In this document: positions 1-56,117 of the stretch, in pieces | How positions within the stretch are numbered: the first letter of the stretch is position 1 | Layout of the letters: every line of letters begins with the position of its first letter | NCBI GenBank assembly: GCA_013360215.1 | Contig: JABWCP010000021.1 | Span: 1 to 56,117 of the forward strand | From: a bacterium | Lineage (GTDB): Bacteria; CLD3; SB21 | Direction of reading: 5' to 3' | DNA length: 56,117 nt | Translations under genes and position numbers: made by a program | The notes under the pieces: model-generated | Told to the model about the DNA's origin: nothing | What the model saw: only the letters and a program-made list of their open reading frames with translations | Database searches by the model: none

Positions 1-93
1 GCTTTGGATCCATCCTTTACGGCGGCGTCCAATCAGCCCGGTATAGCGACCCTCTTGCTCAATAAGCTGGAGGCCTTGGCTAAACTCTACTGA
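1..93 (+). CDS. C-terminal end of an unidentified protein (5' part outside window)
   Basis: An open frame runs from the first base to a TGA at 91-93 and encodes the last 30 residues, ending in LLLNKLEALAKLY. The tail looks like an amphipathic helix. It is followed directly by a strong terminator hairpin, which supports it as a real gene end. There is too little sequence to name the product. Confidence 0.55.
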   Translation, partial: ALDPSFTAASNQPGIATLLLNKLEALAKLY

Positions 94-119
94 TCGCTTT
101 ACACAAAACCTTTCCACTA

Positions 120-158
120 CACACAACCCCGTTGATGAGACGGGGTTGTGTGCTTTTG
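120..158 (+). terminator. Rho-independent terminator
   Basis: A perfect 12-bp stem (CACACAACCCCG at 120-131 pairing with CGGGGTTGTGTG at 141-152) encloses a 9-nt loop and is followed by C and TTTT. It lies 27 bases after the stop codon of the partial gene at the left edge and would end that transcript. Confidence 0.85.
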
Positions 159-527
159 TCTGAGGCAAAACAGAAAGCAATCGTATGTTGCAATTGTTGC
201 TGGAATACTATGATCGCATTTTTCTACGATTCGTTTTTTAATTACGTTAGATAATAAATCATTTGCAGAGTGATAATATTGAAAAAATCAACGTGCGAAT
301 GCCAGTAACGGGCATCAATGAGTCGAAAGATTTATTGATGCAATAGTTTAAAGAGCATAAGTACATTTCTATCTTAGAATAAACAATTGGCTTAAAATAT
401 TGTTGAAAATCGGTCATAAGAGCATTTAACAAACAGATCTATGTAAATACTATACAATGATGTGTTATTAGATATTATTTGCACTATATTCATGTAATAC
501 GATAGTGACTGAGTGGATACGCAGAAA
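159..527. other. AT-rich intergenic region upstream of the response regulator
   Basis: This stretch of about 370 bases holds no convincing gene on either strand. It is markedly AT-rich and presumably carries the promoter of the response regulator that follows. I could not pick out a clear -35/-10 pair or operator. Confidence 0.4.
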
Positions 528-1175
528 ATGAAAAATAAAAAAATCACAGTTTGGGTAGTTGAAGATAATGATGCCATGCGAACTACGTATGCAGAGCTTA
601 TCAATTCGGCATCCAATATGCGGTGCATCGGAAATTTTGACGCGGCCGAAGAAGCGATCGAAGCATTGTCGGCGCAAGAACATCCGGATGTGATCATGAT
701 GGATATCGAATTGCCGGGTATCAACGGCATCGAAGCGGTACGCCGTATCAAAGAAAAGGCGCCGGCAATTAATATCATCATGCAAACGGTTTATGAAGAT
801 AATGAGAAAATTTTTCAATCCATCTGTGCAGGCGCTACGGGATATATGCTCAAACGCACGCCGGCTGAAAAGATGATCGAAAGTATCTACGAAGCACATA
901 CCGGCGGTGCTCCTATCAACGCCCAAATCGCGCGCAAAGTGCTAACCATGTTTGCTCAGGAAATGCGCCCATCCGGTGCGGATTATAATCTCACAGTTCG
1001 TGAAAAAGAAATTCTCCAGAACCTCGTATCCGGACTTACCATCAAAATGATCGCCGATAAACTTTCGATCTCGGCCATGACCGTAGGCACACACGTCAAA
1101 AAAATTTACGCCAAACTGCAAGTAAGCTCCCGCGGTGAAGTTGTAGCTAAAGCAATTCAGGAAAAATTAGTTTAA
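528..1175 (+). CDS. NarL/FixJ-type response regulator (REC + LuxR HTH)
   Basis: The 215-residue protein is a DNA-binding response regulator. The receiver domain fills roughly residues 5-120, with the acidic pair in VVEDND, the phospho-acceptor Asp59 in VIMMDIELPG and the conserved Lys in YMLKRTP. A LuxR/GerE helix-turn-helix occupies about residues 150-215 (VREKEILQ, then MTVGTHVKKIYAKL). I chose the ATG at 528 because the sequence becomes typical of a receiver start there. A GTG at 513 would add five residues, and neither site has a strong ribosome binding site. No histidine kinase is encoded nearby, so it is an orphan regulator in this window and its targets are unknown. The family assignment is secure. 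Confidence 0.9.
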   Translation: MKNKKITVWVVEDNDAMRTTYAELINSASNMRCIGNFDAAEEAIEALSAQEHPDVIMMDIELPGINGIEAVRRIKEKAPAINIIMQTVYEDNEKIFQSICAGATGYMLKRTPAEKMIESIYEAHTGGAPINAQIARKVLTMFAQEMRPSGADYNLTVREKEILQNLVSGLTIKMIADKLSISAMTVGTHVKKIYAKLQVSSRGEVVAKAIQEKLV

Positions 1176-1188
1176 TCCGATACGCGTT

Positions 1189-1206
1189 ATCCCATGCTTA
1201 TGGGAT
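1189..1206 (+). terminator. Small hairpin after the response regulator gene
   Basis: A perfect 7-bp stem (ATCCCAT / ATGGGAT) with a GCTT tetraloop starts 13 bases after the stop codon. No T-run follows, so it is at best a weak terminator or an mRNA-stabilising hairpin between the regulator and the lipoprotein gene. Confidence 0.3.
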
Positions 1207-1255
1207 TGAAGCCTCAAGGTCTAATGACTAATTTTCATAAAAACAGGAGGCGGAC

Positions 1256-1852
1256 ATGCGTACGTTTTTAATCTTTGCTATTATATTCGCGGTTATGTTT
1301 TCATCATGTGATCCGACTGATGATAAAGAAAACTCATCGAAGATTCCTTTTAATGGTGCACGATGGGCGGATTCCGTTGTCGGAATGAGTTCAGAATATT
1401 ATCCGGCCGTAGCTTCATGGAATGCCGTCGAAGCATTGGGAGAACCTAATGTATATCCGGATTACGGTGATATTCCGTACGCATGGACTTCACAAACGCA
1501 AGACGGTCAACGTGAATATTTGGAGCTCGGTTTTTTTTCCAATCCGCAACCTGTAGCTTCTATTGCAATTTTCGAAACTTATAATCCGGGTGCGATTGAC
1601 ACACTGTATGTCATGAACCCCAATAACAATCTTTGGGAAATTGTCTGGAGTGATAGCGCACATGACCGTGGTGATTCGAGTCGAATTTTTATTGCCAGCT
1701 TTGCGAAAACCCCATTTAATGTTTCAGTAATTCGTATCGCCATTAATTCACCGAAAGTAATCAGCTGGAATGAAATTGATGCCGTCGCGATGGCGCAGGA
1801 AGAAATTCCCCCGTTCTACGACGACAGCACCGGTTTTTACAGTAAAGATTAA
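1256..1852 (+). CDS. Lipoprotein with a discoidin-like/FBXL4-like beta-sandwich domain
   Basis: This 198-residue protein begins with a lipoprotein signal peptide: a hydrophobic stretch, then the lipobox FSSC with Cys18 as the likely lipidation site. The gene has an exceptionally good ribosome binding site (AGGAGG about 7 bases before the ATG). The mature part contains the pattern VVGMSSEYYPAVASWNAVEA, then LGEPNVYPDYGD, LELGF, IFETYNPGAIDTLYV and W.IVWS. From memory this resembles the beta-sandwich module of eukaryotic FBXL4-type proteins and bacterial relatives, which I treat as a galactose-binding-like fold. Ligand and role are unknown. The end overlaps the convergent DUF2723 gene by four bases. 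The lipoprotein call is firm and the domain call is by recall. Confidence 0.8.
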   Translation: MRTFLIFAIIFAVMFSSCDPTDDKENSSKIPFNGARWADSVVGMSSEYYPAVASWNAVEALGEPNVYPDYGDIPYAWTSQTQDGQREYLELGFFSNPQPVASIAIFETYNPGAIDTLYVMNPNNNLWEIVWSDSAHDRGDSSRIFIASFAKTPFNVSVIRIAINSPKVISWNEIDAVAMAQEEIPPFYDDSTGFYSKD

Positions 1853-3777
1853 GGTGTAGCGGGTTTGGCTTGCAAGCGACGAATAGCGTTTTCAAGCGTC
1901 GGAGTATACGAGGATTGATTTTTGAGCAATTGTGCAGCGCGTTCATATAAAGTGAGCGCGTTTTCTTTTTGATTGAGAGATTCCATTATCGCAGCTCGGG
2001 CATAAAATAAACGACCGTAATAAGTCACAAAAAAACGCGCCATGCGATCTTTGTTGATCGCCTCATCGGTAAAAATTTCGGTTCGGATATTCGTATAATC
2101 TAAAGATGTGGGACGAATCATATCCGTGCGTAAACGAATCGCGGTTAATACCGATTCTTTATAATATTTTTCAGCAATGCCTTTGGGCGGATCGTACGTG
2201 AGGTAAACAGAACGACCCGATTGCATCCAGTTATCAATCAAAGCGTTGATCATGCGCTCGTATCGCCGTTGAATATAATGGCCATCAAATTTTTCGCCGG
2301 CTTCAAACGGTTTCACGGCATCTAAAAAATCATCAATTTCTTTTTTTATCAGTTCGGTCGATTCAGGGTGGTGATCACGGAGCATCTGGATATACCAACT
2401 TCGCCGGAGTAATTCCTGATCTATCATAAAAAGATCCGGTCTTCTTTTTTCGACCTGCTGATAATAGAAAAAAGGAAAAACCAATGGATCCCAATTTCCG
2501 ATCACGAGCGCATTAGAGTCTGTGACTGAAAAGATATTTTCGGCGAAGCATTCCGTAAAACGATACTGATGCATATCGTTTCGTTTGTAGTTTTCAGGAA
2601 GATGCCACAAGCATGCTATTGCCAGCAATCCTGCTGCAATATAAGTCACTCGCGAAGGCCATTGTGCAGCCAAGGATATAATTCCTAAGACAACTAAAAC
2701 GGCGACGATCATATACGAAGGAATATAGAATACGGACACCAGCGCTTTGTTTTCAGCGCTGACTAAGGGATTGCCGGTAGTCACGTCAAAATTGGTAAGA
2801 TAGGTCGTCACCGGTGCGGTGAAAAACCAAAATACTAAAACAAATAGCAAAAGAGAACGATGACGCTTCCATAAAAAAACTAAAGCCGGAAGTACCAAGA
2901 CAAGAATCGGAGAAAACCACTGTTCGCCGAGCAGCGAAAAATATGCCTTAAGCTGAGAGATAAACTTAACTAGCGTTTGTGTTTCGTTAAGTTGGTATTG
3001 ATGGCGAGCAATAACGCGCCAAAAATTGGTCCATGTCTCGGGATTACCCCAATCCATCATCGGATTTCGTGCCGACGCTAATGGTAAATAAATAAAACAA
3101 GTAAGCCCGAGGATCATCAAACCTGTTGCGATAGCTATTCTTTTCAGGTTTAATATAAAATTACGATCTGTAATGAATGCCAACATTACGAGCGGTGGCA
3201 AAAGTACAAGTGTGGTGGTATGGTTGCTCAGGGACAGTCCCAAAACAAAACTTAAAAGATAAAAATATCGCGAGCGTTCATTGTTGCTTGTTTCGCACAA
3301 CCATAACGTGGTTAAAAGTAGGATTAACCCTGTAAAAAAAATGTGAAGACCATATACTTCGGCGATAACCGATTGCTCCCAAGCTTCAGAGGATGTCGCG
3401 GTAAGAACCGCGGTTAGCACCGAGAATAGAAATCCGAGCAATGGGTTTTTTAAAATATCGATATATGTAAGACGCAACCAAAGAAAAAATGCCCACGCAA
3501 TCAAAGCGGCACCGCTGGCAGAAAAAAAAGCAGAAGCCATATTAACGCGGTAAGCGATATGGCCAAAAGGGAGCCACGTAAAAAGATGTGAAAGTAGCGT
3601 CCAGAGTGGATAACCGGGCTGATGGGGAATACCTAGGTGTGCGGCGGCGGCGATTAGTTCGCCGCTGTCTTCAAACGTCACTGTGGGCGCTAGCGTATAT
3701 ACGTGTAGAGTCAGAAGCGCTACAAACGAAACTAAAATGGCTCCAATAAAAAAAACACTAGGGTATCGTTTTAACAT
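1849..3777 (-). CDS. DUF2723 integral membrane protein (GT-C-like glycosyltransferase)
   Basis: The 642-residue protein starts with a transmembrane helix and then carries the DUF2723 signature near residues 30-70: APTVTFEDSGELIAAAAHLG, IPHQPGYPLW, and a conserved YRVN. About ten hydrophobic helices follow up to roughly residue 400. A soluble C-terminal region contains an ALTLYERAAQLL helix pair that looks like a TPR remnant. The acidic ED in the first periplasmic loop is the expected catalytic site in GT-C enzymes of the PMT type. DUF2723 is widespread in Bacteroidota and relatives and is thought to be a protein O-glycosylation or lipid-sugar transferase. Substrate is unknown. A second, longer family member lies at 39.9-42.8 kb. 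Confidence 0.85.
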   Translation of the reverse strand: MLKRYPSVFFIGAILVSFVALLTLHVYTLAPTVTFEDSGELIAAAAHLGIPHQPGYPLWTLLSHLFTWLPFGHIAYRVNMASAFFSASGAALIAWAFFLWLRLTYIDILKNPLLGFLFSVLTAVLTATSSEAWEQSVIAEVYGLHIFFTGLILLLTTLWLCETSNNERSRYFYLLSFVLGLSLSNHTTTLVLLPPLVMLAFITDRNFILNLKRIAIATGLMILGLTCFIYLPLASARNPMMDWGNPETWTNFWRVIARHQYQLNETQTLVKFISQLKAYFSLLGEQWFSPILVLVLPALVFLWKRHRSLLLFVLVFWFFTAPVTTYLTNFDVTTGNPLVSAENKALVSVFYIPSYMIVAVLVVLGIISLAAQWPSRVTYIAAGLLAIACLWHLPENYKRNDMHQYRFTECFAENIFSVTDSNALVIGNWDPLVFPFFYYQQVEKRRPDLFMIDQELLRRSWYIQMLRDHHPESTELIKKEIDDFLDAVKPFEAGEKFDGHYIQRRYERMINALIDNWMQSGRSVYLTYDPPKGIAEKYYKESVLTAIRLRTDMIRPTSLDYTNIRTEIFTDEAINKDRMARFFVTYYGRLFYARAAIMESLNQKENALTLYERAAQLLKNQSSYTPTLENAIRRLQAKPATP

Positions 3778-3873
3778 GAAAAGCCGTCATGCCCATAAAT
3801 AATGATCATTCCATCATAAGCAAAAGTCAAAAATTCATCAAGGCCAATTCGAAGCTCTTAATAGCATGTATTT

Positions 3874-6687
3874 TTAACGTTGACCAAAGTTTGGCATCCA
3901 CAAATGAATTGATATACCCATCCATATTTCGCGTCCGGGCTCATACATTGTTCCATCACGAAACCGTACCTTGTATTGACTGTATCTACGATCTCGTATG
4001 TGGGTTGGAAGTGATTGAAAATCGGATGTTGCAAGGTAGCCATTATCATTGGCTTGACCAGTGGCGGGAAAAACAGTAACCGGGTTTTTATTGTTTAGAA
4101 GGTTAGTGCATTCAATAAATATACTAAACTCAGTATTATCTAACTTAAAGGACTTTGTGAGTTTTAGATTAACTTTTCTGGACGAAGGGGCCGTTTCGGA
4201 GAGCGGATCCGAGCTTATTGATGGTGGGATGCCGGTTATATCGGATGGATTTACTTCGGTTCTTGAATACGGAAATCCGCTAGCGGAAGTATATTCAACA
4301 AACAATGTAGAATGCGACAATACCGTTGTTGGAGCCGATTGGTCGAAATGGATGATACTTTGAATATTGAAGCTAAGTGGACGTGTATGTATCAGCGGCA
4401 TAGAAACATTGCGTTGCCAACCTAACCAAACCGCGCGAAAACCCTCGGTGTCAAAACTATTGCCTTCCGCTTTTGAGTTAATAAACTGTCCAAATAGCCG
4501 TACGTCCCAAAAAAGCGTTAGTGGTATTTTAGCGCCGACGGACAATCCCTGAATAGAGAAACTTCTTTGGTTATCAATGACGATAGTTGAATGGGGTTGC
4601 GTAAGCTGTGAATTGATACTCATGCTCTTTTGTACATCGATTAAAAAGACTCGGAAATCAATTGTCCCGCCGTTATGGGTTTTCATCTGAGCGCCTGCAT
4701 CCATTGAAAAAACCTTGGGCAACTGTAGTGACGGATTGCCTAAGGTTAATGCATACGGTCCTAGGTTTATCATTTGAGCCAACAGCTCTGAATTAACATA
4801 CCAATTTTTTAATCCTGGGTTTTGACGGTACCAACCGATATGCGAACTTGCCGTTAAACGCTCGGATAGTAATGTTTGGATAGAGAAGCGTGGCATCAGG
4901 GCCGTAATCGAATTAACGTCCGCAAAATCGTTTGTGTGAATGAATCCATCACTACCTGTGGGGTTGATAGGGTTTTTAAACATTCGCGCATCGGTTTTCA
5001 ACCAAAGTGCATGTAATCCAATGGATGCATTAATATTATTTTCATGTAGATGATATTCTGCAAAAGCATTTTTTTCCACTGGTTTGCGAGCGCCATTCAT
5101 CCCTGATACTGTTTTTATCAGCTCCAGATTATCCGTTAAAGTATAACCGATCAGATCGTTTGGTTGATTTAAATAATCAATAATATTGGCATGTCGGATC
5201 TCATGAATTGTATAAGAAACCCCGCCGACCAGCAGATCATTGCGTTCCGGAATTTTAAATGAAGCTTGTGTAAAATAACGCGTTGTTTGGGTTTCTCGTT
5301 TCGAAAACAAATATGGTCCCGCGCCTATATCAAAAAACAAATTGTCATTGAAATAGGTTCGTCCGCCCGTCGTACCGGTTCCATAAGTCTGCAAATTTCG
5401 AATTGCATAATTATCGGACCGGAACAAACGTCGGTCGGCCATCCGATCTTTGTAAGAGTAGTTCCAAAAACCAGCAAGTACTTCGATTGATTTATTGCAT
5501 TTCCAAAAAGTCTGCGCTGTAAAATCACTAGAACTTGAGGTTTTTCTATATCCGCCACGTTTACTTAAAAGATATCTTGAGTCGAACAGGTTACTTTTTT
5601 GTTCGTTATATGTATGCGCAATCTTAATCGTGTAATTTTTACTAAAAAGAAGAGTTCCTTGCATATATGTATAAAGTCCGTGGTCGCTGTTGACTTCATA
5701 GTCACGTGCGCCGTTTTTGTAACCACGCCAAACGACCGTATCCTTAGGTTTGAACACGCCCTGCTGATCCCAATAGTACTCACTATTACCTTGTTTAATC
5801 TGATATTGAGGTATCCCGACGACACTGGGATCGCTATCATCGAAGGATTCACTTTCAGCGGCAGCGTACAGATAAAATAAGCCTGGGATTACCGGGCCCG
5901 AAATATCTGCATCAAAGCTACGTTTACCGTAACTTGAGAATCCGATTTTTTCAGAAAAAGCATCCGTCATGCCTGACGTTGAAAGCGACCATCGGTCAGT
6001 ACCTTCTTTGGTTTGAATGTCAATCTGGTGATTATACATCCCAATAGAGGTATTCGTTCCGCCTTCATGTATAGTAACAGATCGTATGGCGCGATGCGGT
6101 ATGCGCAAATGCGGAAGTCCATCCGTAATATCTGAGATGAGATTTCCGTTAACCGAATAACCTGTCGCATAATCAAAATCAGACCGAACATGATAACGCC
6201 GTGTTCTTTCACTTTTACCATTGCTCGTGGATACTGCAGCGGGTAAATGGAGAAGATAATTTTCAACATGCTTTCCTGTCATTACGCTCTGTTGTTTGCT
6301 ACTTATTGTCTGTATGCCGTATCCATCGAAAGACACATGACTGTAATTGGTCGAATAAATACCGTAACCATTACGTTCAGTTTTTAAGAGTTTTATGTGG
6401 ATGCTTAGAGTTTCGTGCCGTCTAGCAAAAACATCAGGTAATGCCCCTATCGAAGTTTTATGATGAGACAATTGGATATCGTAAACACCATCAGTTTGAA
6501 TGGAAATGGAAACATAACCGTTTCCATCCGTTCTTAATGTTTGATGGGTGATGTTCGTTTGAATATCGATGTCCGCTATGGGAGCATTATTAATATCAAC
6601 CACGGTTATTTGAATTTCGCCTGCATTGATAGAAAATGCATAAAGCATAAATGCGAATGCATACGCACGGTAGATTCTATATTGCAT
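3874..6687 (-). CDS. TonB-dependent outer membrane receptor with N-terminal carboxypeptidase-like domain
   Basis: The 937-residue protein has a signal peptide ending near SINAG, a carboxypeptidase-regulatory-like beta-sandwich at about 23-105 (IQITVVDINNAPIADIDIQT), a plug domain at about 130-235 (GYSVNGNLISDI, then IRSVTIHEGG and DIQTKEGTDRW) and a beta-barrel to the C terminus. The last strand region reads MYEPGREIWMGISIHLW. The start has a G-rich ribosome binding site (AGGGGGG three bases before the ATG). It would take up an unknown ligand using proton-motive force from a TonB/ExbBD complex such as the one at 32-34 kb. No SusD-like partner or ligand-processing enzyme lies beside it. It is clearly paralogous to the next gene. 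Confidence 0.88.
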   Translation of the reverse strand: MQYRIYRAYAFAFMLYAFSINAGEIQITVVDINNAPIADIDIQTNITHQTLRTDGNGYVSISIQTDGVYDIQLSHHKTSIGALPDVFARRHETLSIHIKLLKTERNGYGIYSTNYSHVSFDGYGIQTISSKQQSVMTGKHVENYLLHLPAAVSTSNGKSERTRRYHVRSDFDYATGYSVNGNLISDITDGLPHLRIPHRAIRSVTIHEGGTNTSIGMYNHQIDIQTKEGTDRWSLSTSGMTDAFSEKIGFSSYGKRSFDADISGPVIPGLFYLYAAAESESFDDSDPSVVGIPQYQIKQGNSEYYWDQQGVFKPKDTVVWRGYKNGARDYEVNSDHGLYTYMQGTLLFSKNYTIKIAHTYNEQKSNLFDSRYLLSKRGGYRKTSSSSDFTAQTFWKCNKSIEVLAGFWNYSYKDRMADRRLFRSDNYAIRNLQTYGTGTTGGRTYFNDNLFFDIGAGPYLFSKRETQTTRYFTQASFKIPERNDLLVGGVSYTIHEIRHANIIDYLNQPNDLIGYTLTDNLELIKTVSGMNGARKPVEKNAFAEYHLHENNINASIGLHALWLKTDARMFKNPINPTGSDGFIHTNDFADVNSITALMPRFSIQTLLSERLTASSHIGWYRQNPGLKNWYVNSELLAQMINLGPYALTLGNPSLQLPKVFSMDAGAQMKTHNGGTIDFRVFLIDVQKSMSINSQLTQPHSTIVIDNQRSFSIQGLSVGAKIPLTLFWDVRLFGQFINSKAEGNSFDTEGFRAVWLGWQRNVSMPLIHTRPLSFNIQSIIHFDQSAPTTVLSHSTLFVEYTSASGFPYSRTEVNPSDITGIPPSISSDPLSETAPSSRKVNLKLTKSFKLDNTEFSIFIECTNLLNNKNPVTVFPATGQANDNGYLATSDFQSLPTHIRDRRYSQYKVRFRDGTMYEPGREIWMGISIHLWMPNFGQR

Positions 6688-6813
6688 GTTCCCCCCTAAA
6701 AAAAGTAATTTTATATACAGTAGTACGGTAAAATCATAAAAAATTACAAAATTATTTTTTAATAAATCACTATGTATTTCAAAAGAGAAGCTTTTCTATC
6801 GTATGCCAATCTA

Positions 6814-9666
6814 CTAATAAGTCACCTCAAGTCCGATCAATAACTCCCGCCCCGGTTCATACATCAGACCATTTCGAAAATGTGCCTTATACTGAGGGCG
6901 GCGGCGATTTTGTTGATCACTGGAATAAGAGTAGAATTCCGTAGTTTGTAGAAATCCGTTATCATCCGGCTTTCCAGTAGCGGTGAAAACAGATACGGGG
7001 TTTTGGGTATTAAATAAGTTCGTACATTCTAAGAAAATAATTGCTTGGAACTTTCTATAGTGAAACGATTTACCAAGTTTAAGATCTATGGTAAACATAT
7101 CATCGGATCGTCGGCTATTTTGCTTTGCCGTAGAATGGCTTGATGGTATTCCTAGTACGACAATGGGGGCCACGGTAGTTGGTGTATATAACGCGCCGTC
7201 CTTCTTAGTTACACGGAGACTTCCATAACTGTGTTTTAACCACCAAACGGGAGCGGTATCGTCAAAATGAATCGTACCCATCCCACCCATGTGCCATTCC
7301 TTTTCGTGATTGGCAGATTGTTTTAGTTTTGCAGGGCTTGAAGGGCTTGAAAAACCCAGCCAAGCTGCGCGAAATCCCCCTGCGTTATAAAAATAACTCT
7401 CTTCCGCTTCCTGCACTCCGGAGTAACCGATCAACGTGATATGATCTTGCACTTCGAGCGAGGCATCTAAAATAAATCCTGTTGTATTAAAGTTTGAAAC
7501 GGCTCCATACATCATTAAACTGTTCGGAAATGAAACAATACTGCTTTGATTGATTCGGTCCTTTGTTTTTTGTCGGTACCAACTACCGCCGACATTGAAA
7601 TCGGAGTTTATCTGCATACGCCCGCCGATATCAAACGTTCCAACTTTTGAGGGTTGAAGCGTTGAGTTACCTAGGATTGTTGCAAACGGAGGAGCAAGAG
7701 ATTGGCGTTCCAAAAAAGACGTACTATGATAGCGGTACTTGATCTGGTCTGCAAAGTAATACCATCCATAATGACTGAAAACAACTATACCTTCTGACAC
7801 ATCGGCAGTGATACCGATCCGTGGTAATATTTTATAATACGTGGATTCTGTTTTTTTATAATCATCATCAGTGATAATTTGATCATGGCCTGCAGGATAG
7901 TGGTAATCTTTGATTTGATCTGTTCCAAATTGTATTCGGCGGTAGGCAAAGCCAAACGAAGCCGTTAGCTTGTGATTTTTAAACGTGGCTTCCGAATACG
8001 CATCCCAAATGACGGGTTGCTTTGCGCCATCTTTTCCGCTATTTTTTTCTTTGAGATCAAAGTTTGTCGTAACAGTATATCCATAAATGTCATTAGCCCC
8101 ATTTATGGGATTTTCATAATCGTAGATCATGGCGGAGCGATATGTTCCCGCTGTTCGACTAATTCCTGATTCTATGCTCAGCGACTCCGTTGCCCGGTAA
8201 TTAGCTGTGATAGATTCGGTATGGACTGTAGACTCGTTTTGCTCAAACATGGCATGCCCGGTGGCGCCGATATCGTAAAAAAGGTTGTCGTTAAAATAAA
8301 TACGATGCCCGGTACTGCCAATTATCAAATTCTCTATATTATTTAAAGCGTAGGATGTTGACTTAAAAAGTCGTCGGTCCGCGTTTTTTTTATGGGTTGA
8401 TATATACTGCGTTTTACCACTAACTTGCCACTGTTCGTTAATATGCCATGTTGCAGATGATTGTATTGCAAACGCCGTATTTTCTGTTCGTGGCGCTCCT
8501 TCGGGTGAAAGCAATTGAGGCATGGTAAACCAATTACGTGCATAGTGTGAATACAATCCCGATACATCAAAGATAATATTCCGAGTTAGCGGCACCGTAA
8601 AACGGGTGTACGCATTGATCGTCTTGCGTGCATTACTGCGCCCTGGACGCGGTCCGTATTGGGAAGATTTCCAAATGACGGTGTCTTTACCTCCTGACCC
8701 ATGCTTGATCTTGTAATCTGGAACGCCAACAACACTCGGGTCATTGTCGTCGGTGTTTTCATATTCTGCCGCGCTGTAGAAATAAAGTTTTTTTGGTATA
8801 ATAGCGCCTGAAATTTCACCGTCGAACTGACGGTATCCATAGGAAGTGCCGCCCAACCAAGCTACCGGTTTATCCGAACGAAAAGAACCTCCAAAAGTTA
8901 ATCGATCCGAACCTTGTTTGGTTTGAATGTCGGCAACCTGAGAAAAATTACCTGAACGGATGTCGGCGGCCCCTTCTTGGAGAAGTACGGACATAATGGC
9001 GCGGTGCGGAACTTGGAGATGTTTTTGTCCGTCAAAAAGATCGTTTATCCATTGGCCGTTGACTCTGAATCCTAAAGCCTCATCAATATTAGAACGGACA
9101 TGAATATAATCGCGGTAGGTCTGAAGAGGATTAACCACATTTATGCGAGCAGCTATTTCCGTGCTTTCAAAGTCTTCGCGCGGTGTACGACTGGTATAAA
9201 TTGCACCCGGCATATTGAGTAGAAAACCTTCCGCATGACGACCGGTGAGTTTGTTTTGAGATCGTGATGTTTGCAATCGTACGGTATAAGGAAAGGCGTT
9301 TTGTACGGTCGACGAAAGCTGCATAGTTTGCGATGCCAGCGAAGCTTGCGTTTCGTCCAAGACGATTTCGATAGACGTTGCCGGATATCGGCCAACAAAA
9401 ACTTCAAAAGGTTCGTCAACGGTCAGAGTTTCCGTTGTGATCTTGAGTTCATATACACCTGTCGGCAACAAATAAAAATGAACTACGCCTTCCTCATTGC
9501 TTTGACTGGCATACGGCGTTTGAAGAAGTTCGATCAGCGCGTGACGGAAAGGATCACCTTGGGGGGTTCGCAGGTGGACGATCAATTCTCCAAAGTCCCC
9601 GGCGAAGGCCGCCGATGAAAAAACAGCACTGAAAAATGCTGCACGAAGAAAATGTAATAATGACAT
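6814..9666 (-). CDS. TonB-dependent outer membrane receptor, paralogue of the preceding gene
   Basis: The 950-residue protein shares domain order and many motifs with its downstream neighbour: signal peptide (ending SSAAFA), carboxypeptidase-like domain (LIVHLRTPQGDPF), plug (FRVNGQWINDLFDGQ, SVLLQEGAADIRSG, DIQTKQGSD) and barrel ending MYEPGRELLIGLEVTY. Shared patterns such as ECTNLFNTQNPVSVFTATGK show a tandem duplication followed by strong divergence. I set the start at 9666, where GAGGG lies 7 bases upstream and a standard signal peptide begins; an upstream ATG would add 17 residues. The promoter should lie in the divergent region shared with ctaB. The ligand is unknown. Confidence 0.88.
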   Translation of the reverse strand: MSLLHFLRAAFFSAVFSSAAFAGDFGELIVHLRTPQGDPFRHALIELLQTPYASQSNEEGVVHFYLLPTGVYELKITTETLTVDEPFEVFVGRYPATSIEIVLDETQASLASQTMQLSSTVQNAFPYTVRLQTSRSQNKLTGRHAEGFLLNMPGAIYTSRTPREDFESTEIAARINVVNPLQTYRDYIHVRSNIDEALGFRVNGQWINDLFDGQKHLQVPHRAIMSVLLQEGAADIRSGNFSQVADIQTKQGSDRLTFGGSFRSDKPVAWLGGTSYGYRQFDGEISGAIIPKKLYFYSAAEYENTDDNDPSVVGVPDYKIKHGSGGKDTVIWKSSQYGPRPGRSNARKTINAYTRFTVPLTRNIIFDVSGLYSHYARNWFTMPQLLSPEGAPRTENTAFAIQSSATWHINEQWQVSGKTQYISTHKKNADRRLFKSTSYALNNIENLIIGSTGHRIYFNDNLFYDIGATGHAMFEQNESTVHTESITANYRATESLSIESGISRTAGTYRSAMIYDYENPINGANDIYGYTVTTNFDLKEKNSGKDGAKQPVIWDAYSEATFKNHKLTASFGFAYRRIQFGTDQIKDYHYPAGHDQIITDDDYKKTESTYYKILPRIGITADVSEGIVVFSHYGWYYFADQIKYRYHSTSFLERQSLAPPFATILGNSTLQPSKVGTFDIGGRMQINSDFNVGGSWYRQKTKDRINQSSIVSFPNSLMMYGAVSNFNTTGFILDASLEVQDHITLIGYSGVQEAEESYFYNAGGFRAAWLGFSSPSSPAKLKQSANHEKEWHMGGMGTIHFDDTAPVWWLKHSYGSLRVTKKDGALYTPTTVAPIVVLGIPSSHSTAKQNSRRSDDMFTIDLKLGKSFHYRKFQAIIFLECTNLFNTQNPVSVFTATGKPDDNGFLQTTEFYSYSSDQQNRRRPQYKAHFRNGLMYEPGRELLIGLEVTY

Positions 9667-10058
9667 GGATTTTCCCTCAGATAAAGTCAAAAACAGAATG
9701 AGATTTGATAAAAGCATGGTAAGGTTAATTTAGGTATGATTTAAAAACAAGAGTAAAGACGGGTCACTTTGAAAAAAACGACATGCGTTATCAAATAGCT
9801 GTATCTCAAAATACAATAAGCGCGTTATTTCAATGCAACTCAAAAGTTTAGTATAGAGCGAGTTTAGAGGATTGTTTGAACTCTTTTCAGTCTTGGCGAT
9901 GTTGTGAAACTAGACTGAAGGTAAGAGATGAAAAAGTGAAAAAATTTTTTTATAAATATTCTTTGACAATCACAGGCTACTATTCTATCTTAGCCGCCAT
10001 TCGGAAATTATGGATTAATAACTGTTTAATTCCACATTTAGAGAAAGTTCGCCACGGG
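9667..10058. other. Divergent intergenic region between receptor gene and ctaB
   Basis: About 390 AT-rich bases separate the outward-facing receptor and ctaB genes. An open frame in line with ctaB extends into it from 9876, but its translation is unlike any CtaB N terminus, so I treat the region as non-coding. It should contain the promoters of both flanking transcripts. One candidate for ctaB is listed separately. Confidence 0.5.
9963..9991 (+). promoter_or_regulatory. Candidate promoter for ctaB
   Basis: TTGACA (9963-9968), a 17-base spacer and TATCTT (9986-9991) match the general -35/-10 pattern, with six of six and four of six consensus bases. The likely transcript start would lie about 60 bases before the ctaB ATG. 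Promoters in Bacteroidota often differ from this consensus, so this is only a candidate. Confidence 0.35.
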
Positions 10059-10922
10059 ATGAAAGAAATCCTGAAATCTTATCTGACACTGACCAAACCG
10101 ACGATTATGTTGCTGGTTGTTTTTACGGGCGCGACGGCATTAATCGTTGAAGGCAGTTTCTTACATGAGCCGGTGAAATTTATTCTCGTACTGGTGGGTT
10201 TGTATTTAACCGGCGGTTGCGCCAACGGACTGAATCAGTTTTTTGAACGCGATATTGATGCAAAAATGGAGCGTACCAAAAGCCGCCGCCCGTTGCCGGG
10301 CGGAATCCTGAGCCCGATGCACGCGCTGATTTTTTGCTCGATTATCGGTATCTCCGGCGTGATTCTCTTCGCCGTGGTTTTCAACTGGCTCACGGCCATC
10401 TTATCTTTAGCGACTATTTTATTTTACAGTTTCTTTTATACCCTTTATCTCAAGCCCAATACGTCACAGAATATCGTTATCGGCGGTGCGGCAGGGGCGA
10501 TGGCCCCGGTCGGTGCATGGGCCGCTGCGACCAATACAATGGCACCGGCGCCGTGGATCATGTTTCTGATCGTGTTTTTTTGGACGCCGCCGCATTTTTG
10601 GGCGTTGGCACTGTTTTGTAAAAACGATTATATCAAAGCCAAATTACCGATGATGCCCGTCGTCAAAGGCGATGACAGTACACTCCGTCAAATGTTTTAT
10701 TATTCTCTCGTGCTGGTAGTTACCACACTGGCTCTTATTTTCTTCAAATCCGGTTGGATTTATGCCGTTACGGCGATTATCCTCGGTTTCTTCTTTGTAA
10801 AAAAAGCGTACGACGCTATGAAATATAAAACTGAAAAAATCATTCGCGGTCTTTTTGGTTATTCCATTGTGTATCTTTTTGCGCTTTTTTTGGCCATGAT
10901 AGTGGACAGTCTCGTCGCTTAA
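10059..10922 (+). CDS. ctaB: Protoheme IX farnesyltransferase (heme O synthase)
   Basis: The 287-residue membrane enzyme transfers a farnesyl group from farnesyl diphosphate to heme b, giving heme O, the precursor of the heme A used by the oxidase encoded downstream. The UbiA-family site is visible as NQFFERDIDAKMERTKSRRP, with the Asp-rich motif that binds Mg-diphosphate and the conserved TKSRRPLP. A second polar loop carries KNDYIKAKLPMMPVV. Seven to nine hydrophobic helices follow the start MKEILKSYLTLTKPTIM, which matches the usual N terminus and justifies the start at 10059. It lies 180 bases ahead of the act operon, and ctaA, the next pathway step, lies at 23.7 kb. Confidence 0.93.
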   Translation: MKEILKSYLTLTKPTIMLLVVFTGATALIVEGSFLHEPVKFILVLVGLYLTGGCANGLNQFFERDIDAKMERTKSRRPLPGGILSPMHALIFCSIIGISGVILFAVVFNWLTAILSLATILFYSFFYTLYLKPNTSQNIVIGGAAGAMAPVGAWAAATNTMAPAPWIMFLIVFFWTPPHFWALALFCKNDYIKAKLPMMPVVKGDDSTLRQMFYYSLVLVVTTLALIFFKSGWIYAVTAIILGFFFVKKAYDAMKYKTEKIIRGLFGYSIVYLFALFLAMIVDSLVA

Positions 10923-10940
10923 GTGACGAACAATCTAGGT

Positions 10941-10964
10941 AATTCTTTGCATTTGTAAAGAATT
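10941..10964 (+). terminator. AT-rich hairpin between ctaB and actA
   Basis: AATTCTTT (10941-10948) and AAAGAATT (10957-10964) form a perfect 8-bp inverted repeat around an 8-nt loop, 19 bases after the ctaB stop. The stem is weak and no clean T-run follows, so it is a poor terminator and could equally be a protein-binding palindrome. Confidence 0.3.
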
Positions 10965-10983
10965 TGTAAAATTGGCTTGCAAG

Positions 10984-11003
10984 TTTAGACATGGCCGTCT
11001 AAA
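10984..11003. promoter_or_regulatory. Perfect inverted repeat upstream of actA (putative operator)
   Basis: TTTAGAC, six bases, then GTCTAAA makes a perfect 7-bp dyad centred about 110 bases before the actA start codon. The symmetry and spacing are those of a dimeric helix-turn-helix regulator site, and an Rrf2-type regulator is one possibility. It stands where control of the whole act-cta operon would act. No cognate regulator gene is adjacent. Confidence 0.45.
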
Positions 11004-11102
11004 TTGCTGTCCCGTGAACCTTAATTGATGTCCCCCGAGTTTGACTGTTAGAAGTTTTTAAGATTATCCACCGTTTAATTATTCATTAATGAGGAGACCT
11101 CA

Positions 11103-11759
11103 GTGGCTCAGATATTCCCAAAAAGGGCAAACAAGACTCCGATTTTAGCTGCCGCCGCTTTGGGATTTTTGGGTATGGCCGTGACCGGTTTTTTCTGGTA
11201 CTACGGTTCGCCTAAATTTACCGATGTAGGCTACAGGCCTGTACAACCTGTTCCGTACAGTCACAAATTGCATGCAGGTGATCTCGGCATGGACTGCCGG
11301 TATTGCCACGTAGGTGTTGAAACCGCCGCGGCTGCCATGGTGCCGCCGACGGCTACGTGTATGAACTGTCACAAACTTGTTCTGCCGCAAAGTGAAAAAC
11401 TTTTGCCCGTGCGAGAGAGTTTTGCCAACAATACGCCGATTCAATGGGTCAAAGTTCACAAGATCCCTGATTATGCGTACTTCAATCACAGCATTCACGT
11501 CAATCGCGGCGTGGGCTGCGAATCCTGTCACGGCAATATCGCGCAGGAAGAAGTGGTCCAGCAGCGTCAACCCCTCAGTATGAGCTGGTGTCTGGACTGC
11601 CATCGTAATCCCGATCAGCATCTCCGCGATCTTCAAAGCGGAGTCAAAGTAACGGATATGAATTGGACCCCGCCGGCCGATCAAGCCAAGTTTGCTGCAC
11701 GTATCAAACAAGAGAAAAAAATTGCACCCCCAGAAGATTGTTCAGGATGTCACCGATGA
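11103..11759 (+). CDS. actA: Alternative complex III subunit A, pentaheme cytochrome c
   Basis: The 218-residue protein has an uncleaved N-terminal membrane anchor (about residues 13-32) and five CXXCH heme sites: CRYCH, CMNCH, CESCH, CLDCH and CSGCH, the last just before the C terminus. Five hemes and the anchor match ActA of alternative complex III, which collects electrons from the iron-sulfur subunit ActB and passes them on towards ActE or the oxidase on the periplasmic side. Translation starts at GTG with GAGGAG six bases upstream. The stop overlaps the actB start (ATGA). It is the first gene of the act-cta operon. Confidence 0.93.
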   Translation: MAQIFPKRANKTPILAAAALGFLGMAVTGFFWYYGSPKFTDVGYRPVQPVPYSHKLHAGDLGMDCRYCHVGVETAAAAMVPPTATCMNCHKLVLPQSEKLLPVRESFANNTPIQWVKVHKIPDYAYFNHSIHVNRGVGCESCHGNIAQEEVVQQRQPLSMSWCLDCHRNPDQHLRDLQSGVKVTDMNWTPPADQAKFAARIKQEKKIAPPEDCSGCHR

Positions 11760-14700
11760 GCCAAAAGACTACACTTACACAAAACGGTAAAGAATACTGG
11801 CGCAGCCTGGATCAGCTCGCCGACACGCCCGAATTTAAAGAATTCGTGCAGCGTGAATTTCCGGAGCAAGCTTCGGAAATGAGTAATCCGGTTACGCGCC
11901 GTACTTTCTTAAGCCTCATGGGCGCTTCGATCGCCCTTGCCGGTCTCGCGGGTTGCCGCCGTCCGGTCGAAAAAATTATTCCTTATGTTATTAAACCCGA
12001 AGAGATCATTCCCGGCGTAGCTGAATATTTCGCCACGGTCATGCCTTTCGGTACCGGCGCCTACGGTGTTGTGGCCAAAAGCCATGAAGGGCGTCCGACC
12101 AAGGTCGAAGGTAATGAAAAACATCCTTCGTCCCTCGGCGCGACCAATGCCTATGCTACGGCTTCCGTACTCAATCTCTATGATCCCGACCGTTCAGCAT
12201 ATGTGCTGAATAAAGGCAATCAGAAATTATGGAATGATTTCGTAGCCGCATGGCGTGAACTTTTTGCGAAGTACACGGCCAATAAGGGCGAAGGTCTCGC
12301 GATCGTATCCGAATCGTTTGCCTCGCCGACGATGGCGCGCTTGCAGGCCGAATTTACGAAGGCATTTCCTAAAGCGACCTGGACTTCTTACGAAGCCGTC
12401 AGCGATGAAAATATCTATGCCGGTATTGAAGGTGTTACAGGTAACAAACTCCAACCGGTGTACAATTACGGTAAGGCCGGTGTGATTCTTTCGCTGGATG
12501 CCGACTTCCTGCATATGGAATCGGATAATATCACCGCATCACGGGGATTTGCCGATGGCCGTCGCATGAAAGACGAAAACGATACGATGAATCGTTTGTA
12601 TGTCGTCGAAAGCATGTTTACCCTCACGGGTGGTATGGCGGATCATCGTCTGCGTCTTCAGAGCCGTCAGATCGGTGCTTTCACCGTTGCATTAGCTAAA
12701 GCTTTGGGCGTAGATACTATGGGTATCAATGCCGACACTTCCGTATTGGATGAAAAAGCCAATGCGTGGATTGCTGCGGTCGCTAAAGATCTGACAAATA
12801 ATAAATCGAAGTCGCTTATTGTCGCAGGTCGTCGTCAGCCGGCTGCCGTGCATGCCCTGGTTTTCGCGATCAATAGTGCACTGGGCAATGTCGGAACGAC
12901 CGTGCAGTATCATGCTGCAAAAGATATGATGATGTCAAACCGTTCCGGTTTAGCCGAACTGACCAAATCCTTGAGCGATGGCAAAGTATCCACCCTCGTC
13001 ATGTTGGGCGGTAATCCGGTGTACAATGCTCCGGCCGATCTCAAGTTTGCGGAGGCGATGAAAAAAGCAGAGCATACCATTCACTTCAACGGCTACGTGG
13101 ATGAAACCGGTTCCAACGGTGTCGAATGGCATATCCCCGCAAGCCACTTCCTCGAAGCATGGGGTGATGTGCGTTCTGCTAACGGTACGGTCAGCGCGAT
13201 TCAGCCTTTGATTGATCCGTTGTATGCAACACATTCTGACATTGAAGTGTTATACTTACTTACCACGGGTAAAGAAGCGCGCGGGTATGATATCGTACGC
13301 GAAACATGGAAAACACTCTTTGCCAAAGGCTTGGATTTTGAGAAAGCATGGCGTTTGGCATTGCATGATGGCGTTGTCGGTGATACGGCTACGGCCCCTG
13401 TAACCGTCAAAATGGACGCTAAAGCCGCGAGCGCATTTGTTGCAAAAAATGCGTTGCCGTCAGGATCTGCGGATGCCAATAACTTAGAAATCGTTTTCTA
13501 TGCATCGTCCGCTACTTTCGACGGTCGTTTTGCTAACAACGGTTGGCTGCAAGAATTGCCGGATCCGGTGACGAAAATCACGTGGGATAATGCGGCCATC
13601 ATGAGCCACAAAACAGCAGAAGCGCTCAAAGTCAAAAATATTCTCGGCGAAGGTAAAAATCACCAGCCGATGATTCGATTGAAATATCAAGGGCAGACGT
13701 TGGAACTTCCCGTATGGGTTCAACCCGGTCATGCGGATTATTCTATCGCTGTCGCTTTAGGATACGGACGCCAATCGGCCGGCCGCGTAGGTAATGGCGT
13801 AGGCGCCGATACGTATGCACTGCGCACATCCGCCGCCATGGATTTTGATCTCGGCTTGACAGCGGAGAAACTGTCCAAAACGTATTTGATCGCAACCGTG
13901 CAGGATCACGGTGGATTTGATACGGACGCGCTTGCTGATAATGAAATTCAACGTCGTATCCCGACCATTATCCGGGAAGCGACGATCGAAGAGTACAAAA
14001 AAGATCCGAATTTTATTACCAGCGGTCGTACGCCCGGTGAAAAAGAATTGTACGGAAAAGACGGCAAGCCGATTTCGATCATGAATATGCACGAATATGG
14101 CCCGGAACGATTTGAAAAAGGCGAGTGGAATAAAAAATATCAATGGGGTATGTCCATTGACCTCAATGCCTGCACGGGTTGTAACGCGTGTATGATCGCT
14201 TGCCAAAGCGAAAACAATATTCCCGTTGTCGGTAAGGAAGAAGTGGCCAAGGGCCGCGAAATGCACTGGATTCGATTGGATCGTTACTATATCGGTAAAG
14301 ATGTGAACGAACCGGAAATGCAGTTCCAGCCGATCGCTTGCCAGCACTGCGAAACCGCGCCGTGCGAACAGGTATGCCCTGTCGCTGCGACAGTACACGA
14401 TAGCGAAGGTCTCAACGTAATGGTGTACAACCGTTGTGTCGGAACCCGATATTGCGCCAATAACTGTCCCTACAAAGTACGTCGTTTCAATTTCCTCGAA
14501 TTTCATGCCGGTACGTCCGGATTTATGGAATCGAAACCGATCGAATCCCTCAAATTGGGCAAAAACCCCGATGTGACGGTGCGTATGCGCGGTGTGATGG
14601 AAAAATGTACGTATTGCGTGCAGCGTATCAGCGGTGCCCGTATCGCGGCGAAGAAAGAAGACCGCGATATCCGCGACGGCGAAGTCGTTACGGCATGCCA

Positions 14701-14881
14701 GCAAAGCTGCCCGACGGGAGCCATCGTTTTTGGCAATATCAACGATCCCGAAAGCAAGGTGTCTAAGATGAAAGCCATGAACCGCAAATATGAAGTGTTG
14801 GCCGAACTCAATGTTCGTCCGCGCACGAGCTTCCTGGCGAAGCTGAAAAATCCGAATCCGGAATTAACAAAAAACGCTTAA
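11756..14881 (+). CDS. actB: Alternative complex III subunit B, molybdopterin-like/iron-sulfur fusion
   Basis: The 1041-residue protein fuses a molybdopterin-oxidoreductase-like half (about residues 60-750) to a ferredoxin-like half (about 790-1000). A twin-arginine signal ([10 protein letters not shown]) ends at AGLAGC, so the Cys may be lipidated. The C-terminal half has the Cys clusters [37 protein letters not shown] and CTYC...[10 protein letters not shown], enough for several FeS clusters. In characterised complexes the N-terminal half carries no molybdenum cofactor. I chose the ATG at 11756 because it overlaps the actA stop by four bases and has AGGATG upstream; an in-frame start further upstream lies inside actA. 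ActB takes electrons from quinol at ActC. Confidence 0.94.
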
Positions 14882-14900
14882 CTATAAAACGAGTACCGCT

Positions 14901-16280
<1,380 letters not shown>

Positions 16281-16293
16281 TCGGGATACGAAT

Positions 16294-16845
16294 ATGAGTG
16301 CATCAAAAGAAAAACAAACAGATGAAGTCGCAATCGTTTTGGCCGAATTTGACGGCCCGGCGACATTGATCGAAGCTGCCAAAAAAATGCGGGACGCCGG
16401 ATATAAAGCGTTTGACTGCCATTCACCGTTCCCGGTGCACGGCATGGATCAGGCGATGGGTTTAGCGCGTTCCCCTTTGGCTAAAATATGTTTCGTCATC
16501 GCGATGAGCGCCGTACTCGGTATGGCGTACTTCACATATTGGCTCAGCTTTGATTACAAATTGGTTATTTCCGGCAAACCGCTATTCAGCTATGTTGCGT
16601 ACGTCCCTCCGGTATATGCGGTCGGCATTTTGACATGCGCATTGACGGCGGTAGTCGGCATGATGGTACTCAATGGTCTTCCGCAGCCGTACCATCCGCT
16701 GTTTAATTCGGATAATTTTGCTCGCGTTACGCAAGATGGGTTCTTTGTAAGCGTGGAATCCACCGATCCGCAGTATGACGAGGCCAAAGTCAAATCCCTT
16801 CTGGCGTCGCTTGGCGGCACCAATGTGGAAGTTGTCAAAGGATAA
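16294..16845 (+). CDS. actD: Alternative complex III subunit D (DUF3341)
   Basis: The 183-residue protein is a DUF3341 member. A cytoplasmic N-terminal ferredoxin-like fold (VAIVLAEFDGPATLIEAAKK, YKAFDCHSPFPVHGMDQAMG) precedes two transmembrane helices at about residues 65-85 and 100-120. A short C-terminal domain follows with PYHPLFN and DGFFVSVESTDP. ActD has no cofactor in known complexes and holds the membrane part together. The ATG at 16294 fits the family N terminus and lies 13 bases after actC; an earlier in-frame ATG would begin inside actC. Confidence 0.92.
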   Translation: MSASKEKQTDEVAIVLAEFDGPATLIEAAKKMRDAGYKAFDCHSPFPVHGMDQAMGLARSPLAKICFVIAMSAVLGMAYFTYWLSFDYKLVISGKPLFSYVAYVPPVYAVGILTCALTAVVGMMVLNGLPQPYHPLFNSDNFARVTQDGFFVSVESTDPQYDEAKVKSLLASLGGTNVEVVKG

Positions 16846-16870
16846 TTCAAACATCTTAACTATAGTGTCT

Positions 16871-17479
16871 ATGAAATCTTCAAAAATTTGGTCCACGACG
16901 GTGATTGTAGCGGTGATGGCGCTGAGTGCTTGCCAGGGTCGTCCCTCGGAAGAACCGCCTATTCACTTGAACCCCAACATGGACAGTCAGCCTAAATACA
17001 AGGCGCAGTCTAAGAGTGATTTTTTTGCCGACGGCATGTCTATGCGTACGCCGCCGGAAGGAACGGTCGCTCGCGGGCAACTGCGTGAAGACGCCGCTTA
17101 CTATATGGGGCGCGACGAAAAAGGAAACCTTGTCAAAGAAAATCCGGTGCCGGTGACGATGGCGTTGCTTCATCGCGGTCAAGAACGTTTTAATATTTAT
17201 TGTTCGCCGTGTCATGGTCAGACCGGATTGGGCAACGGGATCGTCGTACAGCGGGGTATGTTACCGCCGCCTAATTTTCACGATGAACGGTTACTCAAAG
17301 TCGAAGACGGTCATTTTTTTGATGTCATGACCAACGGTATCCGTAACATGTCTTCCTACAAAAGCCAAGTACCGGTAGCGGATCGCTGGGCTATCACGGC
17401 CTATATCCGTGCCCTCCAGCGTACGCATACGGCGTCTCTGGAAGATGTTCCACAAGAAAAACGTAAGGACTTGAAGTAA
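16871..17479 (+). CDS. actE: Alternative complex III subunit E, monoheme cytochrome c lipoprotein
   Basis: The 202-residue protein has a lipoprotein signal peptide with lipobox ALSAC (Cys18), so it is anchored to the periplasmic face by lipid. A single class I heme site, CSPCH, sits at about residue 116 with the usual aromatic residues before it (RFNIYCSPCHGQTG). The distal Met ligand is probably in IRNMSSYKSQ. ActE is the likely electron exit point to the caa3 oxidase encoded downstream. The start at 16871 gives a proper signal peptide; the reading frame extends further upstream into actD. Confidence 0.93.
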   Translation: MKSSKIWSTTVIVAVMALSACQGRPSEEPPIHLNPNMDSQPKYKAQSKSDFFADGMSMRTPPEGTVARGQLREDAAYYMGRDEKGNLVKENPVPVTMALLHRGQERFNIYCSPCHGQTGLGNGIVVQRGMLPPPNFHDERLLKVEDGHFFDVMTNGIRNMSSYKSQVPVADRWAITAYIRALQRTHTASLEDVPQEKRKDLK

Positions 17480-17483
17480 ACTT

Positions 17484-18677
17484 ATGAAACTGAATACTGA
17501 AACCTTTCGTCTGGAAGACGCCGGTTCATTCGGTAAAAAAGCGCTTATGGCCGGTATTGTCGGTCTTTTGATCAGCGTTGCCGGATATTTTGTGAATGCC
17601 GATCAATTCTGGCGTTCCTACCTCACGGCTTTTACTTTCTGGGCATCCATCGGTCTTGGCGGCATGTTCTTCGTATTGGTCAAGCATTTGGCCGGTGCGG
17701 AGTGGAGTGTGGTGTTAAGGCGCCTGGCCGAAAACTTCATGATCACTTTGCCGATCATGTTTGTATTTTTTCTCCCCATTTTATTCGGCAGTCATCATTT
17801 GTATGAATGGACACATACCGAAGTGGTCGCTAAAGATCCGATTCTGAGTGCCAAATCCGGTTATTTGAATATGACGTTTTTTACGATCCGTACGGTGCTG
17901 TATTTTGCAATATGGACGATTTTTGGCCGTATGCTCTACAAGATGTCAATCGGACAGGATGGCGGCGATCAATCAAAAAATAACCGCATGCGCCAACTCA
18001 GCGCGCCCGGTATGATATTGTTTGCCTTCTCGATTACGTATGCATCATTTGACTGGATCATGTCATTGCAACCGCATTGGTTTTCAACGATTTTTGGCGT
18101 GTGGTATTTTGCCGGCAGCTTGCTCAATTTTCTTGCCATGCTGGTATTGATCGCCATTTATCTGCGCAAACGTGGTGTGCTTGATAATGTGATTTCGATA
18201 GATCACTTCCACGATCTCGGAAAACTTCAATTCGCTTTTACTATTTTCTGGGCTTACATCGCATTTTCTCAGTTTTTCCTGATTTGGTATGCCAATGTAC
18301 CTGAAGAAACGATTTTCTTCCTCAAGCGTTGGGAAGGCTCCTGGATGTACGTCAGTATCGGATTACTGGTTTGCCACTTGATGATTCCATTCATTTTACT
18401 CATTCCGCGTGCGAATAAACGCAATCTTACGATTATGAAGTTTGTTGCGATTTGGTTTTTATTTATGCACTGGGTGGATCTGTATTGGAATATTTTCCCG
18501 ACGTGGCATGATGCCCATCACGGTGTAGTAATGTCCGGTTTATGGGTAGATGCGGCGACAATTTTGGGTATCGGCGGTATATTCCTTTGGTACTTTTGGA
18601 TGCTGCTGGGCAAACAAGCATTAGCCGCTCACAAAGATCCGAGTTTCGAAAAATCTATGCATCACGTTAATCTTTAA
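17484..18677 (+). CDS. actF: Alternative complex III subunit F, second NrfD-type membrane protein
   Basis: The 397-residue protein has about ten transmembrane helices and is the shorter NrfD-like subunit, an ActC homologue. Recognisable segments are FGSHHLYEWTH, YLNMTFFTIRTVLYF, ASFDWIMSLQPHWFSTIFG and FHDLGKLQFAFTIFWAYIAF. ActF pairs with ActC in the membrane and has been proposed to help in proton movement. It begins four bases after actE and is followed 16 bases later by a small membrane protein gene. Confidence 0.93.
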   Translation: MKLNTETFRLEDAGSFGKKALMAGIVGLLISVAGYFVNADQFWRSYLTAFTFWASIGLGGMFFVLVKHLAGAEWSVVLRRLAENFMITLPIMFVFFLPILFGSHHLYEWTHTEVVAKDPILSAKSGYLNMTFFTIRTVLYFAIWTIFGRMLYKMSIGQDGGDQSKNNRMRQLSAPGMILFAFSITYASFDWIMSLQPHWFSTIFGVWYFAGSLLNFLAMLVLIAIYLRKRGVLDNVISIDHFHDLGKLQFAFTIFWAYIAFSQFFLIWYANVPEETIFFLKRWEGSWMYVSIGLLVCHLMIPFILLIPRANKRNLTIMKFVAIWFLFMHWVDLYWNIFPTWHDAHHGVVMSGLWVDAATILGIGGIFLWYFWMLLGKQALAAHKDPSFEKSMHHVNL

Positions 18678-18693
18678 TCTGAGGATACGGGCG

Positions 18694-19059
18694 ATGAGTG
18701 AAAATACACAAGAACAAATCCATCCCGAAGATGGCTATGAGAAGTCCGATGTCAATGCGCGTGCTATTTTGGTATCTACATTGGTCGGCATCATTTTGAT
18801 CGTCGCGTCGCTGGTGCTGGTTGATGAATATTTTATTCAAGGACGCGAACAGTTTTATACCGAAGCGGTTCTCAAACCGGAATCGGCTCCTCTGCGTGAC
18901 CTACGTACCAAAGAAGCGGAATTTCTCAACGGATATGCAGTGATTGATGCCAAAAAAGGTGTTTATCAAATACCGATAACCGTCGCAATGGAACGTTTGG
19001 CCGCGGAAGCTTTCGAGAAAACGCAGACCAAAAAAGACGGTAAAACTTCCAAAAAATAA
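18694..19059 (+). CDS. Small single-span membrane protein of the act operon (ActH-like)
   Basis: This 121-residue protein has an acidic cytoplasmic start, one transmembrane helix at about residues 25-45 (ARAILVSTLVGIILIVASLV), a periplasmic part with the pattern LRTKEAEFLNGYAVIDAKKG, then VYQIPITVAMERLAAE, and a Lys-rich tail. Proteins with this 'IPI..AM' pattern recur between act and oxidase genes in Bacteroidota and relatives and may be accessory subunits of the supercomplex. I infer the role from position. GAGG lies upstream of the ATG. Confidence 0.7.
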   Translation: MSENTQEQIHPEDGYEKSDVNARAILVSTLVGIILIVASLVLVDEYFIQGREQFYTEAVLKPESAPLRDLRTKEAEFLNGYAVIDAKKGVYQIPITVAMERLAAEAFEKTQTKKDGKTSKK

Positions 19060-19081
19060 AGTCTGATCTGAAAGAATTTTC

Positions 19082-19900
19082 ATGCGATTACGATCGCTAC
19101 TTTGTATAACTGTTCTTTTACAATATGTATGTTCTACGCTGGACGCGCAGGTGATTCTGGAAAAGAATCAGGATCCCGAATTGCAAAAAATAGATGTGAT
19201 CGAACATCTGGGGGATACCGTCCCGATGAATTTGCAATTTAAAGATGAGCACGGAACGATAGTGCAATTGTCGGACTACTTCGAAAAAGGTAAACCGATC
19301 GTTCTTACGATGGCTTATTATCGCTGTCCGATGTTATGTACGATGGTGCTCAACGCGAAAGCCGAGGCCGTCAAACAATTAGCATGGTTACCCGGGCGTG
19401 AATTTCAAATGCTAACCGTAAGCATAGATCCCAATGAAACACCGGTACTGGCGTCGAATAAAAAAGACACCTACCTGAAGTTTCTTGATAAGCCCGGCAT
19501 TCAGGATGGCTGGCATTTTTTGGTCGGCGATTCGTCGCAGTCCAAAGCATTGGCGGATGCACTGGGGTTCAAATATTTTTACGATGAAAATCGGAAAGAA
19601 TATGCACATCCGGCGGTAGTCTTTGTGATCACCGAAAAAGGCATAGTTTCCCGTTATTTGTATGGGATACGATTCGCTGAGCGCGATATGCGATTGGCGC
19701 TGATGGAAGCGTCCGAAGGAAAAATAGGAAGTACGATTGACCGCATCATCATGTACTGTTTCCATTATGACCCAAATGCCAAAGGTTATGTGGTCATGGC
19801 AACAAATGTGATGAAGTTAGGCGGGTTGGTCACGCTGGTCGTGTTGGGTGTTTTTTTAACGGTGATGTGGCGTCGCGATAAAACACGAAGTATTCAATAA
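19082..19900 (+). CDS. SCO1/SenC-type copper chaperone with C-terminal membrane anchor
   Basis: The 272-residue protein has a signal peptide, a thioredoxin-like SCO domain (about residues 45-215) and a C-terminal transmembrane helix (VTLVVLGVFLTVMW). The copper site is visible as YYRCPMLCTMVL (CXXXC) and the distal His in EYAHPAVVF. SCO proteins load or reduce the CuA centre of oxidase subunit II, which is the very next gene. A long insert after the His (MEASEGKIGSTIDRIIMY) is typical of the act-linked subgroup. It lies 22 bases after the small membrane protein gene and 39 bases before ctaC. Confidence 0.9.
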   Translation: MRLRSLLCITVLLQYVCSTLDAQVILEKNQDPELQKIDVIEHLGDTVPMNLQFKDEHGTIVQLSDYFEKGKPIVLTMAYYRCPMLCTMVLNAKAEAVKQLAWLPGREFQMLTVSIDPNETPVLASNKKDTYLKFLDKPGIQDGWHFLVGDSSQSKALADALGFKYFYDENRKEYAHPAVVFVITEKGIVSRYLYGIRFAERDMRLALMEASEGKIGSTIDRIIMYCFHYDPNAKGYVVMATNVMKLGGLVTLVVLGVFLTVMWRRDKTRSIQ

Positions 19901-19939
19901 ATTTTAATATAAATCCTATAATTAAAGGAAAACGATCGT

Positions 19940-20869
19940 ATGAATGATTTTTGGATGCCACCCGCGCATTCGACGGTTGCGCATGAGATTGACAGTCTCT
20001 TCTATTTCATTTATTACTGTTCTGTCTTTTTCTTTGTGGCTGTCGTCGGCGCGATGACTTACTTTGCGTTTAAATACAAACGTAAAGCGCATGAAATGAC
20101 CGAACCTGCAGCGCATAATAATACGCTGGAAATCACGTGGACCGTGATTCCGACGATTTTGTGCCTCGTGGTTTTCGTGTTGGGTTTTCGCGGCTACATG
20201 AAGATGAATGTGGTTCCGAAGGATGCGCTTGAAATCAAAGCGACCGGACAAAAATGGTTTTGGTCTTTTGATTATCCTTCCGGTGCTACGACGGTAAACG
20301 ACATTGTCATCCCGGTCGGAAAACCGGTCAAACTTCTGATGTCCTCCAAAGATGTAATCCATAGTTTTTATGTTGCAGAATTTCGTACCAAACGCGACGT
20401 ATTGCCCAACCGCTATTCCATCATATGGTTTGAAGCGACGCAAGCCGATACATTCTTGATTCAGTGTACCGAATATTGCGGTACGAGCCATTCGGAAATG
20501 ATTGGCAAAGTAATTGCGGTAAGTGAAACAGATTACAATAAATGGCTCGAAGCCAATAGCAATCCGGGCGAAGGCTTGACTCCCGAAGCCTACGGTGAAA
20601 AACTGTATACAACCAAAGCATGTATTACATGCCATAGCTTGGACGGTAAACCCGGTTCAGGTCCCAGTTGGAAAGCGATCTTTGGTAAACCCGAAAAAAT
20701 GACCGACGGCTCGAGCGTGACGGTTGATGAAAATTATTTGCGTGAATCCATACTAAACCCGCAAGCCAAAATCGTGGCCGGTTATCAACCGGTGATGCCG
20801 ACGTACCAAGGCATTCTGAAAGACCGTGAGATTGACGCGATCATCGCTTATATCAAAACTCTTAAATAG
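19940..20869 (+). CDS. ctaC: Cytochrome c oxidase subunit II with fused cytochrome c domain (caa3 type)
   Basis: The 309-residue protein has two N-terminal transmembrane helices, a cupredoxin domain with the CuA ligands (His in VIHSFYV, then CTEYCGTSHSEM with Cys, Cys, His and Met) and a C-terminal class I cytochrome c domain (heme site CITCHS near residue 230, distal Met in PVMPTYQG). The fused heme domain defines a caa3-type oxidase that can receive electrons straight from ActE. AAAGGA lies about 10 bases before the ATG. The gene is 12 bases ahead of ctaD. Confidence 0.95.
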   Translation: MNDFWMPPAHSTVAHEIDSLFYFIYYCSVFFFVAVVGAMTYFAFKYKRKAHEMTEPAAHNNTLEITWTVIPTILCLVVFVLGFRGYMKMNVVPKDALEIKATGQKWFWSFDYPSGATTVNDIVIPVGKPVKLLMSSKDVIHSFYVAEFRTKRDVLPNRYSIIWFEATQADTFLIQCTEYCGTSHSEMIGKVIAVSETDYNKWLEANSNPGEGLTPEAYGEKLYTTKACITCHSLDGKPGSGPSWKAIFGKPEKMTDGSSVTVDENYLRESILNPQAKIVAGYQPVMPTYQGILKDREIDAIIAYIKTLK

Positions 20870-20881
20870 AAGGTAATTAAT

Positions 20882-22555
20882 ATGTCTGCGACAGTGACGG
20901 AAAAAAATGTGAGTTCAGCGTCTACAGGGATGCCTGAGCATCACTTTTTAAACAGCCCGAAAGGGTTGAAGTCTTGGTTGTTGACGCTGGATCACAAGCG
21001 CATCGGGGTGATGTACCTTTTTGGTATCATGACGATGTTCTTTATCGGCGGTGTATTCGCATTGCTTGTACGCCTCGAACTGATGAGTCCGGGCGAAGAC
21101 ATCATGGGCAAAGACGCTTACAATAAAATGTTTACACTGCACGGTGCCGTGATGGTGTTTCTTTTTATCGTGCCGTCAATTCCCGCAATTATCGGTAATA
21201 TCATTCTGCCGTTGCAGATTGGTGCAAAAGACGTAGCGTTCCCGCGTCTCAATTTAGCAAGTTGGTACGTATATCTTGCCGGTTCGATGTTTGCTATTTA
21301 TTCGATGATTACCGGCGGCGTGGATACAGGTTGGACATTTTATACACCGTATAGCAATACCAGTAATACGTCTGTTATTTCTATGACGACCGCCGTATTG
21401 ATCCTTGGTTTCTCGTCCATTTTTACCGGTCTTAATTTTATCGTCACGGTACACAAACTGCGTGCGCCGGGCATGACATGGTTCAAAATGCCTTTGATGG
21501 TATGGGGTATTTATGCGACGGCATTGATTCAGGTATTGGCTACGCCGGTGCTTGCGATCACGGTCGTTCTCCTCATGTTGGAAAAAATGTGGCATATCGG
21601 TATTTTTGATCCGGCTATGGGCGGTGATCCGGTGTTATTTCAGCACTTCTTCTGGTTCTATTCGCATCCTGCCGTATACATTATGATCTTGCCGGGTATG
21701 GCGATCATTTCGGAACTGGTGGCTGCGTTCTCGCATAAAAACATGTTCGGTTATCGTTTCGTAGCGTTTTCGTCATTGGCGATAGCGCTGTTGTCTTTCC
21801 TCGTATGGGGACACCACATGTTTGTCAGCGGGCAATCGGAATTGTCGGCCGTGATTTTCTCGTTCCTTACGTTCTTCGTCGGTGTGCCGTCGGGTATTAA
21901 GATATTCAATTGGCTTACGACGATGTATAAAGGCTCAATCAGTTTTTCAGCGCCGATGCTGTGGACATTTTCATTTTTATTCTTATTTACGATCGGCGGC
22001 CTTACCGGTATTTTCTTGGGAACGCTGTCTGTGGATATCCATTTACATGATACGTACTTCGTCGTGGCGCACTTTCACTACGTGATGATGGGCGGTACGG
22101 TGATGGCGCTGATGGGCGGCTTGCACTACTGGTGGCCCAAAATCTGGGGTCGCATGTACAATGAATTCTGGGCACGCATTTCCGTATTGTTGGTTTTCAT
22201 CGGCTTCAATTTGACCTTCTTTACTCAATTTGTTATGGGTTCCCGCGGTATGCCGCGTCGTTACTGGACATACCAAGATCAATTCACTTCGTTGCACGGT
22301 TTTTCGTCCATCGGTGCGTTTGTGATCGGAGCAGGATTTTTGATCATGGCGTTTTATTTAATTCACTCCATATTCAAAGGCAAACCGTCGGGTAATAATC
22401 CTTGGGGCGCTCTGACATTGGAATGGACCACGAGTTCACCGCCGCCGCATCATAATTTTGATCAGACGCCGATCGCTGTCAATGGCCCGTACGACTATGA
22501 CAAGGTCAAGGCGGAAATCACATATGAACCGAATATCCCAAAAGCGAAAGTATAA
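20882..22555 (+). CDS. ctaD: Cytochrome c oxidase subunit I (A2-type heme-copper oxidase)
   Basis: The 557-residue subunit has twelve expected transmembrane helices and all heme-copper ligands: the low-spin heme His in TLHGAVMVF, the CuB His and cross-linked Tyr in [12 protein letters not shown], two CuB His in WGHHMFVSG, and the heme pair in [11 protein letters not shown]. The helix VI motif is YSHPAV rather than XGHPEV, so the D-channel glutamate is absent and a nearby Tyr-Ser pair replaces it. That is the mark of A2-type oxidases such as those of Thermus and Rhodothermus. It reduces oxygen to water and pumps protons. Confidence 0.96.
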
Positions 22556-22580
22556 TTTTTTTTAACGATAACAGGTAACT

Positions 22581-23234
22581 ATGTCAAGTCAACATTCAGC
22601 CGCTCATCCGGCGCATCTGGCGCATCACTTTAGTGATGTGGAGCAGCAAAAGGAATCCGCCAAACTCGGCATGTGGTTCTTTCTGCTGACGGAAGTTTTG
22701 ACCTTCGGAGGCCTTTTTTGTGCGTACGCGATTTATCGCGCATGGTATCCGGAAATGTTTTCTATTGCTCATCAGCAGCTCAATGTCACGATGGGCACGA
22801 TCAATACGATCGTTCTGATCACGAGTTCTCTCACGATGGCGTTGGCCATTCGCAATATGCAACTCAATGACAAAAAAGGTACGATCACCATGCTTCTGCT
22901 GACATTTTTGTTCGCAGGAACATTTATGGTGATCAAGTACTTTGAGTACACGCATAAAATTCACCTCGGCCAATTACCCGGAAAGTTTTATACGTTTGAC
23001 GGTATCAATGCATCCAATCCGCATATTTTCTTCAGCATTTATTTTGCGATGACCGGGTTGCACGGTATTCACGTAATGATTGGTATGATTTTGATTGCCT
23101 GGCTTATGTATAAAACCAGTAAAGGTGCGTTTTCATCGGAATATTACACGCCGATCGAAATGACGGGTCTTTTCTGGCACCTTGTGGATTTGATTTGGAT
23201 TTTCCTTTTCCCACTCTTTTATTTGATAGGATGA
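22581..23234 (+). CDS. ctaE: Cytochrome c oxidase subunit III
   Basis: The 217-residue protein is a five-helix subunit III: a polar His-rich start (HSAAHPAHLAHHF), then KLGMWFFLLTEVLTFGGLF, TINTIVLITSSLTMALAIRN, and the C-terminal YTPIEMTGLFWHLVDLIWIF with the conserved Glu and HxVDxxW pattern. It stabilises subunit I and its proton uptake. It sits between ctaD and ctaF with gaps of 25 and 4 bases. Confidence 0.94.
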   Translation: MSSQHSAAHPAHLAHHFSDVEQQKESAKLGMWFFLLTEVLTFGGLFCAYAIYRAWYPEMFSIAHQQLNVTMGTINTIVLITSSLTMALAIRNMQLNDKKGTITMLLLTFLFAGTFMVIKYFEYTHKIHLGQLPGKFYTFDGINASNPHIFFSIYFAMTGLHGIHVMIGMILIAWLMYKTSKGAFSSEYYTPIEMTGLFWHLVDLIWIFLFPLFYLIG

Positions 23235-23238
23235 GGTC

Positions 23239-23628
23239 ATGAGCAACGAACAACATAAAGAACATATTATACCACTGAGTACGTATCTTGGCGTTTTTAG
23301 CGCGCTGATAGCACTCACGGCATTGACGGTATGGATCGCCCAGTTTCACTTTGGCGAATGGAATTTGATCGTGGCGATGTCCGTCGCAGTAGTAAAAGCA
23401 CTTTTAGTGGCTTTTATTTTCATGCATCTTTTGTACGATAATAAATTGTATGCTACGGTGTTTGCAGGCTCGATTGTATTTTTAGCCATATTTATTGTAT
23501 TCACCATGTATGATACGTTGCGACGTGATGATATCTATGAACAAGTAGGTAAACCCATCAAGTCCAAAGCGATCATCTATGATAATATGCCCGTCAAGAA
23601 AGATTCTACGGCGCATAGCGGACATTAA
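23239..23628 (+). CDS. ctaF: Cytochrome c oxidase subunit IV family protein
   Basis: The 129-residue protein has three predicted transmembrane helices (TYLGVFSALIALTALTVWIA, LIVAMSVAVVKALLVAFIFM, VFAGSIVFLAIFIVFTMYDT) and matches the prokaryotic subunit IV family. The helix 2 pattern VKALLVAFIFMHL is characteristic. It begins four bases after ctaE and probably helps assemble or stabilise the oxidase. Confidence 0.88.
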   Translation: MSNEQHKEHIIPLSTYLGVFSALIALTALTVWIAQFHFGEWNLIVAMSVAVVKALLVAFIFMHLLYDNKLYATVFAGSIVFLAIFIVFTMYDTLRRDDIYEQVGKPIKSKAIIYDNMPVKKDSTAHSGH

Positions 23629-23652
23629 TAGGATCCGTGAAAGCGATTTGAT

Positions 23653-24600
23653 TTGAACCGATTTCGGCAATTTGCCTTATTTTCAACCATCGCCACGTAC
23701 GTACTGATTTTCGTTGGCGGTTTGGTACGAGTTTCAGGGGCCGGTCTGGGATGTCCGGACTGGCCTCAATGTTTTGGTCATTGGTTTCCACCGACCAGTG
23801 TAGATCAAATCCCTTCCCATATTGACCCCAGTCTTTTTAATATGACATTGGCATGGATCGAATACGGCAATCGTGTTGTCGGTGTTACGATAGGCTTTCT
23901 TATTGCCGGCACGGCTTGGCTTGCGATAAAACATTACCGGCATGACAAACGTATTTTGACAGCGTCGGTTGCGGCAGCGATTTTGGTGGCTTTCCAAGGA
24001 TGGCAGGGGAGTCGTGTCGTCAAGTCCCAACTCAATCCGCATATCATCTCCATCCATTTTGCTTTGGCGCTTTTGATCATCAGTCTGATGGTTTACGTCA
24101 CTTTCCGCGCATATAAACCTGAACAAGAAATAAAGAACATCAGCGATACCGTATATCGTTCTGTTTTCGGTTGGATAAAGATTATGTGGGTTGTCAATCT
24201 CCTACAAATTTTACTTGGAACGGAAGTACGAGGTGCATTGGAAGTATTGGCAAATGCATTTCCGTTGATGAACGAAGCCGAACTTATGCGCCAATCGAAT
24301 TATGTCAGCTATATTCACGGTGTCGTCGGTGTGATCATCGTAGGAGCGACCTGGCTTTTTCACGAACAAATACAGCGCGTGCGCACGCAGATCCCGGCCT
24401 ATATCGTTACGATTTCAAATATCGGCCTCTTGCTGATGATCACCCAGTTGTTCATCGGTGTGCTTCTGGTAACGATGGATCGTCCGCCGCTTTTGCAAAT
24501 CGTGCATCTTTGGATATCCAGTTTTCAGATCGGGTTATTGGTGATCTTTTATGCCGCATGGCGCCGCGATAATCAATCTTCTGAGAGGAAAACGGTATGA
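23653..24600 (+). CDS. ctaA: Heme A synthase (CtaA/COX15)
   Basis: The 315-residue membrane protein converts heme O to heme A for the oxidase. It has about eight transmembrane helices in two four-helix halves. The extracellular Cys pair and start of the family are clear (GGLVRVSGAGLGCPDWPQC), as are the conserved heme-binding regions EYGNRVVG and HFALALLII, with a second half containing YVSYIHGVVGVIIVG and IVHLWISSFQIG. Translation seems to start at TTG 23653, since no ATG or GTG in frame lies nearby and the family N terminus begins there. The stop overlaps the next gene by four bases. Confidence 0.93.
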   Translation: MNRFRQFALFSTIATYVLIFVGGLVRVSGAGLGCPDWPQCFGHWFPPTSVDQIPSHIDPSLFNMTLAWIEYGNRVVGVTIGFLIAGTAWLAIKHYRHDKRILTASVAAAILVAFQGWQGSRVVKSQLNPHIISIHFALALLIISLMVYVTFRAYKPEQEIKNISDTVYRSVFGWIKIMWVVNLLQILLGTEVRGALEVLANAFPLMNEAELMRQSNYVSYIHGVVGVIIVGATWLFHEQIQRVRTQIPAYIVTISNIGLLLMITQLFIGVLLVTMDRPPLLQIVHLWISSFQIGLLVIFYAAWRRDNQSSERKTV

Positions 24601-25187
24601 ATACGAATCTGATTATGCGTTTAAGCATCGGTTTTTTTGTGCTCATGCTTATTTCGGCCATCGTTATTTATAAAGCCAAAGAATCGCAGAGCGATTTGCC
24701 GGTGTATGCCGAAGTGACGCCGTTTGCCATGACCGAACGAAGCGGTGAAGCTTTTACAAACGAACAGTTCAAGGGGCACATCACCGTTGTCAATTTTTTC
24801 TTCGCAACGTGTGCGGGGCCGTGCCCGGCGATGAATGCCCGTGTAGCCGAGCTGTATCGCGCTTTTGCGGGGAATAACCCCGTACGGTTCGTGTCGGTCA
24901 CGATAGATCCGGATCGGGATTCGCTGGCGGCACTTCGTAATTATGCATCGTCATTCAACGTAAACGACAATCGCTGGTCTTTTTTGCGTGGCGATCTGAA
25001 AAGTGTAGAGCATCTGTCGGAAAATGTTTTCATGGTGGGAAGCGGAGCACCGACACTCCATAGCACGAAACTGATTTTAGTGGATCACTTGGGTCGAATA
25101 AGAGGTTACTATAGCAGCGAAGAACCTGCAAGTCTGACTATACTCAAAACACATATCCGTGAACTTGTGAGAGAGATGCCATCATGA
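24597..25187 (+). CDS. SCO1/SenC-family protein, second copy in the operon
   Basis: The 196-residue protein has an N-terminal transmembrane anchor (about residues 8-25) and a thioredoxin-like SCO domain. The copper/redox site is FFFATCAGPCPAMN (CXXXC), the SCO signature VSVTIDPDRDS is present, and the distal His is in PTLHSTKLILVD. It differs from the upstream sco gene by an N-terminal rather than C-terminal anchor and by lacking the insert after the His. A division of labour, for example copper delivery against thiol reduction of CuA, is possible but not shown. It overlaps ctaA and DUF420 by four bases each. Confidence 0.9.
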   Translation: MNTNLIMRLSIGFFVLMLISAIVIYKAKESQSDLPVYAEVTPFAMTERSGEAFTNEQFKGHITVVNFFFATCAGPCPAMNARVAELYRAFAGNNPVRFVSVTIDPDRDSLAALRNYASSFNVNDNRWSFLRGDLKSVEHLSENVFMVGSGAPTLHSTKLILVDHLGRIRGYYSSEEPASLTILKTHIRELVREMPS

Positions 25188-25597
25188 ACGCCGCTGATTT
25201 ACCATTTATCAATGCCATACTCAATTCCGTGAGCACCGTGTTTCTTACGTTGGGATACATAGCTATCCGAAAAAAAGATCGTGTTCAGCATAAACGCTAT
25301 ATGGTCACGGCGCTTATTTCGTCAGCGCTTTTTCTCACGTGCTATCTGATTTATCATTATCAGGTTGGTTCGGTTCCTTATCCGTATTACGATTGGACAA
25401 GGCCGGTATATTTCGTCATTTTAGTGCCACACATTATACTGGCCGCAATTATGTCGCCTTTTATTATCAGCGCCGTTCATTATGCATGGATCGGAGAGTT
25501 TTCGAAACACAAAAGACTAATGCGGTGGGTCTGGCCGGTGTGGATATTCGTATCGGTGAGCGGAGTTGTTATCTACCTGATGTTATATCGCTTCTAA
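25184..25597 (+). CDS. DUF420 family membrane protein
   Basis: The 137-residue protein has four transmembrane helices and the DUF420 pattern: LPFINAILNSVSTVFLTLGY, RKKDRVQHKRYMVTAL, FLTCYLIYHYQVG, and YFVILVPHIILAAIM with a conserved His. Several histidines on the outer side of the helices could bind a metal or heme. DUF420 genes are often linked to cytochrome oxidase operons and a role in oxidase assembly has been suggested. It is the last gene of the act-cta operon, overlapping the preceding gene by four bases and ending convergently with a 15-base overlap of the next one. Confidence 0.85.
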   Translation: MNAADLPFINAILNSVSTVFLTLGYIAIRKKDRVQHKRYMVTALISSALFLTCYLIYHYQVGSVPYPYYDWTRPVYFVILVPHIILAAIMSPFIISAVHYAWIGEFSKHKRLMRWVWPVWIFVSVSGVVIYLMLYRF

Positions 25598-27187
25598 ATT
25601 AATCTTCATTTTGCCGACAATGCGGGCAAATTCGCTTTCGACGAAAGGTTTGTACGACGAGAACTTAGCAGAAAACGGATGTTTGATTTTATTTTTTGTA
25701 GCATCCATCAAATCGGCTATCAATTCTTTTTGTGCGTTGATAAGGTCATCGTAATAAATAGGCTCGCCCGCATCCTTACCTTCGTTTTTCATTTTTTCAA
25801 CTTGCGTATCCCTTAAAAAATCAAATCCCTTTTCTGCCGCAAGCATGGCAATAAGGGGATGAGCTTCCGGCGGGGCCGTATTAAGAGGGTGAAACAAGGT
25901 ATCTTTGTAACGGTCCATGATTTCATCCACGGAGTCCCTGTTTCGGCTGCACTTTTTAAGCAGGATATTTTCAAAACTAAGTGTGTAGCATGCGGATGCT
26001 TGAGGTATATTTCCTGTTTGAAAATAGAGCGTGCCCAGGTGACTTAAGGATACCGCCAGCTTTTCGATTTCAACATTATACAGCGTTTCATCGCCCAGGT
26101 CCGGGACGCGCGCTGTTTTTACGACGTCAAGCACGCGAGCAAAATTGTCTTTTTCGCGTTCAATAAAACTAAAATTGACTTCGCCGCGTGAATAACGTTC
26201 GGCCTTGAGTAAAGCATCGCACCAGTAATGACCGATCGTAATGGCCGATATATAATCTACAAATTCCTTGTTTTCAGTAACTGTTTGCAGAACACCATCC
26301 ATGCGGGATAAACATTCTTCGTAGCGCTGGCCGCGAAGCAGAAAAAATACTAACTGAGGCATGACATAAGCAACCAACTCAGGATTGGAAAGTTTGGAAG
26401 CCAAATCTTCAATGATTTCGATTTCCTCATCCAACACTTTTTCCTGAAGGCGATTGACGACACGTTCTGTCGAAACGCGCAGTGCCTCCTGAAGTTGTAG
26501 GTGCAGTTCGTTGCGCAGGCGCGGATAATCCGGTAGTAACCGGAACAGCTCAATAGCGCGCTCGCACAATAAACTGCCCTGTGCAAAATCAGCCGCCAGC
26601 GAGGTGTGCATCGCGGTCTGGCATAAGGAATAGATCAAAATACTCATAGCCCGATCCGAACGCGCGTGGTGCGACTTCAAATCGGATTCAAATTGTTGAA
26701 TGGTTTTGCGGATGTCGGAAGTGGAGCGATGATGAAGACGGCGACTCAAAAGACCTACCAAAAGCAACACCAGAATGCGTTGATCTTCGATCAAAGAAAT
26801 GACATTTTGTCTTAAAAATTGAGCGTAGTTTGCGCGAACCGTTTCATCGGTTTCTTTGCGTACCGGTTTTTCATTCGTTTTAGGCCGCATCTGGATTATT
26901 TTATTCCAGTACTCGCGCAATGGGCCTTGCTTGTGTGTGCCGGTGACGGAGGTAGGATTATATACGGTTTCTAAGGTACGACGATTTTTTTCAAACGTAC
27001 GCAATAACGGGGCGGAAACACGAACCTCATGGTTTTGATGAAACAAATGCAAAAGATCGGCATAGGTTTCACGTATGCAGTGCCATGATGATTTATTGGA
27101 TTCTACCGCCAGTTGCGCGAGAATATTTACAAGACTCCGAATTTCGCCGTTAGATCGGCGCTCTTCCTGAAGCGGTGCAATAGACAT
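25583..27187 (-). CDS. Large helical protein of unknown function
   Basis: I do not recognise this 534-residue protein. It has no signal peptide or transmembrane segment, so it should be cytoplasmic. It is almost entirely helical, with repeated pairs of amphipathic helices and a TPR-like stretch at about residues 340-430 (LAVSLSHLGTLYFQTGNIPQ, then ASACYTLSFENILL). A hydrophobic run near residue 130 (IEDQRILVLLLVGLLSRRL) is probably a buried helix. It converges on DUF420 with a 15-base overlap and is preceded by an 89-base gap, so it may be transcribed alone. No strong ribosome binding site is visible. Confidence 0.75.
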   Translation of the reverse strand: MSIAPLQEERRSNGEIRSLVNILAQLAVESNKSSWHCIRETYADLLHLFHQNHEVRVSAPLLRTFEKNRRTLETVYNPTSVTGTHKQGPLREYWNKIIQMRPKTNEKPVRKETDETVRANYAQFLRQNVISLIEDQRILVLLLVGLLSRRLHHRSTSDIRKTIQQFESDLKSHHARSDRAMSILIYSLCQTAMHTSLAADFAQGSLLCERAIELFRLLPDYPRLRNELHLQLQEALRVSTERVVNRLQEKVLDEEIEIIEDLASKLSNPELVAYVMPQLVFFLLRGQRYEECLSRMDGVLQTVTENKEFVDYISAITIGHYWCDALLKAERYSRGEVNFSFIEREKDNFARVLDVVKTARVPDLGDETLYNVEIEKLAVSLSHLGTLYFQTGNIPQASACYTLSFENILLKKCSRNRDSVDEIMDRYKDTLFHPLNTAPPEAHPLIAMLAAEKGFDFLRDTQVEKMKNEGKDAGEPIYYDDLINAQKELIADLMDATKNKIKHPFSAKFSSYKPFVESEFARIVGKMKINLEAI

Positions 27188-27276
27188 AGACTATTTAGAT
27201 ACGTTTATTTAGGTGTGAGATACCCGATTACTAATCAACTAATTTATCATAAAATCGGGCGTTCGCAAGGCAAAAA

Positions 27277-27561
27277 TCATAACAGGGTATTTAATTTATC
27301 AGCTAAAATAAAATCCAATTCCGTAATTCCGCCGGCATCATGCGTATAGAGTGAAATATGAACGCGGTTATATACGTTGGACCAGTCCGGATGATGATTT
27401 AATTTTTCAGCGATAAGAGCCGCTGCCGTCATAAAACGAAACGCTTCGACAAAATCTGTGAAAATAAATTCTCTATACAATTTGCCGTCGCGAAGCTTCC
27501 AATCCAGAAGTGCTTTCAGACGATTCTCAATTTCAGAGGTTTCAATTTTTTTTCGGCTCAT
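27277..27561 (-). CDS. phhB: 4a-hydroxytetrahydrobiopterin (pterin carbinolamine) dehydratase
   Basis: The 94-residue protein has the complete dehydratase signature: [20 protein letters not shown] followed by [11 protein letters not shown]. The two adjacent His and the later His form the active site. The enzyme recycles oxidised pterin after aromatic amino acid hydroxylation, although bacterial copies often stand without a hydroxylase and may act on molybdopterin or other pterins. It lies two bases downstream of the superoxide dismutase gene. No hydroxylase is present in the window. Confidence 0.93.
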
Positions 27562-27563
27562 AG

Positions 27564-28292
27564 TTACGCTTTTTTGAATCGGCGAGTTACTTCATACCAG
27601 TGAATGAGATTCCACCAGGCTTGTACGTAGTCGGCGCGTTTGTTTTGGTATTTCAGATAATAAGCGTGCTCCCATACGTCCAAAGCCAAGAGCGGCGTGC
27701 CTTTAAAATCGGAAACATCCATCAATGGATTATCCTGATTAGGCGTCGAGCCGATTTCGAGTTTTCCGTCGCGTACAACGAGCCATGCCCACCCGGAGCC
27801 AAATCGACTCATCGCAGCGGCGTTAAATTTAGTTTTAAATTCATCAAAGCTTCCAAAGGCGGTATTAATCGCAGTTGCCAGGTCGCCGCTCGGTGCACCG
27901 CCACCCCCCGGTTTCATGATTTGCCAAAACATGGAGTGATTCCAATGCCCGCCACCGTTGTTTCGTATGGCTGTCGAATATTTTGAAATATGGCGCATCA
28001 AAGTATCTAGATCCGGTTTATCTAATTTGGCCTGAATAATTGCATCATTGAGCTTATCCACATAGGCTTTATGATGGCGGGAATGATGGATCTCCATAGT
28101 CTGGGCATCTATATGCGGTTCAAGCGCTTTGTAATCATAGCTCAGCGTCGGCAATGTAAACGGCGCATCCGTTATGCTTACAGCAGAAATCGCGGCTTCG
28201 GCGGAACGGATAAAGGGGCTTACCGCCGCGGCTGTTGCAACTAAACCAGTTGTTTCCAAAAATTTACGGCGTGTTGTCTTTTTATCAGGCAT
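27564..28292 (-). CDS. sodA: Exported iron/manganese-family superoxide dismutase (Mn-type signature)
   Basis: The 242-residue protein starts with a twin-arginine signal peptide ([18 protein letters not shown]), so this dismutase should act in the periplasm. Metal ligands are visible as His in [14 protein letters not shown], His in [10 protein letters not shown], and Asp/His in [12 protein letters not shown]. The GGGHWNH and NQDNPL patterns, with Gly and Gln at the two metal-selecting positions, point to manganese or cambialistic rather than strict iron type. I set the start at 28292, where AAGGAG lies 8 bases upstream; a longer in-frame version overlaps the SDR gene and lacks a sensible signal. 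It destroys superoxide, probably from respiration. Confidence 0.92.
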
Positions 28293-28302
28293 AAACGGCT
28301 CC

Positions 28303-29169
28303 TTATGTGGCGGGATTTTTTGGTTCAAAAATGCGTCGTGCAAGACTAAGAATGACAAAGCGTGGAAAGAGGCGCTGCAAGTGTGTCATACATTTATTAC
28401 CCAGTCCTTCGATGGCGATTTTTTTATAATTCACTACGGCATCCAAAGCGACTTCGGCTACCGATTCTTTGGAAGCACTGCGTGAGCGGATGCGAATTTT
28501 GTTTGATCCTGCCGAGAGTTGAAAATTAGTTTTTGTTCGTCCGGGACACAGGCTGATGATTCGTATCGGCGTGTCACGTAATTCCGATGCAACGGCTACG
28601 CTGAAGTGGGTGACAAATGCTTTCGTTGCACCATACGTTGCCATAAAAGGGACGGGTTGGAAACTTGCCGTGGAACTTACGTTGAGGATGGCGCCTTTAT
28701 TTTGGACGAGCATGCCGGGTAAAAAAAGATGCGTGAGCTGGACGAGCGTTTTGATATTTAGGTCAATCATGTTCATCTGCTTAGCAATATCGGATTCGTG
28801 AAAATATCCGTATGAGCCGAATCCGGCATTATTTACCAGCAAATCAACGCAGATGTTAAGTTTGTTTATTTGGTCAAATAAACGTTGCGGTGCGTTTTCC
28901 GATGTCAGATCCATCGCGATCACATCTACCGTTGCACCGGATGAGCGAAATTCGTACGCATGGGCTTCGAGTGCATTGGCCGAACGTGCAACCAAAATCA
29001 AACGAAAGCCGGGTTTTGCCAGCGCTCGGGCTATCGCTTCACCGATTCCGCTGGAAGCGCCGGTGATCAAAATCGCGGTGTAGGGAAATTTATTCACGTT
29101 TGCAATCTGCATAAACCATGTTTTGCAAGCAAGCAATTTTATACGGCTTGCTAATGCAAAACGAATCAT
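28303..29169 (-). CDS. Short-chain dehydrogenase/reductase
   Basis: The 288-residue protein is a classical SDR: the dinucleotide motif [15 protein letters not shown], the adenine-pocket Asp in [11 protein letters not shown], the catalytic Ser in NVSSTASF and the YGATK pair. LVARSAN after strand 2 favours NADP(H). The substrate cannot be told; family members of this type often act on fatty or sterol-like ketones. A later start at 29112 would remove 19 residues and fits the usual SDR N terminus better, but GGAGG lies 14 bases before 29169, so I keep the longer form. It heads the small operon with the SOD and dehydratase genes. Confidence 0.88.
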
Positions 29170-29201
29170 TTAATTTCCACAAGCCTCCAAAATAAATACC
29201 T

Positions 29202-30044
29202 ATGCGTTTTGTAATTTTTCTTACAACTGTTTTTGTGCTTCTGTACAGACCGTCGCTGGCATCCTTTGACACCAAAAAAGGTGCGCGGCCTTTGGCCATG
29301 GGCGGAGCGTATACGGCAGCGGCGTTCGGTGGAGATGCGTTTTATTATAATCCCGCCGGGCTTTGGTATAACGCCAATCCGATGGGACAAGCCTTTTTTT
29401 CACGCCCTTTCAACCTTACCGAACTTCAAACCGTTACGTTTAACTTCACGTATCCGTACTTTTTTGGCAATGTGAGCGCCAATGCCGAGTCATATGGTTA
29501 CGATTTATATCGTGAAACGACGTTGAGTCTGGCTTATGCCAACGTGTATAAAGAACGTGTGGCGATGGGTGTTGTGATAAACTATAACCATCTTGCCATC
29601 AAAAATGCAGGCTCGGCGGCAGCCGTCGGATTGGATTTTGGTATTTTAGTTCGCCCGCTGCGCATGCTTACCGTCGGTGCGATGGTTCGCAATATCAACC
29701 ATCCTTCGATAAAAAAAGATGTTTTGCCGCAGACATTTACAGTCGGTGCTTGTTTTCAAATCATGGATCATTTTCGCCTCATGGCCGATGCGTATAAAGA
29801 TGTTCGTTATCCCACCGATATTCGTGTCGGCGGGGAATACACGTTTATGGAAAAATTTATCATACGCAGCGGCTTAGGTTCCGATCCTTCCCGTTTTTGC
29901 GGAGGTTTTGGCTTGGATTTAGGATTGGCCGTTTTGGATTATGGTTTTAATACGCATCAGGAACTTGGAATGACACACGCTCTGTCTCTCAGTTTTCATA
30001 TTGACCGAAAACCCTCGCGCTCGCTTCAACCGTCATTGCGGTAA
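29202..30044 (+). CDS. PorV/UPF0164-like outer membrane beta-barrel protein
   Basis: The 280-residue protein has a signal peptide (cleavage near RPSLAS) and the N-terminal hallmark of the PorV/PorQ/UPF0164 group: ARPLAMGGAYTAAAFGGDAF followed by YYNPAGL. Alternating hydrophobic strands then run to the end and suggest an outer membrane barrel. PorV proteins serve type IX secretion in Bacteroidota, but the wider group has other or unknown roles and no other secretion genes are near. It is followed after six bases by a second barrel-like gene, and the two probably work together. Confidence 0.8.
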   Translation: MRFVIFLTTVFVLLYRPSLASFDTKKGARPLAMGGAYTAAAFGGDAFYYNPAGLWYNANPMGQAFFSRPFNLTELQTVTFNFTYPYFFGNVSANAESYGYDLYRETTLSLAYANVYKERVAMGVVINYNHLAIKNAGSAAAVGLDFGILVRPLRMLTVGAMVRNINHPSIKKDVLPQTFTVGACFQIMDHFRLMADAYKDVRYPTDIRVGGEYTFMEKFIIRSGLGSDPSRFCGGFGLDLGLAVLDYGFNTHQELGMTHALSLSFHIDRKPSRSLQPSLR

Positions 30045-30050
30045 TCATCT

Positions 30051-32072
30051 ATGGTTGTTCTGCTCCAACGTATTTCTTTTTTTATCGCGTTAGTTTTTTA
30101 TTCGTCCGCCGTCGTCGGCCAGGATACGCTGTGGATTGATACCGATCAGGATCGCAGTACCGAATCCGCTTTGGAGTCAATGACGGAGACGGCGAATGAA
30201 GGTGTCGAATTTTCAGAGGCGTTGGAAAACTGGCGGCGTGATCCTTTGGATATTAACCGCGCGGATATTGAAGAATTGCAACAACTACCCGGATTATCAC
30301 CGATCTTGGCCAAAGCGATCGTTGATCGTCGGCGCGCGCAACCTTTTACATCCGTCCGGCAACTTTTGCAGATCGATGGGTTTTCACGGGAATTGTTTGT
30401 ACGAATTCAACCGTTTCTCATCGTGTACAGCCATACCGCGGTCAGACCGCTTGATGTTGCATTGCGTCAACGTACCGAACGCCAAATTGAAAAGGCGCCG
30501 GAGTTTAGCGACGGCAGCTATGAAGGTGGTCCGCTACAAATGTACGAACGTGCCGTTGCCGTGTATGCACCGGGATGGGCGGCGTTACCTGACGCACAAA
30601 TACGCGGCGCTTGGGTTATGGAAAAAGATCCCGGCGAAACACGATGGAATGACCATCAGGCCGGTTATGCCGAGATAAAAAATGCCGGTGTAGTCCGTCG
30701 CGCGGTGGTCGGTAATTATCGTTTAGAATTTGGCCAGGGTGTCGCGCTGTGGAGCGGGAGCGGGATGTCCAAAAGTACCGAAGTCATTCAAAGCGTAAAA
30801 CGCCGAAGTGGGGGGATCAAACCATTTGCTTCAGCAACAGAGAATCAGGCTTTGCAAGGTATGGCCGCCGAATTGCAATTTGAAAATGTGGATTTCTTAC
30901 GCGCACTCAAACTGACGGGTTTTTATTCGTATGCACACTTTGATGCATCGCGCAACCCCGACGGAACGACAGGCGGTTTGGATGAAAGCGGATTGCATCG
31001 CCAGACATCGGAAAATCGGCGCAGGGATTATCTTTTAGAAACATTGGGCGGGTTCCATGCCGATTATCAAATCAACAGCGCTACACGATTGGGAACGACG
31101 TATTATGCGCATCAGTTTAATCGCCGGTTTGTTCCCAATGACCCGGTACGCAATCGTTATGATTTTGAAGGGCATCGCAATCGTGTCGGCAGTATATCGT
31201 ATGATTATTACTATGAACATGTCAATTTTTTCGGCGAGTGGGCGATGGACGGCGGTGCGGATAAGGCCGGGAATACCGGCGTACAATTTTTTTGGCCGCA
31301 CATGGAGTTTGTATTTTTTTATCGTAATTACGCCAAAAACTTTCATTCCCTTCGTGGATATGCTTTCGGCGAACAAAACGGCCGCACGCGTAATGAAGAA
31401 GGCATTTATACGGGATGGAAATACGAATGGCGTCGTCGCCTGACCATACAAGCGTATTACGATTTGTATCGTTTTCCGTGGCGCACCTACGATGTGCCGA
31501 CAGCCGTAACCGGGCGCGATTTCCTGACGCAAGCGGATTTTGCTTTGACCCGCGCAATGACCATCACAATGCTCTACAAAAGGGAAGAAAAAGACGATGC
31601 GATTCAGAGCACGGATATTTTAGGACGTGATATTACCATCGTCGAACCGTCACGTGTGCAGCGTCTGCGCATACAGATAGAAATGCTTGCAACGCCGCAG
31701 TTTCGGTTTCGTTCACGGATTGAAACATCCTACTACGCCATACCTTCCATATCGGGCACTTCAGAGATGGGTCTTTTGATTTATGAAGATGTTCGTTTTC
31801 AACCCGATCGCCGATGGACGTTGTATGGTCGTGTGAGCGTCTTTGACGCGGATTCCAAATCCGCGGTGTACGAATACGAGAACGATGTCGAAGGTGCATT
31901 TGCCAATACGCGATTTTCCGGAAAAGGATTGCGCTGGTATGTTTTCACACAGTATCACGGATTAAATCGAATGGATATCGGCTTCAAATACTGGCAAATG
32001 GCACGCAGTGATATTTCGGGGTACGGTCGTATGACACGGCGGGTTACATTATCAGTAGATTACAAATTATAA
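30051..32072 (+). CDS. Exported helix-hairpin-helix protein with C-terminal beta-barrel-like region
   Basis: The 673-residue protein has a signal peptide ending near SSAVVGQ. A ComEA-type double helix-hairpin-helix follows at about residues 62-125 (DINRADIEELQQLPGLSPIL, then SVRQLLQIDGFSRELFVRIQ). About 500 residues with alternating aromatic strands, such as YYAHQFNRRF, YEHVNFFGEWAMD and YYDLYRFPWRTYD, continue to a C terminus ending in TLSVDYKL. This layout is common in FCB genomes, where HhH domains are normally DNA-binding but here would face the periplasm. DNA uptake or envelope scaffolding are possible; function is unknown. Confidence 0.75.
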   Translation: MVVLLQRISFFIALVFYSSAVVGQDTLWIDTDQDRSTESALESMTETANEGVEFSEALENWRRDPLDINRADIEELQQLPGLSPILAKAIVDRRRAQPFTSVRQLLQIDGFSRELFVRIQPFLIVYSHTAVRPLDVALRQRTERQIEKAPEFSDGSYEGGPLQMYERAVAVYAPGWAALPDAQIRGAWVMEKDPGETRWNDHQAGYAEIKNAGVVRRAVVGNYRLEFGQGVALWSGSGMSKSTEVIQSVKRRSGGIKPFASATENQALQGMAAELQFENVDFLRALKLTGFYSYAHFDASRNPDGTTGGLDESGLHRQTSENRRRDYLLETLGGFHADYQINSATRLGTTYYAHQFNRRFVPNDPVRNRYDFEGHRNRVGSISYDYYYEHVNFFGEWAMDGGADKAGNTGVQFFWPHMEFVFFYRNYAKNFHSLRGYAFGEQNGRTRNEEGIYTGWKYEWRRRLTIQAYYDLYRFPWRTYDVPTAVTGRDFLTQADFALTRAMTITMLYKREEKDDAIQSTDILGRDITIVEPSRVQRLRIQIEMLATPQFRFRSRIETSYYAIPSISGTSEMGLLIYEDVRFQPDRRWTLYGRVSVFDADSKSAVYEYENDVEGAFANTRFSGKGLRWYVFTQYHGLNRMDIGFKYWQMARSDISGYGRMTRRVTLSVDYKL

Positions 32073-32198
32073 AACGCCGTGGCATCGGAAAAAACCTTTG
32101 CTCTTTTTGACGGTACGGGGTATATTGAGCCGCTTATCTGCATTCGCAATACACAAGCTAAAATGATAATATAACATATCGCCGGAGGAATTTGGAGT

Positions 32199-32825
32199 AT
32201 GGAAGAAAAAACGTTGGTCGGCTATTTTACGGATGGTGGTTTTTTTATGTGGCCGATTTTGATATGCTTTATCGGCGGCCTTGCCATTTGTATCGAACGC
32301 CTTATAACGCTGACGCGCGCGGCGACCAATACCAAACAATTCCTCGTCAAAATCAAACAATCGCTGGATGAAGGCGGTGTCGAGCGTGCGACGGAAGTAT
32401 GCGCGAGCCAGCGCGGATCCGTGGCGTTGATTTTTCATGCGGGTCTTTTACGCGCTCGTAAAGGTGTGGAGCATGTCGAAAAAGCGATTGTTAATGCCGG
32501 CGCTGTGGAAATGGCGTTTCTTGAACGCGGTATGGTATGGCTTGGTTTTTTTGTCGGCGCGGCACCTCTTTTGGGTTTTACAGGTACGGTCCAAGGTATG
32601 ATCGAAGCGTTTGATGCGATCGCCAAGGCTAATGACATTTCACCTACGATTGTGGCCGACGGTATCCGTACGGCGCTATATACGACGTTATTCGGTCTTA
32701 TGGTGGCGATTCTTTTACAATTTTTCTTCAATTATTTTACTGCGAAAATCAATCGTATCGTGGCTGATATGGAAGAAAGTTCGTCGGAACTGGTGGACTA
32801 CCTGCTCGAAAACGAAGTACGGTAA
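32199..32825 (+). CDS. exbB: ExbB/TolQ/MotA-family proton channel protein
   Basis: The 208-residue protein has three transmembrane helices (about 12-35, 115-140 and 160-185) and the ExbB pattern GAAPLLGFTGTVQGMIEAFD and IRTALYTTLFGLMVAILLQF with the channel-lining Thr. It forms the pentameric stator that uses the proton gradient to energise TonB. GGAGG lies ten bases before the ATG. It is the first gene of an exbB-exbD-exbD-tonB cluster and probably serves the two receptors at 4-10 kb, among others. Confidence 0.92.
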   Translation: MEEKTLVGYFTDGGFFMWPILICFIGGLAICIERLITLTRAATNTKQFLVKIKQSLDEGGVERATEVCASQRGSVALIFHAGLLRARKGVEHVEKAIVNAGAVEMAFLERGMVWLGFFVGAAPLLGFTGTVQGMIEAFDAIAKANDISPTIVADGIRTALYTTLFGLMVAILLQFFFNYFTAKINRIVADMEESSSELVDYLLENEVR

Positions 32826-32843
32826 TAATAATTTTATAAAATT

Positions 32844-33245
32844 ATGTTTGTCGAAAAACGACGTAAATATACTCCTGAAATTTCAACCGCTTCGATGGCG
32901 GATATCGCTTTTCTTTTGATCATTTTTTTTATCGTGATTACAAAGTTTGGCACCGACAAAGGTATTGACCTGACATTGCCTCCGGAAGGTTCTATTAAAG
33001 AAATTCCAAAAAACAATATCATGAGCATTACGATGGATGATGCCGGTGCGGTTGTTTTGGATGGGAAAGTAGTAATTCTGGGGCAGGTTCAGTCGCTCGT
33101 CAAAAGCATCGCCGAATCCAACGACCGTTTGGTGGTCACCGTAAAAACGACACGCAAAACGCCGTATCGCAATTTTATCGCCGTGATGGATCAACTCAAA
33201 GAAGCCGGTGTTCGTAAAATTTCAGTTTTGGAGCCTGATCGCTGA
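32844..33245 (+). CDS. exbD: ExbD/TolR-family protein 1
   Basis: The 133-residue protein has a short cytoplasmic start, one transmembrane helix with the essential Asp (TASMADIAFLLIIFFIVITK) and a periplasmic domain (VVLDGKVV..., ISVLEPD). The Asp in the helix is the proton-carrying residue. It lies 18 bases after exbB and one base before a second exbD gene. Confidence 0.92.
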   Translation: MFVEKRRKYTPEISTASMADIAFLLIIFFIVITKFGTDKGIDLTLPPEGSIKEIPKNNIMSITMDDAGAVVLDGKVVILGQVQSLVKSIAESNDRLVVTVKTTRKTPYRNFIAVMDQLKEAGVRKISVLEPDR

Positions 33246-33246
33246 T

Positions 33247-33669
33247 ATGAAGTTTCGACGTCGCCCTATAGAATCTTTGCCGGTATCGAGCGCCTCGATG
33301 TCTGATATTGTTTTTTCGCTTTTATTATTCTTTATGGTATCTACCGTGATCAAAAAATACAGCGGTCTGCCTGTGCAGGTTCCGGCTGCATTTAATATCG
33401 AAAAATTATCTACGAAAACGCATACATCTTACCTTTGGATTGACAAACAACAACGTATCGTATTTGATGATTATCCGATTAATTCGATGGAAGAGCTATA
33501 TTCGGTGGCCCGCGCGAAAATCGAAGCCGATCACAAAATGCTTATCTTTCTACGTGTGGACGAATCGTTGACGATGGGCGCTTTGGCGGACGTACAAGAA
33601 CAGTTGCGTCGTGCCGGAGCACTTCGGATTTACTACGGGACCGATTCGCGTTCTAACGCAATTTATTAA
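33247..33669 (+). CDS. exbD: ExbD/TolR-family protein 2
   Basis: The 140-residue protein resembles its neighbour: SSASMSDIVFSLLLFFMVST holds the transmembrane helix with the conserved Asp, followed by a periplasmic domain with LWIDKQQRIVFDDYPI. I set the start at ATG 33247, one base after the stop of the first exbD; an in-frame extension would begin inside that gene. Paired exbD genes are common in Bacteroidota, where both copies are thought to enter one stator complex. Confidence 0.9.
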   Translation: MKFRRRPIESLPVSSASMSDIVFSLLLFFMVSTVIKKYSGLPVQVPAAFNIEKLSTKTHTSYLWIDKQQRIVFDDYPINSMEELYSVARAKIEADHKMLIFLRVDESLTMGALADVQEQLRRAGALRIYYGTDSRSNAIY

Positions 33670-33672
33670 GCT

Positions 33673-34314
33673 ATGCAGTATCAATCACGAAATAATCGTT
33701 ATACGTTGATGATGGATATTTCTGTCATCATAACCATCGTTCTTGCTTATATTATTTTGCATACCGTTACGATTACCGAATATGCAAAAGCTGAGATACG
33801 TACGCCGACACAGATTGAATTAACACGCGTGGACCTTACGGCTTCGCATCATGCGCCGCCGCCGCGCCGCCCGGTCGTGCCGGTTGCTACGGACCAGGAA
33901 ACGCTCCTCGGCGATGAGACAATAGATGACACGGATATTGATCTTGATGAAACGCCACCGCCGCCGCCGCCGCCGTTTAAAAAGGTAGAAAAAGGCGACG
34001 ACGACGTATTTACAGTTTATGATACGCGCCCGCTTCTCAAAGGCGGAGCTGATTTTCTTAAACGTAACCTAAAGTACCCGGAGGCCGCACAACAAGCGGG
34101 TATCGAAGGCGTGGCGTTAGTTCGTGCTGTCGTGGATGAAAAAGGAAACGTGGTCAAAGCCGAAGTAGTAAAAGAAGACGGTAATGTTGGTTTCGGTCAA
34201 GCGGCCATCGATTTTGTGCTAAAGTGCAAATTTGAACCGGCTACGTTTAAAAATAAGCCGGTGAAAGTAGCCGTAACACTGCCGATCACGTTTAGCAAGA
34301 AGAACCTTTTATAA
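33673..34314 (+). CDS. tonB: TonB-family energy transducer
   Basis: The 213-residue protein has one N-terminal transmembrane helix (about 15-34, SVIITIVLAYIILHTVTIT), a Pro-rich periplasmic linker (HHAPPPRRPVVP, then ETPPPPPPPFKK) and a C-terminal TonB domain at about 130-210 (LKYPEAAQQAGIEGVALVRA, FKNKPVKVAVTLPITF). It spans the periplasm and pulls on the TonB boxes of outer membrane receptors. It ends the exbB operon and is followed by a strong terminator. Confidence 0.93.
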   Translation: MQYQSRNNRYTLMMDISVIITIVLAYIILHTVTITEYAKAEIRTPTQIELTRVDLTASHHAPPPRRPVVPVATDQETLLGDETIDDTDIDLDETPPPPPPPFKKVEKGDDDVFTVYDTRPLLKGGADFLKRNLKYPEAAQQAGIEGVALVRAVVDEKGNVVKAEVVKEDGNVGFGQAAIDFVLKCKFEPATFKNKPVKVAVTLPITFSKKNLL

Positions 34315-34352
34315 GGTAATCGCTGTTATTTAATAGCATCTAAATTTTATTA

Positions 34353-34391
34353 AAAACCCCTTAAGTCCGATCGGCTTAAGGGGTTTTCTTA
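34353..34391 (+). terminator. Rho-independent terminator after tonB
   Basis: AAAACCCCTTAAG (34353-34365) and CTTAAGGGGTTTT (34375-34387) form a perfect 13-bp stem with a 9-nt loop and a following C-TT. Because the A and T runs flank both sides it can also stop transcripts of the minus-strand lipoprotein gene that converges on it. Confidence 0.88.
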
Positions 34392-34468
34392 TTCATGCCT
34401 ATATATTTTCATTCGAATTTGAATCTGATCTGTAAACTGTAGTACGCAGGAAGGCAAATAAATTTTGA

Positions 34469-35044
34469 CTATTTCTCCGGAACAAAAATAATATCCTGAA
34501 TTCCAGCCAAATAATCGGTAAACACGTCGGTAGGGAACTGGTGCGTCGAGCCGGATATGTAAGCGTAATCTTCAATCATTACGTTATCGAATGTCTGAGG
34601 TAAAAAGTTGTTTTTGCCTGAAATGTCTTCAAACCAATACCAATCATTAGATAAAATGGTAACCGAATAACGGTCGTCTGTCTGCACTTGGACAGGATCA
34701 ATTGCAACGTATTTTAACTCTCCGGAGTCCGCAGCGATCGTCACTGTAGTGACAATGCTCGTATCCGATAAATCCCAAAGCGTAACTTCGTATGATCCGG
34801 AATCGGGCATCATCATGCCAAGCCCTGTGATCGCTCCATCTTTTAAAAAACGAAGGCGTGGACCAAATTCATACCATGAGCTGTTGACAAAAGCATTAGT
34901 TAAAATCGTGGAATCGTGTTGGGTGAGCGAAAGAACAGGTTTTTGTTCGGAATTGTCGACCGTTGACTCACTACTAGAGTCGCATGCGGTAAAACTGACA
35001 AAACTAACAATTAAAAACAACGATACAATTTGACTAAAACGCAT
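34469..35044 (-). CDS. Hypothetical lipoprotein
   Basis: The 191-residue protein starts with a lipoprotein signal peptide with lipobox FTAC (Cys21), followed by an acidic, Ser-rich linker. The rest shows beta-rich stretches (SGSYEVTLWDLSDTSIVTTV, DDRYSVTILSNDWYWF) that suggest a small sandwich domain. I do not recognise a family. GGAG lies five bases before the ATG. It stands alone between the tonB terminator and a tRNA gene. Confidence 0.75.
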   Translation of the reverse strand: MRFSQIVSLFLIVSFVSFTACDSSSESTVDNSEQKPVLSLTQHDSTILTNAFVNSSWYEFGPRLRFLKDGAITGLGMMMPDSGSYEVTLWDLSDTSIVTTVTIAADSGELKYVAIDPVQVQTDDRYSVTILSNDWYWFEDISGKNNFLPQTFDNVMIEDYAYISGSTHQFPTDVFTDYLAGIQDIIFVPEK

Positions 35045-35172
35045 ATTTTCTCCGGTTTGATTTTATCAATTCTAAAATAATAGAATATTAAAGTAAAAAT
35101 GGCCTACATGTTAATGCGGTTTTGTAATATTTTTTATGGGAGGGGAATTGTTAAACCAGTTGTGCAAATAAC

Positions 35173-35201
35173 AAAACCTTAAGCATACAACTTAAGGTTT
35201 T
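35173..35201 (-). terminator. Terminator of the tRNA-Ile2 gene
   Basis: On the minus strand AAAACCTTAAG and CTTAAGGTTTT form a perfect 11-bp stem with a 7-nt loop, ending in a T-run, directly after the encoded CCA of the tRNA. It repeats the CTTAAGG core of the terminator after tonB. Confidence 0.8.
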
Positions 35202-35202
35202 A

Positions 35203-35278
<76 letters not shown>

Positions 35279-35384
35279 GTTGAACATATATAAAAAGCGG
35301 TGCAAAGATATAAAATGAAGATACAAATTCAAATAATATTTTTTGGAAGCGATAGCGAAGGTTTTTCTGAAAATATTTCGAATA

Positions 35385-35414
35385 AAAAACGCGGAGCATA
35401 AACCCCGCGTTTTT
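35385..35414 (-). terminator. Terminator after the STAS gene
   Basis: AAAAACGCGG (35385-35394) pairs with CCGCGTTTTT (35405-35414) around a 10-nt loop. It lies 25 bases downstream of the STAS gene stop on the minus strand, with A/T runs on both sides. Confidence 0.8.
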
Positions 35415-35439
35415 ATTTTAAAAATAATTTAAGAGCATC

Positions 35440-35850
35440 TTATGCGCCGGATGTCTGAAAACTTTTGATGGCATCGTCCAGTGTATTATGAATTTCGAAA
35501 ATCTCGTTAAGTTTAGTACTGGTGAGTACATTGCGAACAAAGTCAGAAACACCGCCGATTTTCATGATGCCGTCTTTATCTGCTGCGGCTTTGTAGAGGT
35601 TAATAAATTTACCAAGTCCGGTGCTATTGATCCGTTTGAGTTTGGTAAGATCCAATATGATCGAGTGATAATTTTCGGCAAGCAATTCATGGACGGCCTT
35701 TTCGAGCATTTTCATGTGTTCTTCCGTCATCATCTTGTCGTCAATTTCCACGCTGGCTAAGTCGTCCGTTATACGATGGGTGGTCACTTTGACGGCGCTT
35801 TCGCTTGCGATTTGTACTTTTTTGCTCTGTTTCATGGGTTTTTCGTACAT
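35440..35850 (-). CDS. STAS-domain protein (anti-sigma factor antagonist type)
   Basis: The 136-residue protein has a single STAS domain from about residue 24. The phosphorylatable Ser lies in the classical place (LKRINSTGLGKFINLYKAA), and the C-terminal helix pattern VLTSTKLNEIFEIHNTLDDA fits SpoIIAA-like antagonists. It would bind and be phosphorylated by a serine kinase of the SpoIIAB/RsbW type, none of which is in the window. A helical protein gene ends five bases upstream, so the two are co-transcribed. Start uncertain: a Met five codons later is also possible. Confidence 0.85.
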   Translation of the reverse strand: MYEKPMKQSKKVQIASESAVKVTTHRITDDLASVEIDDKMMTEEHMKMLEKAVHELLAENYHSIILDLTKLKRINSTGLGKFINLYKAAADKDGIMKIGGVSDFVRNVLTSTKLNEIFEIHNTLDDAIKSFQTSGA

Positions 35851-35855
35851 AAAAG

Positions 35856-36290
35856 TTATGAAGTCTTTCCTAATTTCGAATTAATGACTAAAAGGTGCTC
35901 GTTCATTTCCTGAAGGTGGCGTTGTAGGATGAGTAATTCTTCGCCGGTTTTTTGCATGGCGGCATCATCGCCGGAACGACCTCCGTAGGCCATACTGTTA
36001 CAGATTTCATCAAATGTGTCAGAGGCATGTTTGAGGTAGGTTGCAAAGTAACGAACTTCTTCGCGCACTTCTGAGAACTCAAGATTATTCCGCTGAACGA
36101 GTTCGCCGGCTTTAAGGCGCAGATACGTCACATTCAACTTGAATGTGGTGAGGTCGGAGATGACACGGTCAATGTCGGCTTCGCGCGCGTACGCGCCATC
36201 CTGCATTCGCATATCCGATTGCATAACGCGCAGATCCTGATGCGTACGACGCAAATCCTCCGCCAATTCCCGGATTTTTTCAACGATCAT
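35856..36290 (-). CDS. Coiled-coil protein of unknown function, partner gene of the STAS protein
   Basis: The 144-residue protein is helical throughout and rich in charged residues, with heptad-like stretches (IVEKIRELAEDLRRTHQDLR and GEELLILQRHLQEMNEHLLV) and no signal or membrane segment. I do not recognise a family. Its tight linkage to the STAS gene (five-base gap) suggests a regulatory partner, for instance a four-helix bundle that signals to a partner-switching module. This is inference from position only. Confidence 0.7.
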   Translation of the reverse strand: MIVEKIRELAEDLRRTHQDLRVMQSDMRMQDGAYAREADIDRVISDLTTFKLNVTYLRLKAGELVQRNNLEFSEVREEVRYFATYLKHASDTFDEICNSMAYGGRSGDDAAMQKTGEELLILQRHLQEMNEHLLVINSKLGKTS

Positions 36291-36388
36291 ATATTTTTTT
36301 TGTGAAAGGTTAAATGTATTCGCAAACGCAGAACCGTTTGTGGTGTGACATTTATTATATAATTAATTTACCCGATACAAGCAACAAA

Positions 36389-37393
36389 TTATTTATACGC
36401 CGCACGGGTCAAGTCAAACATAAGATTGGCAGCGGATTGTCGTACCTGCGATACGGATGAAATACTTTGATTCGTCGCAGCAATTATTTCACCGGTTTCT
36501 ACCCGGATCAAGCGTCCATCTACTTCGTAACCTTGCGCCATCGGGCGTATGTTTCCTACAAGGATTGCATCCACACCCATGATATAACCGGTTTCAACCG
36601 CTGTTTCCGCATCGACGGCGTCCGTCATTTGAAAATCCTGTTCGGTCATAATTTTTTCTAAATTTTCACGTTCGACCACTCTGAAACATTGCGTTTGCAC
36701 GGCGGCTGTAGTGAGGTACGACGCCGTCGAAGATCCGAGTGTTGTGTCATTCAAAGAAGGTGCAACGGATAAAGAAAAAATCGCCAGTCGTAAACGACGT
36801 TCGGACGCAACCGTAGGCAAGTCGTCGGGGATCGTAAGATGTGTTTCCGTTGCCGGTTTTTCTTTTGCGTATGGCATTTCCTTGCGCTGGCTTTGTCGTG
36901 TAGAGGCCAGGAGTTGCTTCTTAAACGATGCGATATCTTGATGGGGGTTATCAAAAAACTCCGCATCGTCGGACGATGCGTTATCCGATTGAGCCCGATT
37001 GATTATTTGTAAAGCCTTAAGCGGTTTACCGTTGCGATAAGCGATTTCAGCCAGTGTACGTGCAACCGCAGGACGGTGGTATTCGGATTCAGGGATGGTC
37101 TTAATGAATTTTTTTGCTGATTTCAGATCATCCTGTTCCATCAAAATTTTAGAAATCAGAATAAGACTCAATACATGCGTTGGATGTTTGTCTAATGTAT
37201 TTTTTAATAATTTTTGAGCTTTGGGAATATCTTTTTCTTTGTAAGCTTTAAAAGCCATTCGAAAAGCTACTTGCGGATCATCGGAGGCGTTATTTTTTTT
37301 ATCGATACGATTTCGACTTCCGCCGCGAACCTGTGTGTAGGACAGTTCGGTAATCGTCAGCAAACAAAGTAATGTGATAATAAAATATTTCAT
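36389..37393 (-). CDS. Exported TPR protein with CsgG/LpoB-like C-terminal domain
   Basis: The 334-residue protein has a signal peptide (ending near LSYTQ), TPR-like helices at about residues 40-130 (RMAFKAYKEKDIPKAQKLLK, THVLSLILISKILME) and a C-terminal domain at about 190-334 with RLAIFSLSVAP, CFRVVERENLEKIM and YIMGVDAILVGNIRP. That pattern is typical of CsgG/FlgO/LpoB-type periplasmic alpha/beta domains. The ATG at 37393 overlaps the pgsA stop (ATGA) and begins a good signal peptide; earlier in-frame starts lie inside pgsA. The function may be outer membrane assembly or secretion but is not established. Confidence 0.82.
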   Translation of the reverse strand: MKYFIITLLCLLTITELSYTQVRGGSRNRIDKKNNASDDPQVAFRMAFKAYKEKDIPKAQKLLKNTLDKHPTHVLSLILISKILMEQDDLKSAKKFIKTIPESEYHRPAVARTLAEIAYRNGKPLKALQIINRAQSDNASSDDAEFFDNPHQDIASFKKQLLASTRQSQRKEMPYAKEKPATETHLTIPDDLPTVASERRLRLAIFSLSVAPSLNDTTLGSSTASYLTTAAVQTQCFRVVERENLEKIMTEQDFQMTDAVDAETAVETGYIMGVDAILVGNIRPMAQGYEVDGRLIRVETGEIIAATNQSISSVSQVRQSAANLMFDLTRAAYK

Positions 37394-37959
37394 GCTTTTT
37401 TCCGTTGGTTTTGCATGAATACCCATAACCGCTGCGCGTAAACGTAAAAAGATAAAATTAACATAATAAACGTAAGCCAGAGGAACGACTGGAAAAGCCA
37501 TTCGATACTAAAATTGTTTCGCACTACGAAAATAGCAAATGTAAGCCCCAGCACTGTAAACGCCCATTTTCCGAGCATATTGGAAGTAAAAAGATAGTTG
37601 TATTTTTGTTTGACGTACATTGCCGCCGTAAAAATTACCACATCGCGTACGATTGCCACGATCAGCAACCACAAGGGAAAATCGGGCCTGATCAGAGCAA
37701 GATAAACCAAAATAATCGCCGAAACGATTTTGTCGGCAAGGGGGTCAATGATTTTCCCCAATTCCGTGACTTGATCCAATCGGCGCGCCAAATAGCCATC
37801 AAATAAATCCGTAAAACCGGCGATCAATATAGTGATCAGTGCGTAGATGTTGGCCGTCGGATCTTCGATACCCTGATGTAAAAAATAAAGTATCGGTACG
37901 GCGAATACGATTCGCAGCATGCTGAGAATATTGGAGATGGTAAAGATGCGGTTATTCAT
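37390..37959 (-). CDS. pgsA: CDP-alcohol phosphatidyltransferase (phosphatidylglycerophosphate synthase)
   Basis: The 189-residue membrane enzyme has the full CDP-alcohol phosphotransferase motif, DLFDGYLARRLDQVTELG followed by KIIDPLADK, with its Asp residues holding the divalent metals. Four to five hydrophobic helices surround it. PgsA joins CDP-diacylglycerol and glycerol-3-phosphate on the way to phosphatidylglycerol; other CDP-alcohol substrates cannot be excluded. The gene overlaps DUF4837 upstream by eight bases and the CsgG-like gene downstream by four. Confidence 0.88.
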   Translation of the reverse strand: MNNRIFTISNILSMLRIVFAVPILYFLHQGIEDPTANIYALITILIAGFTDLFDGYLARRLDQVTELGKIIDPLADKIVSAIILVYLALIRPDFPLWLLIVAIVRDVVIFTAAMYVKQKYNYLFTSNMLGKWAFTVLGLTFAIFVVRNNFSIEWLFQSFLWLTFIMLILSFYVYAQRLWVFMQNQRKKA

Positions 37960-38947
37960 ACGAACGAGTAAGATTATAAATTATTAAATTTTCCAATCGG
38001 CGCATAGCCGGATGTTTTCTTTCATTCTGAGGTCCGAAAGCCAATGCGACGCCTATTTTTTTTGGTTTATTCGTCGGTGTCAATGACGCATATAACCAAA
38101 GTGGCCCGCCAAATGCATTAGTGCGATTTTTTGTAGTCCAAACGGCACACATTCGTAACAAAGGACCGGATGTTGTGTACAAGGTATCGCTCGTAATAAA
38201 GTCATCGCGGTATTGCAAAGAATCCGGCAGTGCATTAAGTAACTTCTGAGTATGTCCGCCGAGCGATGTTGATGTGTTATCCGAATCGCCTGTAAATGTA
38301 CTAAACAAAATCCATTCTTGAAAGCGTTCAGTTGATCGGTACCAAAAAAAAGTTTTCGGCAGCGGCGCAGGCTGTTGTGAGAAGCCGTCATATAGATAAA
38401 AAGTATCGGCGTCCGCGTTGGGGACAGGCAAAGTGCTAAAATGATCATGTTGCGTCATGGCCATTTCCTGTTCACGTCGTTTTTCTTCCAAACGCCGATG
38501 CAGCATTACTCCTTCAGTTGCGCAGCGACGGGCCATAGTTTCGTAATCCGGAGTGCATAAAACCCATATCATTTGTCCTTGCGCCCAGGGTGATTCTTTT
38601 TCCAGAATCCATAATTGACCTTCGCGGACGGCTTTTTCATCATCGGGCGAAAGGGTGGAACGTATCCATTTTGAAACAGCATCATGAGCGTCGAGCGATC
38701 CGGCAAAGAGCAGGTATCGGAAATGACGGTAAACGGTGAATTGATCCATAGTTTGATGCTGTACATCAAAAGCCGTCTCAGCTCTCGGCATGAACCATGT
38801 TTTATGAAGCGAAGCCGTAATGACCGGGGATAACGTACTGTCACAAAAAAGAATAAGCGTGTCCGTTCCTCCGATGGCCTCTGTTTGTGTCGGTTTACAA
38901 CTTCCTAAAAATAATACAACGAAAAGCAGTTTACGATACGACGGCAT
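37952..38947 (-). CDS. DUF4837-like lipoprotein
   Basis: The 331-residue protein has a lipoprotein signal with lipobox FLGSC (Cys17). The mature part shows the layout of DUF4837 proteins of Bacteroidota: an early TLILFCDSTL segment, FDVQHQTMDQFTVYRHFRYL, and a C-terminal helix MRRLENLIIYN. No catalytic motif is visible and the role is unknown. It overlaps the neighbouring genes on both sides, so it belongs to a single envelope-related transcript with pgsA and the flippase-like gene. Confidence 0.75.
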   Translation of the reverse strand: MPSYRKLLFVVLFLGSCKPTQTEAIGGTDTLILFCDSTLSPVITASLHKTWFMPRAETAFDVQHQTMDQFTVYRHFRYLLFAGSLDAHDAVSKWIRSTLSPDDEKAVREGQLWILEKESPWAQGQMIWVLCTPDYETMARRCATEGVMLHRRLEEKRREQEMAMTQHDHFSTLPVPNADADTFYLYDGFSQQPAPLPKTFFWYRSTERFQEWILFSTFTGDSDNTSTSLGGHTQKLLNALPDSLQYRDDFITSDTLYTTSGPLLRMCAVWTTKNRTNAFGGPLWLYASLTPTNKPKKIGVALAFGPQNERKHPAMRRLENLIIYNLTRSYE

Positions 38948-39911
38948 GTTCCGCTTTATTTTTTCTCAGCATAAAAATAAAACCACCGGGCAAAGTTGAA
39001 ACGGCAGATAAAAGATACGTTACGAAACCGATCGAAAAAGCGATCTCTGAAGAAACACCGATTTTGCGAAAAAGAAATACTGTGGTTTGTTCGCGGGGGC
39101 CCGTGCCGCCGATGGAAATGGGCAAACTGGCTGCCAGTGAAATCATGGGTACAAACAGGATGTAAAACATCAACGAAGATGTATCGCCCAGCGCACGGCC
39201 GATGGCCGCTATAGCGATGATGCGAAGCATTTGCACTCCGCCTGCAATCAGAAAAACGCGCATCAAAAGTCGCGGTGCTGTACGAAAACGATTCAATTCA
39301 CTGTAAAGATGATCAACCCGCATTCTTAACCGTTTAGGTACGAGCCATGCCAGCGGTGTTAGGAGAAATACGGCCAAAGGGCGGTGAAAAAGAAGAATCA
39401 AACCGAATATCCACAGGAGTAAAAGCCCGGTGATGGCAAAAAACATTCGCAAAGATTCACCTTGACCAATTAAAAAAATACCGGAAATGCACGCATATAA
39501 AATAAGGATCAATAAACCCACGAAACGATCAAAAAAAACGACGGCCAAAGCCGGTGAAAGGCGTTGCGGATCAGCGGTATGGCGATGAATATCATACACT
39601 CGCAACACATCACCCCCCATACCGCTTATGAGAAAATTATTAAAAAAAAGTCCCACATAATAATACCCAACGACCGTCGGGTATTTCAATCGGATATCAC
39701 CGATCGCTAATATGCTCTGCCACTGCCATGCACCAAGCAGATAACTCAATGTAAGAAGTATAAATGATGCTAATATCCAATTAACGTTGATGGATTGCCA
39801 AATCGTTATCATCGCCGTTAAATCAATACTCCGTACAGCCCAATACATCAAGCCCAAGCTTACGGCGATTTTTAAAACCGTCCATATGTATTTTCGCCAT
39901 GTCACGGGCAT
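38931..39911 (-). CDS. Flippase-like membrane protein (LPG synthase TM-domain family, UPF0104)
   Basis: The 326-residue protein has about eight transmembrane helices and the family marks GGDVLRVYDIHRH after helix 3, FFDRFVGLLILI, and SIGGTGPREQTTVFLF near the C terminus. It corresponds to the membrane half of lysyl-phosphatidylglycerol synthase without the aminoacyl-transferase half, a group that includes AglD-like proteins. Such proteins are thought to move lipid-linked molecules across the membrane. It is placed between DUF4837 and a DUF2723 gene, consistent with lipid or glycan export. Confidence 0.85.
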   Translation of the reverse strand: MPVTWRKYIWTVLKIAVSLGLMYWAVRSIDLTAMITIWQSINVNWILASFILLTLSYLLGAWQWQSILAIGDIRLKYPTVVGYYYVGLFFNNFLISGMGGDVLRVYDIHRHTADPQRLSPALAVVFFDRFVGLLILILYACISGIFLIGQGESLRMFFAITGLLLLWIFGLILLFHRPLAVFLLTPLAWLVPKRLRMRVDHLYSELNRFRTAPRLLMRVFLIAGGVQMLRIIAIAAIGRALGDTSSLMFYILFVPMISLAASLPISIGGTGPREQTTVFLFRKIGVSSEIAFSIGFVTYLLSAVSTLPGGFIFMLRKNKAEHAVVS

Positions 39912-39915
39912 GGTC

Positions 39916-42792
39916 TTACGGTTTGATTTTGGATTTCAGTTCATTGAGCTTAGCCTGTGCCTGTACATCTTTCGGATTGAAAGCTATCCACTGTTCCAAA
40001 ACCTGAGCCGCTTGCGCGTATTCGCCAAGCTGTTCGAGCGCCATCGTATAATACCCGAGAATTTCGGGGTTGGTCGGATCGGCCTGCGACATCGGCTCGA
40101 GTATTTTTTTAGCGCGTTCCGCGTCTTTCAGATTGAAAAGAAACATGGCGGCCACACGCAGTTTACCGGGCGGGTCTAGACGCACGGCTTTCTCGTTAGC
40201 GAGAATATCTTCTGCGGCCTCACGCAATTTTTCGGGTTTGCCCGCATCCGAATAAAACTGACCGATCGCCAGTTTCAGACGGTAGTCGCGTACAGGAATG
40301 ACGTTTTGTGGAATCGTTTTTTCCATCGAATCTAAAATCGCAACAATTTTCTGATTGGTCGTAAATTCGGCCGGATACGCGTCATCAATCTGTGTATGCA
40401 ATCCGGAGGACATGTTTTTTTGTGTACGATAATATTCGGCCATACGCAGGTACAGCGTGCGGTAGTTTTGTGTCAATCGCCGAACGTTATCGTCATACGC
40501 CACGTTCGGATTGTTCATATTACGGTATTTGTATTTCTTGAATGTGTTTTCATACATGTGATCAATAGACATATCGGTGCCTGGCACACCGACAAGTTTC
40601 ATCGCCAGACCGTCCATGCGCAGGTATTTATCCAGACCGCACATATTGTCATTGCTAACAGTGATAGCAAAATAAATCGGGCGTTCAAATTTATTAGCAA
40701 AAAGAATATCCAGCACCATCAGATCCTGTACACGTAACCCGCGACCTTGGATGGTCGGTTCGACGGTGAATTTCATTTTAGGAACGGTCATCGTATCGTA
40801 ACCGGCGGGAAGCTTGCGGCCGGATTCGACCCAATCTTTCCAGTACACGTCTTTGGGAACATCGAGCGCAAAGTCACGGCGGTCCCAGCGCATGGGCTGG
40901 ATGGATGAATTGGGAATTTTGGGGTCGCCCAAAATTTCGCGATCACTAAATCCGACAGGTACTTTGAGCGCTTTGAATGTCGTACCGTCCGGCATGTGGT
41001 ACAAGGGTTCAAGGTTTTTCATCTGATTGATATACCATTCCGTATTGACGAGGCTCAGATTGACGATACGTACATCAGGGCGCACTTTTTCGACTTCCTG
41101 TAAATACCAGAGCGGGAAGGTATCGTTATCGCCGTTCGTGTAGAGAATGGCATTCGGTTCGCAGGTCACCAACAAGTTGTACGAATAATCCCAGGCCACA
41201 TAGTTGCCCTGACGGCTGGAAGAAAATTTGTTGTATACAAACATGTTGAGCGGCAGCAGTACAAAGGCAACACCTGTTACGCCGTATGTCAGCATGCGCG
41301 TCATGTCGCTGTCTTTAAATTTTTCTTCGATAAATTCAAAGATCGCATAAATACCAATGCCGATCCAAATCGAAAATGCAAAGAAGGCGCCGACATACGA
41401 ATAGTCTCGTTCGCGTGGCTGAGGATCCGGTTGATTGACATACACAATGATCATGATGCCGGTCATGATAAAAAGTCCCAACGTCGAAAGTGCACGTTTC
41501 CAGTCTTTGCTGAAATGATGAATCATGCCGAAAATACCGACGAGGAACGGTAACGCGTACAATCCGCGGAAGCTCAACACGGTGTACATATAGCTGTAGC
41601 GGTCTTCTTGCGTGTCTTGCAATTTATCCACACTCCAACCGATGGCATTGCGCAGGTGATCAATAAGGGACAACGCGTATTCGTCCGGGCGACCTATGAA
41701 TTGCCAGTTAAAATAACGGACAAACATCTTTTTGATCTGATATTCCCAGATCGGTGCGTTACGCGGCCACAGCACAAGTTCGCCGTATTGCTCACGGTTG
41801 AGGTAGCTGATGAATTTGCTCCACGTATCAGGGTCGTTTTGATCCACATTGGGGTTGAGTCCTGAGCGAATCATGATCGTCGCATACGTCGAATATCCGA
41901 GAAAAATCAATAGTGATGAAATGACGATCAGTGCGCCATTATGGTTATTATTGCGGATCATAATAAACGAAAGATAAATCAGCACGGCAAACATCAGGAA
42001 CACGGAAACCGTGCTCAGACCAAAACGATCCAGCATAAAAGGAATTTGAATAGAATAGAAAAGAAATACTTTGTAAATCACGCCCATCGCGATGAGACCG
42101 ATCAGTAAAAATTTGAAAAAACCGGAAAAAGTGATTTCAAATTTTTTGGTATAAATCAGGAAGAAAATAAACGGCAACGCAAGAATCACCAAAAGGTGAA
42201 TACCTATAGCGAGCCCGAGGATATAAGCGATCAGAAGAAGATATACATCGCTGTGGATATCATCCGGCTTTTCCAGCCACACCGTGATCAGCCATGTCAC
42301 GATCGCCGTACAAAAAATCGAAGCCGCATAGACTTCCGATTCGACCGCATTAAACCATTGGCTATAGGTGAATGCAAACGTAAGTGCACTGATGGCCGAA
42401 GCGATGACGATTTTCAGCGAACCAAACGTTGATTCCGGACGTTCTTTCCACTGCAGGATCAGGCGTACTGTCGTCAGATACAAAAACAATACGGCGAAAG
42501 CACTGGTAAATGTTGAAATCAGATTGATACGAAAAGCAATGTCGTAATCGGTAACGGCTAAACCCAATGCGTGACCGATACCGGAGGTCGGCAGAATGGA
42601 AAAAATTCGACCCAGTAAAAGAAACAGAGGCGAGCCGGGCGGGTGGGGAATAGCCATAGTGTATGCCGTTGCGGCAAATTCGCCACAATCCCAATATGAA
42701 AGTGTCGGCGAAATCGTAAAAAGATAGCCGAGGAAAGCCACCGCAAATACGATCGCGGCAGTTATGCGGTTGATAAAAGCAAAGCGGTTCAT
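39916..42792 (-). CDS. DUF2723 membrane protein with C-terminal TPR domain
   Basis: The 958-residue protein begins with the DUF2723 signature: TISPTLSYWDCGEFAATAYT, then IPHPPGSPLFLLLGR. About a dozen transmembrane helices reach roughly residue 510. A large soluble part follows (VLYTNGDNDTFPLWYLQEVE, a well-conserved segment), and the last 100 residues form TPR-like helices (ILGYYTMALEQLGEYAQAAQ). The Asp/Glu pair in the first loop (WDCGE) is the expected GT-C catalytic site. It is likely to glycosylate exported proteins or lipids. AGGAG lies 11 bases upstream. The larger of two family members in the window. Confidence 0.88.
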   Translation of the reverse strand: MNRFAFINRITAAIVFAVAFLGYLFTISPTLSYWDCGEFAATAYTMAIPHPPGSPLFLLLGRIFSILPTSGIGHALGLAVTDYDIAFRINLISTFTSAFAVLFLYLTTVRLILQWKERPESTFGSLKIVIASAISALTFAFTYSQWFNAVESEVYAASIFCTAIVTWLITVWLEKPDDIHSDVYLLLIAYILGLAIGIHLLVILALPFIFFLIYTKKFEITFSGFFKFLLIGLIAMGVIYKVFLFYSIQIPFMLDRFGLSTVSVFLMFAVLIYLSFIMIRNNNHNGALIVISSLLIFLGYSTYATIMIRSGLNPNVDQNDPDTWSKFISYLNREQYGELVLWPRNAPIWEYQIKKMFVRYFNWQFIGRPDEYALSLIDHLRNAIGWSVDKLQDTQEDRYSYMYTVLSFRGLYALPFLVGIFGMIHHFSKDWKRALSTLGLFIMTGIMIIVYVNQPDPQPRERDYSYVGAFFAFSIWIGIGIYAIFEFIEEKFKDSDMTRMLTYGVTGVAFVLLPLNMFVYNKFSSSRQGNYVAWDYSYNLLVTCEPNAILYTNGDNDTFPLWYLQEVEKVRPDVRIVNLSLVNTEWYINQMKNLEPLYHMPDGTTFKALKVPVGFSDREILGDPKIPNSSIQPMRWDRRDFALDVPKDVYWKDWVESGRKLPAGYDTMTVPKMKFTVEPTIQGRGLRVQDLMVLDILFANKFERPIYFAITVSNDNMCGLDKYLRMDGLAMKLVGVPGTDMSIDHMYENTFKKYKYRNMNNPNVAYDDNVRRLTQNYRTLYLRMAEYYRTQKNMSSGLHTQIDDAYPAEFTTNQKIVAILDSMEKTIPQNVIPVRDYRLKLAIGQFYSDAGKPEKLREAAEDILANEKAVRLDPPGKLRVAAMFLFNLKDAERAKKILEPMSQADPTNPEILGYYTMALEQLGEYAQAAQVLEQWIAFNPKDVQAQAKLNELKSKIKP

Positions 42793-42824
42793 TCTGTGTT
42801 AGCGCTCCTATAAATGAATAAATA

Positions 42825-43685
42825 TTATTTGTCGGATCGTTCGGCCATATAAGCACGCAAGGCATCTTGCCAGGGGCGCATACGATCTATGCCGAGTTTT
42901 TGTAATGCGGCATTTTCTAAAACCGAATACGCCGGGCGGCGAACAGGACTGCCGAAGGCCGCGACTGTCGTGCGCTCCAAGCGCGTCGTATAACCGGCTA
43001 TTGAAAAAATAGTTTGCGTAAAATCGTACCACGAACAAGCGCCGGCATTGGTCGCATGAAAAATCCCCGCCGGTTTGCCGTTTAACATCAGTGCGATTTG
43101 CCCAGCCAAGTCGCGTGTGTAGGTCGGCGTCAGCACTTCGTCATCCACGACTTTTACGATCGCGCGTTCACGGCCAAGCCGAAGCATGGTCTCAACAAAA
43201 TTTGTCTTTTTTCCGCGGCATTCGAATATCCCGTACAATCCCGATGTGCGCACCACCGCTGCGGCCGGATGATATGCATTCACAAAATGATCGCCGGCGA
43301 GTTTGGTGATGCCATACGTGTTAACCGGAGCCGTAAGATCGGATTCGATGTACGGAGTTTTTTTATTACCGTCGAAAACATAATCGGTGCTGATGTGTAT
43401 CAAATACGCATTCACTATTCGGCTGGCATCCGCAATATGTCTTGCGGCAAGCGCGTTGACGGTAAAAGCTTCCTCCGTATGTAGTTCGCAACCGGGAACA
43501 TCCGTCATGGCGGCGCAATTAACGACCGCATCCGGGCGATGTTTTTCTGTGGTGCTTAGAACCTGTGCGGAATCGGAAATATCACATTCCGAACGGCTAA
43601 TCGCTATAACGTGATGTTGATCGGCTAATACACGTTGAATGTCTTTACCCAGCTGGCCGCTTCCGCCCCAAAGCAATATCGTCAT
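42825..43685 (-). CDS. rfbD: dTDP-4-dehydrorhamnose reductase
   Basis: The 286-residue protein is an extended SDR of the RmlD type: GGSGQLGKDI at the N terminus (NAD(P) binding), VNCAAMTDVPGCE, STDYVFDG and the catalytic YGITK. It reduces dTDP-4-dehydro-L-rhamnose to dTDP-L-rhamnose, a sugar donor for cell-surface polysaccharides. The ATG at 43685 places the nucleotide motif correctly at residue 7; an upstream TTG overlaps the preceding gene and is less likely. No rfbA, B or C is nearby, so these would have to be elsewhere. It lies just downstream of a glycosyltransferase gene. Confidence 0.88.
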   Translation of the reverse strand: MTILLWGGSGQLGKDIQRVLADQHHVIAISRSECDISDSAQVLSTTEKHRPDAVVNCAAMTDVPGCELHTEEAFTVNALAARHIADASRIVNAYLIHISTDYVFDGNKKTPYIESDLTAPVNTYGITKLAGDHFVNAYHPAAAVVRTSGLYGIFECRGKKTNFVETMLRLGRERAIVKVVDDEVLTPTYTRDLAGQIALMLNGKPAGIFHATNAGACSWYDFTQTIFSIAGYTTRLERTTVAAFGSPVRRPAYSVLENAALQKLGIDRMRPWQDALRAYMAERSDK

Positions 43686-43705
43686 GAAAAAACCATAATC
43701 CTTAA

Positions 43706-44746
43706 TCAAAAACCCATAGTATGAAATTCGCGTTTCTTCTTCAAGAAGTAATCCGCTACGATGCTGCGAGGGTATATGAGATGAGCGAAAGAGGTTTCGT
43801 CGGTTTTATGAAGATTTTTGGCGAACTTACGTTTACTGGACAATGAAATACAATGCGCGTAAATCCAAAAATGCGCTTTGAGAACAGCCCACATACGGAG
43901 CGGCTCACCGCGAAAAAGGCTTTGGATGGCCGCGATACCGTCCAGAACAAAACGAAAAAGTAGGGTTCGCCAGAAACCGCGCCGAGGTAAATTTTTGATC
44001 AATACGACAAGGCTGTTGCGGTGATTCCAATACAACTTGCGCAGATTGGCCGCAGGCAGAGAAGCGCTGACGTAATGATATATCCGGCTTTGAGGGATAA
44101 CCTGTATGCGATAACCCGCCCAATGCAATCGCCAGCATAAATCAATCTCTTCAAAGTGCATAAAAAAGTCTTCATCCAGTAAGCCGATTTCATCCAGCGC
44201 CGAACGGCGTAAAAACAAAGCCGCACCACTGGCCCAGAAAATATCCCGCACGTCATCGTATTGTCCGTGATCCTTTTCGATGGTATCAAATATCCGGCCG
44301 CGTAAAAAGGGATATCCCCAGGGATCAATAAAACCACCGCTGGCCCCGGCGTATTCAAAAAAACCTTTGTTGATCATGGATTGCAATTTGGGCTGGAGTG
44401 CGGCAATCGATGCATCGGCCTCGGCAGCGTTGACCAAATGCGTGAGCCAATCCGGATCGGCTTCGACGTCGTTATTGAGGAGTACCACGTAGGCGCCTTT
44501 ACTTTGAAGGATCCCGACGTTATTGCCGCCCGTATAGCCGAGATTGGCACCTGTTTCTATGATGCGAACCCAGGGAAATTTTTCGCGTGTGTAAGATACG
44601 CTGTCGTCGCTGGATGCATTATCCACCATGATCCATTCGACATGGGGATATGTAGTACGCCGGAGCGATTCGAAAAGCGTGTCGGTGAAGCGACGGCCAT
44701 TATAGTTGAGGATAACGACGGAGACAAGCGGAGATGCGGGTAACAT
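43706..44746 (-). CDS. Family 2 glycosyltransferase (rhamnosyltransferase-like)
   Basis: The 346-residue enzyme has a GT2 domain at about residues 8-240: VSVVILNYNGRRF, VDNASSDDSV, GANLGYTGGNN, the metal-binding LLNNDVEADPDWL and EIDLCWRLHWAGYR. It belongs to the subgroup often annotated as rhamnosyltransferase or WcaE/RfbF-like. A hydrophobic helical tail (RTLLFRFVLDGIAAIQSLF) suggests membrane association. With rfbD downstream, use of dTDP-rhamnose is plausible but not proven. It starts three bases after dnaB, so its translation may be coupled. Confidence 0.88.
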   Translation of the reverse strand: MLPASPLVSVVILNYNGRRFTDTLFESLRRTTYPHVEWIMVDNASSDDSVSYTREKFPWVRIIETGANLGYTGGNNVGILQSKGAYVVLLNNDVEADPDWLTHLVNAAEADASIAALQPKLQSMINKGFFEYAGASGGFIDPWGYPFLRGRIFDTIEKDHGQYDDVRDIFWASGAALFLRRSALDEIGLLDEDFFMHFEEIDLCWRLHWAGYRIQVIPQSRIYHYVSASLPAANLRKLYWNHRNSLVVLIKNLPRRGFWRTLLFRFVLDGIAAIQSLFRGEPLRMWAVLKAHFWIYAHCISLSSKRKFAKNLHKTDETSFAHLIYPRSIVADYFLKKKREFHTMGF

Positions 44747-44749
44747 GGA

Positions 44750-46183
44750 TCAGAATGCCGGTTCAACGTCGTGAGAAGATGGCGGCGGTACGATGCCCGC
44801 ATGCGCCGTATCCATCGGAACAAATTTGGTAAACTTGCGCGCCCATCCGAGTTTGGCCGTGTCGGTCGGACCGTTGCGGTGTTTGGCGATGATAATCTCG
44901 GCTTCCGTAACCATGGATTGATTGAAGGAATCTTGTGCCGTATTGTAATAATCTTCACGATGGATGAACATAACGACGTCCGCATCCTGTTCGATAGAAC
45001 CCGAATCGCGCAAATCGGAAAGTTGCGGGCGCTTGTCCCCTCCGCGTTGCTCGACAGCGCGCGAAAGCTGTGAAAGGGCAATCACGGGTATGGATAATTC
45101 TTTTGCCAACGCTTTCAGCGAACGGGAGATCAAGGCCACCTCTTCCTGACGATTGGCACCCGAACGCACCGACGCATTGATCAGCTGGAGATAATCGATA
45201 ATAAGAAGTTCGACATTATGTTCTGCTTTGAGACGTCGTGCCCGCGCACGCAAATCAAGAATGTTGAGACCGGCCGTTTCGTCAATAAAGATATTCGCCT
45301 TATGCAGATTATTGACACTCGTATGCAGTTTGCGGTAGTCCTTATCCGGCAAATTGCCGCTACGCAAGCGTTGAGCGTCCACTTCTGCTTCCGCGCAAAG
45401 CAAACGCGTCACAAGATCGGTCGAAGACATTTCGAGCGAAAAAATACCTACGGCTTTTTGATGCAAAACCGCCGCATGGCGGGCGACATTGAGTACCAGG
45501 GCCGTTTTTCCCATACCGGGCCGCGCGGCAACGATGATCAGATTGGAAGCTTGAAAACCGTTGGTGATATGGTCAATACTTTGAAAACCTGACGGAACGC
45601 CGGTCAGTCCCCCCGGGCGATTGTAATAATTATCCATTTGCTCAAAAGCATCGTGTAAGATCGCATTGAGCGGGCGAAACTGTTGGCTGGCCTTATCCTG
45701 AGCGATATCAAAAATTTGTTTTTCGACGGTGTCAATCAGTGTATCCACGTCTTCGGTTTCCTGAAACGCCATATTGACGATTTGTCCGCCGACAGTAATC
45801 AGTTTACGTAAACGGGATTTATCAAGAACGATTTTGGTGTAGGTAGCAATATTGGAGGCGCTGGGCACTTTATTGGTCAAACCTGTAATAAAGTATGCTC
45901 CGCCGATGCGTTCCAGTTGGTTGGAGCGTCGAAGTTCCTCGGTTACGGTAAGCGCATCGATCGGCTCGCTCCGCAGATACAATGTTTTCATCACGCCGTA
46001 GATGATGCGGTGGGATTCTTTGTAGAAACAGGATTCATCCAAAAAATCCATGATCGAGGTAAATGCCGTTTCATCAATCAAAATGGCGCCGAGAATAGCT
46101 TCTTCGACTTCCGTGGCCTGCGGTGGTACGCGCCCGGGGTAGTCGAGAATTTTACCGTTGATTTGGTCTTCCTGTACGGACAT
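44750..46183 (-). CDS. dnaB: Replicative DNA helicase
   Basis: The 477-residue protein is a full-length DnaB. The N-terminal domain (about 15-120) begins with PPQATEVEEAILGAILIDE. The RecA-like motor carries Walker A ARPGMGKTALVLN, Walker B LLIIDYLQLI, the SLEMSSTDLVTRLL segment and the H4 region LKALAKELSIPVIALSQLSR with RPQLSDLRDSGSIEQDADVV. No intein or insertion is visible. The ring-shaped helicase unwinds DNA ahead of the replisome. It is followed closely by sugar-transfer genes that are functionally unrelated. Confidence 0.96.
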   Translation of the reverse strand: MSVQEDQINGKILDYPGRVPPQATEVEEAILGAILIDETAFTSIMDFLDESCFYKESHRIIYGVMKTLYLRSEPIDALTVTEELRRSNQLERIGGAYFITGLTNKVPSASNIATYTKIVLDKSRLRKLITVGGQIVNMAFQETEDVDTLIDTVEKQIFDIAQDKASQQFRPLNAILHDAFEQMDNYYNRPGGLTGVPSGFQSIDHITNGFQASNLIIVAARPGMGKTALVLNVARHAAVLHQKAVGIFSLEMSSTDLVTRLLCAEAEVDAQRLRSGNLPDKDYRKLHTSVNNLHKANIFIDETAGLNILDLRARARRLKAEHNVELLIIDYLQLINASVRSGANRQEEVALISRSLKALAKELSIPVIALSQLSRAVEQRGGDKRPQLSDLRDSGSIEQDADVVMFIHREDYYNTAQDSFNQSMVTEAEIIIAKHRNGPTDTAKLGWARKFTKFVPMDTAHAGIVPPPSSHDVEPAF

Positions 46184-46223
46184 GTTTTTTATAAAAAATG
46201 GTTAGATGACTCAATTAATAACA

Positions 46224-46252
46224 GCAAAACTCAGTCTAAATCTTAGTTTTGC
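46224..46252 (-). terminator. Hairpin between the REC gene and dnaB
   Basis: GCAAAACT (46224-46231) and AGTTTTGC (46245-46252) form an 8-bp stem with a 13-nt loop, 28 bases downstream of the REC protein gene on the minus strand. The tail is AT-rich but not a clean T-run, so this is a weak terminator candidate. Confidence 0.35.
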
Positions 46253-46279
46253 GGGGAATGAAGTTAATCAAAAAATGGA

Positions 46280-47023
46280 CTATTGCAAGTCCGTATCGCC
46301 GTTTGATTTGAATTTTTCGAGCAGCTCGTTGATCGTCGTTTTATTGAGATCAAACGCTTGATCGTTGGAGGCTTGCTTCATCGCGGAGACCACGTCGCTC
46401 AGAAGATTGATCGTACGGGAAATGCGACGGCATCCTATGGAGGCCACATCGATCAGTTTGCGTACTTGTTCGACGTCGGCGGGATCGGTGAGCTGCGCAC
46501 GTCCTGAAATCGGCGCGATGGCATTATTGATATGATGGGAAATCGCGATCAATGTTTGTTCCAAGGTACGAATGCGTTCGATTTCTTTTTCACGGTTGGT
46601 CAGAGCCAGACGAAGTTCGCGAAGTTTGAGCAGAGACGCGATTTGAGCGCGGAGTTCGGTAAGGTTGTACGGTTTGGTCAGATACGCATCCGCGCCTTTT
46701 TCCAGGCCGGTGAGTTTATCACTCAATTCGACTTTGGCCGTAACAAGCACGATCGGTGTCATTTTGATCGTATCATCGCTGCGAATGGCTTCGCACAGTT
46801 TGTAGCCGTCCATTTTGGGCATCATGACGTCGCTCAACACGATATCATGGTGATGTTGCCGTAAAATAGACAAACCTTCTTCGCCATCGCCCGCTACATC
46901 AACTTCAAATTTTTCTTTGATAAAATACAAACGAAGGATTTTTATCGTATCGGGGTCGTCTTCGACGATCAATATCCGGTTACTGCGCGGAAAAGGTGAT
47001 CCCTTAGTACCTTCAGAGTTCAT
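46280..47023 (-). CDS. Receiver-domain protein with a histidine-kinase-like H-box but no ATPase domain
   Basis: The 247-residue protein has a complete receiver domain at about residues 16-132: ILIVEDDPD, phospho-acceptor Asp65 in VLSDVMMPKMDGY, the Thr in VLVTAKVE and the Lys in LTKPYN. A coiled-coil linker (RELRLALTNREKEIERIRTL) leads into ISHHINNAIAPISGRAQL at about 161-178, which looks like the H-box of a HisKA domain, with His163 in the phospho-His place and His164 where Glu is usual. A second helix follows, but no HATPase domain. I set the start at 47023; a longer frame adds 27 unlikely residues. The output is unknown. Confidence 0.82.
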   Translation of the reverse strand: MNSEGTKGSPFPRSNRILIVEDDPDTIKILRLYFIKEKFEVDVAGDGEEGLSILRQHHHDIVLSDVMMPKMDGYKLCEAIRSDDTIKMTPIVLVTAKVELSDKLTGLEKGADAYLTKPYNLTELRAQIASLLKLRELRLALTNREKEIERIRTLEQTLIAISHHINNAIAPISGRAQLTDPADVEQVRKLIDVASIGCRRISRTINLLSDVVSAMKQASNDQAFDLNKTTINELLEKFKSNGDTDLQ

Positions 47024-47163
47024 GCAAGCCCGATAAAATTGACTTTTGAGGAAATTGTTTATACTTTGATTTTCAATTGTGCGCCCTATGGGGCAGGACA
47101 ACATACTACAGAAAATTACCCATGCGCAAGCCTTTTTTATGCGCAGACGGAGGGAGTAAAAAC

Positions 47164-48513
47164 GTGTACAAACGATCGTCCATATATATATTTTTGAGCC
47201 TCATTTTGTTGTTAAACGGATGCGTGCCGCAGTACGGTGAACTCAAGTTGCCGCCACGCCATATTATTATAAAATACTGTTGGGAAACATTTGAGCTTGG
47301 TCTTAAAGACAAAAATGATTTTGTCAAAACGTCCACGCTGACGACTTTGGGACGCATCGGCTCGGCATCAGCGGCGGAAACCATCGCATCGGCAGATCTC
47401 GGTGTGAAACCGCAAGTGACGCGCACAGCCGTTGCAACGCTGGCGCAGATGCACGACAGTGCGGCATTTCAAGCCTTGCTTCGGTTCCGTGGTCATTCTG
47501 ATTTTTTTGTGCGCGAAAATGTCGCGATGGGTATGGTACGCATGCGGGATTTGTACGGTGACACCTTAGTGGCCCGCGTACTCAAGCGTATGCATCTATA
47601 CGTGGATTCGATCGAAAGCGATACGATGTTCTACGAAAAATCCGAGATTCAGCAAGAGCGGCGTGAAATCAAAACCAAACTGGCCATTGCTATTTCATCG
47701 GTTGATCCGCGATTCCCTGATCCTCAGATTGCGCTTGCCTACCGCGATGCACCCTTGGCGGCGCGTGTCGCATTGGTTAATTTTATCGGCGCCGTCAAGC
47801 CACCCAATGCACTGACATGGCTGAGCCCATTTATGATGGATTCTTCCACCTACGTACGTTCCAAAACAGCCGAGGCATTAGGAAAAATCGCCTCACCGCA
47901 AGCCTATGATATGCTGCGGGGTATGTTGCGAACGCAACGACGTGAAGAAGTCGTTGTCAACGCGGCGATCGCTTTGATGCCGGCCGACGAAGTGCGCGCC
48001 GTCGAAGTTTTGATACAGGCAATGGATACCTATGATGAAGATACGCAGAGTAATATCTTACTTGCTCTCGGCGAAGCTAAATTACCTGAATCCCGCGCTA
48101 AAATTTTGCCGTTGGTAAAATCGGCCGTTACCGGTAAAGGCGATTGGGTGCGGGTCGGTGCCATCGGTGCTTTGGGATTGATCAAAGATACGACTACACT
48201 GCCGCTCATCGAAGCGGCGCTGGAAGATCCGGTGGACGAAGTCCGCGAAATTGCCGTCGGGGTTTTGGCTCAGATGAAAGGCGAAACAATGGTGGATCGG
48301 CTCAAAGCCTGGGCAAAAGACGATCAGTACTCCATGCGTTCCGTCGCGCTCGCCGGATTAGGTTCCCTGCGCGATCCCGTCATGGTCGAAAAAACCGTAT
48401 ATCCGGTTTTGTATAATACCATGAAGTTTGATCCGGAAATGATGGTCCGAGTGCGGGCCGCGTTTACATTGCTTAATATCATCAATGATCGTAAGTACAC
48501 CAAAGGAATTTGA
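47164..48513 (+). CDS. HEAT-repeat lipoprotein
   Basis: The 449-residue protein has a lipoprotein signal with lipobox LLNGC and then a solenoid of HEAT-like repeats to the end. Examples of the two-helix unit are VKTSTLTTLGRIGSASAAET, STYVRSKTAEALGKIASPQA, and DWVRVGAIGALGLIKDTTTL. I set the start at GTG 47164 because GGAGGGAG lies seven bases upstream and the signal peptide then has a normal length; in-frame ATGs further upstream lack such a site. Such proteins usually act as binding scaffolds. It is divergent from the REC gene and precedes UPF0182. Confidence 0.82.
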   Translation: MYKRSSIYIFLSLILLLNGCVPQYGELKLPPRHIIIKYCWETFELGLKDKNDFVKTSTLTTLGRIGSASAAETIASADLGVKPQVTRTAVATLAQMHDSAAFQALLRFRGHSDFFVRENVAMGMVRMRDLYGDTLVARVLKRMHLYVDSIESDTMFYEKSEIQQERREIKTKLAIAISSVDPRFPDPQIALAYRDAPLAARVALVNFIGAVKPPNALTWLSPFMMDSSTYVRSKTAEALGKIASPQAYDMLRGMLRTQRREEVVVNAAIALMPADEVRAVEVLIQAMDTYDEDTQSNILLALGEAKLPESRAKILPLVKSAVTGKGDWVRVGAIGALGLIKDTTTLPLIEAALEDPVDEVREIAVGVLAQMKGETMVDRLKAWAKDDQYSMRSVALAGLGSLRDPVMVEKTVYPVLYNTMKFDPEMMVRVRAAFTLLNIINDRKYTKGI

Positions 48514-48554
48514 AGCTAAGTATTGCTAACCTAACAAGGAGCTAATCAACGCAT

Positions 48555-51335
48555 ATGCGTCGTTTGTCCACTATCCTTTTCGTATTGATACTCGGCTACT
48601 ATGCCGTATCCAGTTACGTCAGTTTTTACAGCGAGCTGTTGTGGTTTCAGTCCATGGGGTATGAAGAAGCCTTTTGGCGAATGTATATGACTGAATATAT
48701 TGTCGGTGCGGTATACTTCGCGATATTTTGGCTTGTGATCGGCGTCAATATATGGATCGCTTCCCGAATGGAGGCCGTGTACGTTTCACCGACCGGCGGT
48801 GTGTATCAACAACCCTTCAATCTTGTTGCGAAACCTGCCAAAACAATATTTTTCGGCATTTTGATCTTTGTAAGTTATATCATGTCCAGTGCGCCGGCCG
48901 CCAAGTGGATGCGCATTTTGCAATACATGCATAGTGAAAGCTTCGGTACGGCGGACAGTGTGTTTCAAAAAGACATCGGTTATTATATTTACCAACTGCC
49001 ATTTTATCAGAGTATCGTATCATGGTTGTATGGCGTGGTGATCGTCGCGATGATCGCTGTGCTGGCTACGTATCTTTACCGTAAAGCGATTTATATCGAA
49101 CCGCAAGGAATTCGCCTCGCGGATGTCGTGAAACGCCATCTGATGATACTGGGCGCCATGTTGCTTTTGATCTACGCCGTGGATAATTATTTTTCGGCGT
49201 ACAATATCCTTTACAAAGATAACGGAACGGTAGTCGGCGCATCGTATACGGATGTGCATGCCGTTCTGCTTGGTTACCGTGTGATGATTGCCGTCGCCAT
49301 ACTTGGTGCGATCGCCGCATTATGGGGCGCTGTCAAAGCGACGTGGCGGTTTGCGGTGATCGGCGGCGTTGCCCAATTTGCCGTCGGCTTTGTCATGCTC
49401 AACGTGTATCCCGGGCTGATTCATCGTTTTGTGGTCACCCCCAACGCGCTCGAAAAAGAAAAACCTTATATCGAAGAAAATATTCGCCAAACGCGTCGCG
49501 CCTACGAATTGGATAAAATTACCGAACAGGATTTTAACTACGAATTATCGCTCAAAGCGTCCGATTTGAAAGCCAATTCCTCCACGATCAAAAATATCAC
49601 GTTGTGGGATTATCGTCCGATCAAAGATTCGTATTCGCAGCTTCAGGAGATACGTCCGTATTACAATTTTTATGACGTGGACATTGATCGCTACATGATC
49701 AACGGCGAATACCGTCAGGTCATGTTGGCCGGACGTGAAATGAATCTCGACAAAATCGGTTCCAGTGAAAATTGGATCAATAAGACCTTTATCTACACCC
49801 ACGGCCACGGTATCGTCATGAGTCCGGTCAACGTCGTTACACAAGAAGGTCAGCCGGAGTTTTTCATCAAAAATATTCCGCCGGAATTAGCGGTGAATAT
49901 CAAAATAGATCGCCCGGAAATTTATTTCGGTGAACTGATGAACGAATCGGATTACGTGATCGTCAAAACTTCGAAAGAAGAATTTGACTATCCTTTGGGC
50001 GAATCCAATCAGCATACGATGTACAAGGAAGAATCCGGTGTAAGTATCGGCAGCTTTGCCCGTAAGATGCTTTTTGCGATTCGTTTTAACAAATTTAATC
50101 TCCTGCTGAACGACTATATTCAGGCGCAAAGTAAAGTATTATACTATCGTAATATCCGCGATCGCGTCGAAAAAATCGCGCCGTATATCCGGTGGGATCG
50201 CGATCCGTACCTCGTGGCGGAGAACGGACGACTTTACTGGATGATGGATGGATATACGATCACGGATCAATACCCGTACTCAGCTATGTCGGAAGAAAGA
50301 GTGGGTTCCGGGGCTTTTGCACGCAAACGCTATTTCAATTATATCCGCAATTCCGTCAAAGTCGTGATTGATGCGTACAACGGCAAAACCGATCTGTATG
50401 CATTTCAACCCGACAGCGATCCGCTGATCCGTGTTTACGGAAAAATGTTCAAAGGGGTGTTCAAAGAGTACGCTACCATGCCGGACGAACTCAAAAAACA
50501 CGTGCGTTATCCGCAGGATTTGTTTGACATTCAGGCGTCCCATTTCGCATCGTATCACGTGTCGGATGCCAATGTGTTTTTTAATAAAGAAGACGTGTGG
50601 CATGTCGCTCAGGAAAAATACGGCGATGATGTGCAGACCATGGAGAGTTATTACATGATCATGCGCCTGCCGGGCGAAACTAAAGAAGAGTTTATCACGT
50701 TGTTGCCTTTTACGCCCAATAACAAATCCAATATGATCGCCTGGTTTTGTGTACGCAGTGACGGGGACAATTACGGAAAACTTCTGGTGTACCGTTTTCC
50801 CAAAACGGAACTGGTGTACGGTCCTATGCAGGTCGAAAGCCGTATAGATCAAACGCCTGAGATTTCAGAAAAACTTACGCTGTGGAATCAGCAAGGTTCA
50901 CGGGTGACGCGCGGCAATATGCTCGTTGTTCCGATCAATAATTCGCTGCTCTACGTCGAACCGCTGTATCTGCAGTCCAATCAAAGCCGTCTGCCGGAAC
51001 TGAAAAAAGTCATCGTGGCCTACGGCAACAGTATTTTTATGGAAGACAATCTGGAAATCGGATTGGAAAAAATTTTCGGTGGCAATTACGGCGACTTCGG
51101 AACTTCGAGTACCGTGGCACCGATGTCTGAGAATAAAGCAACGACCGATAACGTATCAAGCAGCTTGTCGTCGGATCAATCGCGGGCTCTGCGTGAACTT
51201 TCACGCTCGGCGATGCAAAATTATAATAACGCACAAGATGCGCTCAAACGCGGTGATTGGGCTAAGTATGGCGAATTCCTTGAGCGCCTCAAGCGTGATT
51301 TGGATAAACTCAACGAACAAAGTCAAAAATTCTAA
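48555..51335 (+). CDS. UPF0182 family large membrane protein
   Basis: The 926-residue protein matches the UPF0182 family. About seven transmembrane helices lie in the first 310 residues (FYSELLWFQSMGYEEAFWRM is a hallmark of the N terminus). A large extracytoplasmic part contains IEENIRQTRRAYELDKITEQ, LWDYRPIKDSY, ITDQYPYS and PQDLFDIQASHFASYHVSDA. A Gln/Lys-rich helical tail closes the protein (ALRELSRSAMQNYNNAQDAL). The function of the family is unknown despite its wide spread. The stop overlaps the thioesterase start by one base. Confidence 0.93.
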   Translation: MRRLSTILFVLILGYYAVSSYVSFYSELLWFQSMGYEEAFWRMYMTEYIVGAVYFAIFWLVIGVNIWIASRMEAVYVSPTGGVYQQPFNLVAKPAKTIFFGILIFVSYIMSSAPAAKWMRILQYMHSESFGTADSVFQKDIGYYIYQLPFYQSIVSWLYGVVIVAMIAVLATYLYRKAIYIEPQGIRLADVVKRHLMILGAMLLLIYAVDNYFSAYNILYKDNGTVVGASYTDVHAVLLGYRVMIAVAILGAIAALWGAVKATWRFAVIGGVAQFAVGFVMLNVYPGLIHRFVVTPNALEKEKPYIEENIRQTRRAYELDKITEQDFNYELSLKASDLKANSSTIKNITLWDYRPIKDSYSQLQEIRPYYNFYDVDIDRYMINGEYRQVMLAGREMNLDKIGSSENWINKTFIYTHGHGIVMSPVNVVTQEGQPEFFIKNIPPELAVNIKIDRPEIYFGELMNESDYVIVKTSKEEFDYPLGESNQHTMYKEESGVSIGSFARKMLFAIRFNKFNLLLNDYIQAQSKVLYYRNIRDRVEKIAPYIRWDRDPYLVAENGRLYWMMDGYTITDQYPYSAMSEERVGSGAFARKRYFNYIRNSVKVVIDAYNGKTDLYAFQPDSDPLIRVYGKMFKGVFKEYATMPDELKKHVRYPQDLFDIQASHFASYHVSDANVFFNKEDVWHVAQEKYGDDVQTMESYYMIMRLPGETKEEFITLLPFTPNNKSNMIAWFCVRSDGDNYGKLLVYRFPKTELVYGPMQVESRIDQTPEISEKLTLWNQQGSRVTRGNMLVVPINNSLLYVEPLYLQSNQSRLPELKKVIVAYGNSIFMEDNLEIGLEKIFGGNYGDFGTSSTVAPMSENKATTDNVSSSLSSDQSRALRELSRSAMQNYNNAQDALKRGDWAKYGEFLERLKRDLDKLNEQSQKF

Positions 51336-51829
51336 TGAAGGATAACCGTTTGCAAGCCCAACGTTCATTGCCGCTCAGCAGTTGGCATATTGTATTTCCC
51401 AATGATACCAATCCGCACGGAACGATGTTTGGCGGTAAGGTCATGGCGATCATGGATATTCAGGCCGGCATTGTTGCGACACAATATTGCCATCGCATGG
51501 TGGTGACGGCGTCCACCGAAGCCGTGGATTTTCGCAATCCGGTCAAAGTCGGAGACCGGTTGGAAACAATTGCGCGGGTGGTATATGTCGGTAAAACTTC
51601 GATGGTCGTTCGTATTGACGCCTATGCCGAAAATCCGTTATCCGGAAAACGTAAACATTGTACGACGGCCTATTTTAATATGGTCGCGCTGGATGAAGAC
51701 GGTGCGCCGACGATGATACCGCCGTTGATCGTGGAAACGGATGAGGAAAAACGCGATTTTGAACTGGCCAAACACATCAAAGAGGCGGCGACTGAACGTA
51801 AAAAACGATTTGCCGATACGTCGTTGTGA
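51335..51829 (+). CDS. Acyl-CoA thioesterase, hotdog fold (YciA/BACH family)
   Basis: The 164-residue protein has a hotdog thioesterase domain: NPHGTMFGGKVMAIMDIQAG holds the helix with the catalytic Asp, followed by TASTEAVDFRNPVKVGDRLE and the strand VVRIDAYAEN. It hydrolyses acyl-CoA esters to the free acid and CoA in the cytoplasm; the chain length cannot be told. It starts within the stop codon of the UPF0182 gene, so translation is coupled, although no functional link is known. Confidence 0.9.
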   Translation: MKDNRLQAQRSLPLSSWHIVFPNDTNPHGTMFGGKVMAIMDIQAGIVATQYCHRMVVTASTEAVDFRNPVKVGDRLETIARVVYVGKTSMVVRIDAYAENPLSGKRKHCTTAYFNMVALDEDGAPTMIPPLIVETDEEKRDFELAKHIKEAATERKKRFADTSL

Positions 51830-51888
51830 TGCGCGATGTATAGTATTGATTGTATCAAAAAATAATTTATAAAAAAAAGTTATAGCCC

Positions 51889-52710
51889 ATGATTCCTACA
51901 TTATTTGAAATACCGATCTTCGGTGGCATTCCCATTCACAGCTTCGGGCTTATGATGGCGGCGGCTTTCCTTACTTCCAGTTTTGTGCTGCGGCGGTTGT
52001 TCAAAAATGCCGGATATTCCGAAGAATTGTCGGAAAAAATCATTCTTGTCGCGGCGATTGCCGGTTTAGCCGGTTCCAAATTGTATTATCTTTTTTTTGA
52101 AGCGTTTGAACGTTTTAAAAAATATCCGATGGAGATGTTGTTTAGCGGCGCGGGACTTACCTGGTATGGCGGTTTTGTTTTAGCGACGATAAGCATTATC
52201 TATTTGTTAAAGAAAAATAAAATCCCCGTCTTGCGCGGCGTGGATCTTATAGCGATCCCGCTACCGCTTGGTTATGGTATCGGCCGTATCGGATGCCATC
52301 TTTCGGGCGACGGCGATTACGGTTTGCCGTGGGACGGGCCTTGGGCTACAAATTATTCGCGCGGTGTCGTTCCGCCTTCTCAGGCCTTTCACGGCTCGGA
52401 GATCGCTCGTCAATATCCGAACGGGATCGTTCCGGATAATACGCTTTGCCACCCGACGCCGTTGTATGAAACGTTGATTTCAACGGGAATTTTTTTGATC
52501 CTGTGGCATATGAGTAAACGTAAATTGCCTGCGGGTTCCATCATTTCGCTTTATCTCATGCTTGCCGGTATGGAGCGTTTTTTTATCGAATTTATGCGTC
52601 TCAATCCTAAAGTGGCGTTTGGCCTGAGCGGCGCGCAATTGATCAGTGTGGTGATGATTACAGCCGGTGCGGGTTCGCTGGCTTATTTGTGGAAGCGTGC
52701 AACGGCATGA
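51889..52710 (+). CDS. lgt: Prolipoprotein diacylglyceryl transferase
   Basis: The 273-residue membrane enzyme transfers a diacylglyceryl group from phosphatidylglycerol to the lipobox Cys of prolipoproteins, the first step for the many lipoproteins in this window. Seven helices are expected. Visible family marks are IHSFGLMMAAAFL, GLTWYGGFV, the signature GYGIGRIGCHLSGDGDYG and HPTPLYE. The stop overlaps the DUF4159 start (ATGA). A decayed copy of its last codons is found at 55.5 kb. Confidence 0.94.
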   Translation: MIPTLFEIPIFGGIPIHSFGLMMAAAFLTSSFVLRRLFKNAGYSEELSEKIILVAAIAGLAGSKLYYLFFEAFERFKKYPMEMLFSGAGLTWYGGFVLATISIIYLLKKNKIPVLRGVDLIAIPLPLGYGIGRIGCHLSGDGDYGLPWDGPWATNYSRGVVPPSQAFHGSEIARQYPNGIVPDNTLCHPTPLYETLISTGIFLILWHMSKRKLPAGSIISLYLMLAGMERFFIEFMRLNPKVAFGLSGAQLISVVMITAGAGSLAYLWKRATA

Positions 52711-53387
52711 TACGGTTTGTTTATGTTTTATTTTTGATCTTAGTGTTAAACGATACCGTATCGGCGCAGGCCAATGGGAAAATCGCGTCATCTCGTTTTA
52801 CGATCGCGCGTCTCAAATACGGCGGTGGCGGGGATTGGTATGGCAATAAAAACGCATTGAATCACCTGCTGCGTTATTTGAGTGATAATACCAATATTGC
52901 CGTTGAAAAAACGGAAACCTACGTGGATCCGTCGGATATCCGGCTTTTTGATTATACCTTTTTGTATATGGCCGGTCACGGCAACGTCAAATTCAGCGAT
53001 GATGATGTTCGCCAATTGCGTCGTTTTCTGACCGGCGGCGGCTTTCTTTGGTGCGATGATGATTATGGTATTGATCCGTATTTTCGGCGTGAGATGAAGC
53101 GTGTGTTTCCGGAACTTGATTTTACACTGATTCCTTTTTCACATCCGATTTATTCGATCGGATCACGGTTCCCCAATGGTATGCCGAAAATACACGAACA
53201 CGATGGGGGCCCTCCGCAAGGTTACGGATTGTTTTGGAAAGGGCGATTAATTTGTTTTTATTCTAAAAATACGGATATCAGCGACGGCCTCGAAGGGCCG
53301 GAAGTATTTCCCGAAGACCATCCTGAAAAACAAGCGGAGGCACTTCGGTTTGCGGCGAATATTGTAATGTATGCCTTAAGTTACTGA
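52707..53387 (+). CDS. DUF4159 protein, exported
   Basis: The 226-residue protein has a signal peptide (cleavage near NDTVSAQ) and a DUF4159 domain: FTIARLKYGGGGDWYGNKNA, VDPSDIRLFDYTFLYMAGHG, VRQLRRFLTGGGFLWCDDDY and FYSKNTDISDGLEGPEVFPE. The family has a class I glutamine-amidotransferase-like fold and is often found near MoxR/DUF58 genes in FCB and planctomycete genomes, where its role is unknown. The start at 52707 overlaps the lgt stop by four bases. A broken, diverged copy of the first third lies at 55.5-55.84 kb. Confidence 0.88.
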   Translation: MIRFVYVLFLILVLNDTVSAQANGKIASSRFTIARLKYGGGGDWYGNKNALNHLLRYLSDNTNIAVEKTETYVDPSDIRLFDYTFLYMAGHGNVKFSDDDVRQLRRFLTGGGFLWCDDDYGIDPYFRREMKRVFPELDFTLIPFSHPIYSIGSRFPNGMPKIHEHDGGPPQGYGLFWKGRLICFYSKNTDISDGLEGPEVFPEDHPEKQAEALRFAANIVMYALSY

Positions 53388-53400
53388 GAAGGTGAAGAAT

Positions 53401-54096
53401 ATGAAAAATGGTGTCGGTGAAAAAATTCTTGATGCGGCTATGTTGGTGGTTATGCTGGCGGCGCTGTATCTGACATTTATTTGGGTTCCCAATGAAAAGA
53501 CCATGGGTATCATTCAACGCGTGTTTTATTTTCATGTGCCCGCCGCGTGGGTTTCATTTTTAGCGTTTGGTTTTGTTTTTGTCGCGAGCATCATGTATCT
53601 GATCAAGCGGGATGACAAATGGGACGCCATGGCCGTATGTTCGGCAGAAATCGGTTTGCTTTTTTGTACGATCGTATTGGTGACCGGGCCGATTTGGGCT
53701 AAACCGGTGTGGGGCATTTGGTGGACGTGGGATGCGCGCCTGACATTGACGTTGGTACTGTGGCTTATATACCTCGCATACACGATGTTACGGGCATACA
53801 TTGACGATCCGCTCAAGCGGGGACGCCTTTCAGCCGTCGTCGGCATCGTGGGATTTGTAGATGTTCCGCTGGTTTATTTTTCGATTCGCTGGTGGCGCAC
53901 ACAGCATCCGGCACCCGTCATGGCGGGGGGCGAAGGTTCGGGTTTGGCACCGGAAATGCGTTTGGTGTTGATGTTTTGCCTTGCCGCATTTACTCTGCTT
54001 TTTGTGTATTTATTGAATAAACGCCTGAAAATGGAGAAAACCGAACGAGAGCTTGAGTTACTTTATCGTACGGTGCAACGCGACAACCGGATGTAG
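53401..54096 (+). CDS. ccmC: Heme exporter/cytochrome c assembly protein CcmC
   Basis: The 231-residue membrane protein has six transmembrane helices and the CcmC marks: the first periplasmic heme His in FYFHVPAAWVSF, the Trp-rich heme-handling motif WGIWWTWDARLTLTLVLW, and the second His in WWRTQHPAPVM. It presents heme to CcmE for maturation of c-type cytochromes such as ActA, ActE and the CtaC domain here. No other ccm genes are in the window. I prefer ATG 53401 with AAGG upstream over a GTG three codons earlier. Its last 167 bases are repeated at 55838-56004. Confidence 0.92.
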   Translation: MKNGVGEKILDAAMLVVMLAALYLTFIWVPNEKTMGIIQRVFYFHVPAAWVSFLAFGFVFVASIMYLIKRDDKWDAMAVCSAEIGLLFCTIVLVTGPIWAKPVWGIWWTWDARLTLTLVLWLIYLAYTMLRAYIDDPLKRGRLSAVVGIVGFVDVPLVYFSIRWWRTQHPAPVMAGGEGSGLAPEMRLVLMFCLAAFTLLFVYLLNKRLKMEKTERELELLYRTVQRDNRM

Positions 54097-54209
54097 TTTT
54101 TTGCGATAGCATAGTTGGTTCCAAGACGTTATATTAAAAAACGATGAGAAAAATAATTCTAATAGTTTGTTTGTTGTTGCTCCGGACGACCGTATTTGCC
54201 GGGGATGGG
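53930..54209 (+). repeat. 280-bp direct repeat, left copy (ccmC end and porV-like start)
   Basis: This segment matches 55838-56117 without gaps at a constant offset of 1908 bases, with four mismatches that I could count (at 54029, 54056, 54083 and 54176, pairing with 55937, 55964, 55991 and 56084). The right copy is cut off by the window edge, so the true repeat may be longer. Three of the four differences are transitions and three fall within the ccmC coding part. Confidence 0.95.
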
Positions 54210-54464
54210 TATCAATTTTTGCGTGTCGGCGTGACGGCCCGCGCGACGGGACTCGGCGATGTGTTTGTCGCTCAACCCGGTGACGCAACAACGTTTATGT
54301 ACAATCCGGCAGGCCTTGCAACACTACAAGGGCGGACTTTTGCAGCAAGCTATAAAGAAAGCCTGCCGTTATCATTGCAAGCCGGCGTAAATTATAAACT
54401 GCGGAATGCCCCGGTTACGGTCAATCTGACATTTACAGATATACAAACGACTGTCAGCGTATAA
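54144..54464 (+). pseudogene. Truncated PorV/UPF0164-like gene
   Basis: The 106-residue frame has a signal peptide ending near TTVFAGDG and the N-terminal PorV/UPF0164 hallmark ARATGLGDVFVAQPGDATTF followed by MYNPAGLATLQG. It then jumps to LPLSLQAGVNYKLRNAPVTV, which looks like a later part of a barrel, and stops at 54464. Family members are normally about 280 residues or longer. I infer a decayed gene with an internal deletion, though a short expressed product is possible. A second start of the same gene appears at 56052. Confidence 0.75.
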
Positions 54465-54574
54465 ATTGAGCGCTACGACTGCTCAATCAGCAAAGATGAA
54501 ATTTTCAGTTGATCTTTTTAACTCAAAATAAAAAATTCAAACTACTTATATTAAAACAAAAAAAGGATAGATTC

Positions 54575-55432
54575 ATGAAGGAAGAACAAACCTTGGTTAA
54601 TGACGTAAAGCAATTTTGGTCAAGTCATCCAATGGCATACAATTTTCCGACTAAAAACCTTTCGAAAGATTTGCTTGCGCAGATTGATCAAAAATTTTAT
54701 AAAAAGGCTGTCAATTGTTATAATGGTGATGGCAAAAAACTCTACTCCGATTATATTGACTATAATGAGGTGATCAAGAATAAGAGTGTTCTGGAAATTG
54801 GATACGGAATGGGCACTATGATGCAATGTTTTTGTGAAAATGGAGCTAATTATTTTGGAATTGATCTTAGTGATTTTCATTTTGCTGCAGCTCAATTTCG
54901 AAAATCCATGTTTAATCTTAACGCCGATGTTGTATTAGGAAATGCAGAAAGTTTGCCTTATGGGGATAATCAATTTGATTTTGTTTTTTCACATGGGGTT
55001 ATCCATCATACGCCACAGACCGAAAAGGTATGTGATGAAATTTATAGAGTGCTAAAGCCGGGCGGTAAATTTCTTGTTATGGTTTATCATATGAATTCGA
55101 TTCGAGTAAGATGGGACTACCACATTAAACATTCCTTCTTTCGATGGCAAAAAGGATTAAAAACATTTTGTAGCATTCAAGAAGCGTTGAATTATCATAC
55201 GGATAACCATGACTCAAATCGAGGCGGCTCACCACTGGCTAAAGCGTATACACGAACGACAGGCGCCAAATTGTTTGAAAAATTTAAACACCTGCACATT
55301 GATGTTACTAGCAATCCCATTGAGTTTGAAAAATTTCCCTTTCATCCTTTTGGTAAATTGATGCCCTTTTCATTAAGAAAAAAATTATCCAAAAAATGGG
55401 GATATTTTTTGATGATTAATGGGCAAAAATGA
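54575..55432 (+). CDS. Class I SAM-dependent methyltransferase (Methyltransf_11 type)
   Basis: The 285-residue protein has a Rossmann methyltransferase core at about residues 65-180: motif I VLEIGYGMGTMM, the acidic end of strand 2 in FGIDLSDFHF, GNAESLPYGDNQFDFVFSHG, HHTPQTEKVCDEIYRVLKPG and GGKFLVMVYHMN. The N terminus (VKQFWSSHPMAYNF) recalls methyltransferases of surface-sugar and natural-product clusters. The substrate is unknown. AAAGGA lies nine bases before the ATG at 54575. The gene and its flanks are clearly more AT-rich than the neighbours, and it is enclosed by 280-bp direct repeats, so it looks acquired. Confidence 0.88.
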   Translation: MKEEQTLVNDVKQFWSSHPMAYNFPTKNLSKDLLAQIDQKFYKKAVNCYNGDGKKLYSDYIDYNEVIKNKSVLEIGYGMGTMMQCFCENGANYFGIDLSDFHFAAAQFRKSMFNLNADVVLGNAESLPYGDNQFDFVFSHGVIHHTPQTEKVCDEIYRVLKPGGKFLVMVYHMNSIRVRWDYHIKHSFFRWQKGLKTFCSIQEALNYHTDNHDSNRGGSPLAKAYTRTTGAKLFEKFKHLHIDVTSNPIEFEKFPFHPFGKLMPFSLRKKLSKKWGYFLMINGQK

Positions 55433-55526
55433 TACAATTTAAAAACATCAATACTACAAGATAAAATCATGTCCGGCATTGTGGGGATGATACATGTTGA
55501 TCCGAATAGCATGTCGAAAATGGAGT

Positions 55527-55837
55527 GGGTTCACTGGCGTATTTGTGGAAGCGCACTATCGCATGATCTAGCTTTGATTTTGTTGTTAAATAATACCGTG
55601 TCTGCGCAGACAAGCGGGAAAACGGTGTCCTATTGTTTTGCGATTGAGCGCCTCAAATAGGGCGGAAGCGGTGATCAGTATGGCAATAAAAACCCATTGA
55701 ATCATCGGCTGAATTATTTGAACGAAAATACTAAATATTGCTGTTAAAAAAACGGAGACGTATGTGGACCCGTCGGACATACGTTTTTTTGATTATAATT
55801 TTTTTGTGCATGGCGGATCACGTCAATGTCAAATTTA
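55527..55837 (+). pseudogene. Decayed lgt-end/DUF4159 fragment
   Basis: The segment aligns with 52671-52998. The last codons of lgt survive as GSLAYLWKRTIA plus stop (55528-55566), again overlapping an ATG, but that ATG is followed at once by ATC TAG. A deletion of about 16 bases in the signal peptide, a TAC-to-TAG stop at 55658-55660, an extra A near 55733 and an extra T near 55800 break the DUF4159 frame. By eye about 82% of bases match. Several differences are silent, for example throughout VDPSDIR, so the copy diverged as a working gene before it decayed. Confidence 0.85.
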
Positions 55838-56004
55838 GCGAAGGTTCGGGTTTGGCACCGGAAATGCGTTTGGTGTTGATGTTTTGCCTTGCCGCATTTA
55901 CTCTGCTTTTTGTGTATCTATTGAATAAACGCCTGAAAATGGAGAAAACCGAACGCGAGCTTGAGTTACTTTATCGTACGGTGCAACGCGATAACCGGAT
56001 GTAG
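55838..56004 (+). pseudogene. ccmC 3' fragment joined to the DUF4159 remnant
   Basis: The last 167 bases of ccmC are repeated here with three mismatches, coding EGSGLAPEMRLVLMF to the C terminus TVQRDNRM. There is no ccmC start or heme-handling motif. The fragment continues in frame from the DUF4159 remnant (ADHVNVKFS, then EGSGLAPE), so a short chimeric frame exists from ATG 55810, but it lacks every functional region of either parent. Confidence 0.88.
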
Positions 56005-56051
56005 TTTTTTGCGATAGCATAGTTGGTTCCAAGACGTTATATTAAAAAACG

Positions 56052-56117
56052 ATGAGAAAAATAATTCTAATAGTTTGTTTGTTGCTGCTCCGGACGACCG
56101 TATTTGCCGGGGATGGG
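56052..56117 (+). CDS. Start of a PorV/UPF0164-like gene (3' part outside window)
   Basis: The first 22 codons match the truncated gene at 54144, with one silent change, giving the same signal peptide (MRKIILIVCLLLLRTTVFAG). The window ends here. This copy may be the intact gene that originally followed ccmC. Confidence 0.7.
   Translation, partial: MRKIILIVCLLLLRTTVFAGDG

Follow-up and report, generated by a model that had tools for sequence, protein, structure and literature searches.

The question

How did a methyltransferase gene come to stand between ccmC and a porV-like gene in a conserved operon, enclosed by a direct repeat and accompanied by pieces of the neighbouring genes? The stretch of DNA analysed (the window) comprises contig C21 in full (1-56117), from an assembly of 56 contigs and 3.72 Mb, and the locus lies at its end.

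The direct repeat and the contig end

The first-pass annotation described near-identical 280-bp direct repeats, 1908 bases apart, with four mismatches. A repeat search of the window recovered the same coordinates and counts: 53930-54209 and 55838-56117, both on the forward strand, match at 276 of 280 bases in direct orientation with a spacing of 1908. All four mismatches (54010, 54048, 54084, and 54177) are synonymous: TTA/CTA, CGA/CGC, GAC/GAT, and TTG/CTG. No other direct repeat of 60 bp or more reaches such identity in the 56-kb window, and therefore this pair is not a product of chance. Copy 1 consists of the ccmC end, a spacer, and the start of the porV-like gene. Copy 2 has the ccmC end, the spacer, and the first 22 porV-like codons. 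Since the sequence of C21 stops at 56117, that position is taken as the contig end and not as the boundary of the repeat. The porV-like gene goes on in contig C26, so the repeat is probably longer than 280 bp. Alignment of the C21 and C26 pieces with relatives puts its true length probably at ~419 bp, with copy 1 reaching ~54348.

Contig C26 (45466 bp) starts, on its reverse strand, within the porV-like frame, and continues into a 185-aa gene and a CHASE2/adenylate cyclase gene. Because six relatives in the same family have this gene order, the chromosome is expected to run from C21 into C26. Alignment with the relatives suggests that ~220 bp are absent between the two contigs. The porV-like gene is thus split between 56052-56117 of the window and 6778-7401 of C26 (L034, minus strand), and judging from the parts in copy 2 and C26 it appears complete. 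Note that the label porV is weak: no Pfam family passes the cut-off for this protein or for a relative's full-length protein. Other proteins in the window also lack a Pfam match, namely two large proteins encoded side by side (937 and 967 aa; 3874-9717, minus strand) and a 534-aa protein (25583-27187, minus strand).

A contig end that falls inside a repeat raises the question of an assembly effect. In this case the 1908-bp unit would exist elsewhere, in a second strain or as a free circle, and would have been joined here by the assembler through the repeat. In short reads an integrated unit looks the same as a circle alongside an empty site, and the 1.4% difference between the repeat copies is strain-like. 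However, the inner junctions at 54447 and 55838 share almost no sequence, and assembler joins are therefore unlikely there. The linear order of C21 and C26 restores the gene order of the family, and estimated contamination is 0.53%. We regard an assembly effect or strain mixture as improbable.

The operon in related genomes

The native genes before the repeat are intact, all on the forward strand. lgt (51889-52710; PF01790, E 2.3e-48) and the DUF4159 gene (52710-53387; PF13709, E 1.7e-59) are syntenic in the six relatives. They are followed by the gene for a ccmC-type haem exporter subunit (53401-54096; PF01578, E 8.7e-35), which is 67-71% identical to its counterparts in the family. In all six relatives (G001-G006), which belong to other genera (the genus of this bacterium has one genome), lgt-DUF4159-ccmC-porV-like-185-aa gene-CHASE2 cyclase is present in single copy and contains no methyltransferase gene. 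As judged from this comparison, the insertion is derived in this lineage. The order of these genes is common to all seven genomes of the family and is broken only here. When the insert DNA was searched in nine genomes of the class, it was found whole only in this genome; the two weak matches outside are a relative's own DUF4159 gene and a 44-base stretch.

The first-pass annotation had proposed comparing this locus among related genomes, and had suggested, as one of two readings, a genomic island made by recombination. The 1908-bp segment is absent from all six single-copy relatives, which favours its making by recombination. One gene without mobility functions hardly merits the term genomic island.

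Decayed gene pieces in the insert

Between the repeat copies there are remnants of three operon genes, where the first-pass annotation had noted a truncated porV-like frame and gene debris. The truncated frame is indeed present (54144-54464, forward strand). It has the 69 first codons, a large in-frame internal deletion, and then 54349-54447, which is 98% identical to the later part of the porV-like gene on C26; after this, homology is lost. The debris comes from two genes, lgt (its end) and DUF4159 (its first part), both on the forward strand. The lgt relic (55522-55567) is 80% identical to 52666-52711. The DUF4159 relic (55563-55837) has lost its start region, contains an internal TAG and frameshifts, and is joined to ccmC at GCGA. 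Taken together, the two relics (55522-55837) are 78.7% identical to the native copy (52666-52999), compared with 52-59% to other genera of the family.

At 55838, across the shared GCGA, identity jumps sharply from 79% to 98.6%. Microhomology is read directly at this junction, while the internal join of the porV-like remnant and the join at 54447 fall against the contig gap. That one insert holds two levels of divergence speaks against one recent duplication as its origin, and the insert is, on this comparison, of at least two ages or sources. The earlier suggestion of a partial tandem duplication with later insertion thus fits in part: the lgt/DUF4159 part (79%) and the ccmC/porV part (98.6%) are too unlike in age to come from one recent duplication.

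An old tandem duplication is a different matter, and it is the main rival. Here lgt-DUF4159-ccmC-porV would have been duplicated in situ long ago. The methyltransferase gene would have been gained later at the junction, both copies would have suffered deletions, and gene conversion would have kept the ccmC end and porV start alike. In favour of this, the relics stand in operon order, and a conversion tract would stop exactly where homology ends, at 53930/55838. The four synonymous differences between the repeats also fit gene conversion between copies in situ. Against this, the account calls for many steps (a duplication, a foreign gene acquired precisely at the junction, two deletions, and also gene conversion), and no trace of a duplicate is found in the relatives. 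We consider it possible, though rather unlikely.

The differences in the DUF4159 relic bear on its source. Thirty-one of 58 are at third codon positions (p 0.001 against one third; p ~0.05 against an expectation of 0.42, a rough value for a mixture of live and dead copies that was set by hand). This excess suggests that part of the divergence arose under selection, and it gives weak support to an imported ortholog as the source of the relic. Much of the excess would also be expected if one of the two copies was live and the other dead.

The methyltransferase gene

The gene at 54575-55432 (forward strand) encodes a class I SAM methyltransferase of 285 aa (Methyltransf_11, PF08241, E 1.3e-22) with the intact motif LEIGYGMG. 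The reading frame is intact, and its ATG is preceded by AAAGGA. It lies in an A+T-rich stretch (54448-55521), and its G+C content is 35% (31% at third positions) compared with 45-49% for lgt, DUF4159, and ccmC. The AT-rich methyltransferase noted earlier between the copies is therefore real, and by composition it looks foreign.

An NCBIfam search of the protein reached no cut-off among the matches listed. Relatives at E 1e-18 or better are found in 16 other genomes among 386, the best with 41-45% identity. The nearest sampled relatives (30-45% identity) are encoded mostly within surface-polysaccharide clusters, as seen in ten neighbourhoods examined. Their neighbours include glycosyltransferases, O-antigen ligase, and asparagine synthase-type proteins, as well as heparinase-like proteins, sugar dehydrogenases, and ABC exporters (ABC-2). 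Two features of methyltransferases of the surface-polysaccharide class are thus found: a Methyltransf_11-type Rossmann domain with a glycine-rich motif I, and relatives amid glycosyltransferase, O-antigen, and exporter genes. The gene itself has no polysaccharide cluster in its surroundings and stands alone among lgt, DUF4159, and porV relics. Because the neighbour genes of its relatives are of polysaccharide type, our best guess is that the substrate would be a sugar or surface glycan.

The MADS defence methyltransferase (mad2, PADLOC) was considered and rejected. The match is to the generic domain only (profile positions 281-426 of 492), and companion defence genes are absent. No relative of the methyltransferase was found in viral contigs, and matches in phages and plasmids are distant (under 40% identity) among the matches listed.

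Origin and possible loss of the insert

The homologous stretch is directly repeated around the insert, and the site is empty in six relatives of the family. The reading that we favour, with a probability of about 0.6, is a derived, non-mobile insertion-duplication that arose by homologous and microhomology-mediated recombination and was later trimmed. A mosaic DNA consisting of a ccmC end and porV start, the foreign methyltransferase gene, and a diverged lgt-DUF4159 fragment would have been imported or captured between ccmC and porV. The present layout would follow from homologous recombination within the ccmC/porV stretch together with microhomology joins, such as GCGA at the DUF4159/ccmC junction, by a route akin to homology-facilitated illegitimate recombination or a Campbell-type single crossover. 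Since ccmC has kept one complete copy and the porV-like gene apparently has as well, the insert would have been tolerated, and its surplus parts would have decayed or been trimmed afterwards. We infer this order of events, as well as import rather than an old duplication with gene conversion.

Insertion of a self-moving element or gene cassette with duplication of its target would also leave a foreign gene flanked by direct repeats. However, no transposase, integrase, attachment sites, or terminal inverted repeats were found for the insert, and there is no copy of it elsewhere in the genome. The duplication is 280-419 bp long, with mismatches and unequal ends. Such an element is scarcely credible here. 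The first-pass annotation had likewise reported no transposase, integrase, or tRNA target, and this holds; the window has a single tRNA, 18 kb from the insert. An exact DNA pattern of the ccmC end had no match in viral contigs, and promoter and terminator scans around the insert stayed at chance level.

In principle the insert could be excised exactly through the repeats, which would bring back the layout of the family. The unstable or strain-variable segment that the first-pass annotation suggested finds no support in the genomes compared. The predicted product of recombination between the copies is an intact ccmC followed by a porV-like start that runs on to C26. A bolder proposal is that the 1908-bp unit moves out of the site and back into it, or persists as a free circle, through host homologous recombination, and so serves as a transposase-free, phase-variable cassette that turns surface methylation on and off; we hold this to be very improbable.

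Comparison with known systems

The proposed insertion-duplication has the look of everyday genome wear and not of a new kind of element. The processes are already known, and what is new is one case from a little-studied lineage. It is a readable one of how a conserved operon can gain a lone accessory gene without a mobile element, with the neighbours left intact and an exact way out still possible.

Homology-facilitated illegitimate recombination is described for competent bacteria (Acinetobacter, S. pneumoniae, and P. stutzeri) and for E. coli conjugation (PMC3240628). There, as here, foreign DNA lies beside a homologous anchor and is closed on the opposite side by a join at short homology. 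In the present case, however, the homologous stretch exists in two copies together with a diverged relic, and the event is reconstructed from the sequence. In Campbell-type single-crossover insertion-duplication, direct copies of the homologous stretch likewise flank the insert, and one complete copy of each neighbour gene survives; the insert described here has no plasmid or phage functions, and its homologous stretch carries deletions.

Another example is found in merodiploids made by transformation in S. pneumoniae (PMC3784515), where tandem repeats bound imported DNA beside an intact gene. Those duplications are ~100-900 kb and arise through repeats at other chromosomal sites, unlike this one. 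In type VI clusters of V. cholerae (PMC5361080), a new module enters by homology at one end and parts of the old gene remain as displaced relics. While such exchange in V. cholerae is adaptive and repeated at effector loci, the insertion between ccmC and the porV-like gene is a single event in a housekeeping operon.
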